From positions 1 to 64,000 of the forward strand of contig JARBUO010000002.1 of NCBI GenBank assembly GCA_029239605.1: a DNA stretch of 64,000 nt. Direction: 5' to 3'. The position numbers and the translations under genes were made by a program. Numbering within the stretch: position 1 is the first letter of the stretch; every line of letters starts with the position of its first letter. Under the pieces are notes generated by a model. The model did not search any database, was not told the DNA's origin, and worked only from the letters and a program-made list of their open reading frames with translations. This document shows, piece by piece, positions 1 through 64,000 of the stretch. The DNA comes from Bacillota bacterium. Its GTDB lineage: Bacteria; Bacillota; Clostridia; Peptostreptococcales; Anaerovoracaceae.

Positions 1-369
1 AAAGAAGCCCTGTGCCAAACCTCAGGATATTTTAGTGTGCCCCTGAGCAAGCTTTACGGAATGGCTACCTTTTATAAAGCGTTCAGCCTGAAAGCAAAAG
101 GAAAGAATATCATACGGGTCTGCGACGGAACAGCCTGCCACATTCGCTCCTCGTCGGTACTGCTGGAGGAGATTGAACAGCTTTTGCACTTGAAACCGGG
201 CGATACTTCAGAGGACGGAGTTTTTTCTCTGGAAACGGTTAGCTGCCTGGGGTCCTGCGCCCTGGCCCCGGTTTTGGTGGTAAATGAAGAATATTATGGG
301 AGTGTGACCCGCACGATGGTGGGAGAAATCCTGAGTCATTACGGAGGAAATGCAGATGAATGGGCATGA
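1..369 (+). CDS. NuoE/HydC-like thioredoxin-fold [2Fe-2S] subunit, 5' truncated by window edge
   Basis: Frame open from base 1 (KEALCQTSGYFSVPLSKLYGMATFYKAF...); CDGTACHIRSS and ETVSCLGSCALAPV are the typical NuoE Cys motifs. Confidence 0.88.
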   Translation, partial: KEALCQTSGYFSVPLSKLYGMATFYKAFSLKAKGKNIIRVCDGTACHIRSSSVLLEEIEQLLHLKPGDTSEDGVFSLETVSCLGSCALAPVLVVNEEYYGSVTRTMVGEILSHYGGNADEWA

Positions 370-2164
370 TGTCACAAACATTGAAAAGATACTCGTCTGC
401 TGCGGTACCTGCTGCCTTGCAAATAACAGTATGGATATCGTCACCGGTCTGAGAGAGAAGATCCAGCAAGCGGGCCTTCCTCTTGAGGTGGTGCCCATGG
501 TCAAAGCAACCGGCTGCAGCGGACTTTGTGAGAATGGCCCCATCGTTCGGTTTCTGCCCGACGATCTTTGCTATTACAAGGTCAAGCCGGGCGATGTGGA
601 TGAGGTGTTCGAAAAGACGGTGCGGAACAATCAGGAGATCGACCGCTTAATGCATCGGGAGCCGGAGCAGCGGAATCGTGTCAGAACGAGAGAAGAAAAC
701 AGCTTCTATAAAAAACAGCTCAGAATTGCACTTAGAAATACTGGGGAAATCGATCCGTTCTCCATCCAGGATTACATGGATCGGGGAGGGTATTCGGCGG
801 CGGAAAGCGCTTTGAAGATGAACCCGGAGGAGATTCTTGCAGAAATCGAATGCTCCGGTCTTCGGGGAAGAGGAGGGGCAGGATTTCCAACGGGCAGAAA
901 ATGGAGACAGTGTGCCGGGATTGGGCGATATCCCAAATATATCATCTGCAACGGAGATGAAGGTGATCCGGGAGCGTTCATGGATCGATGCATTCTTGAG
1001 GGAGATCCCCATAGCGTCATTGAAGGGATGCTGATCGGGAGCTGGGCCGTAGGCTCAAATTCGGGATATCTCTATATCAGAAACGAGTACGGGCTGGCTG
1101 TGCGTACCATGGAAGAGGCCATCCGTCAGGCAAGGGAAAAAGGCTTTCTCGGGAAGAATGTCTTTGGCACTGGGTATGACTTTGATCTTCAGATCGTAAA
1201 GGGCGGAGGAGCCTTTGTCTGCGGAGAATCAACCGCCCTTATGGCCTCAATCGAGGGAAATACAGGAGAGCCGAGAGCAAAATATATCCGCTCGGTAGAA
1301 AAGGGATTATGGGGACAGCCAACCCTCTTAAACAATGTGGAAACCTGGGCCAATATTCCTGAAATTATCAATCGGGGAGGCAAATGGTTTTCTTCCATCG
1401 GAACGGAAAACAGCAAGGGAACCAAGGTATTTTCTCTGGTGGGAAAGGTGAAAAACAACGGGCTGGTGGAGGTTCCCATGGGAATCACTCTGCGGGAGCT
1501 GATCTTTGAGATCGGAGGAGGTATTATCGGAGAGCGAAGGTTCAAAGCCGTGCAGACAGGAGGTCCGTCGGGAGGCTGTATTCCGGAAGGTTTGCTGGAT
1601 ATGAAGGTTGATTTTGATTCTCTGGAAGCTGCTGATTCCATGATGGGTTCCGGAGGGATGATTGTCATGGATGACCGGACCTGTATGGTGGATACCGCTC
1701 GGTATTATCTCAATTTTCTCTCGGAGGAGTCCTGCGGAAAATGCGTGCCCTGCAGAGAGGGTCTGAGAAGAATGCTGGAAGTACTTGATGGAATTTCCGA
1801 GGGCAAAGGCACAGAGGAGGATCTGGACCTTTTGATCTGGCTGGGCTCTATGATGCAGGAGGCAGCGCTCTGCGGTCTGGGAAAGAGTGCCCCCAATCCG
1901 GTATTGTCTACCATAAAATACTTCCGTGAAGAGTATCTTGCTCACATTCAGGCTAAGCGCTGTCCTGCAGGGATCTGTAAGAAACTGACGACATTCCGCA
2001 TCCTTGGAGAAAAATGCACCGGCTGCGGACTCTGTAAAAAGAATTGCGGTGCTCTCGCGATCAGCGGGAAGCCCAGATTGGCGCATGTGATTGATGAGGA
2101 ACTCTGTACCCGCTGCGGAAACTGCATCGATGTATGTAGATTCCAGGCAGTGGAAATCGGATAG
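350..2164 (+). CDS. NuoF/HydB-like NADH-binding subunit (N-terminal thioredoxin-like domain, FMN/NADH domain, C-terminal 2x[4Fe-4S])
   Basis: GLRGRGGAGFPTGRKW, GDEGDPGAFMDR, ESCGKCVPCREG motifs; C-terminal CTGCGLCKKNC and CTRCGNCIDVC; overlaps the NuoE stop. Confidence 0.92.
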   Translation: MQMNGHDVTNIEKILVCCGTCCLANNSMDIVTGLREKIQQAGLPLEVVPMVKATGCSGLCENGPIVRFLPDDLCYYKVKPGDVDEVFEKTVRNNQEIDRLMHREPEQRNRVRTREENSFYKKQLRIALRNTGEIDPFSIQDYMDRGGYSAAESALKMNPEEILAEIECSGLRGRGGAGFPTGRKWRQCAGIGRYPKYIICNGDEGDPGAFMDRCILEGDPHSVIEGMLIGSWAVGSNSGYLYIRNEYGLAVRTMEEAIRQAREKGFLGKNVFGTGYDFDLQIVKGGGAFVCGESTALMASIEGNTGEPRAKYIRSVEKGLWGQPTLLNNVETWANIPEIINRGGKWFSSIGTENSKGTKVFSLVGKVKNNGLVEVPMGITLRELIFEIGGGIIGERRFKAVQTGGPSGGCIPEGLLDMKVDFDSLEAADSMMGSGGMIVMDDRTCMVDTARYYLNFLSEESCGKCVPCREGLRRMLEVLDGISEGKGTEEDLDLLIWLGSMMQEAALCGLGKSAPNPVLSTIKYFREEYLAHIQAKRCPAGICKKLTTFRILGEKCTGCGLCKKNCGALAISGKPRLAHVIDEELCTRCGNCIDVCRFQAVEIG

Positions 2165-2174
2165 GAGGTGCGGA

Positions 2175-3008
2175 ATGAAGGTAATCATTGACGGTTTGGC
2201 ATGTGAAGCAGAATCTGGAGAGTATCTTCTTCAGATTGCAAAAAGAAATCATATCAACATTCCAACCCTGTGTCATGAAGAGGCACTGGCGGGTCTTGCC
2301 ACCTGCAGAATCTGTATTGTGGAAGTGATGGATGCAAAGCGGACAGAAGTCGAGGGAGATGGACAGACGGAAAGGAGTGAAAAAAGAAAAATTGTCACTG
2401 CCTGTGTTTATCCTGTGGTTACAGAAATTGAAGTGATCACCAATTCAGAGAAGCTGAGAGACATGCGGAAAGCTATATTGACACTGCTGATGGCCAGAGC
2501 ACCGGAAAGTGATGCCATCGGTATGCTTGCGAAGGAATATGGCGTAGAACACAATCATCAATGGCTAACAAAGGACGATGAAAAATGCATCCTTTGCGGA
2601 CTGTGCGTCGCTGCCTGTGATAAAATGGGTACCGGTGCAATTGCTACTATCAATAGGGGGATCACAAGAAAAGTTTCTACACCCTTTGAAGAACCTGCAG
2701 AAAGCTGTATCGGATGTTGTTCCTGCGCGAGTGTTTGTCCCAGCGGAGCAATTCCTTTCACGGATCTTCACAGAAAAAGGACCATTTGGAATAAGGAATT
2801 TGATTTGGTTTCCTGTTCCTGGTGCGGTGAGATTATCGGCACCAAAGAACAGCTGGACTATGTGGGTAAAAGGATTGACCCTTCTCCTGATGAACACAGG
2901 ATTGGCCTTTCTGCTGATGCACACGGCAATGAAATGCTGTGTGAACATTGCAGGGCGGTCAGGGAGGCATCCCGTCTGAAATGGGTGAGGCAGAAGTCCC
3001 TTGCATAG
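2175..3008 (+). CDS. NuoG/HydA-N-terminus-like iron-sulfur protein without H-cluster domain
   Basis: N-terminal [2Fe-2S] (CHEEALAGLATCRICIVEV), CILCGLCVAAC / CIGCCSCASVC, C-terminal CSWC...CEHC; AGGAGG RBS before ATG 2175. Confidence 0.8.
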   Translation: MKVIIDGLACEAESGEYLLQIAKRNHINIPTLCHEEALAGLATCRICIVEVMDAKRTEVEGDGQTERSEKRKIVTACVYPVVTEIEVITNSEKLRDMRKAILTLLMARAPESDAIGMLAKEYGVEHNHQWLTKDDEKCILCGLCVAACDKMGTGAIATINRGITRKVSTPFEEPAESCIGCCSCASVCPSGAIPFTDLHRKRTIWNKEFDLVSCSWCGEIIGTKEQLDYVGKRIDPSPDEHRIGLSADAHGNEMLCEHCRAVREASRLKWVRQKSLA

Positions 3009-3037
3009 ACCGAAACAATATTCGTGAGACAGCGGAG

Positions 3038-3080
3038 ATAAAAAATCAAGAAGGTTGTGAACTGCCTTCTTGATTTTTGC
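3038..3080 (+). terminator. Rho-independent terminator after Fe-S gene cluster
   Basis: AAAAATCAAGAAGG-ttgtgaactg-CCTTCTTGATTTTT. Confidence 0.85.
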
Positions 3081-3201
3081 TTTTCAGAAAATGATTTGAC
3101 AAAATGGAACAGGGCCAAGGCGAAAACTTCTGATGCGAAAAACAGCTACCATAAAATGAAAGGAACCAGCAAAATTATCTTTGGGCGGCAAGTATTAATA
3201 C

Positions 3202-3230
3202 TTGACAGCACTGATGTTTTATGGTAAATT
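3202..3230 (+). promoter_or_regulatory. Sigma-A-type promoter for ylxM-ffh operon
   Basis: TTGACA - 17 nt - TAAATT, embedded in a 21-nt imperfect inverted repeat. Confidence 0.65.
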
Positions 3231-3284
3231 TACATGGTGTCAAGTAAAAACGCTTGCCAAATATGACGATAAGGCTGATTGCAG

Positions 3285-3641
3285 ATGTTTGATAAGATGA
3301 TAGAAATTAGTATGCTATATGATTTTTATGGTCAGTTGCTCACTGCAAAGCAGAAGGAAATACTGAAGCTTTACCATGAAGATAACTACTCACTGTCGGA
3401 GATTGCCGAAGAGTATGGCATTAGCAGGCAAGGGGTTCATGACGCGGTGAAAAAGGCTGAAAAAGCTTTGCACGAATATGAGAACAAACTGGGCCTTGTT
3501 GAAAAATTCATGGAGACGGAAGATGCGGTATCGGCAATCGACGTACAGATCGATGAGTTGATCCGGGAAAACAGTGAAAATGAAAAGCTTCGGTCAAAAC
3601 TGATGGACATTAAGTCCATTATCGACCGAATTAATGAATAA
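3285..3641 (+). CDS. ylxM: YlxM family SRP-associated DNA-binding protein
   Basis: LTAKQKEILKLYHEDNYSLSEIAEEYGISRQGVHDAVKKAEKAL sigma-70 region 4-like HTH; directly upstream of ffh. Confidence 0.88.
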   Translation: MFDKMIEISMLYDFYGQLLTAKQKEILKLYHEDNYSLSEIAEEYGISRQGVHDAVKKAEKALHEYENKLGLVEKFMETEDAVSAIDVQIDELIRENSENEKLRSKLMDIKSIIDRINE

Positions 3642-3725
3642 GAAATACTTCGTAAATTTGATAAGAGGATGATTCTGCGAATCGGTTCTATAGAGCCGCA
3701 GAGAATGTTATAAGGAGAGCCGCAT

Positions 3726-5063
3726 ATGGCATTTGAAGGACTATCAGAAAAACTGCAGGGAGTCTTTAAAAAACTCAAGGGCAAGGGAATTCTCTCGGAG
3801 GCGGATATTAATGAAGCTATGCGAGAGGTCAAGCTGGCGCTGCTGGAGGCCGACGTCAATTTTAAAGTCGTTAAACAGTTTGTTGACAGCGTCAAGGAAA
3901 AAGCTCTGGGTCAGGATGTTCTGGCCAGTCTGACACCTGCACAACAGGTAATCAAAATCGTAAATGACGAGCTGGTTACCCTCATGGGAGGGACAAACAG
4001 CAAGCTGACATATTCTCCAAGAGGATTTACGGTCATTTTAATGGCTGGTCTCCAGGGAACCGGTAAAACAACAACCTGCGGAAAGCTTGCAAATTACCTG
4101 AAAAAAAACGGGAAAAAACCTATGCTGGCAGCGTGTGATATTTATAGGCCCGCAGCCATCGATCAGCTGGAGATTGTAGGAAAGACAGTTGGAGTCCCCG
4201 TTTTCACCATGCGGGACTGCAAAGAGCCCGAGGTCATCGCTGAAAAAGCGATGAAGGAGGCGGAATACAAAGGTCATGACGTGCTGATTCTGGATACATC
4301 GGGCAGGCTTCATATCGATGATGAACTGATGGATGAACTTGTCAGGATTAAGCAAAGAACCAAGCCCCATGAGATCCTTCTTGTGGTAGATGCCATGACC
4401 GGTCAGGATGCGGTAAATGCGGCAACCGGCTTTAATGAAAGGCTAGGCATTGACGGAATCATTATGACGAAGCTGGACGGTGATACCCGAGGTGGTGCAG
4501 CTCTGTCTGCAAAGACCGTTACAGGCAAGCCCATCAAGTTTATCGGTGTCGGTGAAAAGTTCGACGCACTTGAGCCGTTCCACCCTGAACGTATGGCGTC
4601 CAGGATTCTGGGAATGGGCGATATGATGAGCCTGATTGAAAAGGCTCAGGAAAATTATGACGAAGAGAAAGCCGCTGAACTCGAAAAGAAGATGAAGAAA
4701 AACGAGTTCACGCTGGAAGATTTTCTGGATCAGATGGGACAGATAAGGAAGATGGGCGGACTGGCAAAGATCATGGATATGCTGCCGGGTATGAACGGCA
4801 AAGCCATGCAGGATGTCGATCTGGAAGGCGGAGAAAAAGAATTTTCTCAAATGGAAGCCATTATTCAGTCCATGACCAAGGCGGAACGGAAAGATCCTTC
4901 CCTCCTCAATGCAAGCAGAAGAAAGCGGATCGCAGCCGGAAGCGGTCAGCCGGTCAGCAAGATCAACAATTTGATCAAGCGGTATGAGGAAGCCAGAAAA
5001 ATGATGAAACAGTTCTCAAATGCCCCTAAATTCAAACGAAACAGAATGTTTAAGGGTTTTTAA
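3726..5063 (+). CDS. ffh: Signal recognition particle protein Ffh
   Basis: GLQGTGKTTTCGKLA, DTSGRLHIDDELM, TKLDGDTRGGAALS; Met-rich M domain. Confidence 0.97.
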   Translation: MAFEGLSEKLQGVFKKLKGKGILSEADINEAMREVKLALLEADVNFKVVKQFVDSVKEKALGQDVLASLTPAQQVIKIVNDELVTLMGGTNSKLTYSPRGFTVILMAGLQGTGKTTTCGKLANYLKKNGKKPMLAACDIYRPAAIDQLEIVGKTVGVPVFTMRDCKEPEVIAEKAMKEAEYKGHDVLILDTSGRLHIDDELMDELVRIKQRTKPHEILLVVDAMTGQDAVNAATGFNERLGIDGIIMTKLDGDTRGGAALSAKTVTGKPIKFIGVGEKFDALEPFHPERMASRILGMGDMMSLIEKAQENYDEEKAAELEKKMKKNEFTLEDFLDQMGQIRKMGGLAKIMDMLPGMNGKAMQDVDLEGGEKEFSQMEAIIQSMTKAERKDPSLLNASRRKRIAAGSGQPVSKINNLIKRYEEARKMMKQFSNAPKFKRNRMFKGF

Positions 5064-5164
5064 GGTGATTAAATTCAGATACTGAGTTTAACATATATTT
5101 TAAAATCGTTTGTCAATGGAGTCAATTCGGGAAAATGACAGACAAAAAGAAGGAGGTGGAACAT

Positions 5165-5410
5165 ATGGCAGTAAAAATTAGACTGAAGAGAATGGGAGCA
5201 CACAAGAAGCCTTTTTATAGAGTAGTTGTAGCCGATTCCCGTTCACCAAGAGATGGAAAGTTTATTGAGGAGATAGGTTACTATAATCCTTTGACTGATC
5301 CGGCTGATGTCAAAATTGACAGCGAAAAGGCTAAGAAATGGATTTCAAACGGAGCTCAACCTACCGATACTGTAAAGAGTCTTTTCAAAAGATCAGGAAT
5401 TATAGGATAA
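5165..5410 (+). CDS. rpsP: 30S ribosomal protein S16
   Basis: [50 protein letters not shown]. Confidence 0.97.
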
Positions 5411-5428
5411 GGAAAGCGGTGAAAACTT

Positions 5429-5659
5429 ATGGTAGAACTGGTTGAAGCTATTGCAAAATCACTTGTTGATAATCCTGATGCGGTTGAAGTCAAAGAGGTA
5501 GAAGGAAGACAGGCAATTATTATCGAATTGAAGGTTGCCCCGGATGACATGGGTAAGGTAATCGGCAAGCAAGGGAGAATCGCCAAAGCGCTTCGTACCG
5601 TCGTAAAAGCCGCAGCGACCAAAGCAAATAAAAAAGTGGTAGTAGAAATCGTTCAATAA
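5429..5659 (+). CDS. khpA: KH-domain RNA-binding protein (KhpA/YlqC)
   Basis: 76 aa KH protein with VIGKQGRIAKALRTVVKAAA; position rpsP-khpA-rimM. Confidence 0.93.
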   Translation: MVELVEAIAKSLVDNPDAVEVKEVEGRQAIIIELKVAPDDMGKVIGKQGRIAKALRTVVKAAATKANKKVVVEIVQ

Positions 5660-5682
5660 AGATTCTGCAATACTGCGTTCGT

Positions 5683-5716
5683 GGCACATATATCGGATAT
5701 ATGTGCCCGTATTTTT
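5683..5716 (+). terminator. Intra-operon terminator-like hairpin between khpA and rimM
   Basis: GGCACATATATC-G-GATATATGTGCC perfect 12-bp arms followed by cgtaTTTTTT. Confidence 0.75.
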
Positions 5717-5824
5717 TGATATAGCAGACAAAACGGGACAGCAGGGGGCGAAGCGAGCCTGCGGCCAAGGGCGGTTGGGTTCCCTGGCGGAAGTGGCGAA
5801 TCCACTTTTTGAGATAGAGGAATT

Positions 5825-6322
5825 ATGGAAAAGATAAAAATCGGACAAGTTGTCAATGTTGTCGGACTGAAAGGTGAACTGAAGGTATATCACTATTCTG
5901 ATTATAAAGAGCGCTTTGAGGAGCTGTCTGAAATCTATCTGGATCAGAGACTGGTCAAGATAGAAGGCGTTCGTTATATGAAGGATATGGTAATTTTAAA
6001 GCTTGCGGGCATCAATGACAGGACAGAAGCTGAAAAACATAAGGGAAAGGATCTGCTCATCGAGAAAAAGGATGTGCGGGTGCTTCCGGAGGATACCTAT
6101 TATATCTTTGATCTGATTGGTCTTTCAGTGCAGGATGAGCGTGGAGCTGCTTTGGGTACGCTCTGCGATGTGATTCAAAATACCTCTCAGGATTTGTATG
6201 AGGTAGAAAAACAAGACGGTAAAAAATTCATGATCCCCGCTGTGGATGAATTTATTCTGAAGATTGATATGGAAAACAAAGTAATGACCGTCAGACTGAT
6301 CGAAGGTCTGGCAGAACTTTAA
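5825..6322 (+). CDS. rimM: Ribosome maturation factor RimM
   Basis: IGQVVNVVGLKGELKVYHYSD; PRC-barrel C-terminus; upstream of trmD. Confidence 0.95.
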   Translation: MEKIKIGQVVNVVGLKGELKVYHYSDYKERFEELSEIYLDQRLVKIEGVRYMKDMVILKLAGINDRTEAEKHKGKDLLIEKKDVRVLPEDTYYIFDLIGLSVQDERGAALGTLCDVIQNTSQDLYEVEKQDGKKFMIPAVDEFILKIDMENKVMTVRLIEGLAEL

Positions 6323-6402
6323 GGATAAACCGCTTTGATTGATTTGGATGAGCGTCTGGGAAAAAGGCCATTTCCTTTTCACTGAGCGGACAGGATGGAA
6401 AT

Positions 6403-7149
6403 ATGAAAATAGATGTTTTAACCTTATTCCCCGAAATGTTTCGCCCAGTTACAGAAGAAAGCATCTTGGGACGAGCAAACGAAAACGGGGTTTTGGATAT
6501 CCGACTGACGAATATCAGAGATTTCAGTCAAAATAAACATAAAAAGGCGGACGATTATCCCTTTGGCGGCGGGGCTGGAATGGTGATGCTTGCGGACCCG
6601 GTTTTTCGCGCGCTGGAGCATGTGGAAGCCCAAGGAAAAAGGATTCTGTATATGTCCCCAAGAGGCAGGCTGCTTGACAAGGAACTGGTCGGCGAACTTT
6701 CTCACTGTTCAGATCTGGTCATTTTATGCGGTCACTATGAAGGGATCGATCAAAGGATTATCGATCATTGGGATATGGAAGAGGTTTCTGTGGGAGACTA
6801 TATTCTTACAGGAGGTGAGCTTCCCGCTATGATTCTTATCGATGCTGTAGCGCGATTGATTCCTGAGGTTCTTGGAAGCAGTAATGCCCACCATGAGGAA
6901 TCCATCTATTCGGGCCTTTTGGAATATCCGCAATATACAAAACCCAGGGCGTATGCCGGTATGGAGGTTCCTGAGGTTCTTGTTTCAGGAAATCATAAAC
7001 TAATTCATCTGTGGCAGTATGAGAAATCTCTGGAATTGACGAGGCTGCGAAGGCCCGATCTTTGGGAAAACTATCTGAAGGCAGAAAAAAATTTAACAAA
7101 GGACGAGAAGAAAATCCTGCAGAAAATGCTGGAATCCGCTGATGGATGA
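6403..7149 (+). CDS. trmD: tRNA (guanine-N1)-methyltransferase
   Basis: MKIDVLTLFPEMF, YPFGGGAGMVM, LCGHYEGIDQR, VGDYILTGGELPA. Confidence 0.98.
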   Translation: MKIDVLTLFPEMFRPVTEESILGRANENGVLDIRLTNIRDFSQNKHKKADDYPFGGGAGMVMLADPVFRALEHVEAQGKRILYMSPRGRLLDKELVGELSHCSDLVILCGHYEGIDQRIIDHWDMEEVSVGDYILTGGELPAMILIDAVARLIPEVLGSSNAHHEESIYSGLLEYPQYTKPRAYAGMEVPEVLVSGNHKLIHLWQYEKSLELTRLRRPDLWENYLKAEKNLTKDEKKILQKMLESADG

Positions 7150-7240
7150 CAGTTGAATCGACAGAGATTCTAATATATAATTGATAGAGCATACGAAAGG
7201 CATGCATTAATTAAGGATTTGGCGGAGGTTAGGACAGGCT

Positions 7241-8437
7241 ATGAAAACACGAAACAGGTTGATGATGCTGTTTTTTTCCACCTTGGTCATCCTTTTTGTC
7301 ATTATTTACGTGTTTCCGAATGTAACCGGTGCGCTAAAAAAAACGGAGATCATACAATATGGAAGCATCCAGGTAACAGATCATGTTACAGCGTATCTGG
7401 TGCGGAACGAAACCGTTTATTTTGCAAATAAAACCGGCAGCATCCACTACAATGTCAAAGAAGGCGAGATGGTGCGAAAGGGTGTTAAAATTCTTGATAT
7501 TGCATCCGGGGCACAAGGAGAAGAAGAAAGCAGTTATAGTAAGATTACAGATCGCATTTCCCGATTCAATGGCGGTGAAAGCATTTTCAGTGATGATCTG
7601 AAGCAAATTAAAGCGCAGATTGCAAAGCTGGAAGCAAAGCAGAGCGAAGCACTGAGTGAGGGGGAAATCGATCAGGCTGAGCGTTTTGCCCAGCAGATTG
7701 AGAGGCTGAACCAAAAAAGGGATTACATACAGGCAACAGATTCTGCAGCAAGAGAAGAAATTATGCAGCACAACCAAACCATTAACAACCCCGCGGGAGT
7801 GATTCCCCAGGATTATATCAGTGGCTCAACCGGAATCATCAGCTATTATATCGATGGTTATGAATCGGAGTTTACGCCGGAAAACATGGCACTGCTGAGC
7901 CGGGATAAGGTGGATGGATTGAGCATTGAAGTTCAGAATCTGGCCAGAGAGACAACACAGGCAAAAGAACCGCTTTACAAGGTTGTGGATAACAAGTTCT
8001 GGTATGCGGTATTCTGGGTAGCTCCTGAAAATATCGTGAAATATGAAAAAGGGAAAACTGCGACGATCAATCTTCCGCTGGGACAAGTGGAAGGGAAGAT
8101 TTACGATGTTGTGGATGCCGGTAATGAATTTCTTGTAATTCTTGAATTCAATCGATATTATGAGGAATTTGCTCAGATCAGAAAAATCGAAGCAGATGTC
8201 GTGACATCAGATTATAAGGGCCTAACTATTAAAAATGAAAGTATTACCACAAAGGATGGTCAGCCGGGTGTCTATGTCAAGGATAAGAAAGGAGAGTACG
8301 TCTTTAAGCCTGTTAAAATTATTACAAGCGATGGAGAATGGTCTCTTGCAGAGGTATCCTATTTTTACACCGATAATGGTGCCACAAAGGTGGAAACAGT
8401 AAATATCTATGATGAAATTTTAAAAAACCCTAAATAA
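7241..8437 (+). CDS. HlyD-like membrane-fusion/periplasmic-adaptor family protein
   Basis: N-terminal TM, lipoyl/barrel-sandwich-like region (VRNETVYFANKTGSIHYNVKEGEMVRKGVKIL), coiled coil, C-terminal beta region. Confidence 0.6.
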   Translation: MKTRNRLMMLFFSTLVILFVIIYVFPNVTGALKKTEIIQYGSIQVTDHVTAYLVRNETVYFANKTGSIHYNVKEGEMVRKGVKILDIASGAQGEEESSYSKITDRISRFNGGESIFSDDLKQIKAQIAKLEAKQSEALSEGEIDQAERFAQQIERLNQKRDYIQATDSAAREEIMQHNQTINNPAGVIPQDYISGSTGIISYYIDGYESEFTPENMALLSRDKVDGLSIEVQNLARETTQAKEPLYKVVDNKFWYAVFWVAPENIVKYEKGKTATINLPLGQVEGKIYDVVDAGNEFLVILEFNRYYEEFAQIRKIEADVVTSDYKGLTIKNESITTKDGQPGVYVKDKKGEYVFKPVKIITSDGEWSLAEVSYFYTDNGATKVETVNIYDEILKNPK

Positions 8438-8474
8438 AAATTTGCCGTAATTCTATAGCGGTTACAGCAAATTT
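8438..8474 (+). other. Intergenic hairpin
   Basis: AAATTTGCcGTAA-ttctatagcgg-TTACaGCAAATTT. Confidence 0.5.
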
Positions 8475-8513
8475 CAGCTATCATTATAACCCTAACGAAG
8501 AGGTGGGTCGATC

Positions 8514-9215
8514 ATGGGAATCAGAGAAAATATTCAAGAGATAAACAAGAATAAGGAAGCCGTAACATTACGGGCCGGGAGACAATCTGGTGAGGTTTTG
8601 CTGGTTGCTGTAACAAAGACAAGAACTGCAGAAGAGATCAATGAAGCCATCGATGCAGGCATTACAGATATCGGCGAAAACAAGGTGCAGGAGATCATGG
8701 ATAAGTTTGACTCTGTTAAGCCCGTCCGCTGGCATATGATTGGACATTTGCAGACAAATAAGGTAAAATATATTATCGATAAGGTTGCCATGATTCACTC
8801 AGTTGATTCTTTTCGTTTAGCCGAGGAAATCAACAGAAGGGCTGAACAGCACAACCTTGTTATGGACATTCTGGTACAGGTAAATTCAGCTCAGGAGGAA
8901 AGCAAGTTTGGCATCACCTCTGCGGAAACCGGGGAACTGATTACAGCAATCCTTGAGAATTGTCCGAATATTAGAATCAGAGGGCTGATGTGCATCGCGC
9001 CCTTTGAAGATAACCCTGAGGACGTGAGAATTTACTTCAGAGAAGTGAAAGAATTGTTCGACCAGTACGTACAGCATTCACACGCAGCGCTGGATTTTAG
9101 ATATCTCTCCATGGGGATGTCTCATGATTATGAAGCTGCAATCATGGAAGGTTCCAATATGATTCGTGTGGGAACTGCTATTTTCGGAGAAAGAAATTAT
9201 CAGATACAAGGATAG
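8514..9215 (+). CDS. YggS/PLPBP family PLP homeostasis protein
   Basis: LVAVTKTRTAEEINEAIDAGITDIGENKVQE, WHMIGHLQTNKVKYI, LSMGMSHDYEAAIMEGSNMIRVGTAIFG. Confidence 0.96.
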   Translation: MGIRENIQEINKNKEAVTLRAGRQSGEVLLVAVTKTRTAEEINEAIDAGITDIGENKVQEIMDKFDSVKPVRWHMIGHLQTNKVKYIIDKVAMIHSVDSFRLAEEINRRAEQHNLVMDILVQVNSAQEESKFGITSAETGELITAILENCPNIRIRGLMCIAPFEDNPEDVRIYFREVKELFDQYVQHSHAALDFRYLSMGMSHDYEAAIMEGSNMIRVGTAIFGERNYQIQG

Positions 9216-9304
9216 CAGTTAAAAGAGTAACAGGAAGTAAAACGAAACAAAGCACAAATAACAGCAAATAATGCCAATGATAAAGTCCAACAGGAGGTAG
9301 AAAA

Positions 9305-9820
9305 ATGGGAGAAGGTTTTTTTTATAAACTCAAGACATTGATCGGTATCGAAGAAATCGAAGAGGAGGATCAACAGGAAGAGACTCATGCGGCTTCGGCA
9401 TCCCTTGAGAGAAAGCCAATGGATCCCAGAGGATCATATATGTCCTCGAGAAATGAAAGCAAAGAAATCAAAGAAGTTAAGGATAACAGAGTTCTGCCCA
9501 TGCAGAATAAAAGCACTCCTCAAATTACAACGCAGTTCAAAATGGTTGTTATTGAACCGAAGAGCTTTGATGAATGCCCAAAACTGGTAGATAACTTAAA
9601 AGCAAAGAAACCAGTGATCATCAATCTGGAAAAGGTGGAGACCGACAGTGCAAGAAAGATTTTTGACTTTCTGAGCGGAGCTACATATGCTTTGAACGGA
9701 AACGTTCAAAAGGTTGCCAACAACATATTTATTTTTGCACCCGAGAATGTGGATGTGACCGCAAACATCGATCACAAAGGCATCGATTTCAGCGGTTCTC
9801 CCAAGAATGTTTGGAGATAA
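9305..9820 (+). CDS. sepF: Cell division protein SepF
   Basis: VVIEPKSFDECPKLVDNLKAKKPVIINLEKVETDSARKIFDFLSGATYALNG...FIFAPENVDV. Confidence 0.96.
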   Translation: MGEGFFYKLKTLIGIEEIEEEDQQEETHAASASLERKPMDPRGSYMSSRNESKEIKEVKDNRVLPMQNKSTPQITTQFKMVVIEPKSFDECPKLVDNLKAKKPVIINLEKVETDSARKIFDFLSGATYALNGNVQKVANNIFIFAPENVDVTANIDHKGIDFSGSPKNVWR

Positions 9821-9823
9821 TGT

Positions 9824-10108
9824 ATGATTTATGTTTTAATTAATGCCATTAATACCTTCTTTCAGATCCTTGTCTATCTGATCATAGGAAGAGCGATTCT
9901 CAGCTGGTTTGTAAGAGGACCGTATGGGAATCTTTACCGGATCTATTCTGCGATAATGCAGATTACTGAACCGATGCTTGCCCCATGCAGGAGATTGCTT
10001 GGTCGGTTTGGGCTGAACACCATGATCGACTTTTCGCCTATTCTTGCGATCATCGCGTTGACTGCAATTAATAATCTGGTAATTCGTCTCTTAATAATGA
10101 TATTTTAA
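9824..10108 (+). CDS. YggT family membrane protein
   Basis: Two TM segments, SWFVRGPYGNLYRIYSAIMQITEPMLAPCRRLL. Confidence 0.9.
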   Translation: MIYVLINAINTFFQILVYLIIGRAILSWFVRGPYGNLYRIYSAIMQITEPMLAPCRRLLGRFGLNTMIDFSPILAIIALTAINNLVIRLLIMIF

Positions 10109-10132
10109 ACTGGGTTACAGTGAGGTAAATGA

Positions 10133-10702
10133 ATGATTACTCCTTTAGATATCCAAAATAAAGAATTTGCGAAAGCCGTCCGGGGCTATAAAGAAGAGGA
10201 CGTGGATGGTTTTCTTGATCTTCTTACCCTTGATCTTGAGAAAATGCTGGAAGAAAACCGTAGACTAAAAGATCAGGTGAAGAGTTTGAATTCAGAAGTG
10301 GAGCGCTACCGTAATTCCGAGAACGCAGTCCTGGAGACACTGGAAGCTGCAAAGGCTCTTATGGGGGATATTTCAGTCAGTGCTGAGAAACGGGCTGAAA
10401 TCTTACTTAAAAATGCGGAGCTGGATGCTGAACTCATTCAGCGCGAAGCAAAAGAATCAGTGGAAAGACTCAATGAAGAAATGGTTTCCATGAAAAACCG
10501 CCTGAACATATTCCGCACGAGATATCGGAGCCTCTTGGAATCAGAATTGGAGAAATTTGATAATCTTAGCGCAGAGCTTTTCGCTGATAAAGTTATCGAG
10601 GAATTGAAGCCTTATACAGACGGCAAAATGACGGTGGCAGAGCATAAAAGCTCCTTTGGCAAAGAAACCATTACAAATCTTAGAAAAGGAGAAGGGGTTT
10701 AA
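10133..10702 (+). CDS. DivIVA domain protein
   Basis: MITPLDIQNKEFAKAVRGYKEEDVDGFLDLL plus coiled coil. Confidence 0.95.
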   Translation: MITPLDIQNKEFAKAVRGYKEEDVDGFLDLLTLDLEKMLEENRRLKDQVKSLNSEVERYRNSENAVLETLEAAKALMGDISVSAEKRAEILLKNAELDAELIQREAKESVERLNEEMVSMKNRLNIFRTRYRSLLESELEKFDNLSAELFADKVIEELKPYTDGKMTVAEHKSSFGKETITNLRKGEGV

Positions 10703-10719
10703 TAATTCCGCTCATATCA

Positions 10720-11175
10720 ATGTACTTTATCATAATTGCTTTGATTTTAATTGCCGATCAACTGGTCAAATATCTGATCCAGGCCGGGATGGAACTGAAT
10801 CAGTCAGTTCCGGTCATTGACGGTATCTTTCATATCACGTACATTCAAAACTACGGAGCAGCCTTCAGCATCCTGCAAAATAAGACGGTGTTATTGATTG
10901 GGGTACAGGTAATTGTCATAACCGGCATTCTGATTTATCTCATTAAAAAAAGGAAAACGGAGCACTCGTTATTGCTTCTGAGTCTTGCACTGATTATTGC
11001 AGGTGGTCTTGGCAATCTCACCGACCGGGCGGTAAATGGATATGTGGTTGACTTTTTGGACCTCAGATTCTGGCCGATCTTTAATATTGCAGATATTTCG
11101 GTTTGTGTAGGCTGCGGGCTAATGGTTCTCTATGTCCTTATCATTGAACCAAAACGAAGCAGGAGTAAAAATTAA
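10720..11175 (+). CDS. lspA: Lipoprotein signal peptidase (signal peptidase II)
   Basis: ITYIQNYGAAFSILQN, GGLGNLTDRAVNGYVVDFLD, FNIADISVCVG. Confidence 0.95.
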   Translation: MYFIIIALILIADQLVKYLIQAGMELNQSVPVIDGIFHITYIQNYGAAFSILQNKTVLLIGVQVIVITGILIYLIKKRKTEHSLLLLSLALIIAGGLGNLTDRAVNGYVVDFLDLRFWPIFNIADISVCVGCGLMVLYVLIIEPKRSRSKN

Positions 11176-12114
11176 ATGGAAAAAGACAGCAGTATATTTG
11201 AATTTATGATTGAAGAAGACATGAAGGGGACCAGACTTGATTTGGTCCTTTCTCTACTTATTGAGGAAGCATCAAGGAGCCATCTTCAAAAACTCATTGA
11301 ACAAGGTGAGGTTGCCGTAAACGGAACGGTGAATGATTTAAAAAAATATAAGGTGAAAACCGGAGATATTGTTACGGTTGCCGTTCCAGAGCCAGTTCTT
11401 CTGGACGTGGCGCCGGAGGACATACCCATCCAGATCGTTTATGAAGATGAGGATGTTCTGGTTGTCAACAAACCCAAGGGCATGGTCGTTCATCCCGCGG
11501 CAGGAAATCATACTGGAACGCTTGTCAATGCAATTCTTTATCACTGCAACAGTCTATCTTCCATAAACGGAGTTATTCGGCCGGGTATTGTTCATCGCAT
11601 TGATAAAGATACCAGTGGGCTACTCATGGTTGCAAAGAATGACGCCTCTCATAGAAGTCTGGCTGAGCAATTGGCAGATCACTCTATCACAAGAGCCTAT
11701 CGAGCGGTAGTGTATCATAATTTTCAGGAAGATGAAGGAACGGTGGATGCTCCCATCGGCAGAGACCCGAAAAATCGGCTGCGGATGGCAGTAAACCGCG
11801 TGAGCGGCAAGGATGCGGTGACTCATTTCAAGGTACTGGAGCGATTTGGCGCCTTCACCCATTTGGAAGCAAGGCTGGAAACAGGCAGAACGCACCAAAT
11901 CAGAGTGCATATGGCATATATCAACCACCCTTTGCTTGGCGATGCTGTCTATGGGCCGAGAAAACAGGTTCTGGGTGTTACATCACAGATGCTGCATGCC
12001 AAACTGCTTGGCTTTCGCCATCCCAGAAGCGGCGAGTATATGGAGTTTGACAGTTCGCTGCCGGATGAATTTAAAAATGTATTGATCAAACTTGGGGGGA
12101 CAATGTATGAGTAA
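11176..12114 (+). CDS. RluA/RluD family pseudouridine synthase
   Basis: S4 domain; GIVHRIDKDTSGLLMVAKND. Confidence 0.96.
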   Translation: MEKDSSIFEFMIEEDMKGTRLDLVLSLLIEEASRSHLQKLIEQGEVAVNGTVNDLKKYKVKTGDIVTVAVPEPVLLDVAPEDIPIQIVYEDEDVLVVNKPKGMVVHPAAGNHTGTLVNAILYHCNSLSSINGVIRPGIVHRIDKDTSGLLMVAKNDASHRSLAEQLADHSITRAYRAVVYHNFQEDEGTVDAPIGRDPKNRLRMAVNRVSGKDAVTHFKVLERFGAFTHLEARLETGRTHQIRVHMAYINHPLLGDAVYGPRKQVLGVTSQMLHAKLLGFRHPRSGEYMEFDSSLPDEFKNVLIKLGGTMYE

Positions 12115-12901
12115 AGTTACCTTTAAGCCGGGGACCATGGTCAACCCTGTCCCTGTCGTCATGGTATCCTGCGGGGACATGGCAGGAGAAACCAATATTA
12201 TTACGATCGCCTGGACCGGTATCGTGAATTCTGAGCCGCCGATGACATATATTTCGGTCAGAAAATCGAGACATTCTCATTCCTTAATAGAAAAGTCAGG
12301 GGAATTTGTCATCAATCTTACCACGGAGAAGCTAGCGTTTCAGACCGATTACTGCGGCGTGAAATCCGGACGTGATGTCAATAAATTTGAAGAACAAAAG
12401 CTTACTCCTGTTCCGGGGCAGCATGTGAAATGCCCAATGATTCTGGAAGCACCCGTCAATCTGGAATGTAGGGTGAGGGAGGTGCATCAGTATCCATCTC
12501 ATGACATGTTTGTTGCAGATATTCTGGCGGTCCATGCCGATGACAGTCTGTTCCATGAAAATGGAAAACTGGAGCTGGAACGTGCGGGATTGCTCTGTTA
12601 CAGCCATGGTGAATACTTCGGACTTCAAAAACATCCTCTTGGAAAATTCGGTTATTCTATTATGAAGCCCAAGACAAAAAAACGGATGGAAGCGGAAGCA
12701 CGAAAAAAGAAACAAACGCGACAGGATTTGCAGACAAAGCCGAAAAGGGAACAATCGGGACTGGATTTGCAGGCAAAGCCGAAAAGGAAAAAAGATACGG
12801 AACAAAAGGCGGATACCCAAAAACCGTTCTACCAGCACTCTGCTGGTAGAAAAGCCGGGTCTGCGGAGAAGACAGGAAGCAAGCAAAAAGATAAAAGCTG
12901 A
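12107..12901 (+). CDS. Flavin reductase family protein with basic repetitive C-terminal tail
   Basis: MSKVTFKPGTMVNPVPVVMVSCGD...NIITIAWTGIVNSEPPMTYISVRKSRHSHSLI; tail with 13-aa xxDLQxKPKRxxx repeats. Confidence 0.88.
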   Translation: MSKVTFKPGTMVNPVPVVMVSCGDMAGETNIITIAWTGIVNSEPPMTYISVRKSRHSHSLIEKSGEFVINLTTEKLAFQTDYCGVKSGRDVNKFEEQKLTPVPGQHVKCPMILEAPVNLECRVREVHQYPSHDMFVADILAVHADDSLFHENGKLELERAGLLCYSHGEYFGLQKHPLGKFGYSIMKPKTKKRMEAEARKKKQTRQDLQTKPKREQSGLDLQAKPKRKKDTEQKADTQKPFYQHSAGRKAGSAEKTGSKQKDKS

Positions 12902-12918
12902 TATGGATGGGATGTAAA

Positions 12919-12953
12919 AAGAAAGGCTGATACAGATGGAATCAGCCTTTCTT
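12919..12953 (+). terminator. Terminator after flavin reductase gene
   Basis: AGAAAGGCTGAT-acagatgg-AATCAGCCTTTCTT. Confidence 0.75.
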
Positions 12954-13017
12954 CGGCAGTTTCCCTTTCTGAGCATAACGAGTAACGATTTGGACACGAG
13001 AAAAAGGGAATATCGAT

Positions 13018-13167
13018 TTATAGAGTTTTAACGTATTGCAGACAGCTGGTGCAGACATATCCGTTTTTAAAGCCGGTGATATCTTCCAGCCCGCCGCATA
13101 AACCGCAGCGTAATTCTCCTATCTTTGTAAATTGATATCTTTTTGCTTTGCTGGTTTTAATTTTCAT
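13018..13167 (-). CDS. Small double-CxxC (zinc-ribbon-like) protein, possibly Gin/CsfB-like
   Basis: 49 aa MKIKTSKAKRYQFTKIGELRCGLCGGLEDITGFKNGYVCTSCLQYVKTL; AGAAGG upstream of ATG on minus strand. Confidence 0.6.
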   Translation of the reverse strand: MKIKTSKAKRYQFTKIGELRCGLCGGLEDITGFKNGYVCTSCLQYVKTL

Positions 13168-13371
13168 ATGAACCTTCTTTCTTCCTGTACTAATAAGGAG
13201 AATTTGTCTCAGACCTTTCGGGGAAACTGCCGTTTCTTGTAGGAGCAATTTTATTTTATGATGGGGCGGGTAAGAAAGCAATAACACGTTGCCTAAATGT
13301 AATAAATAGTGCATAAAATGTAATAATTTATCATATAATACAATTAATTGTCTAATCGCGAGAGGAATAAT

Positions 13372-14226
13372 ATGTACAGTAGATTTGAGTTACATAACAA
13401 TCAAGTGGAGCTTGCAGGGCATGAGTGGAGACCGGAAGACCCAAAGGCGGCGGTTTGTATGATCCATGGCATTGGTGAACATGCAGCGCGATATGACAGA
13501 GTCGGCAAGTGTTTCATGGAATATAGGCTGGGGCTTATGGGAATCGATCTGCGAGGACATGGATTGTCTGCGGGAAAGCGGGGACATACTGCACCCAGAA
13601 CAGAGATTCTTCAAGATGTCGATCTGCTGATCGACTATGCAAGGGAGAACTATCCGGGCCTCCCAATCATTCTTTACGGCCACAGTATGGGAGGAAATAT
13701 CGCATTGGATTATCGAAGGAGAGGCAAGCACCGGTCCTTGATCAAAGCATGTGTAATCACCTCTCCATGGCTGGTTCTGCAGAGAAAAATACCATGGTAT
13801 CTCTACCAGTTTTCCAGGACCATGGCTGTATTTATGCCGGACTTTACAATGAATGCGAAAATTAAATCAGAAGACTTAGGCAACTCCGGTATTCTGTCAG
13901 TGCAGGAAAACAAACATCTGATGCATGGCAAAATTACAGTAAGAACTGCACTGGACGGCTTTGATACGGCTGATGCGCTCTTGAAACAGCAACTCCCGTC
14001 GGATGACAGTACAGTGCCAAAGCCTTTTCTGCTCATGCAGGGTGACGCAGATAAAATCTGTGATCCCGAAGGAAGCAGGCGGCTGGCCAGGGTGGAGGGG
14101 GAGAACTGCACCTATCTGGAATGGCCGGGACTTTTTCATGAGATTCATAACGGCGGCGCTGAGTCCGACGGTTCAGAAGTAATCAGCACTATGGCGGAAT
14201 GGGTCCTCAAGGTAATACGAAATTAA
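13372..14226 (+). CDS. Alpha/beta hydrolase (monoacylglycerol lipase-like)
   Basis: MIHGIGEHAARYDRV, DLRGHGLSAGKRGH, ILYGHSMGGNIAL; catalytic H in LFHEIHN. Confidence 0.93.
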   Translation: MYSRFELHNNQVELAGHEWRPEDPKAAVCMIHGIGEHAARYDRVGKCFMEYRLGLMGIDLRGHGLSAGKRGHTAPRTEILQDVDLLIDYARENYPGLPIILYGHSMGGNIALDYRRRGKHRSLIKACVITSPWLVLQRKIPWYLYQFSRTMAVFMPDFTMNAKIKSEDLGNSGILSVQENKHLMHGKITVRTALDGFDTADALLKQQLPSDDSTVPKPFLLMQGDADKICDPEGSRRLARVEGENCTYLEWPGLFHEIHNGGAESDGSEVISTMAEWVLKVIRN

Positions 14227-14281
14227 GTATCCTGATACAATAAAATGTCTTTCCGCAGACCGGCTGGGCATGACCAAATTC

Positions 14282-14313
14282 ATACCATGGAATAGTTTCC
14301 ATGGTATTTTTTG
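14282..14313 (+). terminator. Terminator after alpha/beta hydrolase
   Basis: ATACCATGGAA-tag-TTTCCATGGTATTTTTT. Confidence 0.85.
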
Positions 14314-14713
14314 TGATTTTCGTGTAAGACTTGAAATTATAAAACGATCAGTGAATAATATAGATAGAACAGGGAATATAAAACTAATCCATTTTCATCT
14401 TTTTTGATGTTTGCTGAACGATTCGAAAATGGTACAATTCTGATCCTTTCCGCTATTTTCGAGAGAATTCAATTACAAAAGCATACCTTTCCACCCGAAA
14501 ACCTTGCATTAGAAATGCAGGTGCTTCGAAACCATAAATCACCTATCGTTCAGCGAATCGTTTTGTCAGGAGCTGAGCGTCGCAAAATTAATCTAATAAT
14601 ACGACCTGGGCGGCGTTTCACCCATTGGAACCCGGTATGAACAGCTTCTGATACAAATCTTAGGGGTGTTCAGCAACCCCTCATTATTAAATTAATCATG
14701 AAAGGAGATTTAT

Positions 14714-15331
14714 ATGTTTATGAACAAAGAGAACAGCCCAATATGTAAAATTGAGTCCGGTCAAAAACAAATAAAGATTCCTGTAGATGGTCAATTGAGT
14801 AAAAAAGGAACAATCGTCAAGAAAACGAGCACCGCAGGTGAAATTGATTATTCGATTGCTGGTCTTGTTGACAACATTAACAAAGCAGGATTTAAGTCTA
14901 TCTATTCCTGCTCAGGGTTGAAAAAGGATCACCCTAATCGGGAGATAAAACCCGACGGGGGATATATCAGTTTTCTGATTCAGGAGAACGAGCTGGATGC
15001 CATTGCCTGGATTAAAAATGCCGCTCATCGTTTTAATTTGACGGTTGAGCATACGAAAATAAGCAAAAAGCCAGCACTTGTGGTCAGAATTGATAAAGAC
15101 AGAGAAGGAAACTCTTTGACAGATAGAATCCGAATTGCCAACGGATCTGAGAGTGAGAACTGCGAAACGATTTCGGAACACGCTTATGGTGCTTTTACGA
15201 AGGATCTCGAAGATATTATCGAGCGTTGCGGCGGCCTGATCTATGACACTGATGAAAAGATCGAAGCGGTCTGGAAAAAATTCTGCTCCATGTTGCTGCC
15301 GGATACAAACATCATCAAAAATGCAGGGTAG
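14714..15331 (+). CDS. Uncharacterised protein with GFKSIYSCSGLKKDHP motif
   Basis: 205 aa ORF, AAAGGAGA RBS, coding-like composition; family not recognised. Confidence 0.75.
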   Translation: MFMNKENSPICKIESGQKQIKIPVDGQLSKKGTIVKKTSTAGEIDYSIAGLVDNINKAGFKSIYSCSGLKKDHPNREIKPDGGYISFLIQENELDAIAWIKNAAHRFNLTVEHTKISKKPALVVRIDKDREGNSLTDRIRIANGSESENCETISEHAYGAFTKDLEDIIERCGGLIYDTDEKIEAVWKKFCSMLLPDTNIIKNAG

Positions 15332-15355
15332 AACTGCAAAAGAAATATAGGTTGA

Positions 15356-15405
15356 AAAGTGCAATTTTGATTCAGGTTAAGTTCTGATCAAAATTGCACT
15401 TTTAA
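15356..15405. terminator. Bidirectional terminator
   Basis: AAAAGTGCAATTTTGAT ... ATCAAAATTGCACTTTT between convergent genes. Confidence 0.85.
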
Positions 15406-15548
15406 TTTAGAGCACTGGATGGAATTCTGTGATCTCAGCCTTCGGCTACGATTCATATTTGAAATGCGTCGGAATTTCTCTATTTTTCAAATGATCAGCA
15501 AAGGATTTAAATGCCCTAATTGCTTGGTACCGGCAGCCTTTGACGGAT

Positions 15549-17243
15549 TTACGGCAGCTTTGGGTTGACGTAAACGGTACGATTATCCGTAAAAATGACC
15601 ATTCCTGGTTTGGCACCGTTTGGTTTTTTTACATGGCGTACCTGGGTGTAATCAACAGGTACATTTTCAGATTCTCTACCCTTACTGTGGTATGCCGCAA
15701 GGGCAGCAGCTTCGAAGATTGCGGTTTCTGTCATGCCTTTTCCCTGGGTGAACAGGATTACGTGGGAGCCGGGAATATCTTTTGTGTGGAACCAGACATC
15801 TTTTGGTGAAGCTGTCTTGAACGTTAGAATATCATTTTCTTTGTTATTCCTTCCAACCAAAACACGAAAGCCGTCTGTTGTTTGATACTGATAAGGTGCA
15901 GGCTTGCTCTTCCCCGGCTTGAAGTTATTCTTTCTTCTCTTTAAATAACCGCCTTCCACCAGCTCCTGACGCAGTTCTTCGATTTCTTCCACAGAGGAGG
16001 CCTTTTCAATATAAGATGATACCGATTCCAGATAAGCGATATCACTATTTGTTTCCTCAAGCTGGATGTTCTTTTCTGTAATGGCTGTCTTTGCCTTGCT
16101 GTATTTTTTATAATATCGCTGTGCATTCTGGATTGGAGAAAATCGGGGATCCAGTTCAATGGTAACCATTGTATTATCATAATAATTCAGAACTTCTGCG
16201 TTGGAAGCACCTTGCTGAATTTGATGAAGGTTGGCTGTCAAAAGCTCACCAAACAGACGAAGTCCGTCAGAATTCTCAGCTTTTAAAAGATCCTCTGACA
16301 GCCTCTGTTTTTTTAGATAAAGCTTATCCAGGCTTCCGCTGACAGCCCGTTCCAGATCAGAAGATTTTTGCCGGATCCTATTGGAGGAACTTTTATTCGT
16401 ATAATAATAAGAAATTGCCTCACTGATGTTTTGGAATCCGATTTCCTGATAATAATCAGAGATGGACCTTAGGGAAAAGAAATGAAAGTCAAAGGGTGTT
16501 CCATCCTCTGTCAGATATACTTTCGGCTCGGAAGCGCTGCTTCTGATTTTCTCCGACATGCCAGACAAAATATGAAAGACCGATGTTCCCGTCAACCCTG
16601 CCTCAAAGACGATTTCTTCGGCTATGAGAGGGCTGATTCCCTGAATGTGGGACATAAGAGTCTTGGCCTCATTTTCGGCTGCCCCTTCCAGGATTGCTCC
16701 AACCTGAGACTCTGTGATGCCATAATAGGGAATCTTGCCTTGAGAAGGAGGATAGACGTATTGCTGGCCGGGCAAGAGCTGCCGGTATCGATTCACGTCG
16801 ATGGAGATTCGTTTGATGCTGTCTATGATCTTATTGGATGCGATATCCATCAATATAATATTACTGTGCTTGCCCATGATTTCCACGATGAGCTTTTTGT
16901 TTACAGAAAAGCCAAGTTCATTGATGGTATCGATAAACAGCTCCACGATTCGTTCGGAATCCTTTTGCTCAACAGCTGTAATCCGCCCGCCTTGGATATG
17001 CTTCCGAAGCAGCATACAAAACCCCATGGGGTTCAAAGGATTTGCAGATGTTTCTGTGATAAGATGAAGCCTGGCGTGACTGCTGTTTGAAGAAATATAT
17101 AATTTATGATTTTCTTTTCCGGAGTGAATGTTTAATATAATCTCATCTGCTTCCGGTTGATATATTTTTTCGATCTTGCCGCCCGTCAGACTTTGCTTCA
17201 GCTGACTGACCACAGCACCGGTAACCATACCGTCAAAACTCAT
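15549..17243 (-). CDS. rqcH: RqcH / NFACT family protein (Rqc2 homolog)
   Basis: MSFDGMVTGAVVSQLKQSLTGGKIEKIYQPEADEIIL; C-terminal GFRVLVGRNNKENDILTFKTASPKDVWFHTKDIPGSHVIL. Confidence 0.95.
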   Translation of the reverse strand: MSFDGMVTGAVVSQLKQSLTGGKIEKIYQPEADEIILNIHSGKENHKLYISSNSSHARLHLITETSANPLNPMGFCMLLRKHIQGGRITAVEQKDSERIVELFIDTINELGFSVNKKLIVEIMGKHSNIILMDIASNKIIDSIKRISIDVNRYRQLLPGQQYVYPPSQGKIPYYGITESQVGAILEGAAENEAKTLMSHIQGISPLIAEEIVFEAGLTGTSVFHILSGMSEKIRSSASEPKVYLTEDGTPFDFHFFSLRSISDYYQEIGFQNISEAISYYYTNKSSSNRIRQKSSDLERAVSGSLDKLYLKKQRLSEDLLKAENSDGLRLFGELLTANLHQIQQGASNAEVLNYYDNTMVTIELDPRFSPIQNAQRYYKKYSKAKTAITEKNIQLEETNSDIAYLESVSSYIEKASSVEEIEELRQELVEGGYLKRRKNNFKPGKSKPAPYQYQTTDGFRVLVGRNNKENDILTFKTASPKDVWFHTKDIPGSHVILFTQGKGMTETAIFEAAALAAYHSKGRESENVPVDYTQVRHVKKPNGAKPGMVIFTDNRTVYVNPKLP

Positions 17244-17457
17244 TGTATCGTCTCCTTTAATGTTGTATAATGATTAGGGTTTGCAGAATTGAAGAAAAAA
17301 TGACCCATAGACTTTTCACCGACTTCTATATCTGACAGGTGAAAATCTAACAACGGCACTGGTTAATATGTCTAATAAACCGTGCTGCGCGTTGTAAATC
17401 AATGCTATCATACCATATAATCATAAAAATAAACAAGCAAAGCAAGGAGAAACTTGT

Positions 17458-18342
17458 ATGATCAAGAGCATGACCGGCTTCGGCAGAAGCGAATATACGG
17501 ACGGAAAACGGAGCATAATTGTAGAAATTAAGTCGGTAAACCATCGGTACAGTGATATCAGCTTTAAGATGCCGAGACGTTATTCCTTTGCAGAGGACAA
17601 GCTAAAAAGCGCGGTGAAAGACATCGCAAGGCGCGGAAAGATAGATGTATCTATCATGGTGGAAAATATCACTGAGGATGACACCAATGTCAGGCTTAAT
17701 ACGATGGTGGCAAAGCAGTATTATGATAACCTGCGGGAATTACAGAAGACTTTTGATTTGTGTGGTGATATTACGCTGCAGTTCCTTTCGACACTTCCAG
17801 ATGTCATGAAAGCCATTCCCGATGTGGAAGATGAGGAAGCCATTTATAAAAGTCTTGAAATTCCTGTTCTGGAAGCAGCAAGAAAACTGGATGATATGAG
17901 AACCCTGGAAGGCTCTAAACTTGCGGAGGATATTATTAAAAGAGGGGATTACATCCGCGGTTATGTCAAGGAAATTGAATTGAGGTCCCCGGAAGTAACG
18001 AAATGTTACGCCGATAAGCTAAAGGATCGTATTAAAGAACTGCTGGGGAACAATGTGACTGTTCCGGAAGACCGTATTCTTGTGGAGGCAGCGATCTTTG
18101 CAGACAAATGCAGTATTACTGAAGAGCTTGTCAGACTTGACAGCCATATCCTGCAGCTCAACAGTATTATTTCAAAGAGCAATCAGCCTGACGGTAAAAA
18201 GTTGGATTTCCTGGTGCAGGAGATGAATCGGGAGGCCAACACCATCGGTTCTAAAGCAAATGATATTGAAATTACAAATAAAGTCCTGGAGATCAAGAGT
18301 GAGATTGAAAAGATCAGGGAGCAGGTACAGAACATCGAGTAG
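17458..18342 (+). CDS. YicC family endoribonuclease
   Basis: MIKSMTGFGRSEY...EIKSVNHRYSDISFKMPRRY; QEMNREANTIGSKANDIEI. Confidence 0.97.
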   Translation: MIKSMTGFGRSEYTDGKRSIIVEIKSVNHRYSDISFKMPRRYSFAEDKLKSAVKDIARRGKIDVSIMVENITEDDTNVRLNTMVAKQYYDNLRELQKTFDLCGDITLQFLSTLPDVMKAIPDVEDEEAIYKSLEIPVLEAARKLDDMRTLEGSKLAEDIIKRGDYIRGYVKEIELRSPEVTKCYADKLKDRIKELLGNNVTVPEDRILVEAAIFADKCSITEELVRLDSHILQLNSIISKSNQPDGKKLDFLVQEMNREANTIGSKANDIEITNKVLEIKSEIEKIREQVQNIE

Positions 18343-18565
18343 AATCGTATGACAACTGCAAATGGTAAATACCGATTTTCTCACTGAAACGGAAATTTTG
18401 TATTGTATTAACCGATATTTTATTGTATCATAATCTTTACACTTAGCAGTTTTATCACGTAAATGTTTATGTTTCAATAGTTCCTTCGTTGCAGAAATAC
18501 TGTATTTTAACGGCAGGAACTATTCTATTCTATAAAATTGCAGGACAGATAAAAATATGTGAGGA

Positions 18566-19180
18566 ATGATTATGAGAAAAGGCTTACTGTTCGTCGTTTC
18601 CGGTCCGTCGGGAGCGGGGAAGGGTACGATATGTAAAAAGTTATTAGAAAAGGTGGATATTGAATTATCCGTATCCATGACAACAAGGAAACCAAGACCC
18701 GGTGAGATCGAAGCCAGGAATTATTACTTTGTTTCCGAGGAAAAGTTTGTTGAAACGATCCAGGTGGAAGGATTTCTGGAATATGCCAAAGTTTATGGCA
18801 ACTATTACGGTACTCCGAAGGACATCGTATTGAGTAAGCTGGAGGAAGGTAAGGATGTTGTCCTTGAAATTGATATTCAGGGAGCTTTGAAAATTAGGGA
18901 ATCCTACCCAAAAGGCGTGTTTATTTTTATTTTGCCTCCGTCTATGTCCGAGCTGCGTAAAAGGATTACAGGGCGAGGGTCCGAATCGGAAGATGACATT
19001 AATCTTCGACTGGGAGAAACCCTGAAAGAGGTATCCTATATTGATAAATACGACTACTGTGTTGTAAACGGTGACATCAACGAAGCGGTTAACAGAGTGG
19101 CCGCCATAATCAAAGCGGAACATTCCAGAGTCTCGGAAGATATTTATGAATTGATTGCAAAATATAAGGAGGAGATTTAA
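18566..19180 (+). CDS. gmk: Guanylate kinase
   Basis: VVSGPSGAGKGTICKKLLEK, TTRKPRPGEIEARNYYFV. Confidence 0.98.
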   Translation: MIMRKGLLFVVSGPSGAGKGTICKKLLEKVDIELSVSMTTRKPRPGEIEARNYYFVSEEKFVETIQVEGFLEYAKVYGNYYGTPKDIVLSKLEEGKDVVLEIDIQGALKIRESYPKGVFIFILPPSMSELRKRITGRGSESEDDINLRLGETLKEVSYIDKYDYCVVNGDINEAVNRVAAIIKAEHSRVSEDIYELIAKYKEEI

Positions 19181-19181
19181 A

Positions 19182-19385
19182 ATGTTATATCCATCCATTA
19201 ATTTGATCAGACAGAAAGCTGACAGCAGATATACGCTCGTTATTCTGGCTGCCAAAAGAGCCAGAGACATTATTGACGGAAAGCCAAAGCTTACTGAGGT
19301 TGATATTGAAAAACCGGTCTCCATTGCTGCAAATGAAATTTCGGAAGACCTGATTACCTATAGAAGGGATAGCCAAGCACAATAA
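19182..19385 (+). CDS. rpoZ: RNA polymerase omega subunit
   Basis: MLYPSINLIRQKADSRYTLVILAAKRARDII; directly after gmk. Confidence 0.95.
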   Translation: MLYPSINLIRQKADSRYTLVILAAKRARDIIDGKPKLTEVDIEKPVSIAANEISEDLITYRRDSQAQ

Positions 19386-19406
19386 TTTGCGCTTGAACGG
19401 ATAACC

Positions 19407-19436
19407 AAAAGAGCAGAAGAACCTGCTCTTTTTTTC
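19407..19436 (+). terminator. Terminator after rpoZ
   Basis: AAAAGAGCAGaagaacCTGCTCTTTTTTT. Confidence 0.85.
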
Positions 19437-19481
19437 ATTTCTAAAGCAGCAATCTTTTTTAGAGGAACTTTTTTCTTTTAG

Positions 19482-19513
19482 TACTTTACAAATTTAGCAC
19501 AGTAAAGTATAAT
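19482..19513 (+). promoter_or_regulatory. Promoter with palindromic operator for ABC transporter
   Basis: TTTACA (19485) - 17 nt - TATAAT (19508); TACTTTAC-N12-GTAAAGTA inverted repeat spans both boxes. Confidence 0.65.
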
Positions 19514-19554
19514 AGCAATATAAGTTGATCGAAACAAACTGAGGAGGAGAAAAT

Positions 19555-20421
19555 ATGTTTAAAAAAGTAAGTATATTGCTGGTACTGGTACTAATCATGA
19601 GCATCTTTGCAGTTGGCTGCGGAGGCGGTGGTGCCTCTGAGGAAGAACCAGCTGCAGGAGCAGATAACGATACATCTTTAACAGACCTGACGGCGAAAGG
19701 TGAAATCGTGGTTGGAATCGACGATCAATTCCCACCGATGGGTTTTGTTGGAGAAGACGGAGAAATTACTGGTTTCGATGTTGAGCTTGCTAAATTAGTT
19801 GCAGAAAAACTTGGTGTTGAAGCAAAAATTCAGCCTATCGACTGGTCTGCTAAGGAAATGGAACTGAACAGCGGAAAAATTGATGTTATTTGGAATGGAT
19901 ACACAATCACCGCTGATAGAATAAAACAGGTCGAATTTACAAAGCCCTACCTGAACAACGAGCAGGTTCTGGTAGTTGCGCAGGACTCCTCTTACCAGAA
20001 AAAAGCTGATCTGGAAGGTAAGGTTGTGGGCGCGCAGGTTGAAAGTGCAGGACTGGACGCATTGAATGCAGATGCGGAACTGTCGGCTTCTGTTGCTGAT
20101 ATTCCTGAATATGATGATTATATGTCAGCGCTTCTTGATCTTGGATCTTCCAGGCTGGATGCACTTGCAATTGATAAAATTCTGATCGGTTATACCATGT
20201 CTCAGGATCCTGGCAAATATAGAATGCTTGACGAAAGCCTCGCAGACGAGTATTATGGAATAGGTTGTGCAAAGGGAGCGGTTGCTCTGAGAGAAGCAAT
20301 CGATAAAGCCCTGGACGAATTATATGAAGACGGAAGCATAGAAGCGTTATCAACAAAATGGTTTGGCGAGAACATTGTTATCCGCGACGTTGATCAGCTT
20401 ACGGCTGACGACTTTAAATAA
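19555..20421 (+). CDS. Amino acid ABC transporter substrate-binding lipoprotein
   Basis: Lipobox FAVGCGGG; GFDVELAKLVAEKLGVEAKIQPIDWSAKEMELNSGKIDVIWNGYTITADR. Confidence 0.95.
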   Translation: MFKKVSILLVLVLIMSIFAVGCGGGGASEEEPAAGADNDTSLTDLTAKGEIVVGIDDQFPPMGFVGEDGEITGFDVELAKLVAEKLGVEAKIQPIDWSAKEMELNSGKIDVIWNGYTITADRIKQVEFTKPYLNNEQVLVVAQDSSYQKKADLEGKVVGAQVESAGLDALNADAELSASVADIPEYDDYMSALLDLGSSRLDALAIDKILIGYTMSQDPGKYRMLDESLADEYYGIGCAKGAVALREAIDKALDELYEDGSIEALSTKWFGENIVIRDVDQLTADDFK

Positions 20422-20445
20422 GCGTGCTCCTTAGATTAAATAAAG

Positions 20446-20490
20446 GAATAGGGCTTCTGCTTTGGCAGAGGCTTTATTCTTTCTTCGGGA
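20446..20490 (+). terminator. Intra-operon hairpin/terminator between SBP and permease
   Basis: GGGCTTCTGC-ttt-GGCAGAGGCTTTATTCTTTC. Confidence 0.6.
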
Positions 20491-20560
20491 AACTTTGATT
20501 CATTCCTGGCGCACAACGAATTGATTCATTTTAATTATAACGGAACGTAAGATTGGAAAG

Positions 20561-21217
20561 GTGGTTCATTTATTGGAGAACTTATGGAATATCAGCAAGT
20601 TTATTTTGGAGGGAGCAACGATCTCTGTCAAAATTTACGCAGTCACGTTACTTTTCTCCATTCCGCTTGGCATGCTTTGCGCAATGGGAAAACTGACCAG
20701 GATTACACCTTTGAAATGGCTGCTGGAACTGTACACCTGGATTTTCCGGGGAACCCCGCTGCTGCTCCAGCTATTTTTTTCTTATTATGGACTTCAGATT
20801 CTTACCGGTATTGAGTTGAGTAAGGAAATGGCCGCTTACATAACCTTTGTTTTGAATTATGCGGCGTATTTTACTGAAATTTTCCGTGCGGGCATCCAGT
20901 CCATTGACAAAGGCCAGTACGAAGCTGCAAAAGCCCTGGGGATGAATTACAGACAAACAATGAGGCGAATCATCATACCACAGGCGGTAAAAGTGATTCT
21001 GCCGCCCACTGGAAATGAAGCGGTTACGCTGATCAAGGATACTGCGCTTGTATCAGCCATTGCCCTTGCTGACATACTAAGAAATGCAAAATCCGTGGTT
21101 TCCAGGACAGCAAGCGTGGAAGGTTATTTCGTTGCAGCAGTACTATATCTTATCATGACATTCGTAATCATAAATATCTTTAAATATATTGAGAAGCGCT
21201 TTGCGTATTACAACTAG
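20561..21217 (+). CDS. Amino acid ABC transporter permease
   Basis: HisM-like: YTWIFRGTPLLLQLFFSYYG, YEAAKALGMNYRQTMRRIIIPQA. Confidence 0.95.
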   Translation: MVHLLENLWNISKFILEGATISVKIYAVTLLFSIPLGMLCAMGKLTRITPLKWLLELYTWIFRGTPLLLQLFFSYYGLQILTGIELSKEMAAYITFVLNYAAYFTEIFRAGIQSIDKGQYEAAKALGMNYRQTMRRIIIPQAVKVILPPTGNEAVTLIKDTALVSAIALADILRNAKSVVSRTASVEGYFVAAVLYLIMTFVIINIFKYIEKRFAYYN

Positions 21218-21226
21218 GAGGGAAGA

Positions 21227-21988
21227 ATGGAAGCTATTATTAAAGTCGAAAATTTGCATAAATACTTTCATTCCCTACATGTGCTGAAAGGAATCAGCCT
21301 GGAAGTAAAAAAAGGCGAGATCGTATCTGTAATCGGCCCTTCCGGGTCGGGGAAAAGCACGCTGCTCAGATGTCTGAATCATTTAGAGGTTGCGGACAAG
21401 GGGAGTATCAGCTTTGAAGGGCAATTTATTGCAAAGGCCGATGGAACTGGAAAAGCAGTTTATAAGAGCAGCCGGGAAGTTCTGGCGATCTGCAGCAACC
21501 TGGGAATGGTTTTTCAGAACTTTAATCTCTTTCCTCATATGTCAGTGCTGGAGAACATTGTTGAAGCACCTGTTTTGGTAAAAGGCAAGACCAAGGCAGA
21601 AGCGCTTAGGAAAGCAGAAGAGCTGCTGGAAAAGGTCGGCTTAAGTGAGAAGAAGGATGCATATCCCAATCAGCTGTCCGGAGGACAGAAACAAAGAGTT
21701 GCCATTGCACGGGCGCTTGCCATGGAACCGGAGATCATGCTCTTTGATGAACCGACTTCCGCGCTGGATCCCGAACTGATCGGCGAAGTACTTCAAGTGA
21801 TAAAAAATCTCGCGGATGAAAAGATGACGATGATCATCGTAACTCATGAGATGAATTTTGCCAGAGAAATTTCCGATCGTATCATTTTTATGGACGACGG
21901 TCAGGTCGTTGTGGACGGTGTTCCCGATGATATCTTTGTAAATCCAGACCATCCGAGAATCAAGACATTTTTAAATAAAGTGCTGTAA
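21227..21988 (+). CDS. Amino acid ABC transporter ATP-binding protein
   Basis: [15 protein letters not shown] Walker [16 protein letters not shown] signature, [13 protein letters not shown] Walker B. Confidence 0.97.
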
Positions 21989-22017
21989 ATAAACATCAGA
22001 TGAAGAGCTGATAAATG

Positions 22018-22066
22018 AAATCCCAAGTGTGAAGCGGGAAGCCTGCTGACGGTTGGGGTTTTTCTT
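22018..22066 (+). terminator. Terminator after ABC transporter operon
   Basis: AATCCCAA ... TTGGGGTTTTTC stem-loop with T-tract. Confidence 0.65.
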
Positions 22067-22238
22067 TTCTTTCAGCAAAAGGATGATAAGCAGGGGAAAT
22101 TTCTGGTATAATAATCGCAAATGCATCAGAAAAGAGAGTTCACATCTTTCCTGCATGGCACTGTAAATTGACATGAAATTATATTTGATTCATATTCGTT
22201 TCAAATGAAGAGTAAGAAGAAAACCATAGAGGTGTAAG

Positions 22239-22997
22239 ATGAAAAACATATATGAACGAACCCAGATGCTCCTGGGGGCTGATATGCTGAAAAAAATACA
22301 GTCAAAAAAAATTATTGTTTTCGGTGTTGGCGGTGTCGGAAGCTATGCTTTGGAAGCACTGGTCCGTGCAGGGATCCGCAATGTTGCCATGGTGGATGAC
22401 GATGTGGTGGAGCCTTCTGACCTGAACCGGATGGCAGCTGCACTTCACAGTACCGTTGGCAGACGAAAGATTGATGCAATGGAAGAAAGACTAAAGGATA
22501 TCAATCCGGAAGTGACGATTCAGAAGTTGGATCAGCGGTTGAATACCGACAGTATCAGCGGTTTTTCTCTCGCGCAGTATGACTATATCATCGATGCAAT
22601 AGACGAGATGCCCGAGAAGTTAATTTTGATTGAAACGGCAGTCAAGGCCGGCGTACCCATAATCTCCGTAATGAACACAGGGAATCGATTTGATCCCGTC
22701 AAACTCAGAATCGGTGAGATCAGAAAGGCGTCAGTTTGCACCATGGCAAAAAATATGAAAAAGGAACTGGCTGGGCTCGGAATAAAACAGCACAAGATCC
22801 TTTATTCCATAGAAGAACCACACCGGGAAGAGGTCAATGATGAAGATCCGGGAATATCTTCCAGCATCTCTTTTGTACCCGCTGCAGCGGGAATATTGAT
22901 TGCAGCAGAGACAGTAAAAGATTTAATTTTCACTGTCCCAGGAGATAAGCTTCTCTTTGGAATTAAAAAGCCCGTGCAACAATACCGGGTTGAATGA
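22239..22997 (+). CDS. tcdA: tRNA threonylcarbamoyladenosine dehydratase (ThiF/E1-like)
   Basis: VFGVGGVGSYALEALVRAGIRNVAMVDDDVVEPSDLNR, YIIDAIDEMPEKL. Confidence 0.9.
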   Translation: MKNIYERTQMLLGADMLKKIQSKKIIVFGVGGVGSYALEALVRAGIRNVAMVDDDVVEPSDLNRMAAALHSTVGRRKIDAMEERLKDINPEVTIQKLDQRLNTDSISGFSLAQYDYIIDAIDEMPEKLILIETAVKAGVPIISVMNTGNRFDPVKLRIGEIRKASVCTMAKNMKKELAGLGIKQHKILYSIEEPHREEVNDEDPGISSSISFVPAAAGILIAAETVKDLIFTVPGDKLLFGIKKPVQQYRVE

Positions 22998-23113
22998 TTC
23001 CTGACAGAAACGTGTTTATATTATAGAACCTGTCACTCTCAATCAATAAATTAAAGAATAAATAGAAATTTTTGCAACATTTTGAAAAAATTCGCCCCCT
23101 TATAATATAAGGG

Positions 23114-23265
23114 AACAGAAAAGCTTGAAAAGGGTAATAAACTCGCACTAAGAAGACTATTGCCTTCTGACTCTCCCTTTACAAGGCGATCACTGTTTCC
23201 CCAAATGGAATTGGACAGAGTACCGGCGGCAGGTAAAAGGATAGCCGGTGAAGAGAAGGAGGGAG
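23114..23265 (+). other. Candidate structured 5' leader of the LytTR gene
   Basis: Consecutive stems: CTTGaAAAGGG/CCCTTTaCAAG; CTGT/ACAG; ACCGGC/GCCGGT. Confidence 0.45.
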
Positions 23266-23269
23266 CGAA

Positions 23270-23623
23270 ATGAACGCAATTGGACAAAGTAAGGAGAATT
23301 ATATTCCTGTTATTACAAAGAAGGAAGTCTCGAGGGTATCAGTCGGAGAAATACTTTATATTGAAACTCAGCTCCGGGTTGTGTATATTTATACTGTTCC
23401 GCGAATTTACAGGTTTTATGGAAAAATGGATGAGGTGATAAAATATTTAAACGGTGACTTTTATCGCTGCCATAAAAGCTGCATTGTCAATTTCAATAAA
23501 ATCGTGAGAATGGAAGATGGCATTGTTTACTTTAAAGGTGGTTTTACCTTGCGGGTAGGAGAGAATAACTTTCGCCATACCCGCAGCTTTTACAGCAAAT
23601 TTTTGATGGATCATGCAAAGTAA
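23270..23623 (+). CDS. Stand-alone LytTR DNA-binding domain protein
   Basis: IPVITKKEVSRVSVGEILYIETQLRVVYIYT...FYRCHKSCIVNFNKIVRMEDGIVYFKGGFTLRVG. Confidence 0.88.
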   Translation: MNAIGQSKENYIPVITKKEVSRVSVGEILYIETQLRVVYIYTVPRIYRFYGKMDEVIKYLNGDFYRCHKSCIVNFNKIVRMEDGIVYFKGGFTLRVGENNFRHTRSFYSKFLMDHAK

Positions 23624-23719
23624 ACTTGCAGAAGAATCAATATGAATGCAGCATCGCTGAGAAAGCGCGCAAATAAAGAAAATTCGTTGCCTGAATATCA
23701 GTATTTTGATAAGTTTTCC

Positions 23720-23748
23720 TTGATTTTCAAATAATAATAGTGTATAGT
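23720..23748 (+). promoter_or_regulatory. Sigma-A-type promoter for rpsB-tsf
   Basis: TTGATT - 17 nt - TATAGT. Confidence 0.6.
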
Positions 23749-23891
23749 ATTCGAGGATGTGTCTCCAAATGGGACATATTACAATGATTATTTCAAATTC
23801 ACACACCGCACTACTGAAACATGGGTGCCTGCAAAATGGCCATTTTTAAGGAAGGTACGGTGGAGGAGAAAAACCAGGAGGTAAAAAAATT

Positions 23892-24638
23892 ATGGCTGTT
23901 ATTTCAATGAAACAGTTACTGGAAGCCGGTGTGCATTTCGGACATCAGACGAGAAGATGGAACCCTAAAATGGCTCCTTATATCTTTACAGAGAGAAACG
24001 GAATCTACATCATCGACCTGCAGAAAACCGTCAAGAAAATCGATGAAGCTTATACTTTTATGAAGGAAGTTGCATCCACAGGCAGACCCGTTCTCTTTGT
24101 TGGAACGAAGAAGCAGGCTCAGGCTGCTATTGCAGACGAAGCAAAGAGATGCGGAATGTATTTCGTAAATGAAAGATGGCTTGGCGGAATGCTGACCAAC
24201 TACAAGACAATTTCCAGCAGAATCAAGAGACTCAACGACATCAGAAACATGGAAACTGACGGAACCTTTGAAGCGCTCACAAAGAAGGAAGTTATCAAGC
24301 TGAAGGCTGAACTGGAAAAGCTTGAAAAGTTCCTGGGCGGAATTAAAGATATGAAGGGTATGCCGGCTGCAATCTTCGTAGTTGATCCAAAGAAAGAAAG
24401 AATTGCAATCAAAGAAGCTAGAATTTTAGGAATTCCGATCATTGGTATCGTAGATACAAACTGTGATCCGGACGATGTTGATTATATCATCCCTGCTAAC
24501 GACGATGCCATCAGAGCGGTTAAACTGATTGCCGGAAGAATGGCTGATGCGATCATTGAATCCAACCAGGGCGAAAGCTTTGCTGAAGCGGAAGAAGCTG
24601 CACCTGCAGAAGAAGTTTCCGAAGAAGCAGCGGAATAA
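23892..24638 (+). CDS. rpsB: 30S ribosomal protein S2
   Basis: [41 protein letters not shown]. Confidence 0.98.
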
Positions 24639-24694
24639 TTCTGATCGAATCACAGCATGATAAAACATATGAATTGTTAGGAGGATGAAGGACA

Positions 24695-25606
24695 ATGGAA
24701 GTAACCGCAAGTTTAGTAAAAGAACTGCGTGAAAGAACAGGCGCAGGAATGATGGACTGTAAAAAAGTACTTGTTGAAACAAGTGGAGATATGGATAAGG
24801 CCATCGAACTGCTGAGAGAAAAAGGTCTTGCAAAGGCTGCAAAAAAAGCCGGAAGAGTTGCATCTGAAGGATTGGTTAAGCTTGCTTTTGCTGCAGACGG
24901 CAAGAAAGCTGCTGTTGTTGAAGTAAATTCAGAAACAGACTTCGTTGCTAAGAATGAAGAGTTCATAGAATTCGTTAACGTATTAGCTGATAAGGTTCTG
25001 GAAGGTGATTCTGACAGCGTTGAATCCTTCCTCGCACTTCCTTACGGTGATGAAGGAAGCGTTCAGGACGCTTTGAATGCTAAAATCGCTAAGATCGGCG
25101 AAAATATGAACATCAGAAGATTTCAGAAGTTTGCGACTCCGGGAGTTGTTTATGTAGGATATACCCACGGTAACGGTAAAATCGGCGTTGTCGTTGGATT
25201 TGAAACAGAAGCGACCGCTGAAGAAATCAATGTAATGGGAAGAGATGTGGCAATGCAGGTTGCATCCATGAATCCAAAGTTCATCGATGAATCAGCAGTT
25301 GATCCTGAGTATCTCGAAAGCGAAAAGAAGATTCTGATTCAGCAGGCATTAAACGAAGGCAAACCGGCAGATATCGTTGAAAAAATGGTAACCGGAAGAT
25401 TAAAGAAAGAGCTGAAGGAAACTTGCCTTGTTGAGCAGAAGTTCGTAAAGGACGGAGAAGTCAGCGTAAAGCAATACATCGACAATTCTGCAAAAGCCAT
25501 CGGCAAAGCGGCAAAAATTGTTGAAATGGTTCGTTATGAAGTAGGCGAAGGAATCGAAAAGAAAGAAGAAAACTTTGCTGAAGAAGTAGCAAAACAGATG
25601 CAGTAA
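24695..25606 (+). CDS. tsf: Elongation factor Ts
   Basis: VKELRERTGAGMMDCKKVLVETSGDMDKAIELLREKG. Confidence 0.98.
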   Translation: MEVTASLVKELRERTGAGMMDCKKVLVETSGDMDKAIELLREKGLAKAAKKAGRVASEGLVKLAFAADGKKAAVVEVNSETDFVAKNEEFIEFVNVLADKVLEGDSDSVESFLALPYGDEGSVQDALNAKIAKIGENMNIRRFQKFATPGVVYVGYTHGNGKIGVVVGFETEATAEEINVMGRDVAMQVASMNPKFIDESAVDPEYLESEKKILIQQALNEGKPADIVEKMVTGRLKKELKETCLVEQKFVKDGEVSVKQYIDNSAKAIGKAAKIVEMVRYEVGEGIEKKEENFAEEVAKQMQ

Positions 25607-25643
25607 GCGAACTGCTTCAAAAATAGAATAATATGATTCAATT

Positions 25644-25683
25644 AAAGTGATACCTGATTCAGAATCAAGTATCACTTTTTTAT
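25644..25683 (+). terminator. Terminator after tsf
   Basis: AAAGTGATACcTGATTcagAATCAaGTATCACTTTTTT. Confidence 0.85.
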
Positions 25684-25990
25684 GTAGGATATAGAAATTC
25701 ATAGCAATCAATGCCAGCTACGCTGCCCATTTTTCATACTGGCGGATCCCCGGGGAAAAGCAACTACAGTGGCAAATTCGTCTTTGCAGACCGTCTTGTA
25801 CCTAGTCAAGAGAGTGGAAAAAAGCCCGAAAGAAATTAAATCGTAGACAACCTCAAAATGGTGTTGTATAATAGCTATCGGACCTGAATTCGTATGATTA
25901 GAGAGTTGGTAGCTTGCAATAGATCGTTTTAATAGTGTCATGGAAAAGTTTGCAAAATAGATGAACAACTAATCAGGATATGGTATAATA

Positions 25991-26054
25991 AAAGGACACT
26001 AAATTCTAGTGTCCTTTAAATTAGGTTCATAAATTAAAAAATCAGAAAGGACAC
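25991..26054 (+). promoter_or_regulatory. pyrH leader hairpin with alternative complementarity to the Shine-Dalgarno
   Basis: AAAGGACACTA-aattc-TAGTGTCCTTT (25991-26017); AAAGGACAC repeated at 26046-26054 as the SD of pyrH; TATAAT at 25984. Confidence 0.55.
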
Positions 26055-26059
26055 GGGTT

Positions 26060-26764
26060 ATGGAGCCAAAATATAAACGGGTTATATTAAAAATCAGTGG
26101 AGAAGCGCTTGCAGGCGAAGCAAAATTCGGCTTGAATGAAGATATGCTCAGCATGGTTGCGAAACAAGTCAAGGCGTTGGTCGAACTGGGTGTACAAGTG
26201 GCTGTTGTAGTCGGAGGCGGCAATTTCTGGAGAGGGAGAACCAGCAAAAGTATGGATCGTGCCACGGCAGATTATATGGGAATGCTGGCGACAGTCATCA
26301 ATTCTCTGGCTCTTCAGGATGCTTTTGAGGCAAATGGTATTCCCACCAGAGTTCAGACTGCAATCGAGATGAAAGAAGTTGCGGAACCTTATATCAGAAG
26401 GCGTGCTATGGCGCATCTCTCCAAGAATGTGGTGGTGATATTTGCCGCAGGAACAGGAAATCCATTTTTCTCCACAGATACGACAGCAGCATTACGTGCT
26501 GCGGAAATTGAAGCTGACATCATTCTTCTTGCCAAGAAGGTTGATGCAGTCTATTCCGATGATCCGGAAAAGAATCCCGATGCGGTTCGATATGATGCGC
26601 TTACGCATAAAGAGGTTCTTGAAAAAGGTCTTGGCGTTATGGATTCCACAGCAGCCTCCCTTTGCATGGACAACAACATACCGATTCACGTTTTCGGTCT
26701 ATCCGAACCGGACAATGTAATCAAAGCCATATATGGTGAAAAAATTGGCACAATAATATCATAA
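26060..26764 (+). CDS. pyrH: UMP kinase
   Basis: [46 protein letters not shown]. Confidence 0.98.
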
Positions 26765-26810
26765 CAAGATAAAGAATCAAAGTAAAAATAAAAAAGCGGA
26801 GGATGAAATT

Positions 26811-27368
26811 ATGAGTGTTGATGTACAAAAGATGCTTGACGACAAAATGAAGAAGAGTATATCAGTATTAAAAGATGAATTAAATACCGTCAGAGCGGGC
26901 AGGGCAAATCCGGCACTTCTGGACAAGCTTGTTGTTGAATATTACGGCAGTCCCACACCTCTCAAGAACCTTTCGAATATATCCGTTCCCGATCCGAGAA
27001 CGTTAATGATTTCACCCTTTGACCCCAAGTGTATTCATGACATTGAAAAGGCGATCAATGTTGCGAATCTGGGGATTAATCCATCTAATGATGGTAAGGT
27101 GATTCGCCTTGTGATTCCGCCGGTAACAGAAGAAAGAAGAAAAGAGCTGATTAAAGTTGTGAAAAAGTACGGCGAAGATGCAAAGGTTGCCATCAGAAAT
27201 GAAAGACGCGATGCAAACGACGAACTGAAGAAACAGGAAAAAGCAGGTGAAATTACCGAGGATGATTTGAAAAAATCCCTTGATGATGTTCAGAAGAAGA
27301 TTGATAAGTGTATTAAAGACATCGATCAGATTATTGCAGACAAAGAGAAGGAAATCATGGAGGTCTAA
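26811..27368 (+). CDS. frr: Ribosome recycling factor
   Basis: VLKDELNTVRAGRANPALLDKLVVEYYGSPTPLKNLSNISVPDPRTLMI. Confidence 0.98.
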   Translation: MSVDVQKMLDDKMKKSISVLKDELNTVRAGRANPALLDKLVVEYYGSPTPLKNLSNISVPDPRTLMISPFDPKCIHDIEKAINVANLGINPSNDGKVIRLVIPPVTEERRKELIKVVKKYGEDAKVAIRNERRDANDELKKQEKAGEITEDDLKKSLDDVQKKIDKCIKDIDQIIADKEKEIMEV

Positions 27369-27371
27369 CCA

Positions 27372-27587
27372 TTGAATGAATTTCCTGACATTTTAGGTAT
27401 GGAGCTTCATGATGCAGCAGCCCTTCTGGAGGCAGAAGGGCTAGCTTTTATTATTGCGGAGACAAAACCGGCTAAGAAAGAATTGGAGAGCGGAGAACTC
27501 CGCGTAATTCGAATTAAGGTTTCTGACAGAGGTGCAAGCCTTGCGGAAGAACAGAAAAACATAGTATTGACGGTGTGCAGGATATGA
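27372..27587 (+). CDS. Small PASTA-like protein between frr and uppS
   Basis: 71 aa, FPDILGMELHDAAALLEAEGLAFIIAET...; TTG start; 13-nt overlap with uppS ORF. Confidence 0.55.
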   Translation: MNEFPDILGMELHDAAALLEAEGLAFIIAETKPAKKELESGELRVIRIKVSDRGASLAEEQKNIVLTVCRI

Positions 27588-28294
27588 TTGATTTAAACAG
27601 AATGCCTGAGCATGTTGCTGTCGTAATGGATGGCAATGGGCGATGGGCGCAGGGAAAAAATCTGCCGCGTATGGCAGGACATAATGCGGGCATGCTTGCA
27701 TTAAAGGAAATTGTCAAAGCGTCATCCTCTTTGGGTCTGAAGCATTTGACGGTATATGCCTTTTCCACGGAAAACTGGAAGCGGTCTGTCGAGGAGGTCA
27801 GCGGCATTTTCAAGCTGATCATAATTTACATCGAAAAAGAGCTCAGAGAGCTCCACGAAAACAACGTAAAAGTAAATATTCTGGGGGATTACGAACAGCT
27901 GCCCCGGGATGCGGTCAAAAGCCTGGAACGTTCCCTGGAGACGACGAAAAACAATACAGGGCTGCAGTTTAACATTGCGTTGAACTACGGAGGAAGAGAT
28001 GAAATCCTCAGATCCGTTAAAAAACTCGCAGCTGAGGTTGAAAAAGGTACATTGAAAGTTGATGATATTACCGAAGAAAAAATTGCGGAGAATTTGTATA
28101 CTGCAGGTATACCTGATCCGGAAATGATTTTAAGAACAAGCGGTGAGATCAGGTTGAGCAACTATCTTTTATGGCAGTGTGCATACAGTGAATTTGTATT
28201 TACCGACGTGTTGTGGCCAGATTTTAACCGTAAAGAATTTGAAAAAGCCATAGAAATCTATCAAAACCGCAAAAGACGGTTCGGAGGCAGGTGA
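27575..28294 (+). CDS. uppS: Isoprenyl transferase (undecaprenyl diphosphate synthase)
   Basis: HVAVVMDGNGRWAQGKNLPRMAGHNAG, LTVYAFSTENWKR. Confidence 0.97.
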   Translation: MQDMIDLNRMPEHVAVVMDGNGRWAQGKNLPRMAGHNAGMLALKEIVKASSSLGLKHLTVYAFSTENWKRSVEEVSGIFKLIIIYIEKELRELHENNVKVNILGDYEQLPRDAVKSLERSLETTKNNTGLQFNIALNYGGRDEILRSVKKLAAEVEKGTLKVDDITEEKIAENLYTAGIPDPEMILRTSGEIRLSNYLLWQCAYSEFVFTDVLWPDFNRKEFEKAIEIYQNRKRRFGGR

Positions 28295-29091
28295 ATTACT
28301 CAATGAAAACGCGAATTTTATCGGCAATTATCATGCTGCCGCTTCTGGCGTTGGTAGTCTTTGGGGGAAGACCGCTGCTGATTGCCTGCTTTATCATCGG
28401 AATGATGGGGGTAAGGGAATTCTATCAGGGTTTTGAGCAGATGAATATCAAACCCTCCTATCGAGTAGCAAATCTCAGTATTTTAGGCCTTTATGCAGTC
28501 AATTTGTTTGCACCGTCCGAAATCCAATATTATATGTTTTGGCTTTTCGCGGTGGTTATATTGAGCCTGATCTATCTTTTTAATATTGAAAAACGGGAAC
28601 TGAACGATGCAATGGCGACTCTGACCGGCATCTTTTATGTGGTGTTCCTGTCTTTCCACGTCACTCTGGTGGATCAAACCGGTGAATACGGCATTCTGGT
28701 TTGGCTGATCTTTATTACCGCTTTTGGTACGGATTCCATGGCCTATTTTGCAGGCTATGCTTTCGGCAGACATAAACTCGCCCCGAAAATCAGTCCGAAG
28801 AAAACAATAGAAGGGTCCATCGGAGGAATTTTAGGAAGTGTTCTCTTCTGCGGAATTTTCGGATACTTTGCAGTGCCGCAGCTTTTCTATCACTGCATTA
28901 TCATCGGAATCCTGGGCGGTATCGTTTCACAACTTGGTGATCTAACCGCATCAATATTCAAGAGAAAAATGGGTATTAAAGATTTTGGAAACCTAATTCC
29001 CGGTCATGGAGGAATTTTGGACCGCTTTGACAGCGTGCTTTTCACAGCCCCAATGGTGTATTACTATATCGTATTGGTGATATTGCAATAA
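28291..29091 (+). CDS. cdsA: Phosphatidate cytidylyltransferase
   Basis: Multi-TM; SPKKTIEGSIGG, QLGDLTASIFKRKMGIKDFGNLIPGHGGILDRFDS. Confidence 0.97.
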   Translation: MNYSMKTRILSAIIMLPLLALVVFGGRPLLIACFIIGMMGVREFYQGFEQMNIKPSYRVANLSILGLYAVNLFAPSEIQYYMFWLFAVVILSLIYLFNIEKRELNDAMATLTGIFYVVFLSFHVTLVDQTGEYGILVWLIFITAFGTDSMAYFAGYAFGRHKLAPKISPKKTIEGSIGGILGSVLFCGIFGYFAVPQLFYHCIIIGILGGIVSQLGDLTASIFKRKMGIKDFGNLIPGHGGILDRFDSVLFTAPMVYYYIVLVILQ

Positions 29092-29116
29092 GGCTGGCGG
29101 TACATATCCCAAATTT

Positions 29117-30262
29117 TTGGAGGAATTTATGAAGAAAATAGCCATCCTGGGATCTACCGGATCGGTAGGAACCCAGACCTTGGATTTTATAGAGAGCAAT
29201 CCGGATCTGTTTGCTGTCACTGCTTTGACATGCGGTGCTAATGTGCAGCTGCTTCGGGAACAACTAAAAAAACATCATCCGCCTCTTGCTGTGGTGTCCT
29301 GTGAGGACGATGCTTTGGCTTTGGGAAAGGAATTTCCGGGTACAGAGTTTTTATACGGTATGGAGGGGCTTATCGCCGCCGCGGCCAAAATTGACAGTGA
29401 TATGATTGTGAATTCCCTCAGCGGTATGATGGGTCTTCTGCCCACATATTGTGCCATTGAGGCGGGTAAGGATATTGCTTTTGCCAACAAGGAAACCTTG
29501 GTGGCAGGGGGCGAAGTGATTATGAACGCTGTCAAGAAAAACAACGTGCGGCTTCTGCCGGTTGACAGCGAACATAGTGCAATCTTCCAGGCATTACAGG
29601 GGAATGATGCCAAGGCAGTAAACCGGATCATCCTGACGGCTTCAGGCGGTCCGTTTCGAGGCTACGGGCTTGATCAGCTGGAAAAAGTTACCTTGGCCCA
29701 GGCATTGAAACATCCCAAATGGAACATGGGAAGCAAGATTACCATAGATTCCGCTACTTTGATGAATAAGGGTCTTGAAGTGATTGAAGCCAAATGGCTT
29801 TTTGATATTCCTGCTGAAATGATTGAAGTCGTCGTTCACCCTCAGAGTATCATTCATTCTATGGTGGAATACTGCGACCATTCTGTTATTGCGCAGCTTG
29901 GTGTGCCGGATATGAGAATACCAATCAGCTATGCACTAACTTATCCCGAACGGATGAATAATGAGTATCGGGGAATAAATTTCTTGGAAACGGGCGAACT
30001 TAATTTTGAAAAACCGGATATGGAGACATTTCGATGTCTTTCCTTGGCATACGAAGCCATTCGTGCCGGCGGAAGCTATCCGGTGGCATTGAATGCTGCA
30101 AATGAGGTTCTGGTACAATGGTTTCTGGATGGACAGATCAGATTTTTGGACATACAGAATACCATTGAACGGGTATTGGAAGATCATAAACCGGTATATC
30201 ATCCCGGTTTGGAGGATATATTGGATATTGATCAGAGAATCAGGGGGGATTTAAAATTATGA
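29117..30262 (+). CDS. dxr: 1-deoxy-D-xylulose-5-phosphate reductoisomerase
   Basis: IAILGSTGSVGTQTLDFI, LPVDSEHSAIFQ, MNKGLEVIEAKWLF. Confidence 0.98.
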   Translation: MEEFMKKIAILGSTGSVGTQTLDFIESNPDLFAVTALTCGANVQLLREQLKKHHPPLAVVSCEDDALALGKEFPGTEFLYGMEGLIAAAAKIDSDMIVNSLSGMMGLLPTYCAIEAGKDIAFANKETLVAGGEVIMNAVKKNNVRLLPVDSEHSAIFQALQGNDAKAVNRIILTASGGPFRGYGLDQLEKVTLAQALKHPKWNMGSKITIDSATLMNKGLEVIEAKWLFDIPAEMIEVVVHPQSIIHSMVEYCDHSVIAQLGVPDMRIPISYALTYPERMNNEYRGINFLETGELNFEKPDMETFRCLSLAYEAIRAGGSYPVALNAANEVLVQWFLDGQIRFLDIQNTIERVLEDHKPVYHPGLEDILDIDQRIRGDLKL

Positions 30263-31257
30263 TGATCATATATGCGTTATTGATTTTTTGTCTGTTAATT
30301 TTTGTTCACGAACTGGGTCATTTTCTGTCTGCAAAAGCAGTGGGAATCCGCGTTAATGAATTTGCTCTCGGTATGGGGCCGCTTCTGCTTCACTTTAGAA
30401 AAGGAGATACGGAATATTCTCTGCGGGCACTGCCCATCGGGGGGTATTGCAAAATGGAGGGAGAAGACGAAGAATCTAATGATGTAGCGGCATTCAACAA
30501 CAAATCCTTTCCGGCGAAAGCTTTGGTGGTTGTAGCCGGGTCGGTGATGAATCTGTTGCTGGCTGTTGTAATCATCTCACTGGTATTTCTTGCAGTAGGA
30601 ATGCCGACGAATATTATTAAAGATCTATCACCGGACCTGCCCGCAGCACAGGCAGGACTTATGCCCGGGGACAAGATCGTACAAATCGAAAATACAAAGA
30701 TCAAAGAATGGCAGGATATTACTGACACCATTGGAAAAAGTACTGCTGATACCCTCAGCGTTGTGGTAGAAAGAGGTGGATCGACACAGACCTTTTCCGT
30801 CGGTGTTGTCAAATCTGATGAAGGCAGAAGAATGATTGGAATTGGCCCGGCCTATACAAAAAATCCGGGTAAGGCCTTGGTGTTCGGCGCTTCCAGTACG
30901 GTAGAAATGGGAGTAAAAATGGTGGAGGTAATCGGGCAGCTCTTCACTGGTGAAGTGTCCACCAAGTCATTGACAGGTCCCGTGGGAATTGTTTATATGG
31001 TGGGGGATTCCGCCAAACTTGGAATGCTGTATCTTGCACAGCTTACAGCGCTCATCAGCCTGAATCTTGCCATCGTCAATATGCTTCCGTTCCCTGCATT
31101 GGATGGAGGAAGACTCTTATTTATGGTGATCAGACTCTTTACGGGAAAGGCAGTAACGGATGAAACGGAAGGAAGAATACACTTTATCGGACTCATTCTC
31201 CTGTTCGGACTGATGATCTATATTACCTATCAGGATATCGGAAGGTTCTTATTATGA
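30259..31257 (+). CDS. rseP: RIP metalloprotease RseP (site-2 protease)
   Basis: FVHELGHFLSAKAVGI HEXXH, PDZ domain, LPFPALDGGRL. Confidence 0.97.
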   Translation: MMIIYALLIFCLLIFVHELGHFLSAKAVGIRVNEFALGMGPLLLHFRKGDTEYSLRALPIGGYCKMEGEDEESNDVAAFNNKSFPAKALVVVAGSVMNLLLAVVIISLVFLAVGMPTNIIKDLSPDLPAAQAGLMPGDKIVQIENTKIKEWQDITDTIGKSTADTLSVVVERGGSTQTFSVGVVKSDEGRRMIGIGPAYTKNPGKALVFGASSTVEMGVKMVEVIGQLFTGEVSTKSLTGPVGIVYMVGDSAKLGMLYLAQLTALISLNLAIVNMLPFPALDGGRLLFMVIRLFTGKAVTDETEGRIHFIGLILLFGLMIYITYQDIGRFLL

Positions 31258-32327
31258 GCAGACAGATCAATTGCGGGGGCGTCCTCATTGGCGGCGGAGC
31301 ACCCATTTCCATACAGTCCATGACAAATACAGATACGCGAAACATCACAGCTACTGTTGATCAGATTAAAAGACTTACCGATGCAGGCTGTGATATCGTG
31401 CGGTGCGCCATTCCAGATATGGAAGCTGCAGCGGCATTTGGTGAAATCAAAAAACAAACCGGCGTGCCCCTTGTGGCGGATATCCATTTTGACTATCGCC
31501 TCGCTATCGCAGCTATAAATAACGGAGCGGATAAGGTTCGCATTAACCCTGGCAATATCGGAAGCCGGGATCGAGTGAAGGCTGTTGTGGATGCAGCCAG
31601 AGAACGAGGAATTCCCATTCGAATTGGCGTAAATTCCGGTTCTCTCGAAAAAGATATACTTGAAAAGAACGGCGGAGTTACTGCGGAAGGCCTGGCAGAA
31701 AGCGCCCTGAGAAATGCGGCACTTTTGGAACAAATGGGATTCTCTGATCTCATTCTGTCACTAAAGGCGTCAGATGTCAGACTGAACTACGCTGCTCATA
31801 AAATCATTCGTGAAAAAACCGATTATCCCTTACATATCGGAATCACGGAAGCGGGAACTCTTGAAAGCGGGAAGGCCAAATCCGCTTTAGGAATCGGCGC
31901 ATTGCTGCTGGACGGCATTGGAGACACCATACGAGTATCCCTGACAGGAGACCCGGTAAACGAGGTCTTCTTTGCGGCGGAAATTTTGAAAGCACTGGAT
32001 TTAAGGAGCAGCTCCATCCGGTTTGTATCCTGCCCAACCTGCGGGAGATGCGGAGTTGATCTGGCTCGGATTACTTCCGATGTGGAAAAAGCCTTAAAAC
32101 CCATCGAAGATAAAATGAAAGAGAAACAAATTCCTTCTTTTACTGTCGCTGTTATGGGCTGTGAAGTCAACGGCCCGGGAGAGGCCCGGGAGGCGGATTT
32201 CGGAGTAGCCTGCGGCAAGGGGAAGGGACTGATCTTCAAGGACGGAAAAATCATCAAAACGGTGCAGGAAGAGGATATTGCAAAAGAGTTGATCCTGTAC
32301 ATAGAGGAGGAAAAAATATTAGTTTAA
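31254..32327 (+). CDS. ispG: 4-hydroxy-3-methylbut-2-enyl diphosphate synthase
   Basis: ISIQSMTNTDTRN, VADIHFDYRLAIAA, SCPTCGRC, VAVMGCEVNGPGEAREAD. Confidence 0.98.
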   Translation: MSRQINCGGVLIGGGAPISIQSMTNTDTRNITATVDQIKRLTDAGCDIVRCAIPDMEAAAAFGEIKKQTGVPLVADIHFDYRLAIAAINNGADKVRINPGNIGSRDRVKAVVDAARERGIPIRIGVNSGSLEKDILEKNGGVTAEGLAESALRNAALLEQMGFSDLILSLKASDVRLNYAAHKIIREKTDYPLHIGITEAGTLESGKAKSALGIGALLLDGIGDTIRVSLTGDPVNEVFFAAEILKALDLRSSSIRFVSCPTCGRCGVDLARITSDVEKALKPIEDKMKEKQIPSFTVAVMGCEVNGPGEAREADFGVACGKGKGLIFKDGKIIKTVQEEDIAKELILYIEEEKILV

Positions 32328-32432
32328 AATGACATAATGGGATGCGGCAAGCAATGCTGCCCGAAGTGGCGGCTTGAAGAACTGACCGCAGCTCAGAATT
32401 GTTATCAATAAAAGTTTCCTGAGAAAGGGGGC

Positions 32433-32894
32433 ATGGGAATGATTCCGGGACTTGAAATGTCACAGCCGCTGATATGGGTTATCATAGCGGTGATTTTTGC
32501 TGTTATTGAGGCTTTCACAATGGGGCTGACAACAATTTGGTTTACGGTAGGGGGCGTAGCAGCCTGCATCATCGCGTTGATCGGTGGACCATTGATCCTT
32601 CAAATCGCGGTTTTTCTCATCGTATCCATCATTCTGCTTTACTTCACAAGGCCTCTTGCGGAAAAGCGTCTGAAGATCGGCCATGAGAAAAATAATATTG
32701 AACAATTGATTGGAAAGACAGCTATCGTTACGGAAACGATAAAGCCGTATCATCCGGGGCAGGCTAAGCTGAACGGACTCGTCTGGACAGCAGTTACCGA
32801 TCAGGAAGTCGAGATCCTGGAAAAAAATGATTTGGTTCGAGTCGTAAGAGTTGAGGGAGTCAAGCTTGTTGTTGAAAGAGTGAAAGGAGAATAA
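32433..32894 (+). CDS. NfeD family membrane protein
   Basis: N-terminal TMs plus C-terminal OB-like GKTAIVTETIKPYHPGQAKLNGLVWTAVTDQEVEILEKNDLVRVVRVEGVKLVVE. Confidence 0.9.
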   Translation: MGMIPGLEMSQPLIWVIIAVIFAVIEAFTMGLTTIWFTVGGVAACIIALIGGPLILQIAVFLIVSIILLYFTRPLAEKRLKIGHEKNNIEQLIGKTAIVTETIKPYHPGQAKLNGLVWTAVTDQEVEILEKNDLVRVVRVEGVKLVVERVKGE

Positions 32895-32896
32895 AA

Positions 32897-33838
32897 ATGA
32901 ATATCGTTCCAATTTTAACAATTTTTCTGCTGATCGCCATCGCTATTTTTCTTGTGGTGACCAATATCAGAATCGTACCCCAAGCAAAAGCCTATGTGGT
33001 AGAACGTCTTGGAGCTTATCATTCCACCTGGCAGGTTGGATTGCATATTAAAATACCGCTTATCGATAAAATTTCCCGTAAGGTTTCCTTAAAGGAACAT
33101 GTCATTGATTTTCCGCCGCAGCCTGTTATTACAAAAGATAATGTAACCATGGAAATCGATACGGTGATCTACTTTCAGATTACGGATCCAAAACTTTACG
33201 CGTATGGCGTTGAGAATCCCATGTCAGCCATAGAAAATCTGACTGCGACGACGCTGAGAAACATTATAGGAGATTTGGAACTGGATGAATCCCTTACCAG
33301 CAGAGAGCATATCAATACGAAAATCCGCCTTGTACTGGATGAAGCCACCGATCCCTGGGGTATTAAGATCAATCGGGTAGAAGTAAAGAATATCGTTCCC
33401 CCCAGAGATATCCAACAGGCTATGGAAAAGCAGATGAGAGCAGAGAGAGAACGGCGAGAAGCCATTTTAAGAGCTGAGGGAGAAAAAACGTCGGCGATAT
33501 TGATTGCTGAGGGAAATAAACAATCGCAAATTTTGAATGCGGAAGCAAGCAAGGAAGCGACCATTCTATCTGCAGAGGCTAAGAAAGAAGCGCAAATCAG
33601 AGAAGCTGAGGGGCATGCACAGGCAATCCTGCTGGTACAGCAGGCTACGGCGGACGGTATAAAAATGCTTGTGGAATCAAGCCCTACCCAGCCTGTTATT
33701 GCGCTTAAGAGTCTTGAGGCCTTTGGAAAGGCAGCAGATGGAAAGGCAACGAAAATCATTATCCCGTCAGAAATACAGGGCCTTGCAGGTCTTGCAACCT
33801 CTCTGACCGAACTTGTGAAAGAGGATTCTAAATCATAG
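32897..33838 (+). CDS. SPFH/Band 7 (stomatin/paraslipin-like) protein
   Basis: RIVPQAKAYVVERLGAYHSTWQVGLHIKIPLIDKI...KDNVTMEIDTVIYFQITDP. Confidence 0.95.
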   Translation: MNIVPILTIFLLIAIAIFLVVTNIRIVPQAKAYVVERLGAYHSTWQVGLHIKIPLIDKISRKVSLKEHVIDFPPQPVITKDNVTMEIDTVIYFQITDPKLYAYGVENPMSAIENLTATTLRNIIGDLELDESLTSREHINTKIRLVLDEATDPWGIKINRVEVKNIVPPRDIQQAMEKQMRAERERREAILRAEGEKTSAILIAEGNKQSQILNAEASKEATILSAEAKKEAQIREAEGHAQAILLVQQATADGIKMLVESSPTQPVIALKSLEAFGKAADGKATKIIIPSEIQGLAGLATSLTELVKEDSKS

Positions 33839-33863
33839 AACGAGGCATTTACGGAGGCTATCA

Positions 33864-36800
33864 TTGAAATCGTTAATAGAAAGCACAATCAACTGGAATA
33901 AAATCGGCAAGCATCCCAAAGACAGCTATATTTTCTCAATCGGAAAGGCAGTCGTTTCGAAAGAAACGGCTGTCCTTTCCCTTGATATTCAGCTGAACTT
34001 TGTATTTCCCTTTGCGGATGCGGAGCGTGTCTCCGATCTGGTCAAAAGCCAGATACCGGGATTAAACGGTGTGAAGCTCAATTTCATCTACGAGAATGTG
34101 ATTCTGAGCGAAACCGAGATCCTTAAACATTATATTGAACACATGATCCATGAGATCAACGGAAGTTATGCCGCAATTACAAAGACAATTTTTCCTAAGG
34201 AATTTAAAATAGAAGACGGACGGCTGACCATAATGGCTCTGGGAGCAGTAGCTGTCAGTGAGCTCAACGATAAGGTTGCCCGTCATTTTGAACAGTACCT
34301 GAAACGGGATTTTGGGATTGAGACAAACGTAGTATTTGAAAATCATACGGATAATTATAAAGAAACGGCTAAGGAACGTGCTCAGCAGGCGCAGAAAGAG
34401 CTGGAAGAAGCTACAAAAGCCTTGAAACAGGCGGCTGCTTCCGGAGGCTCCGGCGGAAACGGAGCAGTCGGTGCCTTTGGAGGGAAACCAGGCGGAAGCA
34501 ATGGGGGAAACGGCAATGGAGGAGGTTTTTCCAAGGGCGGTGAGAAATGGAAACGGAGAGAAAAGGAAGAACCCATGGTGGGAAACCGCATTATGGGAAA
34601 AAATATCAATGATGCACCGGTTCCTATGTCCAGCATTACAGTAGACAGCGGGCAGGTAACCATTGAGGGTATGCTCTTCCGAAAAGAATCCAGAACCATT
34701 AAAAACAATAAAAAACTTGTTACCTTACTTGTAACGGACAAGATCACCTCCATGTGCGTGAAGCTCTTTGCTTCTGAAGAAAAATGGACGGAAATCGATG
34801 AAAATCTGAAATCCGGGGATTATGTCAAAATCCGTGGTAATGCGGAATTTGACACCTTTGAGAATATTCTGGTCATCATGGGGAAGGATATTGAAAAAAC
34901 AGAAAAGGAAGACCGCAAAGACAATTGTGAAAAAAAGAGAATCGAACTTCATGCCCATACAAAGATGAGCGCCATGGATGGTCTGAATGAAATTGGCGGG
35001 ATGATCAAAACTGCTGCCAAGTGGGGCCAGAAGGCCATTGCCATTACGGACCACGGTGTGGTACAAGCATTTCCCGATGCAGCAAAGACCGTCAAGTACG
35101 GGAAACTCGATATCAAGCTGATCTACGGCCTGGAGGGGTATTTATATGATGATTCTCAGGATACAGACGGTAAGATTGATTATAAGTCAAAGAATACATA
35201 TCATATTATTTTGCTTGCAAGAACCCAGGAGGGACTGAAGAATCTCTACAAACTGGTCTCGATCTCCCATTTGGAATACTTCTACAAGAGGCCGAGAATC
35301 CCGAAATCGGTTCTTACTGCTCATCGAGAGGGCTTAATCATTGGATCAGCCTGTGAAGCCGGAGAGGTTTATCGGAGCATTCTCCATAAAAAGCCGGAGG
35401 ATGAGATTATACGTATTGCTGAGTATTATGATTATCTGGAAATACAGCCCCTGGTCAATAATCAATTTCTCATTGACAACGGTACTGTACCGGATCGGGA
35501 GGCTCTTAAGGATATCAACCGGAAGATTATTGATCTTGGAAAACAGCTGGGCAAAACCGTTGCAGCAACCTGTGATGCCCATTACTCCAACCCGGAAGAG
35601 GCGCTCTACCGGAAGATCCTCATGGCAGGGCAAGGCTTCAAGGACATCGAAGGCGATAAAGGGCTCCATATGAGAACCACAGAGGAAATGTTGGAGGAAT
35701 TTGATTATCTGGGAGAAGAAACCGCAAGAGAAGTGGTAATCGAAGCAACCAATCGAATCGCAGACATGGTAGAAAAAGTAGTTCCTGTTCCCAGCGGAAA
35801 ATTCCCGCCGAAGATTGACGGCGCGGAAGAACGTCTCAGAACGCGTTGCATGGAGACAGCGTGGGGGATCTACGGGAATCCGCTGCCGGAGCTGGTGCAA
35901 AAGCGCCTGGACAGAGAGTTGAACTCCATCATCAACAACGGATATGCCGTCATGTATGTATCTGCGGAAATGCTGGTTCAGAAATCCCTTTCAGACGGAT
36001 ATCTGGTCGGCTCCCGGGGATCGGTTGGATCGTCTTTCGCAGCCACTATGGGTGGTATCACCGAGGTAAATCCGCTCGCGCCCCATTACATATGCCCCAA
36101 TCCGGAGTGTAAAAACTCAGAGTTTATTACGGATGGAAGCTATGACTGCGGTATCGACATGCCGGACAAAAACTGCCCCAAATGCGGTACCCTTTATAAG
36201 AAAGACGGCTTCAGTATCCCATTCGAAGTATTTCTTGGCTTTGAAGGGGACAAAGAGCCCGATATTGACCTGAATTTTGCGGGAGAATATCAGCCCGTAG
36301 CCCATAAATATGTCGAAGACATCTTCGGCAGAGAAAACGTATTCCGTGCGGGTACCATCGGTACCGTTGCATCGAAAACCGCTTACGGTTTCGTCATGAA
36401 ATACTTTGAAGAACGTCAGCAGCCGGTGAATAAGTGGGAGGCAGACCGTCTGACAGAGTGTTGTACAGGCGTGAGAAGAACCACCGGACAGCATCCCGGC
36501 GGGATCATCATCGTTCCCAGGGGTCATGAAATTTTCGAGTTTTGCCCGGTACAGCATCCGGCAAACGACATGACCACAGACATTATAACGACCCACTTCG
36601 ATTATCACTCCATCGATGAAAACCTGCTGAAGCTGGATATTCTCGGCCACGACGTACCGTCCATGATCCGTCAGCTCCAGGATATGACCGGAGTGGACCC
36701 GCTACTGGTTCCGCTGAAGGACCCAAAGGTAGACAGCATTTTTCTTGGAATCGAAGGTCTTGATATCAAAGACCCGGAATATAAATTTACTCATGGGAGT

Positions 36801-37679
36801 TATGGAATCCCGGAATTCGGTACAAAGTTTGTAAGGCAGATGCTGGATGATACACAGCCGTCAATGTTTGCGGATCTGGTTCGTATTTCCGGGTTCTCAC
36901 ATGGTACAGACGTATGGATCAACAATGCTCAGGAGTTTATCAAGAGCGGTCTTGCCACCATGAAGGACGCAATTTCTACCCGAGACGACATCATGAACTA
37001 TCTGATTCTGAAAGGGCTGCCGAATAAAACCGCCTTCAAGATCATGGAAAATGTAAGAAAAGGTAAGGGCATTACACAGGAAGAGGCAGACCTTATGGCT
37101 GAAAATAACGTTCCGGAATGGTATATTGAATCCTGCCGAAGGATTAAATATATGTTCCCCAAGGCCCATGCAGTAGCCTATGTTATGATGTCCTACCGTA
37201 TTGCTTATTATAAGGTTTATCATCCGGTGGAATTTTACTGCGTACTCTTTACGACAAAAGTCAGCGAATTTGATGCCGACACCATACTGAAAGGTGCCAG
37301 AGCCATCATGAATAAGATCGAACTCATCGAGGCAAAAGGAAAAAATGCCACAAAAAAAGAAGAAGATGAGGTCACTGTATTGGAAATCGCTTATGAAATG
37401 TATTCCAGAGGCTACGAATTTGCACCGGCAGAAATCGGCAAATCCCATGCAACACGATTCCTTGCGGTGGATGGAAAAGCGCTGCTTCCCTTTGTAGCAC
37501 TCTCTGGTGTGGGAGAAAGTGCTGCCAAATCCATCGTTGCAGAATATGAGAAGAAGCCGTTTATTTCTGTCGATGACATGCGAAACCGGGCAAAAGTCAA
37601 CAAAACAGCCATTGAAGCACTGACCAATCACGGCGTGCTTTCGGATATTCCCGAATCCGACCAGCTTTGTCTTTTCTAA
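33864..37679 (+). CDS. polC: DNA polymerase III alpha subunit, PolC type, apparently lacking the 3'-5' exonuclease domain
   Basis: 1271 aa: OB (VTIEGMLFRKESRTIKNNKKLVTLLVTDKI), PHP (ELHAHTKMSAMDG, ITDHGVVQAFPDA), polymerase (SRGSVGSSFAATMGGITEVNPLAPHY; EPDIDLNFAGEYQ); no FDVETTG-type exonuclease motif. Confidence 0.96.
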   Translation: MKSLIESTINWNKIGKHPKDSYIFSIGKAVVSKETAVLSLDIQLNFVFPFADAERVSDLVKSQIPGLNGVKLNFIYENVILSETEILKHYIEHMIHEINGSYAAITKTIFPKEFKIEDGRLTIMALGAVAVSELNDKVARHFEQYLKRDFGIETNVVFENHTDNYKETAKERAQQAQKELEEATKALKQAAASGGSGGNGAVGAFGGKPGGSNGGNGNGGGFSKGGEKWKRREKEEPMVGNRIMGKNINDAPVPMSSITVDSGQVTIEGMLFRKESRTIKNNKKLVTLLVTDKITSMCVKLFASEEKWTEIDENLKSGDYVKIRGNAEFDTFENILVIMGKDIEKTEKEDRKDNCEKKRIELHAHTKMSAMDGLNEIGGMIKTAAKWGQKAIAITDHGVVQAFPDAAKTVKYGKLDIKLIYGLEGYLYDDSQDTDGKIDYKSKNTYHIILLARTQEGLKNLYKLVSISHLEYFYKRPRIPKSVLTAHREGLIIGSACEAGEVYRSILHKKPEDEIIRIAEYYDYLEIQPLVNNQFLIDNGTVPDREALKDINRKIIDLGKQLGKTVAATCDAHYSNPEEALYRKILMAGQGFKDIEGDKGLHMRTTEEMLEEFDYLGEETAREVVIEATNRIADMVEKVVPVPSGKFPPKIDGAEERLRTRCMETAWGIYGNPLPELVQKRLDRELNSIINNGYAVMYVSAEMLVQKSLSDGYLVGSRGSVGSSFAATMGGITEVNPLAPHYICPNPECKNSEFITDGSYDCGIDMPDKNCPKCGTLYKKDGFSIPFEVFLGFEGDKEPDIDLNFAGEYQPVAHKYVEDIFGRENVFRAGTIGTVASKTAYGFVMKYFEERQQPVNKWEADRLTECCTGVRRTTGQHPGGIIIVPRGHEIFEFCPVQHPANDMTTDIITTHFDYHSIDENLLKLDILGHDVPSMIRQLQDMTGVDPLLVPLKDPKVDSIFLGIEGLDIKDPEYKFTHGSYGIPEFGTKFVRQMLDDTQPSMFADLVRISGFSHGTDVWINNAQEFIKSGLATMKDAISTRDDIMNYLILKGLPNKTAFKIMENVRKGKGITQEEADLMAENNVPEWYIESCRRIKYMFPKAHAVAYVMMSYRIAYYKVYHPVEFYCVLFTTKVSEFDADTILKGARAIMNKIELIEAKGKNATKKEEDEVTVLEIAYEMYSRGYEFAPAEIGKSHATRFLAVDGKALLPFVALSGVGESAAKSIVAEYEKKPFISVDDMRNRAKVNKTAIEALTNHGVLSDIPESDQLCLF

Positions 37680-37733
37680 AGCTAAGAAACTGCTGATACA
37701 AGGTTATTTTGATTACTTTTTTCTAGAAAAGGC

Positions 37734-37762
37734 TTGCAATACCAAGGTTTTTGTGCTATTGT
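37734..37762 (+). promoter_or_regulatory. Promoter upstream of rimP-nusA-infB operon
   Basis: TTGCAA - 17 nt - TATTGT. Confidence 0.55.
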
Positions 37763-37795
37763 AAAAAAGTAGTAGAAAACTTGACTTGTAAATGC

Positions 37796-37896
37796 AAAAG
37801 AGTGGGCAATCCCACTCTTTCACTTTTGTGAAGGAAAAGAAGAGGATTTTATGCCTTAGGGCATCTAATTTCAGGGGAGAACGGAGCTGTCCGTTC
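37796..37896 (+). other. Structured 5' leader (three hairpins) of rimP-nusA-infB operon
   Basis: AAAGAGTGGG-caat-CCCACTCTTT; ATGCC-tta-GGGCAT; GAACGG-agctgt-CCGTTC. Confidence 0.5.
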
Positions 37897-37908
37897 AAAG
37901 GAGTTACA

Positions 37909-38388
37909 ATGGCAAAATACAAGATAAAAGAACTGATAACGGAAGAATTGTCAGAGTTTCTGGACACGAACGGATACGAACTATACAACGTTGAATTCGT
38001 CAAAGAGGGAAAAGACTGGTTCCTTAGAGTCTATATTGACCGGGCTGAGGATTCGGATGAGGGCATTGGGACAGACGATTGCGAGAAGGTAAGCCGATAT
38101 CTCAGTGAAAAGCTGGATTCCCTTGACCCTATTGAACAAAATTATTACCTTGAAGTCTCATCACCAGGGATGGACAGGGCGCTGCTGAAAGACAGCGATT
38201 ACGTTCGCTATGCGGGCCGTTATGTGGATATTACCCTGTATCAGGGTTTGAATGGTAAAAAGACGTTCTTTGGCAAGCTGGAAGGCTTGCACGACGGGAA
38301 CCTGATCATTCTGGACGAAAAAGAAGCCAGAATTGAGATACCAATGGAAAAAGTGGCAAAAACAAAGCTTGCTGTTCTAACGTTTTAG
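37909..38388 (+). CDS. rimP: Ribosome maturation factor RimP
   Basis: NGYELYNVEFVKEGKDWFLRVYIDRAED...DDCEKVSRYLSEKLD; EVSSPGMDRALLKDSDY. Confidence 0.95.
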   Translation: MAKYKIKELITEELSEFLDTNGYELYNVEFVKEGKDWFLRVYIDRAEDSDEGIGTDDCEKVSRYLSEKLDSLDPIEQNYYLEVSSPGMDRALLKDSDYVRYAGRYVDITLYQGLNGKKTFFGKLEGLHDGNLIILDEKEARIEIPMEKVAKTKLAVLTF

Positions 38389-38490
38389 TAGAAAATTTGC
38401 GACTGTAGAAAATTTTCTTACATCTGTGCGTTACAACGAAGCGAAAGTTTCTGAACTTCGTTATATTTTAAGGAGGATAGTTGAGTCATA

Positions 38491-39714
38491 ATGAACAGAG
38501 AATTTATTAAGGCAGTTGAGGAATTAGAAAAGGAAAAAGAAATCTCCAAAGACCTTTTAATTGAAGCCATCGAATCTGCCCTTGTATCCGCATACAAAAA
38601 AAACTACGGAACTTCTCAAAATGTCAGAGTGAATATTGACAGAGACACTGGTGATATTGATGTTTTTATGAGAAAGGATATCGTGGAGGTTGTTGTGGAT
38701 CCCTTCGTAGAGGTTTCTATTGAGGAAGCACGAGAGATCGATCCTAAATACGAGGTCGGCGATGTGATTGAAAAGCAGGTTACACCGAGAGACTTTGGAA
38801 GAATAGCCGCTCAAACTGCCAAACAGGTTGTTGTACAACGAATCAGAGAAGCAGAACGCGGCTTGATTTATGATGACTATTCCAATCGACAATCAGAGAT
38901 CGTGACGGGAATTATACAGAGAGTAAGCAATGATACTGTATTCATCAACATGGGTAAAACGGAAGGAATTCTTGCTGCCACAGAGCAGGTTGCCGGAGAG
39001 AAATATCTGATCAACAGCAGAATCAAAGTTTATATCATGGACGTTAAGAAGACCACAAAAGGACCTCAGGTTTACCTTTCCAGATCCCATCCGGGTCTTG
39101 TTAAGAGACTGTTCGAACTGGAGGTTCCAGAAATTCAGGATGGTGTCGTTGAAATAAAAAGCATATCCAGAGAGGCCGGTTCCAGAACCAAAATGGCAGT
39201 TTATACGGCAGATGAAAACGTCGATCCTGTTGGTGCATGTGTTGGTTCAAGAGGAACCAGAGTTCAAACCATTGTAGATGAGCTCTTCGGTGAAAAGATC
39301 GATATTATCAACTGGAGCGAGAATCCGGAAAAACTCATCAGCAGCGCGCTGAGCCCAGCCAAGGTTGAGAAAGTTATCGTCAACGAAGAAGGAAAATCGG
39401 CAACGGTTATCGTGCCGGATTATCAGCTCTCTCTGGCAATCGGCAAGGAAGGGCAGAATGTTAGACTGGCTGCCAAACTGTGCGGCTGGAAAATCGATAT
39501 CAAAAGCCATACTCAATTCTTTCCCGAGGAAGGCGAGTTTGAGAATGATGTTGAATTTGAGCGTTTTGAAGAAGAAGACGGCTTTGAGGAATGGGAAGAA
39601 ACGGGAGATGATCTTCCGCTGGAAGAAGATGATTATCAGATCGTAGAAGTGGAAGCGGTACCTGAAGAACCAAAGCCAAAACGCGGAAGAAAGAAAACAG
39701 AATCGGCTGAGTAA
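38491..39714 (+). CDS. nusA: Transcription termination/antitermination protein NusA
   Basis: S1 and KH domains: VDPVGACVGSRGTRVQTIVDEL, LAIGKEGQNVRLAAKLCGWKIDI. Confidence 0.98.
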   Translation: MNREFIKAVEELEKEKEISKDLLIEAIESALVSAYKKNYGTSQNVRVNIDRDTGDIDVFMRKDIVEVVVDPFVEVSIEEAREIDPKYEVGDVIEKQVTPRDFGRIAAQTAKQVVVQRIREAERGLIYDDYSNRQSEIVTGIIQRVSNDTVFINMGKTEGILAATEQVAGEKYLINSRIKVYIMDVKKTTKGPQVYLSRSHPGLVKRLFELEVPEIQDGVVEIKSISREAGSRTKMAVYTADENVDPVGACVGSRGTRVQTIVDELFGEKIDIINWSENPEKLISSALSPAKVEKVIVNEEGKSATVIVPDYQLSLAIGKEGQNVRLAAKLCGWKIDIKSHTQFFPEEGEFENDVEFERFEEEDGFEEWEETGDDLPLEEDDYQIVEVEAVPEEPKPKRGRKKTESAE

Positions 39715-39750
39715 AGAGGCAGAGATACAGATAGATAAGGGGGTGTTTCT

Positions 39751-40026
39751 ATGAAAACGAAAAAAGTCCCAATGCGCAGATGTGTTGGGTGCATGGAATC
39801 AAAACCGAAAAAAGAATTGATTCGAATCGTTGCTGCAGACGGCGGTCCCAAAATCGATTTGACAGGTAAGGCAAATGGGAGAGGCATATATTTATGTCCG
39901 AATACCGATTGTTTTACAAAGGCCAGAAAGAAAAAAGCTGTCGGCAGGGGCCTTGAGATAGAAATAGGAGAAGCGGAGCTGGACAATTTATTCAAGGAGC
40001 TGGCGGAACATGAGAAGAAGAGTTGA
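39751..40026 (+). CDS. YlxR family protein (RnpM)
   Basis: VPMRRCVGCMESKPKKELIRIV...GRGIYLCPNTDCF. Confidence 0.94.
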   Translation: MKTKKVPMRRCVGCMESKPKKELIRIVAADGGPKIDLTGKANGRGIYLCPNTDCFTKARKKKAVGRGLEIEIGEAELDNLFKELAEHEKKS

Positions 40027-40315
40027 TAGCTATCTGGGTTTCGCAGCCAAATCAAAGAACTTGGTATCAGGCTATCAATCCTGCCTGCATGCCATCAAGC
40101 ATCGAAAGCTGAAACTGCTGATCCTGGCAGAGGACTTATCCGAAAATACGGTAAAAAAGCTGTCCAGGGTGGCAGAGGAGGGAAGTGTACCTGTTAGGGT
40201 TTACGGTCTCTCAGAGGAGCTGTCTCAGATCACGGGAAACCAGGATCGAGGGATTTTCGGCATTACCGATGGGAATTTTGCAGAGGCGATCATGAAAGAA
40301 ATTGACGGAAAATGA
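40010..40315 (+). CDS. L7Ae/YlxQ-family RNA-binding protein
   Basis: 101 aa, LLGFAAKSKNLVSGYQSC-like L7Ae fold; position between ylxR and infB. Confidence 0.88.
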   Translation: MRRRVDSYLGFAAKSKNLVSGYQSCLHAIKHRKLKLLILAEDLSENTVKKLSRVAEEGSVPVRVYGLSEELSQITGNQDRGIFGITDGNFAEAIMKEIDGK

Positions 40316-40419
40316 CGAGGGGAAATCAACAGCTGCCTCGTACAGCGCGCAGATAATAGGAAATTTTCCACATTCGAAAATTTTCAGCGGATGCGTAATA
40401 AGAGAATGGAGGTGTTCGA

Positions 40420-43245
40420 ATGTCCAGTATGAAAATACATGAACTAGCGAAAGAACTGAATATGAGCAGTAAAGATATGTTGGATAAAATCAATTCCATG
40501 GGGATTGATGCCAAGAGCCATATGAGCGTGTTGTCCGATATGGACGTAGTCGCGATCAAAAACACAGTGCTGAGGGGAAAGGGCGGTTCGGAAACGAAAA
40601 TCGTTAAGGCTGCTCCCAAAAGGACTGAATCGCAGGATAAGGAAGAAGTTAAGGTGGTCGTTAAGGCGGCAGCGCATCCCAGCGCCAGCCCAGAATCTAA
40701 AGGCGCTCCCAAGCCAGCAGGGGTAAAGGCACAGCAGCCCCAGCCGCCTCACCAGCCGCAGCAGCAATCACAGCAGCAATCGCAGCATAGGACTTCCCAG
40801 CCCAGCCAAAACCAGCCCAATGGAACACAGCAGCAGGCCAGGAGCCCGCAGAATCAGGGAAGCAGCAGGCCATCCCAGCATCAGCAGCAGAGACCTTCCC
40901 AAGGCCAGGCCCAGAGACCGCAGGGGAATCAGAGTCAGCGTCCTTCCGGCGGATATCAGCAAAGACCGGCACAACAGGGCCAGCAGGGTCAGCATCATCA
41001 GTCGAATCAATCCGGACAGCAGGGACAGCAAAGATCTTCTCAGAACTATTCCGGACAGAACCAAAGACCGGCACAGTCCGGCCAGTACGGTCAACAAAGA
41101 CCTTCCTACGGTGGCCAGCAGAGACCGCCATACGGCAGTCAGCAATCTGATCAAAACAGGTCCTCCGATGATAGAAACGCGCAGCGTCCAAGAGCAGGAG
41201 AGCAACAGAGAGATCATCATAACAAACCGGGTGAATCCAGGCCGTTCCAGCCCAGATCTGAGAACAGGCCGGACAACAGAGAGCAGAGACCGGATCAGAG
41301 AGCTCAGAACCCAAGACAGCAAAAGCCTGGCAGCCAGACCAATCAGCAGAGATCTAACCAGGGAGGGAACCAACAGAGGCCTAACAACCAGCAGAGGCCT
41401 AACCTGCAAAGACCTGCTCAAAGGTCAAAACCTCGTCCAAAGCCAGCTCCAAAGCCGGTAGAACCAGAAATCAATCTGGCTGAACTGCCACCAGGAACGA
41501 AGATCATCAATGTTCCGATTACTGTTGCAGGTCTAGCAGATCAGATAGAAAAGTCCACTTCTCAGGTTATCATGGCGCTGATGAAGCTGGGTATTATGGC
41601 AAATATCAATCAGAATATAGATGAAGATACCGTTGTGATTCTTGGTTCCGAACTGGGGGTCAATATCGTGGTGGGTAAAGTAGAAGAGGAAGTCGTAGAA
41701 GAAGGCCTGGAATTGTTTAAGGATCAGGAGGAAGACTTGAAAGCGAGACCGCCGATCATTACCGTCATGGGTCATGTTGACCACGGTAAAACCTCTCTTC
41801 TGGATGCCATCAGAAAAACAAACGTTACAGCTTCCGAGTCCGGCGGGATAACACAGCACATCGGTGCGTCCGAAGTGCATGCCAATGGGCAGAAAATCGT
41901 GTTCCTGGATACACCGGGACATGAAGCCTTCACAGCAATGAGGGCGAGAGGTGCCCATGTAACGGATATTGCAGTTCTTGTAGTTGCGGCAGATGACAGT
42001 GTTAAGCCTCAGACGGTAGAAGCCATCAGCCATGCTAAGGCTGCCAGCGTTCCAATTATTGTTGCGATCAATAAAATGGATAAACCGGGAGCAGATCCGA
42101 CGCGAGTCAAACAGGATTTGACGGAGCATGGCCTTCTCATCGAAGAATGGGGCGGAGATATCATTTGCGTGCCCGTTTCTGCAAAGACAGGAGAAGGAAT
42201 CGATACCCTTCTTGAAATGATTCTGCTTCAGGCGGAGGTTCTGGAATTAAAGGCGAATCCAAATCGTCTGGCCATGGGTTCCGTTATTGAAGCGAGACTC
42301 GATAAAACCAGAGGTCCTGTTGCTACTCTGCTGGTACTCAACGGTACGCTGCAGGCAGGCATGAGCGTCGTAGCAGGAACCTGCTCCGGCAGAATCAAAG
42401 CCATGACCAATTTCAAAGGTGATGCCATCAGAAAGGCCGGCCCCGCTACAGCGGTAGAAATCCTTGGTCTCACAGAAGTTCCTGAGGCAGGCGATGAATT
42501 CAACGCTGTCAAGGAAGATAAGGTTGCGAGAGAAATCGCAGAAAACCGTAAATCCAAGCTGAGAGAAGAGGTTATGGCCAGAAACTCAAGCATAACACTG
42601 GAACAGCTCTTCAGTCAGATTCAGGAAGGTGAAGTCAAAGAGCTGAACCTTATCATCAAAGGTGACGTTCAGGGTTCCGTGGGAGCATTGACCCAATCTC
42701 TGGAAAAATTAAAGAATGAAAACGTTAAGGTGAAGATAATTCATACCGGTGTTGGTACCGTTACCGAATCCGACATCATGTTGGCAAATACTTCCGGTGC
42801 CATCATCATTGCATTTAATGTAAGACCTAGTACTGCGATTACCAATCTCGCAGAAAGAGAAAAGGTCGAAATCAGAACTTACAGGGTCATCTATGATGCT
42901 ATCGACGAAGTGGAATCAGCCATGAAGGGAATGCTTGACCCGGTATTTAAAGAAGTAGTTCTGGGCAAGATAGAAATCAGAAACACCTTTAAGGTTCCTG
43001 GTGTAGGCATCATCGGCGGTGCATACGTACTGGAAGGAAAGGTGCTGAGAAACGCTGAGATCAGGCTTGTAAGAGACGGTATTGTTATTCATGAGGGTAA
43101 GATTTCATCCTTGAAGAGATTCAAAGATGACGTGAAAGAAGTAAATCACGGTTATGAGTGCGGTATCGGTATTGAAAACTACAATGACATCAAGGAAGGC
43201 GACATCATCGAAGCGTTCAAGATGGAGCAGATAGAGAGAAAATAA
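40420..43245 (+). CDS. infB: Translation initiation factor IF-2
   Basis: [60 protein letters not shown]-rich N-terminal region. Confidence 0.98.
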
Positions 43246-43276
43246 CGAAACAGGACAAAAGATAAAAGGAGCGCAA

Positions 43277-43696
43277 ATGGGAAAAGGATATCGATCAGGC
43301 CGTTTGGGAGAAGAGATCAGAAGAATTGTCAGCGATCTTCTTCTTCGGGAGATCAAAGATCCGAGACTTTCGGGAATGGTAAGCGTTTCCGCAGTGGAGG
43401 TCACAGAAGACGGCAGTTATGCCACGGTATACATTACAGTTCTTGGCAGCAGGCCTTCGGAGGAAACCAGCGATGAGAAAAAGGATGAGGTTCTGGCCGC
43501 GTTTAAGAGCGCAAAGGGGCTGATTCGCAGGGAAATTGGTAAGCAGGTTAAACTGCGCCATGTACCGGATCTGCTGTTCAAATTCGATACCTCGTTGGAA
43601 TATGGAAGACATATCTCAAAGTTGATCGACACTCTTGGTATAGAAAAAGCGGATGAAGATAATGATGAAAAACACACTGAATCAGATCGCAGCTGA
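43277..43696 (+). CDS. rbfA: Ribosome-binding factor A
   Basis: GRLGEEIRRIVSDLLLREIKDPRLSGMVSVSAVEVTEDGSYATVYITV. Confidence 0.95.
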   Translation: MGKGYRSGRLGEEIRRIVSDLLLREIKDPRLSGMVSVSAVEVTEDGSYATVYITVLGSRPSEETSDEKKDEVLAAFKSAKGLIRREIGKQVKLRHVPDLLFKFDTSLEYGRHISKLIDTLGIEKADEDNDEKHTESDRS

Positions 43697-44639
43697 ACTG
43701 AAAAAAGCAAATACCGTATTATTGTATCCCCATGTCATTATGGATGGGGATACTTTAGGCTCCTCCATCGCTTTGTGCATCGCACTAAGAAAGCTTGGCA
43801 AGGAAGCCTACATTCTCATAGAGGACGATATTCCTGGCTATTTAGCCTTTCTGGAAAAGGATTACTGCACTTATGACCAGCAAATTCTAGAGTGCCCTGA
43901 TGTCTCGATTTCAGTAGACTGCAGCGATATCGAACGTTTTTTCAAACGCAAGGAAAAGTTTCTGACAGGGAAGCGCAGTATCTGCATTGATCATCACAGG
44001 ACAAACAACTTCTTTGCGGAACTGAACTACATTGATGAAAATACTGCTGCTACCGGTGAAATCGTTTTTCATCTCATTAAAGAGATGGGAATGGAAGTAA
44101 ATGTGGAGATGGCTGAAGCAATTTACACGGCCATTACTACAGATACCGGTAACTTTCAGTATACCAATACGACAAAGACTACGCATCTCATCGCAGCTGA
44201 GCTGTTTGAAATCGGAATTGATCTGGAAAAAATCAGCGTAGAGGTATACCAAAATATTCGTCACGAAAAGCTGAAGATCATGAACGAAGTGATCGGCACC
44301 ATTGAAATGGTTTGCGGCGGAAAAGCGGATATCGCATATGTGACTCAGGAGATGCTGCAAAAAACAGGTGCGCTGATGGAAGAAACAGAAGGAATCATCG
44401 AGATCCTTCGAAATATCAGTGGGGTGGAGATCTCCGCGTTTCTGAAAGAGAACAGCGAAAACGAGATCAAGGTCGGCCTTCGGGCGAAGACCTATGGAGA
44501 TGTATCGGTGATCGCTCAATCCTTTGGCGGCGGCGGACATAAAAAGGCTGCAGGCTGTACGATACACGCTTCATTGGCGGAAGCCAAAAAACAGATTTCA
44601 GCAGCCGTAATTGCGCATCTAGAGGAAAACGAACAATGA
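43653..44639 (+). CDS. DHH/DHHA1 phosphoesterase (NrnA-like bifunctional oligoribonuclease/pAp phosphatase)
   Basis: YPHVIMDGDTLGSSIAL, CIDHHRTNNFFAELNYID, FGGGGHKKAAGCTI. Confidence 0.93.
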   Translation: MKIMMKNTLNQIAAELKKANTVLLYPHVIMDGDTLGSSIALCIALRKLGKEAYILIEDDIPGYLAFLEKDYCTYDQQILECPDVSISVDCSDIERFFKRKEKFLTGKRSICIDHHRTNNFFAELNYIDENTAATGEIVFHLIKEMGMEVNVEMAEAIYTAITTDTGNFQYTNTTKTTHLIAAELFEIGIDLEKISVEVYQNIRHEKLKIMNEVIGTIEMVCGGKADIAYVTQEMLQKTGALMEETEGIIEILRNISGVEISAFLKENSENEIKVGLRAKTYGDVSVIAQSFGGGGHKKAAGCTIHASLAEAKKQISAAVIAHLEENEQ

Positions 44640-45688
44640 TCACAGACGGAATTATCAATTTACTGAAACCCGCGGGGATGACATCCCATGACGGGGTTCA
44701 GTTTCTTCGCAGACTTACGGGGATCAAAAGAATAGGGCATACAGGTACGCTGGACCCAATGGCAGTCGGCGTACTTCCTTTATGTATTGGCAGTGCGGCG
44801 AGAATCACAGAATATCTCGACCTGGATGATAAGAAATATCGCTGCGAAATGCAGCTTGGTCTGGAGACAGACACACAGGATATTTGGGGTGCGATTTTGC
44901 AGGATAAGAGACAAGAGGGCTTCCCGGAAAGAGCGAAAGTAGAGGAAGCACTTTCTCGGTTTCACGGTGTAATCTCCCAGTATCCCCCCGGTTATTCTGC
45001 GGTACGGGTAAACGGCAGAAGACTGTATGAATACGCCAGACAGGGGGAAACCGTGGAGATAAAACCAAGGAAGGTTGACATAAAAAATATTACGGTTATA
45101 TCTTATGATCAAGAGAAGGGCCGCGCTATTTATGATGTTACGTGCTCAAAAGGAACGTACATAAGAACAATCTGTCATGATGCAGGCACTGTTTTGGGCT
45201 GTGGTGCGGTTATGAGCTGTTTGATCCGAACAGCCAGCGGGGCATTTACCCTGAACGATACGGTTACCATGGAAGAATTAAAAGAGAATGGTGCAAAACC
45301 CTATCTCATGTCCCCTGATTTCCCCTTGGTACATTTTGGCCAGGCATTGGTATCTGACGATCGGGGAAAATGGTTTGCCAATGGCGGCCATCTTCGGATG
45401 TCTGAGATCGATGTGATCAGGGAACCGGAGTTTAAAGAGCAAAACAACGATTCGGAAAGCAATCTGAACATTAGAGAGGAATACCGAAGCGCTTATAATA
45501 TTTATCTAAAAGATAAAGCCCTCGGCGAACGGGAATTGGGAGCATTTCTCGGCGTTGCATTCTATAGTCCCCAATACAAAAAACTCGTAGCCGACAAGAT
45601 TTTTCTCAGCGACAGGACTATCTTTGATAGGACTGAAGCGAGTGAAACGGTAGAAAAAACAGTCCAGGGGCGTGGTGACTCTGAATAA
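44636..45688 (+). CDS. truB: tRNA pseudouridine(55) synthase TruB
   Basis: GIINLLKPAGMTSHDGVQFLRRLTGIKRIGHTGTLDPMAVGVLPLCIG; C-terminal PUA domain. Confidence 0.97.
   Translation: MITDGIINLLKPAGMTSHDGVQFLRRLTGIKRIGHTGTLDPMAVGVLPLCIGSAARITEYLDLDDKKYRCEMQLGLETDTQDIWGAILQDKRQEGFPERAKVEEALSRFHGVISQYPPGYSAVRVNGRRLYEYARQGETVEIKPRKVDIKNITVISYDQEKGRAIYDVTCSKGTYIRTICHDAGTVLGCGAVMSCLIRTASGAFTLNDTVTMEELKENGAKPYLMSPDFPLVHFGQALVSDDRGKWFANGGHLRMSEIDVIREPEFKEQNNDSESNLNIREEYRSAYNIYLKDKALGERELGAFLGVAFYSPQYKKLVADKIFLSDRTIFDRTEASETVEKTVQGRGDSE
45595..45650 (+). repeat. 56-bp perfect direct repeat, copy 1 (in 3' end of truB)
   Basis: caagatttttctcagcgacaggactatctttgataggactgaagcgagtgaaacgg. Confidence 0.95.
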
Positions 45689-45716
45689 AGAAGTCAGAAG
45701 AGTCACAGCCATCGGG

Positions 45717-45772
45717 CAAGATTTTTCTCAGCGACAGGACTATCTTTGATAGGACTGAAGCGAGTGAAACGG
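45717..45772 (+). repeat. 56-bp perfect direct repeat, copy 2 (immediately 5' of ribF ATG)
   Basis: Identical 56 nt, offset 122 bp from copy 1. Confidence 0.95.
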
Positions 45773-45784
45773 CAGGTAAAAAAG

Positions 45785-46753
45785 ATGAAACAATTCAATT
45801 CACTGGATGAAATAAAGAATATCAAGGAAACCGTTGTTGCTCTGGGGAATTTCGATGGCGTCCACAAAGGGCATCAGGAACTGATCCGCAGAACGGTTAA
45901 GAGTGCTAAGATGGCCGGTCTGAAAAGCGCTGTTTTTACCTTCGCAAACCATCCTAAAAACGTGGTGGCAGGAAAACCGGTCATTAAAAATATTTTATAT
46001 CCCGAAGATAAGGCAGCCATTATTCAGTCACTGGGTGTTGATTATTTGTTTTCACTGGAATTCAACGAAATTATTCAACATCTCTCAGCTGAAGAGTTTA
46101 TGCAGAAGCTGCTTGTCGGTGCTTTTCGAATGAGAGAGGTCTACTGCGGCTTCAATTACCGTTTTGGCTATAAAGCGGAGGGTTCTCCCGAAACACTGAT
46201 CAAGGCCGGTATGAAAGACGGTTTTGGAATTCATGTTCTGGAGCCCTTTAAGATTGATGGAAATCTGGTAAGCAGCTCCTTTATCCGTGAACTTATCGCA
46301 GCGGGAAGAGTCGGTGAATGTAAAAAATATATGGGGAGAAATTATACGGTAGGCGGTGAAGTTGTCGTCGGCAACAAGATCGGCAGAACCATTGGCTTTC
46401 CAACTTCAAATATCTTGATTGACGAGGCGATGGTTACCCCCGCGCACGGCGTATATGTTACTTACTGCAATTATAACGGAACCTGTTACCAGGGGATTAC
46501 AAACGTAGGGATTAAACCAACCATTGGAGATAATCTGAAGAATATCGAGACCCATATCTTTAATTTCAGCAAAGAACTTTACGGCAAGGAAATCAGAGTG
46601 GAATTCTTGGAACGGATTCGTCCTGAGATAAAATTTGAAAATGTCCAGGAATTGGCGTTGCAAATTGACAGAGACTGTGCAGAGGCAGAGCGTTATCACA
46701 ACAGGATCAATGAAGCTCGATTAAAGAATAATTTCTGTGAGTCAAAAAAATAA
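45785..46753 (+). CDS. ribF: Bifunctional riboflavin kinase/FAD synthetase
   Basis: VVALGNFDGVHKGHQELIRRTV...YCGFNYRFGYKAEG...GRTIGFPTSNI; ORF may start at 45746 (TTG). Confidence 0.95.
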   Translation: MKQFNSLDEIKNIKETVVALGNFDGVHKGHQELIRRTVKSAKMAGLKSAVFTFANHPKNVVAGKPVIKNILYPEDKAAIIQSLGVDYLFSLEFNEIIQHLSAEEFMQKLLVGAFRMREVYCGFNYRFGYKAEGSPETLIKAGMKDGFGIHVLEPFKIDGNLVSSSFIRELIAAGRVGECKKYMGRNYTVGGEVVVGNKIGRTIGFPTSNILIDEAMVTPAHGVYVTYCNYNGTCYQGITNVGIKPTIGDNLKNIETHIFNFSKELYGKEIRVEFLERIRPEIKFENVQELALQIDRDCAEAERYHNRINEARLKNNFCESKK

Positions 46754-46767
46754 TTTTATTTTCACTC

Positions 46768-46796
46768 TTGACAATCCGAAAGTTTGCGGTTAGCAT
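46768..46796 (+). promoter_or_regulatory. Promoter for T-box/aro operon
   Basis: TTGACA - 17 nt - TAGCAT. Confidence 0.6.
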
Positions 46797-46814
46797 ATTA
46801 ATAATCAACAATAC

Positions 46815-47170
46815 GGAAAAGCGATGATAGAGGAAAGTAAAGATAAGGGACCTACCAGGGATTATCCATCATTGACTGGAAGTGGATATTAGAGAAGTTA
46901 TTTTGAAGTTCCCTCTTGAGCTCCTGGCTGAACAATTCGAAAGTAGGCTAAGGCGTTTTCCCACGTTACAGGGATAGAATATAATGAGCTGGAGATATTT
47001 CTCACCTCATTGAACGCGCGGTTATTAAGTTTTTTCTGCTGATGCGTTATCAAGAGGCAGCTTCGTATTCGAAAAGAGTGCAGTACTATTTTAGTGCTGA
47101 ATTTGGGTGGTATCGCGGAAGATAAGAGTCATTACCTTTCGTCCCTACATAGGGGGCGGAAGGTTTTTGT
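46815..47170 (+). promoter_or_regulatory. T-box leader riboswitch upstream of aroF
   Basis: AGTA-containing stem I 5' strand, T-box core AATTTGGGTGGTATCGCGG (47099-47118), terminator CCTTTCGTCCC-tacata-GGGGGCGGAAGG-TTTTTG. Confidence 0.92.
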
Positions 47171-47229
47171 TTTATTTCAACGCTTTTTCTGAATTGTAAT
47201 AAGCTTGAACTTGTAACCGGAAAAGGAGA

Positions 47230-48249
47230 ATGGAAATGATTATTGTATTAAAGAATGGAACGACACAGGAAGACATCAATAAAATATCAGGGTGGCTGAG
47301 CCGATACAATGTGGAGGTTTGCCCCATTGTCGGTGCTGAGACAACGATTTTAGGTGTTGTAGGAGATACTTCTTCGGTAGACAGAAGCTCTGCGTTTCTC
47401 AGTGAACATGTGGATAAAATAATAAAGGTTCAGGAGCCCTACAAGAGAGCAAACAGGAAGATGCATCCGGAGAATACCGTGGTTGATATCGGAGGCGTTA
47501 AAGTGGGTGGCAATAAGCTGGTGATCATGGCAGGCCCCTGCTCGGTGGAAGGGGAAGAGCAGATCGTTGATATTGCAAAGCACATTAAAGAGGCAGGCGC
47601 ATCCATTATCCGAGGCGGTGCATGGAAACCAAGATCCTCCCCATATTCCTTCCAGGGATTAAAGGCAGAGGGACTGGAGCTTCTAAACATCGCAAAAGCA
47701 GAGACCGGGCTTCCGATTATTACGGAAATCACCAACCCAATGCATGTCGAAAAATTCATCGGCAAGGTTGACTGCTTCCAGGTTGGTGCGCGGAATATGC
47801 AGAATTTTGAACTGCTGATTGAGCTTGGAAGGGCAAGAATTCCTGTCCTTCTCAAGAGAGGATTCTCAAATACACTGGAAGAATTTCTCATGTCGGCAGA
47901 ATATATCTTAAGCGGCGGAAACGAAAATGTGATATTATGTGAGAGAGGCATTCGTACAAATGAGACCTTTACAAGAAACACGCTGGACATCAGCGCAGTG
48001 CCCGCACTCAAAAAGTTGAGCCATCTGCCCGTCATCGTTGACCCATCCCATGCATCCGGTATGGCTTGGATGGTTGAATCCTTATCCATGGCAGCTGTAG
48101 CAGCGGGAGCCGACGGACTGATGATCGAGGTTCATAACGATCCGAAAAATGCGCTCAGTGACGGGGCACAGAGCCTTACTTACGAAATGTTTGAAGGGAC
48201 GATGAAAAAGCTCAAGTTACTTTCAGCGGTTATGGAAAGAGAACTCTAA
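47230..48249 (+). CDS. aroF: 3-deoxy-7-phosphoheptulonate (DAHP) synthase
   Basis: VIMAGPCSVEGEEQIVDIAKHIKEAGASIIRGGAWKPRSSPYSFQG; VIVDPSHASG. Confidence 0.97.
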   Translation: MEMIIVLKNGTTQEDINKISGWLSRYNVEVCPIVGAETTILGVVGDTSSVDRSSAFLSEHVDKIIKVQEPYKRANRKMHPENTVVDIGGVKVGGNKLVIMAGPCSVEGEEQIVDIAKHIKEAGASIIRGGAWKPRSSPYSFQGLKAEGLELLNIAKAETGLPIITEITNPMHVEKFIGKVDCFQVGARNMQNFELLIELGRARIPVLLKRGFSNTLEEFLMSAEYILSGGNENVILCERGIRTNETFTRNTLDISAVPALKKLSHLPVIVDPSHASGMAWMVESLSMAAVAAGADGLMIEVHNDPKNALSDGAQSLTYEMFEGTMKKLKLLSAVMEREL

Positions 48250-48355
48250 CAGGTGCAAGATTAACAATGTTGCAAGAACCGCAGAATGCAAGAAGTGTTG
48301 AAGGGCTATTTCCGCAAATGGGAGAAAGAAGCTTAGAAAGATTTGGTTAATTGAT

Positions 48356-49456
48356 ATGAGGAAATTAAATTTAAAAGGAAAACATAACAGCTCTGCGATC
48401 CTGATTGGAAGGGGCATTCTGAATCAGGCAGGAGAACTCTGCAGAGCCGAGCTCTCTGGACGCAAGCTGCCTTCGGCAATTTGTGTAGTTACAGATTCCA
48501 ATGTGGCAGAGCTTTATTTAAAGGCTGTTTTGGAGCAACTTGCAATCTTCGAGGTTCCTGTGTACAGCCATGTGATCCCCGCAGGGGAAGAATTTAAAAA
48601 TCTGGATACTGTTTCTAAAATATATGAGGATCTGAGCGCAAACCGGTTTGGAAGGGACGATATGATCGTTGCCCTGGGCGGAGGGGTTACAGGAGATATT
48701 GCAGGGTTTACTGCCGCAACTTATATGCGGGGGATCAGACATTTGGTTCAGATTCCTACAACCTTGCTGGCCCAGGTTGATTCCTCCGTGGGTGGTAAGA
48801 CTGGTGTGGATCTTCCTCTTGGCAAAAATTTGGTTGGAGCATTTCGTCAGCCTGATGTGGTCCTGATCGATCCGGCGGTGCTTGACAGCCTTCCAGAGCA
48901 TATTTTTACCGGAGGTATGGCCGAGGTCATCAAATATGGCTGTATCTGGGATGAAGAAATTTTGGATCTGGCTAAAAAAGAAAACGGTTCTGCAGTTGAT
49001 TCCAAGCAGGAAAAAGAAAAACTGGAGTCTCTGATCGCACGGTGTGTTGCAATAAAAATTCGTGTTGTGGAAGAAGATGAGACGGAGGAGGGGCTTCGTA
49101 GAATTCTAAATTTTGGCCATACCATCGGCCATGGGCTGGAAAAATTAGCAGATTTCACGGATCTGTCCCATGGTGAAGCCGTTGCCATGGGCATGATTGC
49201 GGCGGCTCAAATGGGAGAGTCTGCGGGAATTACAGAAGAAGGCTGCTATGACAGACTGAAAACCCTTCTTCAAAGTTATGGCCTTCCCACAAAACTGCCA
49301 TATCCGGTAGCAGATATTTATCAGGCTATGATGGCCGACAAGAAGATACAGGGCGGGAGCATTCATTTTATCTTCATCGAGAATTTTGGAAAGACAGATA
49401 CCAGGAAACTGTCCGTTGAAGAACTCAGGCAGATGATGAAAGTGTTAGGTGATTGA
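48356..49456 (+). CDS. aroB: 3-dehydroquinate synthase
   Basis: IVALGGGVTGDIAGFTAATYMRGIRHLVQIPTTLLAQVDSSVGGKTGVDLPLGKN. Confidence 0.98.
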   Translation: MRKLNLKGKHNSSAILIGRGILNQAGELCRAELSGRKLPSAICVVTDSNVAELYLKAVLEQLAIFEVPVYSHVIPAGEEFKNLDTVSKIYEDLSANRFGRDDMIVALGGGVTGDIAGFTAATYMRGIRHLVQIPTTLLAQVDSSVGGKTGVDLPLGKNLVGAFRQPDVVLIDPAVLDSLPEHIFTGGMAEVIKYGCIWDEEILDLAKKENGSAVDSKQEKEKLESLIARCVAIKIRVVEEDETEEGLRRILNFGHTIGHGLEKLADFTDLSHGEAVAMGMIAAAQMGESAGITEEGCYDRLKTLLQSYGLPTKLPYPVADIYQAMMADKKIQGGSIHFIFIENFGKTDTRKLSVEELRQMMKVLGD

Positions 49457-49457
49457 G

Positions 49458-50591
49458 ATGGGAAGCACTTGGGGCAATCATATTAAAATATCAATATTCG
49501 GGGAATCCCACGGCAACGGAATCGGCGTCGTCATCGATGGCTTTCCTGCCGGGCACCCTTGTAATATGGAATTCATAAGAAGCGAGCTGGCCAGGCGGGC
49601 TCCCGGACAGAGCAGTCTGACCACAGGAAGACGAGAAGGGGATCAGCCCGAGATTCTTTCCGGAATGCTGGCAGATTCCGCTTCAGGCGAGCTTACGACC
49701 ACCGGGGCGCCAATTTGTATTGTCATCAGAAATACCGATACAAGAAGCGGGGATTATGAATCTCTACGCACGATTCCCAGACCCAGCCACAGTGACTATA
49801 CCGGACAGCTCAGATATCAGGGATTCAACGATATCAGAGGCGGAGGCCACTTTTCTGGAAGGCTGACGGCACCCATGGTATTTGCAGGGGCCCTTTGCAA
49901 AGATTACTTAAGAAGAAACTATCATATCGAAATCGGTTCTCACATTTATCAGATCGGTGATGTTAAGGATCATGCCTTTGATTACACTTCCGTCAGCAAA
50001 ACGGTACTGACTCAGTTGCAGCAAGCAGCATTCCCGGTTTTGGACCCGGAGTCAGAGCCAAAAATGAAGGAGACGGTAGACCTGGCAAGACGGGATCTTG
50101 ATTCTGTCGGAGGGGTGATAGAGTGTGCTGTGTCAGGTGTTTCAGCAGGTCTTGGAAGCCCGATGTTTTCCAATGTGGAGAGCCGAATTGCATCGATTTT
50201 GTATGGTGTTCCTGCCGTAAAAGGAGTCGAGTTTGGGCTTGGCTTTGAGATGGCGGAAAAACGAGGATCTGAGATAAATGACTGCTATGTGAAAAACAAC
50301 GATAACATTGAAACGCGAACCAATTACAATGGAGGTATTTCGGGAGGAATCACCACCGGAATGCCGATTATTGTACGGGCTGCGATTAAGCCCACACCTT
50401 CCATAAGCAGGGAACAGGCAACTTTGAACCTGAAGACCGGTGAGGAGGAACTGCTTAAGATTCATGGAAGACACGATCCTTGTATTGCCATGAGGGCGCC
50501 GGTTGTCATCGAATCAGCGGTGGCTCTTGCACTGCTTGACCTTTATTTAGAAGCCAGAGGGTATGCGACTGAGCAGTTTCAGCAGTTTTAA
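49458..50591 (+). CDS. aroC: Chorismate synthase
   Basis: MGSTWGNHIKISIFGESHGNGIGVVIDGFPAG; PSHSDYTGQLRYQGFNDIRGGGHFSGRLTA. Confidence 0.98.
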   Translation: MGSTWGNHIKISIFGESHGNGIGVVIDGFPAGHPCNMEFIRSELARRAPGQSSLTTGRREGDQPEILSGMLADSASGELTTTGAPICIVIRNTDTRSGDYESLRTIPRPSHSDYTGQLRYQGFNDIRGGGHFSGRLTAPMVFAGALCKDYLRRNYHIEIGSHIYQIGDVKDHAFDYTSVSKTVLTQLQQAAFPVLDPESEPKMKETVDLARRDLDSVGGVIECAVSGVSAGLGSPMFSNVESRIASILYGVPAVKGVEFGLGFEMAEKRGSEINDCYVKNNDNIETRTNYNGGISGGITTGMPIIVRAAIKPTPSISREQATLNLKTGEEELLKIHGRHDPCIAMRAPVVIESAVALALLDLYLEARGYATEQFQQF

Positions 50592-50670
50592 ATGAACCGA
50601 AACCTGCGCGGTGATTAAAAAACGCCTGTCAGGCGTGGATTGCCGTTCACATTGAAAGGAACCGCTTACT

Positions 50671-51789
50671 ATGACACTGAACGAATTGAGACACAAAATT
50701 GATGAGATCGATCTGCAAATGAAGGAACTGTTTCTGAAGAGAATGGGTATCGCAGAGGCAGTGGCTGAAAATAAATTGCAGACCGGTGATAAAATATTGA
50801 AACCCGAACGGGAGGCGGAGATTATACATCAGCTTACCGCCGATGTGCCCGGCGATTTGCAGGCATCATACGGAATCTTTCTCAGCAAATTGATGGAGGT
50901 CAGCAGAACACGCCAGTATCGTAAACTGCTGAATCTGGGTGCTGCCTTTGAGATGAATTATATTGAAAAGACCATTTCCATTGCTGAGGCTGTATATCAG
51001 GGACTGCCCTGTTCTTATTCAGAGACGGCGGTAAATCATCTGTTTCCCGACGCGGATATAAGCGCAGTGAATACCTTTGAGGATGTATTTCTCGCAATCA
51101 ACAGCGGCACTGCACAGGCGGGAGTGGTCCCATTGGAAAATACCACAGCCGGAGGCGTTTATGAGGTTTATGATTTGCTTCTCAGGCATGATCTATATAT
51201 CAATGCCTGTGAAATCATTCGTGTAAACCACTGCCTTGCTGCACTGCCAGGGACAGCGCTCTCTGACATTAAAACCGTATATTCTCACCCTCAGGCTATT
51301 GCCCAGAGCGCTGAATTTTTAAAGGCAAGAGGAATTGCAACCAGAGAGAGCAGCAATACAGCAGTTGCTGCCAAAGAGATTGCCGATGGGAACGACAAAA
51401 GCTGCGGTGCTGTTTGCTCAGTGAATGCAGCGGAGTGTTACGGTCTTACTGTTCTTGCAGAGGGAATTAACCATAATAAGGAGAACGCCACCAAGTTTGT
51501 AGCGGTTTCAAAACAACTCATTGTCGAGGAGCACCATGATCGAATCGCGGTGGTATTTGCCTGTCCGCATCGAAGCGGAAGTTTGGCAGGAGTTCTGGGT
51601 ATCTTTGGAGATTATGGGGTGAATTTGACAGAAATTCATTCCAGACCGGACGGGAAGAGTCCATGGGAGTATCTTTTCTATGTGGATTTTACCGGAAATC
51701 TCAAGGATGAGCACATAAGGGCGCTGATGTTTCAACTTACGGAAGAGCTTCCCTTTGTCAAAATCATTGGAAGCTATAAGAGTAAATAA
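50671..51789 (+). CDS. pheA: Bifunctional chorismate mutase/prephenate dehydratase
   Basis: N-terminal AroQ-type mutase (LNELRHKIDEIDLQMKELFLKRMGIAEAVAENK), prephenate dehydratase, ACT domain (GSLAGVLGIFGDYGVNLTEIHSRPDG). Confidence 0.95.
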   Translation: MTLNELRHKIDEIDLQMKELFLKRMGIAEAVAENKLQTGDKILKPEREAEIIHQLTADVPGDLQASYGIFLSKLMEVSRTRQYRKLLNLGAAFEMNYIEKTISIAEAVYQGLPCSYSETAVNHLFPDADISAVNTFEDVFLAINSGTAQAGVVPLENTTAGGVYEVYDLLLRHDLYINACEIIRVNHCLAALPGTALSDIKTVYSHPQAIAQSAEFLKARGIATRESSNTAVAAKEIADGNDKSCGAVCSVNAAECYGLTVLAEGINHNKENATKFVAVSKQLIVEEHHDRIAVVFACPHRSGSLAGVLGIFGDYGVNLTEIHSRPDGKSPWEYLFYVDFTGNLKDEHIRALMFQLTEELPFVKIIGSYKSK

Positions 51790-51923
51790 ATACGATCGTA
51801 AAGATCCGGCGATTATGGGTGAAAACTATTGGTTACGGGCAGAGCGTATCAAACCCTGACCCGTCGATAAGGTCGCAACCAATGTCCTTCCCCCTTTGAA
51901 TCATTAGAGAACAGGAGAAAAAC

Positions 51924-53198
51924 ATGGAACTGAAAGCATCAAAGGCACTCCAGGGCACCATTGACGTAGCACCTGATAAGTCGATTTCTCACAGAGCGGT
52001 GATGATGGGGTCCATTGCAAAAGGAACAACGGAAATCGATAATTTCCTTATGGGTGAGGATTGCCTTTCTACTATAGAATGCTTCCGGAAAATGGGAGTG
52101 CCCATTGAAATGAGAGGAAGCAGAGTAACGGTAACCGGAAGAGGACTGAGAGGATTACAGGAACCCAGAGAACTTCTTTATACCGGTAATTCCGGCACTA
52201 CAACCAGATTGCTGTGTGGCCTTTTAGCACCTCAGAACTTTACTTCCGTGCTGGATGGTGACGCTTCCATCCGAAAACGGCCCATGAACAGAGTCATTCA
52301 CCCATTGCAGGAAATGGGAGCGAAGCTTTCCGGAAGGGATGGCAGCTTTACGCCAATTACTATCACTGGGACAGCGCTAAAGGGAATCGAATATACCCTG
52401 CCCGTTGCAAGTGCTCAGCTGAAATCTGCTCTGATTCTTGCAGGCCTGTATGCTGAGGGGGATACAGTAATTCTTGAGCCAAAACCATCAAGAAATCATA
52501 CCGAGCTCATGATCAATGGATTTGGCGGAGCGATATCCACGGAGATCAATCGAATCACGGTAAAACCAGCGGAAGAACTCTACGGTCATAAAATTGTTGT
52601 ACCGGGAGACATTTCCTCTGCTGCGTTCTTTCTCGTTGCAGGGTTAATTGTTCCGGGCTCCGAAATCAGAATAAAGAATGTGGGCTTGAATCCCACAAGG
52701 ACTGGAATTCTAGATGTACTCAAAGCAATGGGAGCATCGATAACAATAGAAGAAAATAAACATAACATTGAACCCTCAGGTGATCTGATTGTGAAGCACT
52801 CTGTACTGCGGGGAACTGAAATTGGCGGTGATCTGATCCCTCGGCTTATCGACGAGCTACCCATACTGGCTGTTGCTGCAGCCTTTGCAGAAGGTACTAC
52901 TGTGATCAAGGATGCGGAGGAATTAAAGGTCAAGGAATCCAATCGGATTGACGCCATGGAAAAGGAACTGCAAAAAGCAGGAGTCGATGTAGCTGCTACA
53001 GAGGACGGCATGATTGTACGCGGAGGAAGGCCTGTCCATGGAGCAATTTTTGAAAGCTATCATGATCATCGGATTGCCATGTCCATGGCAGTACTGGCGC
53101 TGGCAGCAGAAGGCGACAGTCAAATCCGAAATCACCAGTGTATCAGTATCTCGTATCCCGGATTTTTTGATACCATTTCGTCTCTTCAAAACCGGTAA
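51924..53198 (+). CDS. aroA: 3-phosphoshikimate 1-carboxyvinyltransferase (EPSP synthase)
   Basis: DKSISHRAVMMGSIAKG, LYTGNSGTTTRLLCGLLA, KESNRIDAM, YHDHRIAMSMAVLAL. Confidence 0.98.
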   Translation: MELKASKALQGTIDVAPDKSISHRAVMMGSIAKGTTEIDNFLMGEDCLSTIECFRKMGVPIEMRGSRVTVTGRGLRGLQEPRELLYTGNSGTTTRLLCGLLAPQNFTSVLDGDASIRKRPMNRVIHPLQEMGAKLSGRDGSFTPITITGTALKGIEYTLPVASAQLKSALILAGLYAEGDTVILEPKPSRNHTELMINGFGGAISTEINRITVKPAEELYGHKIVVPGDISSAAFFLVAGLIVPGSEIRIKNVGLNPTRTGILDVLKAMGASITIEENKHNIEPSGDLIVKHSVLRGTEIGGDLIPRLIDELPILAVAAAFAEGTTVIKDAEELKVKESNRIDAMEKELQKAGVDVAATEDGMIVRGGRPVHGAIFESYHDHRIAMSMAVLALAAEGDSQIRNHQCISISYPGFFDTISSLQNR

Positions 53199-53396
53199 GG
53201 GGATAGGGGCAGTGTTTTATTTTTTTTAAAAAGAATAGGGAATCGGTATAAAAACATTAGCAAAAGGGCAAAAATATTCCTGTGTAGCACGCCCGATTTG
53301 CATCTTGTATTACGATTGCACCGGGGCGGTAAAATCAAAAAGCTGCAATTTGCATCTTTCTGCTTCCAAATGAAGCAGAATAAGACATGAAAAGGC

Positions 53397-53425
53397 TTTA
53401 CTTTGAGGCATAGATATGGTAATAT
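53397..53425 (+). promoter_or_regulatory. Promoter for rpsO-pnp
   Basis: TTTACT - 17 nt - TAATAT. Confidence 0.5.
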
Positions 53426-53515
53426 TTATTGTCAATACTTACCTTCCGCTGAGTTCTGCGACTCTCCGACGCTGGTACACGGCAGAAGGTGAAAAAAAGA
53501 AAAGGAGAAAGAAAA

Positions 53516-53782
53516 ATGATTGACCAGACTAAAAAAGCGCAAATTATCGAAGAATTTAAGACAAAAGAAGGAGATACTGGATCTCCTGAAGTTCAGATTG
53601 CAATTCTTACTTACAGAATCAATGATTTGAACGAGCATCTGAAGATTCACAAAAAAGACCACCACTCCAGAAGAGGTCTGTTAAAAATGGTAGGTCAGAG
53701 AAGAAACCTTCTTAATTACCTCAAGAACAAGGATCTGGACAGATACAGAGGTCTGATTGCTCGTTTGGGATTAAGAAAATAA
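53516..53782 (+). CDS. rpsO: 30S ribosomal protein S15
   Basis: [63 protein letters not shown]. Confidence 0.98.
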
Positions 53783-53793
53783 TTCTAAAAATC

Positions 53794-53817
53794 AAAGGCG
53801 GGGGAATTCCCCGCCTT
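53794..53817. terminator. Palindromic terminator-like hairpin after rpsO
   Basis: AAAGGCGGGGAATTCCCCGCCTTT perfect 24-nt palindrome. Confidence 0.7.
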
Positions 53818-54152
53818 TCATTTAATACTATTTACAATTTAATTTATAGACAACAAAGTTGTCTATAGGCGGCGTTGCCTTTTTTCCGCAGCTTTAGCGG
53901 CAATGGAAAAACGGACAGCAGGGAGCAAACGCGAGTTGGAGTCCCGAAGGGGCGTTGCCGTAAGGAAAATAGTATTGTATTGTTTTCAAAATACAATCCA
54001 TGTTTTCATTTGAAAACAGTATAAGCGAGCAGCTCAATGAATTCAGGACAGTCGATTCTTGGGAAAAACGCAAACAACGCGGGTAACCGCCTGTGCCGGA
54101 GAGCACATGTAGAGTAAAAACAGGAAGAAAAATTAACAGGAGGAAGTTGTTA

Positions 54153-56252
54153 ATGAGATTTGAAGATTACAGAACATTTAGAACAGCAGTAGGCGGAAGA
54201 TTACTGCAGCTTGAAATTGGCAAGGTATGCCAGTTGGCAGGCGGTGCGGTGATGGTAAAATACGGAGACACTGTGGTAAACGTTACCGCTACTGCTTCTG
54301 CAGAACCCAGAGCCGATATCGACTTTTTCCCTCTTAGTGTGGACTATGAGGAAAGAATGTATGCTGCAGGGAAAATACCCGGCGGCTTTATCAAAAGAGA
54401 AGGAAGACCTTCCGAAAAAGCAATCCTGAGTTCAAGATTGATTGACAGACCAATTAGACCGCTTTTCCCAAAGGGCTTTTATAATGACGTACAGGTGGTT
54501 GCCACAGTAATGTGCGTCGACCCTGACTGCTCACCGGAAATCGTCGGCATGATCGGTTCCTCAGTGGCATTATCTATTTCTGATATTCCATTCGAAGGAC
54601 CTACAGCGTCAGTACTCATCGGCCTTGTTGACGGAGAATACATTGTAAACCCGACCTTGGCACAGAGAGAAGCCAGTGATCTTCATCTGGTTGTATCCGG
54701 TACAAAAGAAGCCATCATGATGGTAGAAGCCGGTGCCAATGAGGTGTCTGAGGAAGTTGTTCTCGAAGGCATCATGTTTGCCCATGAAGAAATTAAAAAA
54801 ATCATCGAATTTATCGAAGAGGTAGTATCTGAAGTTGGCAAGCCGAAAAGAGAAGTAGTCCTTTACAAAGTTTCAGAAGAGATTGAAACGGCAGTGAAGG
54901 AATATGCTTCCGCGAAGATGAGAGCGGCGATACAGACCTATGACAAACAGGAACGACTGGATAATATGGATGCAGTTGAAAAGGAAGCGAAAGCGTACTT
55001 TGCAGAAATTTATCCTGATAATAAAAAAGATATTGCTGCAGTATTATACAGCATTACAAAAGAGCAGGTCAGAAGCCTCATCCTTGATGATGGCATCAGA
55101 CCGGACAATAGAAAGTCTGATGAAATCAGACCAATCTGGTGTGAAACCGGCATACTCCCCAGAACCCATGGGACAGGCCTGTTTACAAGAGGTCAAACTC
55201 AGGTTCTTTCTGTAACAACAGTGGGACCAATGGGTGAAGCCCAGACCATCGATGGTATTGGCGAGGAAGTAGAAAAGAGATATATGCATCACTATAACTT
55301 CCCTCCTTACAGTGTCGGTGAAGCAAGACCAATGAGAAGCCCGGGAAGACGTGAAATCGGTCACGGTGCCCTCGCAGAAAGAGCGCTGATTCCAGTCCTT
55401 CCAAGTGTTGAGGAATTCCCATATGCCATCAGAGTGGTATCTGATGTGCTTGCTTCCAACGGAAGCACATCGCAGGCCTCTGTTTGCGGAAGCACCCTTT
55501 CCCTGATGGATGCAGGCGTACCGATCAAAGCCCCTGTAGCAGGAATCGCCATGGGACTGATCGAGCGCGTTGAGCCCGACGGATCAAGCAAGATTGCAAT
55601 CCTTTCCGATATTCAGGGAATGGAAGACTTCCTTGGAGACATGGACTTTAAGGTAGCAGGTACCGCAAAGGGGATCACTGCCATTCAGATGGACATCAAG
55701 GTTCACGGACTTTCCAGAAAAATCCTTCAGGATGCACTGGCCCAGGCCCATGAAGGCAGAATGTTCATTATGGAAAAGATGCTGGAAGAACTTCCGGAAC
55801 CAAGGAAGGAAATGTCACCTTATGCACCAAGAATCATCTCCATGCAGATCGACCCAGACAAGATCAGAACCGTTATCGGACCGGGAGGCAAGACCATCAA
55901 CAGGATTATTGCTGAGACCGGCGTAAAAATCGATATCAACGACGACGGACTTGTTTATATCGCTGCTCCTGACATGGAATCTGCAGGTAAGGGCGTAAAA
56001 GCCATCGAACTTCTTGTGAAGGAAGTAGAAGTTGGTGAAACTTATGAGGGAAAAGTCACAAGACTTATGAACTTTGGAGCTTTCATTGAAATTCTGCCCG
56101 GCAAAGAAGGCTTGCTGCACATTTCCAAGATGGCTAAGGAGAGAGTTGAAAAGGTTGAAGATGTGATGAACATTGGAGATGTGGTGAAAGTAAAGGTAAC
56201 AGAAATCGACAGCCAGAACAGAATCAATTTGTCAAGAAAAGAACTGCTCTAA
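54153..56252 (+). CDS. pnp: Polyribonucleotide nucleotidyltransferase (PNPase)
   Basis: [76 protein letters not shown] and S1 domains. Confidence 0.98.
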
Positions 56253-56321
56253 ACAAAAGGATTCATGCTAATCGCAGAAAGCCTTTTTGCAGAGAGCAAA
56301 ATCATAGTAACAGTATTACTG

Positions 56322-56358
56322 AAAAGGATGCTTTTTCTGAGCGAAAAAGCATCCTTTT
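56322..56358 (+). terminator. Terminator after pnp
   Basis: AAAAGGATGCTTTTT-ctgagcg-AAAAAGCATCCTTTT. Confidence 0.9.
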
Positions 56359-56545
56359 GTATGATTTTGATTTTTTTTCAGGCGTTAAATTCCAAATGTA
56401 ACGGAAGTGTAACTTTAACTGCCCCTGGTTTGATGATAGAATGTTGATAGTATCGGTTGACAGGGTACAAATTCAGCGAATTCCTTGTCAGCCGATGCAA
56501 TACGTAAGGATTAAAGCAGAAAAGAGTTAGGGGGTTAAGGGATTC

Positions 56546-58978
56546 ATGGCGTTTAAAAGCAGCAGAAAAGTCACAGCAGGGGTCTTGACGGCAGCGATGC
56601 TTGCCGGAACATTTTTAACAGGTTTTACATATCAAGACGGAATCGGGAATGTTTATTATCAAACAAAATCCGAAATTTACAACGATACATATTATTATGA
56701 ACAACTTGCCGGGCACAGTGCGAACGGTATTGAAAGGGCATACTACGTTCATGCGGATACGGCAAACACGGATTTGATTCCTTTTGTTTTCGAAGGGGAA
56801 GTAACCGGTATGTATACCATGAACACCATGGTAAGCACCTTGGAAGCCCAGGGCTATAAGGTGGTAGCCGGAATCAACGGGGACCTGTACGATATGGCAT
56901 CAGGTACGCCCAAAGGACTTACGATTCATAACGGCAAAGTGAAAACTTCGGGATATGCACCGGAATATGTTATATCCTTTAATCATAACGGAGAAGCGTC
57001 ATTGGAGCAAGTAAACGTAGGCTATACGCTGAAAGGAATCATCAATGTTCCAACGGTAGTGCCTGTTGACCAGATGGTGACAGATCCTAATTCTCAGGCG
57101 AATAACGGACAAACTTCTGAGGGAGCGGTAACCCCGCCGGCGCAGACTGGTGCGACGCAGACCATCTATGTTCCCACGGAATACACCGCACAGATCGGCT
57201 ACTTTAATGTACCCCACGGCGGGGCGAAGGCCCTTCATTTATTCAACCGGCAATATGCCGCATCCACAAAGACCTCCCAGACATCCGTTGAAGTAATTTT
57301 GGATGCCGGATCCGTAGAAAATGCTGAACCGGGCATTGGCGGTGCTATTACCGCTACGGTTGTGGAAGTGCGAAATGGCAATTTTAATACGCCCATAGGA
57401 GATAATCAACTGGTGCTCTCAGCAGCAGGGGACTCACCCTATGCAGTGCCAATTTCACAGCTGGTTCCGGGAAGCACAGTGGAAATTTCCGTAGATGACT
57501 GGGGCAGTGGCAATTTGAGAAACAGTGCGGAGGCACTTGGTGTATATTATGTTTTGTATAAGGATGGGCAGTATATTACACCGGGTACAAATCTGAATCC
57601 CAGAACGATTATCGGCATTAAGCCTGACGGAAGCATTCTCCTTTATGTTCTGGACGGAAGACAGGCTAATTTTTCAACCGGCCTTGGATTAACAGATGTT
57701 GCAAAACATCTTGTGGCTCTTGGCTGCAGCACCGTTGTAAATATGGACGGCGGCGGTTCTACCGTAATCAATGCCAGAGAGGGCGGACTTGACGCAAAAG
57801 CAGTACAGAAGAATTCTCCTTCCGGCGGGACACAAAGAAAGACTACAAACGGACTCCTTCTTGTTTATAAGGGCGGCGGCGGTTCCGAGGCAGAAAACCT
57901 TCATACCTATGCAGCACAGCCCCTGGCCATGCCTGGTGCAGATATTCAGCTGACAACCTACGCTTCCAATGAAAGCTACGAGCCCGTCAGCCTTCGGAGA
58001 ACTGTCGAATACCGTGTGGATGAGGATCAGACGGAAAGTTCTGTGGACCAGAACGGACTGTTTACTGCTGGAAGCAGCGCAGGAACAGCCATTGTGGCTG
58101 CGGAAAGCGGAGATCTGAAAACAACGGTAGAGATTGGAATTGAAAAGGATATCACATTCACCACCAATGTTCAGAATCTGGTCATCGATCCGGGAAAAAC
58201 TTCGGACGTCAATGTGACTGCAAAATTCGGGTATGCTCCCATTGCAAGCAAGGACAGCCTCTTTAAGTGGAGCTGTGATTCCACCATCGGTACCATCGAT
58301 GCCAACGGTCTTTTTACAGCGACCGCTGAATCGGGTCTGACAGGAAACATTTATGTGGAATACAACGGAACCACAAAAACAATACCGGTCCAGGTTGGCG
58401 CATCCATTGTTGATTTTGCGGATACAAAAACCCACTGGGCGAGAGAATATATCGGTAAACTTGCTGCGAGAGGAATCGTAAACGGTATGGGAGGCAACTA
58501 TTACCTGCCGGATGATTCTCTTACAAGAGCGCAGTTCCTGACCATGCTGGCAAAGACCATCTACGGTCTTGACACGAAACAAACAGTGCCTGCAGGCTTT
58601 ACAGACGTTCCTGAATCAGAATGGTTCTACAGTTACGTAAACTGGGGCTTTGCAAATGGTATTGTAAAGGGTATTGATGAGACCACCTTTGCTCCCAATG
58701 AGAAAATCACAAGAGAGCAGATGGCCATCATGATGAATAACTTTGCGAATTACACAAGCCTGGTTCTTCCGGAGACCAATGCAACGGTGAACTTCACTGA
58801 CGCTTCTCTGATCAGTCCTTGGGCTACGGATTCCGTAACCAAGATTGTATCATCGGGTATCATGGGCGGCTACCCGGAAGGAAATTACATCCCTCAGGGA
58901 AATGCAACAAGAGCAGAGGCAGCTACCGTTGTCTACAAAATGATTAACATCAGAGACAATATCGCAAAGAATAAATAA
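56546..58978 (+). CDS. Secreted phosphodiester glycosidase (NAGPA)-family protein with Big-like domain and three C-terminal SLH domains
   Basis: Signal peptide; IGIKPDGSILLYVLDGRQANFSTGLGLTDVAKHLVALGCSTVVNMDGGGSTV; FADTKTHWAREYIGKLAARGIVNG-type SLH x3. Confidence 0.92.
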   Translation: MAFKSSRKVTAGVLTAAMLAGTFLTGFTYQDGIGNVYYQTKSEIYNDTYYYEQLAGHSANGIERAYYVHADTANTDLIPFVFEGEVTGMYTMNTMVSTLEAQGYKVVAGINGDLYDMASGTPKGLTIHNGKVKTSGYAPEYVISFNHNGEASLEQVNVGYTLKGIINVPTVVPVDQMVTDPNSQANNGQTSEGAVTPPAQTGATQTIYVPTEYTAQIGYFNVPHGGAKALHLFNRQYAASTKTSQTSVEVILDAGSVENAEPGIGGAITATVVEVRNGNFNTPIGDNQLVLSAAGDSPYAVPISQLVPGSTVEISVDDWGSGNLRNSAEALGVYYVLYKDGQYITPGTNLNPRTIIGIKPDGSILLYVLDGRQANFSTGLGLTDVAKHLVALGCSTVVNMDGGGSTVINAREGGLDAKAVQKNSPSGGTQRKTTNGLLLVYKGGGGSEAENLHTYAAQPLAMPGADIQLTTYASNESYEPVSLRRTVEYRVDEDQTESSVDQNGLFTAGSSAGTAIVAAESGDLKTTVEIGIEKDITFTTNVQNLVIDPGKTSDVNVTAKFGYAPIASKDSLFKWSCDSTIGTIDANGLFTATAESGLTGNIYVEYNGTTKTIPVQVGASIVDFADTKTHWAREYIGKLAARGIVNGMGGNYYLPDDSLTRAQFLTMLAKTIYGLDTKQTVPAGFTDVPESEWFYSYVNWGFANGIVKGIDETTFAPNEKITREQMAIMMNNFANYTSLVLPETNATVNFTDASLISPWATDSVTKIVSSGIMGGYPEGNYIPQGNATRAEAATVVYKMINIRDNIAKNK

Positions 58979-58996
58979 TAGGAAGCAGCGTTATAA

Positions 58997-59776
58997 ATGA
59001 TCACCCCCAAACATAGAATGTTTGGGGGTGTTTTTATGAAAAGTAACAAGATACTGATAACCGTTGTTTTCATAGCCGTGTTCGCTTTATTTCTGTATCA
59101 GGTAATCTCACTGGGTGCGATCCTGATGCAAAACCATTCAGCAATGAAGGAGGAGGGGGTTCAAACCCTGTCACCGGATGAAGTGGGAATTGTGGTGCGG
59201 AACGGTCTGCCCAACAGCAATCAGGTTGTTTTCAGCTGTAATGTGGATTGGGGTGAGGACGTAATTCCGGATATGCTGAAGATTTTCAAGGATAATGATG
59301 TAAAAATCACATTCTTCGTCAGTGGAAGATGGGCGAAAAATAACCCTGAACTGCTGAAGGAAATGTTTCAGCAGGGACATGAAATTCAAAGTCACGGATA
59401 CAATCATAAACTGTGCACACAAAACTCGGTAGAAACGACAAAAGAAGAAATATTAAACACAGAAGCGGTTATACTTGAAATATTGGGGGTAAAAACAAAT
59501 GTTTTTGCACCGCCGTCCGGTGATTACGATCAGACCACCGTTGAGCTCTGCAAGAGCCTGGGTTATAAAATGGCTCTATGGAGTGCGGATACCATCGACT
59601 GGCGAGAGGGCTCCACTGCAGATGTTATTAAAAACCGAATTCTGAAAAAACAATTGAATGGTGCCATTGTTTTAATGCACCCCAAACCAGAAACCGTTAA
59701 AGCACTGCCGGATCTGATCAAAGAGATCAGGGGCAGGAATCTGGAGATAGTGCCTCTTTACAGGTTGTCCTATTAA
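58997..59776 (+). CDS. Polysaccharide deacetylase (NodB-like); start may be 59036
   Basis: VVFSCNVDWGEDVIPDMLKIFKDNDVKITFFVSGRWAKNNPELLKEMFQQGHEIQSHGYNH. Confidence 0.9.
   Translation: MITPKHRMFGGVFMKSNKILITVVFIAVFALFLYQVISLGAILMQNHSAMKEEGVQTLSPDEVGIVVRNGLPNSNQVVFSCNVDWGEDVIPDMLKIFKDNDVKITFFVSGRWAKNNPELLKEMFQQGHEIQSHGYNHKLCTQNSVETTKEEILNTEAVILEILGVKTNVFAPPSGDYDQTTVELCKSLGYKMALWSADTIDWREGSTADVIKNRILKKQLNGAIVLMHPKPETVKALPDLIKEIRGRNLEIVPLYRLSY
59002..59035 (+). terminator. Terminator hairpin of SLH gene abutting/overlapping the deacetylase start
   Basis: CACCCCCAAACAT-aga-ATGTTTGGGGGTG-TTTTT then ATG at 59036. Confidence 0.85.
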
Positions 59777-59856
59777 AGCTATAATAAATATAGTAATTGG
59801 AACAAATTACAATGCGCTTCGCATTGCAAAAAGATAAAAGGAAAGTGGTAAACATT

Positions 59857-61107
59857 ATGATAATCAGTAAAACATTAAATTGTGGTATTCGGGTTGTAAT
59901 GGAGGAAATACCTTATGTTAAATCCGTTTCAGTCGGTATCTGGGTAAAAGCCGGTTCTGTGGATGAAACGCCAAAAAACTCTGGTATTTCCCATTATATT
60001 GAGCATATGCTGTTCAAAGGGACGGAATCCCGCAGTCCGAAAAAGATAGCTGCTGATGTGGACAAGATCGGAGGACAGATCAATGCGTTCACAGGAAAAG
60101 AAGCGACGTGTTACTATTTGAAAACACTGGCGTCCAACATTGATCAGGCTGCCGATATTCTTGTGGATATGTTCGTCAATTCCAAATTTGATGAGGAAGA
60201 GATGGAAAAAGAAAGACGTGTTATCTGTGAAGAGATTAAAATGATTGAAGATTCTCCCGAAGATGATGCCCATGATATTATCAGTGAGCTGGTTTTCAAA
60301 GGGAATCCTTTTTCAAAATCCATTATCGGAACGCCGAAATCTCTGTCGGGAATTACGAGAAAGGCAATCATGAAATATATTGCCGAAGAGTACACTCGCG
60401 ATAATATCGTAATTTCCATCAGCGGCAGCTTTGACCAGGACCATGTCTGCGCACTCTTTGAGAGCAAGCTTTGTCATCTGAATGAAAATAAGGAAACAAA
60501 GTCTTATGACACATCGGTCTATCAGCCTAGTTATAAGGTTAAAATCAAGGATATTGAGCAGTCCCACCTTTGTTTGGGCCTAAAAGGATTGGCGCTGGAT
60601 GATGAGCGTTATTATCCGCTCTTCCTGCTGAATAATATCATGGGTGGCAGCATGAGCTCCAGACTCTTCCAGAATATCAGAGAAGAAAAAGGACTTGCGT
60701 ATTCGGTTTACTCAATGGCGAGTTCTTTCAGCACCACAGGATATTTTAATATCTATGCCGGTGTCAGCCACGACAAAGTGAAAGATGCAATTCTGGGCAT
60801 TCAGGATGAACTCAAGCTTCTGAAAGCACAGGGGATTACACAGGATGAGCTGGATACTGCCAAAGAGCAGATGAAGGGGAGTTATATCTTTAGCTTGGAA
60901 AATGTAAACGGAAGAATGTTTTCCATCGGCAAAAATATGCTGCTTCTGAATAAGATCTATACGCCGGAAGAAGTCCTTGCCAGCATCGATGGCGTAACCA
61001 TGGACGATGTCAGAGCTGTATCGGAATTGATCACCGATGTTCACAATTATTCAGGCGTACTCATCAGCAGGAATAAGGTTGATCTGAAGAAAATTCTTCA
61101 ATCCTAG
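59857..61107 (+). CDS. M16 family metallopeptidase
   Basis: GISHYIEHMLFKGTESRSPKKIAADVDKIGGQINAFTGKEATCYY (HxxEH inverted zinc motif). Confidence 0.96.
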   Translation: MIISKTLNCGIRVVMEEIPYVKSVSVGIWVKAGSVDETPKNSGISHYIEHMLFKGTESRSPKKIAADVDKIGGQINAFTGKEATCYYLKTLASNIDQAADILVDMFVNSKFDEEEMEKERRVICEEIKMIEDSPEDDAHDIISELVFKGNPFSKSIIGTPKSLSGITRKAIMKYIAEEYTRDNIVISISGSFDQDHVCALFESKLCHLNENKETKSYDTSVYQPSYKVKIKDIEQSHLCLGLKGLALDDERYYPLFLLNNIMGGSMSSRLFQNIREEKGLAYSVYSMASSFSTTGYFNIYAGVSHDKVKDAILGIQDELKLLKAQGITQDELDTAKEQMKGSYIFSLENVNGRMFSIGKNMLLLNKIYTPEEVLASIDGVTMDDVRAVSELITDVHNYSGVLISRNKVDLKKILQS

Positions 61108-61204
61108 GAAATAATGTGCCAGCACTTGAATTGAAAACATCGACGAAAAGAAAAGATCGGGGCGCTGGATTTGGATGCCCCGATGTCGTAGCAGGAGGAT
61201 TTCT

Positions 61205-61639
61205 TTGAAAGTAAAGATAAAAAAGCTGAAGGAAACGGCCATTATCCCGTCCAGAGGGAGCGAGTATGCTGCAGGATACGATCTGTTTGCAAATTTGGAT
61301 TCACCACTGGAAATTCCGGCACAAACGACAGCGAAGATTGGGACCGGCTTGTCTGTTTCGATTCCCGAAGGTTTTTTCGGAGGGGTTTTTGCAAGAAGCG
61401 GCCTTGCCTCAAAACAAGGTCTTCGGCCAAGCAATTGTGTTGGTTGTGTCGACAGCGATTATCGCGGTGAGCTCATCGTTGCTTTATACAATGATTCGGA
61501 AGAGAGCAGAATTATCCGGCCCAACGATAGAATTGCGCAGCTGGTGGTCATCCCTTTTCTCGCTGTTGAATTTGAAGAGACTGATGAGTTGGATGAGACC
61601 ATAAGAGGAGAAAAAGGTTTTGGGTCGACAGGAATCTAA
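61205..61639 (+). CDS. dut: dUTP diphosphatase (trimeric), TTG start
   Basis: SEYAAGYDLFANLDSPLEIPA, FARSGLASKQGLRPSNCVGCVDSDYRGELIVALYN, RIAQLVV, RGEKGFGSTGI. Confidence 0.94.
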   Translation: MKVKIKKLKETAIIPSRGSEYAAGYDLFANLDSPLEIPAQTTAKIGTGLSVSIPEGFFGGVFARSGLASKQGLRPSNCVGCVDSDYRGELIVALYNDSEESRIIRPNDRIAQLVVIPFLAVEFEETDELDETIRGEKGFGSTGI

Positions 61640-61726
61640 AAAAGAAAAAGATTGAAACAATAAAGTAAATGGTATAAAAATTCGATTGAAACAATGAAGC
61701 AATTGAAATAGTAGAGTTCGATGATC

Positions 61727-61775
61727 GGGCTTGTTCCAGAACTGCGGTTCGCGGAGCAAGCCTGCTTTTATTTGG
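61727..61775 (+). terminator. Terminator after dut
   Basis: GGGCTTGTTCC ... GGAGCAAGCCTGCTTTTATTT. Confidence 0.7.
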
Positions 61776-61844
61776 AGATAAACGCAGTTGCCAGGAGGCA
61801 AGCAGAGTTTTCTGCAATTCTCATCAGGAAAGTGCTCTGTTCAT

Positions 61845-61874
61845 TTGACTTATTGACCACTTGGTTCATATACT
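61845..61874 (+). promoter_or_regulatory. Promoter for catalase-like gene
   Basis: TTGACT - 18 nt - TATACT. Confidence 0.5.
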
Positions 61875-61899
61875 GTAGTAATAAAACTAGGAGGTTGAC

Positions 61900-63219
61900 A
61901 TGATGAACAAGGAGGAGAGCTCATTAACGGCGGGCAAAAACGGGCCTGTGCTGTTGCAGGACATTCGGCTCATTGGCAAGTTGTCCCGCTTCGTGAGGGG
62001 AAGCATACCTGAGAGGGTGGTCTTTGCAAAGGGAGCGGGCGCACACGGTTTTTTCAGAGTATACATGCCGATGAGCGACTTTACCTCGGCGGCATTTCTT
62101 CAGAATCCCGAAAAGAAAATCCCCGTATTCGTCAGGTTTTCAACGATGACTGGCTCAAAAGGATCAGCGGATACGCTGCGTGATGTGAGAGGTTTTGCGA
62201 CGAAATTTTACACGACGGAAGGAAACTATGACATGATCTGTACCAGCCTTCCTGTCTTTTTTATTCGTGATGCCATGCAATTTCCTGAACTCATGCATGC
62301 ACTGAAACCATCGCCGAAAACGAACCTGACCGAGCCTGCACGGTTTTGGAAATATATTTCGGAAAATCCCGAAGCAACTCATATGACAACATGGCTTTTT
62401 TCAGATCATGGTACGCTGAAAAGTTATCGTCATATGGATGGGTACAGCATGAATACTTACATTTGGGTGTCCGAAAGCGGTAACCGTCAATTTGTCCGGT
62501 ATCACTGGAAGCCCTTGCGCGGCGTAAAGAATATTTCAAGGCAGGAAGCAGAATTTCTGGCCGGTTTCGATCCCGATGCTGCGGCCAGAGATCTCAGCGA
62601 TTCTTTGGAAAGCGGTGAATTGACCGACTACGAGCTGAACGTGCAGCTCATACCATTTGAAAAGCAAAACCAGTACGATTTTGACATACTTGATGCCACG
62701 AAGCTGTGGCCTGAAGATAAAGTGCCGCTCATGAAAGTGGGTAAGATGACGCTGAATAAGGCTCCGGAAGATTATTACGAAGAGGTGGAAAAGGTTGCTT
62801 TCTCGCCTGCAAATATCGTACCCGGCATCGAATTCTCCTTTGATCGCCTGTTACAGGGCAGCATATTTGCTTCTTTGGAGGCCAACAGACATAGGCTGGG
62901 CAGTGACTTTGATGAGTTTCCAGTAAACCAGACAAAATATGCGGTAAATTATGCGGCAGCACATCAAAGAAGGGAACTTTACCCGCCGCTGGAAATTGAA
63001 GGCCCCGTTGACCGAAAAAGAACTCCGAAAGGGGACGATTTCATCCAGGCAGGGGAGCGTTACCGCTCGCTGACTCCAAAGGAGAAAGACCGCCTCGTGG
63101 ATAACATTCTAGACCATCTGATGTTTGTTGATGATGATATTCAAGAAAAAGTAGTGGGATATTTTACCCAAGCAGATCAAGATTTTGGCGCCAGAATCGC
63201 AAGAGGATTGGATTTTTAA
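61900..63219 (+). CDS. Catalase-family (clade heme-catalase fold) protein with apparently degenerate active site
   Basis: SLTAGKNGPVLLQDIRLIGKLSRFVRGSIPERVVFAKGAGAHGFFRV, VFVRFSTMTGSKGSADTLRDVRGFATKFYTTEGNYDM, PVFFIRDAMQFPELMHALK, AFSPANIVPGIEFSFDRLLQG. Confidence 0.93.
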   Translation: MMNKEESSLTAGKNGPVLLQDIRLIGKLSRFVRGSIPERVVFAKGAGAHGFFRVYMPMSDFTSAAFLQNPEKKIPVFVRFSTMTGSKGSADTLRDVRGFATKFYTTEGNYDMICTSLPVFFIRDAMQFPELMHALKPSPKTNLTEPARFWKYISENPEATHMTTWLFSDHGTLKSYRHMDGYSMNTYIWVSESGNRQFVRYHWKPLRGVKNISRQEAEFLAGFDPDAAARDLSDSLESGELTDYELNVQLIPFEKQNQYDFDILDATKLWPEDKVPLMKVGKMTLNKAPEDYYEEVEKVAFSPANIVPGIEFSFDRLLQGSIFASLEANRHRLGSDFDEFPVNQTKYAVNYAAAHQRRELYPPLEIEGPVDRKRTPKGDDFIQAGERYRSLTPKEKDRLVDNILDHLMFVDDDIQEKVVGYFTQADQDFGARIARGLDF

Positions 63220-63259
63220 ACAGAATACTAAAATGATTTGGCAGAAAAATCAATAAGGG

Positions 63260-63370
63260 CCCCCAGAAAAAGAGAGTTCAGAATTGACGCTGTTTCAGAG
63301 CTGAATCGATACTTCAGAACAGAATCGCAGCTCAATTCAATTTTGAATTCTCCTGAACGGGGGTCTTTTT
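63260..63370 (+). terminator. Large structured terminator-like element downstream of catalase-like gene
   Basis: CCCCC/GGGGG outer stem, 16-nt stem GAGAGTTCAGAATTGA/TCAATTTTGAATTCTC, inner GAGCTG/CAGCTC, then TCTTTTT. Confidence 0.6.
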
Positions 63371-63587
63371 GATTATTTCACTTGAAGAAAAAGGAAATTT
63401 TCTTTACTAAAACAGGGGGGAACTGTAAAATATAAATAAAGAAGCGCTGATTAATTTCGTGCGCACATCTGATCGGTTCATTTTTCGCTTGGCGGTGTCA
63501 AAAAAACTCGCTATAAATGAACGAATTCGGTTTTTATCGGGAGTAATCTTGAATCATCAGGATAAACTCTCGATTTTGGAGGTTTCC

Positions 63588-64000
63588 ATGATACTAAGAG
63601 AAGATCTTGAAAAAAGAGAATACGATGTTCTATCCCCTTTTGCGGCTAAGGCAGCAGACACAAGGGGAAGGCAGTATGAGGAAGAGAAGTGCGATGTAAG
63701 AACAGATTATCAAAGGGACAGGGACAGAATTGTTCATTCAAAACCTTTTCGGAGATTGATGCATAAGACCCAGGTGTTCCTGGCACCAGAAGGGGATCAT
63801 TTCAGGACACGGCTGACACACACGCTGGAAGTCTCCCAGATCGCCAGAACCATAGCGAGAGCCCTGGCATTAAATGAAGATCTGACGGAAGCAATTGCAA
63901 TGGGACATGACCTCGGTCACACCCCCTTCGGCCATAACGGGGAGAATTTTCTCAATGAAAGGCATCCAGGCGGTTTCCAGCATAATGTTCAAAGTTTACG
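63588..64000 (+). CDS. dgt: Deoxyguanosinetriphosphate triphosphohydrolase-like HD protein, 3' truncated by window edge
   Basis: [93 protein letters not shown]...[14 protein letters not shown]. Confidence 0.95.

Follow-up and report, generated by a model that had tools for sequence, protein, structure and literature searches.

The window, that is, the whole stretch of 64,000 nucleotides that was analysed, carries close to its end an open reading frame (ORF) for a protein of 439 residues, referred to below as the pseudo-catalase. The ORF has an ATG start, an AGGAGG Shine–Dalgarno sequence a few bases upstream and no internal stop codon (Table 1). In Pfam searches the protein matched Catalase (PF00199) over residues 3–351 (487.8 bits, E=3.2e-146) and Catalase-rel (PF06628) over residues 377–437 (72.6 bits, E=2.9e-20), and the solved structures closest to it by alignment are the catalases 4qol and 1si8. 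To judge from its sequence, the protein is a full-length member of the catalase superfamily (PF00199), as the first-pass annotation of the region had proposed. That annotation also credited the gene with its own promoter and terminator. Candidates for both are present, the latter a terminator-like element at 63349–63363, downstream of the ORF; they add little, however, because the scan yields such sites at about the rate found in shuffled sequence (5 against 3.2 promoter-like and 3 against 2.0 terminator-like sites). The idea that the product is a highly expressed structural protein, prompted by a lower dS that suggested codon bias, was abandoned, as the gene ranks 38th among 50 window genes in codon adaptation.

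Table 1. Positions of the pseudo-catalase gene, its diagnostic codons and its neighbours in the window (codons are numbered along the window protein, residues in bovine catalase numbering where replaced or equivalent)
Feature	Position	Strand	Evidence
dut (dUTPase), conserved upstream neighbour	61175..61639	+	sequence similarity and family recognition, no Pfam scan
Sigma-70-like promoter candidate	61845..61874	+	TTGACT-18-TATACT, 10/12 matches; such sites occur at about chance rate
Pseudo-catalase ORF, 439 aa	61900..63219	+	PF00199 and PF06628 matches; open frame; dN/dS 0.04-0.11
Codon 39, equivalent of Arg71 (propionate side), retained	62014..62016	+	35/41 pseudo-catalases
Codon 42, Phe replacing distal His74	62023..62025	+	alignments to solved catalases, genus and family homologues; cf. 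3hb6
Codon 56, clade-diagnostic Met	62065..62067	+	40/41 pseudo-catalases versus 0/58 true catalases
Codon 79, equivalent of Arg111, retained	62134..62136	+	41/41 pseudo-catalases
Codon 115, Thr replacing distal Asn147	62242..62244	+	alignments to catalases, homologue counts
Codons 218-219, clade-diagnostic Glu-Phe	62551..62556	+	Glu218 41/41 pseudo-catalases versus 9/58 true catalases; Phe219 41/41 versus 0/58
Codon 321, Ser replacing Arg353 (partner of the proximal Tyr)	62860..62862	+	alignments, homologue counts
Codon 325, Ser replacing proximal heme-ligand Tyr357	62872..62874	+	alignments, homologue counts
Codon 332, equivalent of Arg364, retained	62893..62895	+	40/41 pseudo-catalases; unsplit forms 21/21
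Catalase-rel C-terminal helical domain (a coupled ORF of its own where the gene is split)	63028..63210	+	PF06628, residues 377-437; split forms
dgt-type HD domain protein (dGTPase), conserved downstream neighbour	63591..64000, past window end	+	family recognition

The gene order dut–pseudo-catalase–dgt–dnaG–rpoD is shared by the window and most of the other genera among the about 18 that have homologues, where the dut and dgt genes are presumed to be such partly on recognition of their families. Among 24 genomes of the family picked for absence of the pseudo-catalase, a dgt match was present in 23, and wherever dut was visible in genomes without a hit it usually lay directly beside dgt, leaving the site empty. 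In one genome (G021) the gene adjoins the M16 peptidase gene and dut, on the opposite strand. The true catalases of family genomes are located elsewhere, for example in G155, which has both (also L094 and L113). In many genera (loci L084, L090, L091, L093–L096, L100, L109 and L110) a DUF47/PhoU-like gene, mostly together with a gene for a Pit-type phosphate transporter, lies between the pseudo-catalase gene and dgt, possibly reflecting a functional link or merely a shared insertion site. In G224 and G197 (L090 and L091) the place of dut upstream is taken by cobalamin-biosynthesis-like genes (CobD, CobC, CobQ and CbiC types, by sequence), and in G002 (L036:102-6907) a thioredoxin/CcdA- and arsenic-resistance-like block separates the dut-like gene from the pseudo-catalase gene. 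Elsewhere in the window (56546–58978), an SLH-domain protein that also has an NAGPA (phosphodiester glycosidase) domain is encoded between pnp and a polysaccharide-deacetylase-like gene.

Bovine catalase numbering is obtained by adding a constant offset of 32 to the residue number of the window protein. In the catalase alignment, Phe42 stands at the position of the distal His74, while Ser325 and Ser321 occupy those of the proximal heme ligand Tyr357 and of its partner Arg353, all in agreement with the first reading of the sequence. The loss of the distal Asn, claimed at the same time, is borne out too, but the substituting residue is Thr115 and not Ser116, which corresponds to position 148; the triple is F/T/S rather than F/S/S, and this assignment, off by one, is the only correction that the earlier sequence description needs. 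None of the residues by which a monofunctional heme catalase is recognized (His74, Asn147 and Tyr357 with Arg353) is thus present, and on these residues the window protein would not be a catalase and most likely lacks a catalytic heme. Three arginines that bind the heme propionates in catalase structures (Arg71, Arg111 and Arg364) are retained.

Residue counts in the aligned columns of 41 pseudo-catalases and 58 true catalases extend this picture. Asn147 and Arg353 are kept by none of the pseudo-catalases, as against 54 and 57 of the true catalases, respectively. Tyr357, present in 57 of the 58 true catalases, occurs at its column in only two pseudo-catalases, those of G254 and G159, both of which lack Arg353 and Asn147. 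The distal His74 is invariant in true catalases (58/58) and persists in 16 of the 41 pseudo-catalases, the rest having Phe (15), Tyr (8) or Cys (2). Taken as a set, the four lost residues survive far less often than do randomly drawn columns that true catalases conserve (P=0.0008), while the three arginines, at the frequencies listed in Table 1, exceed other conserved columns in retention (P=0.016). Where the gene is split (see below), the Arg364 codon lies in or beside the Shine–Dalgarno sequence of the next ORF; all of the unsplit forms keep this arginine too. Long catalases of 680–750 aa (L016, L129, L162 and L163) keep His and Tyr with a changed distal Asn147 (LSLQFP or LGLSFP), another natural alteration of the heme pocket, and two catalases on IMG/VR contigs (L222 and L230) have Asn in place of the distal His (ERVVNARGC).

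All nine sampled members of the window's genus have the gene, at 68–93% identity, the copy of G003 being a fragment. Each full-length member has Phe at position 74 and has lost the Asn, the Arg and Tyr357. Because these changes recur in every full-length genus member and the losses are family-wide, the pattern goes far beyond chance or a single mutation, and one mutated allele or a sequencing error was rejected as its source. Searches of 299 and 349 genomes of the family (overlapping sets) with pseudo-catalase profiles found homologues in about 45 genomes from about 18 genera. In the order (299 genomes) and the phylum (399 genomes), the matches were mostly catalases of 450–750 residues, with a few short or fragmentary ones; those from outside the family that were aligned over the sites in question all keep His74 and Tyr357, short, weak matches of about 310–360 residues in three phylum genomes being left out of this comparison. 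A search of viral contigs with the pseudo-catalase profile gave no relative, and the matches in plasmid records were all below 60% identity, the listed ones, compared by identity alone, being annotated as catalase or unannotated. In the genomes covered so far, the Tyr-less form appears to be restricted to one bacterial family. Relatives keeping the canonical residues had been named in the first-pass annotation as the observation that would speak against it; the opposite was found, the loss being common to a whole family clade. In the window genome (G000), which is 89.6% complete, no true catalase was found, and the pseudo-catalase gave the sole match.

Selection on the pseudo-catalase is purifying: its dN/dS values (0.04–0.11) lie at about the level of neighbouring genes (M16 peptidase, deacetylase, dgt and dnaG). 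An intact frame and such values are not those of a pseudogene, and the earlier view that the gene is not decaying is strengthened by purifying selection, by a loss shared across the family and by residues invariant in this clade. In the tree, pseudo-catalases and true catalases are parted by one branch (SH-aLRT 100; long-branch warnings for a few rows), and the window's genus is one of those least diverged from true catalases. Pairwise distances track those of dgt (Mantel rho 0.56, 0 of 2000 permutations), as expected for vertical descent. In one clade (15 tree rows, SH-aLRT 99), the gene consists of two ORFs, one for a catalase domain of about 296–326 residues that ends near Arg364 and the other for a Catalase-rel domain of about 50–80 residues; a single fission event accounts for this clade. 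The junctions contain an agaggagg-like Shine–Dalgarno sequence within the first ORF, most of them also have an overlap (ATGA, TTGA or TAATG), and the two ORFs are predicted to be translationally coupled. Since this coupling is kept across genera, the junctions are unlike decay. The ‘stops’ within several family homologues, considered at first as marks of pseudogenes, turned out to be such junctions, with their Shine–Dalgarno sequences and ATGA or TTGA overlaps.

An AlphaFold model based on a 25-sequence alignment that included viral-contig catalases (mean pLDDT 74, pTM 0.76) matched catalases in Foldseek, with a TM score of 0.82 to 4qol at 42% identity. Modelling, suggested in the first-pass annotation, thus returns the catalase fold, although the match is partly circular because catalase homologues formed the AlphaFold alignment. 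The Foldseek matches included the H54F mutant of Proteus mirabilis catalase (3hb6; see below). A catalase fold devoid of heme is plausible in view of the KatA apoprotein of Enterococcus faecalis, for which a soluble, monomeric state lacking heme is possible (PMC4192493).

The best overall explanation of these data is probably that the protein is a pseudoenzyme from the monofunctional catalase family which works without heme and would act by binding. It would have a single origin, in the common ancestor of the family or earlier, in a normal heme catalase of the monofunctional type lying between dut and dgt, and would have kept the catalase fold while losing the iron chemistry with the distal His and Asn, the proximal ligand Tyr and the Arg paired with it. 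That the protein is a conserved, functional pseudoenzyme seems very probable: the catalytic residues are lost, yet the gene is widely kept and under purifying selection, as is expected of such proteins. That it is free of heme, a possibility raised in the first-pass annotation, appears probable, notwithstanding the 16 homologues that still have the distal His. We further suggest that the old heme pocket, with its three nearly invariant carboxylate-binding arginines (Arg39, Arg79 and Arg332 of the window protein), may hold an acidic ligand or a partner protein with no metal ligated, with the C-terminal helical domain as an associated subunit or lid, and that the protein would work as a sensor, chaperone or scaffold rather than by turnover. 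Structural, sensory or chaperone roles, or a new chemistry, were also the candidate functions put forward in the first-pass annotation. An acidic ligand in this pocket is a tentative proposal; Arg111 and Arg364 may have been kept for structural reasons, and the neighbouring dut, dgt, dnaG and rpoD genes give no pointer to a ligand.

Alternatively, the protein may be a pure scaffold or protein–protein adaptor, of which only the beta-barrel fold matters, the arginines and glycines being fold residues and no small ligand being bound. This would agree with the composition of the fully retained columns, mostly Gly, Phe, Thr, Ala and Trp, i.e. core or turn residues, with the solubility of the KatA apoprotein and with the position of the clade-diagnostic Met56, Glu218 and Phe219, none of which is known to contact heme in catalases. 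Such a role is conceivable rather than probable, since the arginines on the propionate side exceed other conserved columns in retention, as noted above.

It is unlikely that heme or another metallotetrapyrrole is still bound through the propionate arginines, the proximal ligand being either missing or non-canonical, and that the protein serves as a heme store, a heme sensor or an unusual peroxidase. The arginines are indeed retained, His or Cys is found at position 357 in 15 of the 41 pseudo-catalases, and cobalamin-like genes lie upstream in two genomes. However, the window protein has Ser at position 357, and across a single genus (g89, six species sampled) this position reads Y/H/H/C/L/Y; because it varies so freely within a genus, it is not kept as an axial ligand. 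Nor did the columns of the clade contain any new conserved His or Cys, and no pseudo-catalase keeps Arg353 or Asn147. A search of 44 genomes, including 41 from the source family, gave no recognizable ferrochelatase (PF00762). This absence alone proves nothing about heme, because three relatives from the order (G038, G347 and G403) have true catalases and likewise no recognizable ferrochelatase; heme import or another route of synthesis could account for it. Finally, the view that the gene is a slowly decaying catalase remnant whose loss is pending might draw on the many family genomes in which dut and dgt directly adjoin without it, and on the strongly diverged sequences of distant genera, some without the N-terminal arm, but it is very improbable, being already largely refuted by the dN/dS values and the persistence in about 18 genera, besides the lack of stops in the window gene and its genus, the conserved coupled fission junctions and the new invariant residues.

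Few enzymes have been studied as much as the catalases, and some catalase-fold proteins, such as coral allene oxide synthase and SrpA or the minimal catalase-related peroxidases, have been diverted from H2O2 dismutation while keeping heme and the proximal Tyr. In the pseudo-catalases, by contrast, this Tyr is not kept. To our knowledge, the present lineage would be the first among the monofunctional catalases to lack heme naturally, and no description of an inactive, pseudo- or heme-less catalase family was found in the open-access papers searched. With the monofunctional heme catalases of Bacillus pumilus (4qol) and E. faecalis (KatA, 1si8), the window protein shares the whole fold at 42% identity, the Catalase-rel domain, the propionate arginines and Ser113; it differs from them in lacking the distal His and Asn, Arg353 and the proximal Tyr, and in a shorter linker between the barrel and the helical domain. 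Other pseudo-catalases depart further, with loss of the N-terminal arm in other genera and a split gene in one clade. The same replacement of the distal His by Phe is found in the H54F form of Proteus mirabilis catalase (PDB 3hb6), an ‘inactive’ mutant according to its PDB title. The latter, however, is a heme catalase altered at one position in the laboratory, whereas the natural family has also lost the proximal side.

Owing to the overwhelming Pfam match, automated annotation would label these genes ‘catalase’, wrongly implying a peroxide defence which the protein probably cannot provide. The natural series found at one locus, from a near-normal catalase sequence to a split and strongly diverged form, makes the loss of a cofactor under continued selection observable, and it offers a test of where the fold needs heme. 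The chances seem evenly balanced that a catalase fold stripped of its heme has become a family-wide ligand-binding or regulatory protein, held at a fixed site beside genes of nucleotide sanitation and of replication and transcription, and turned by fission into a two-subunit complex in one lineage. Should a ligand be found, it would mean a new use of an ancient fold.
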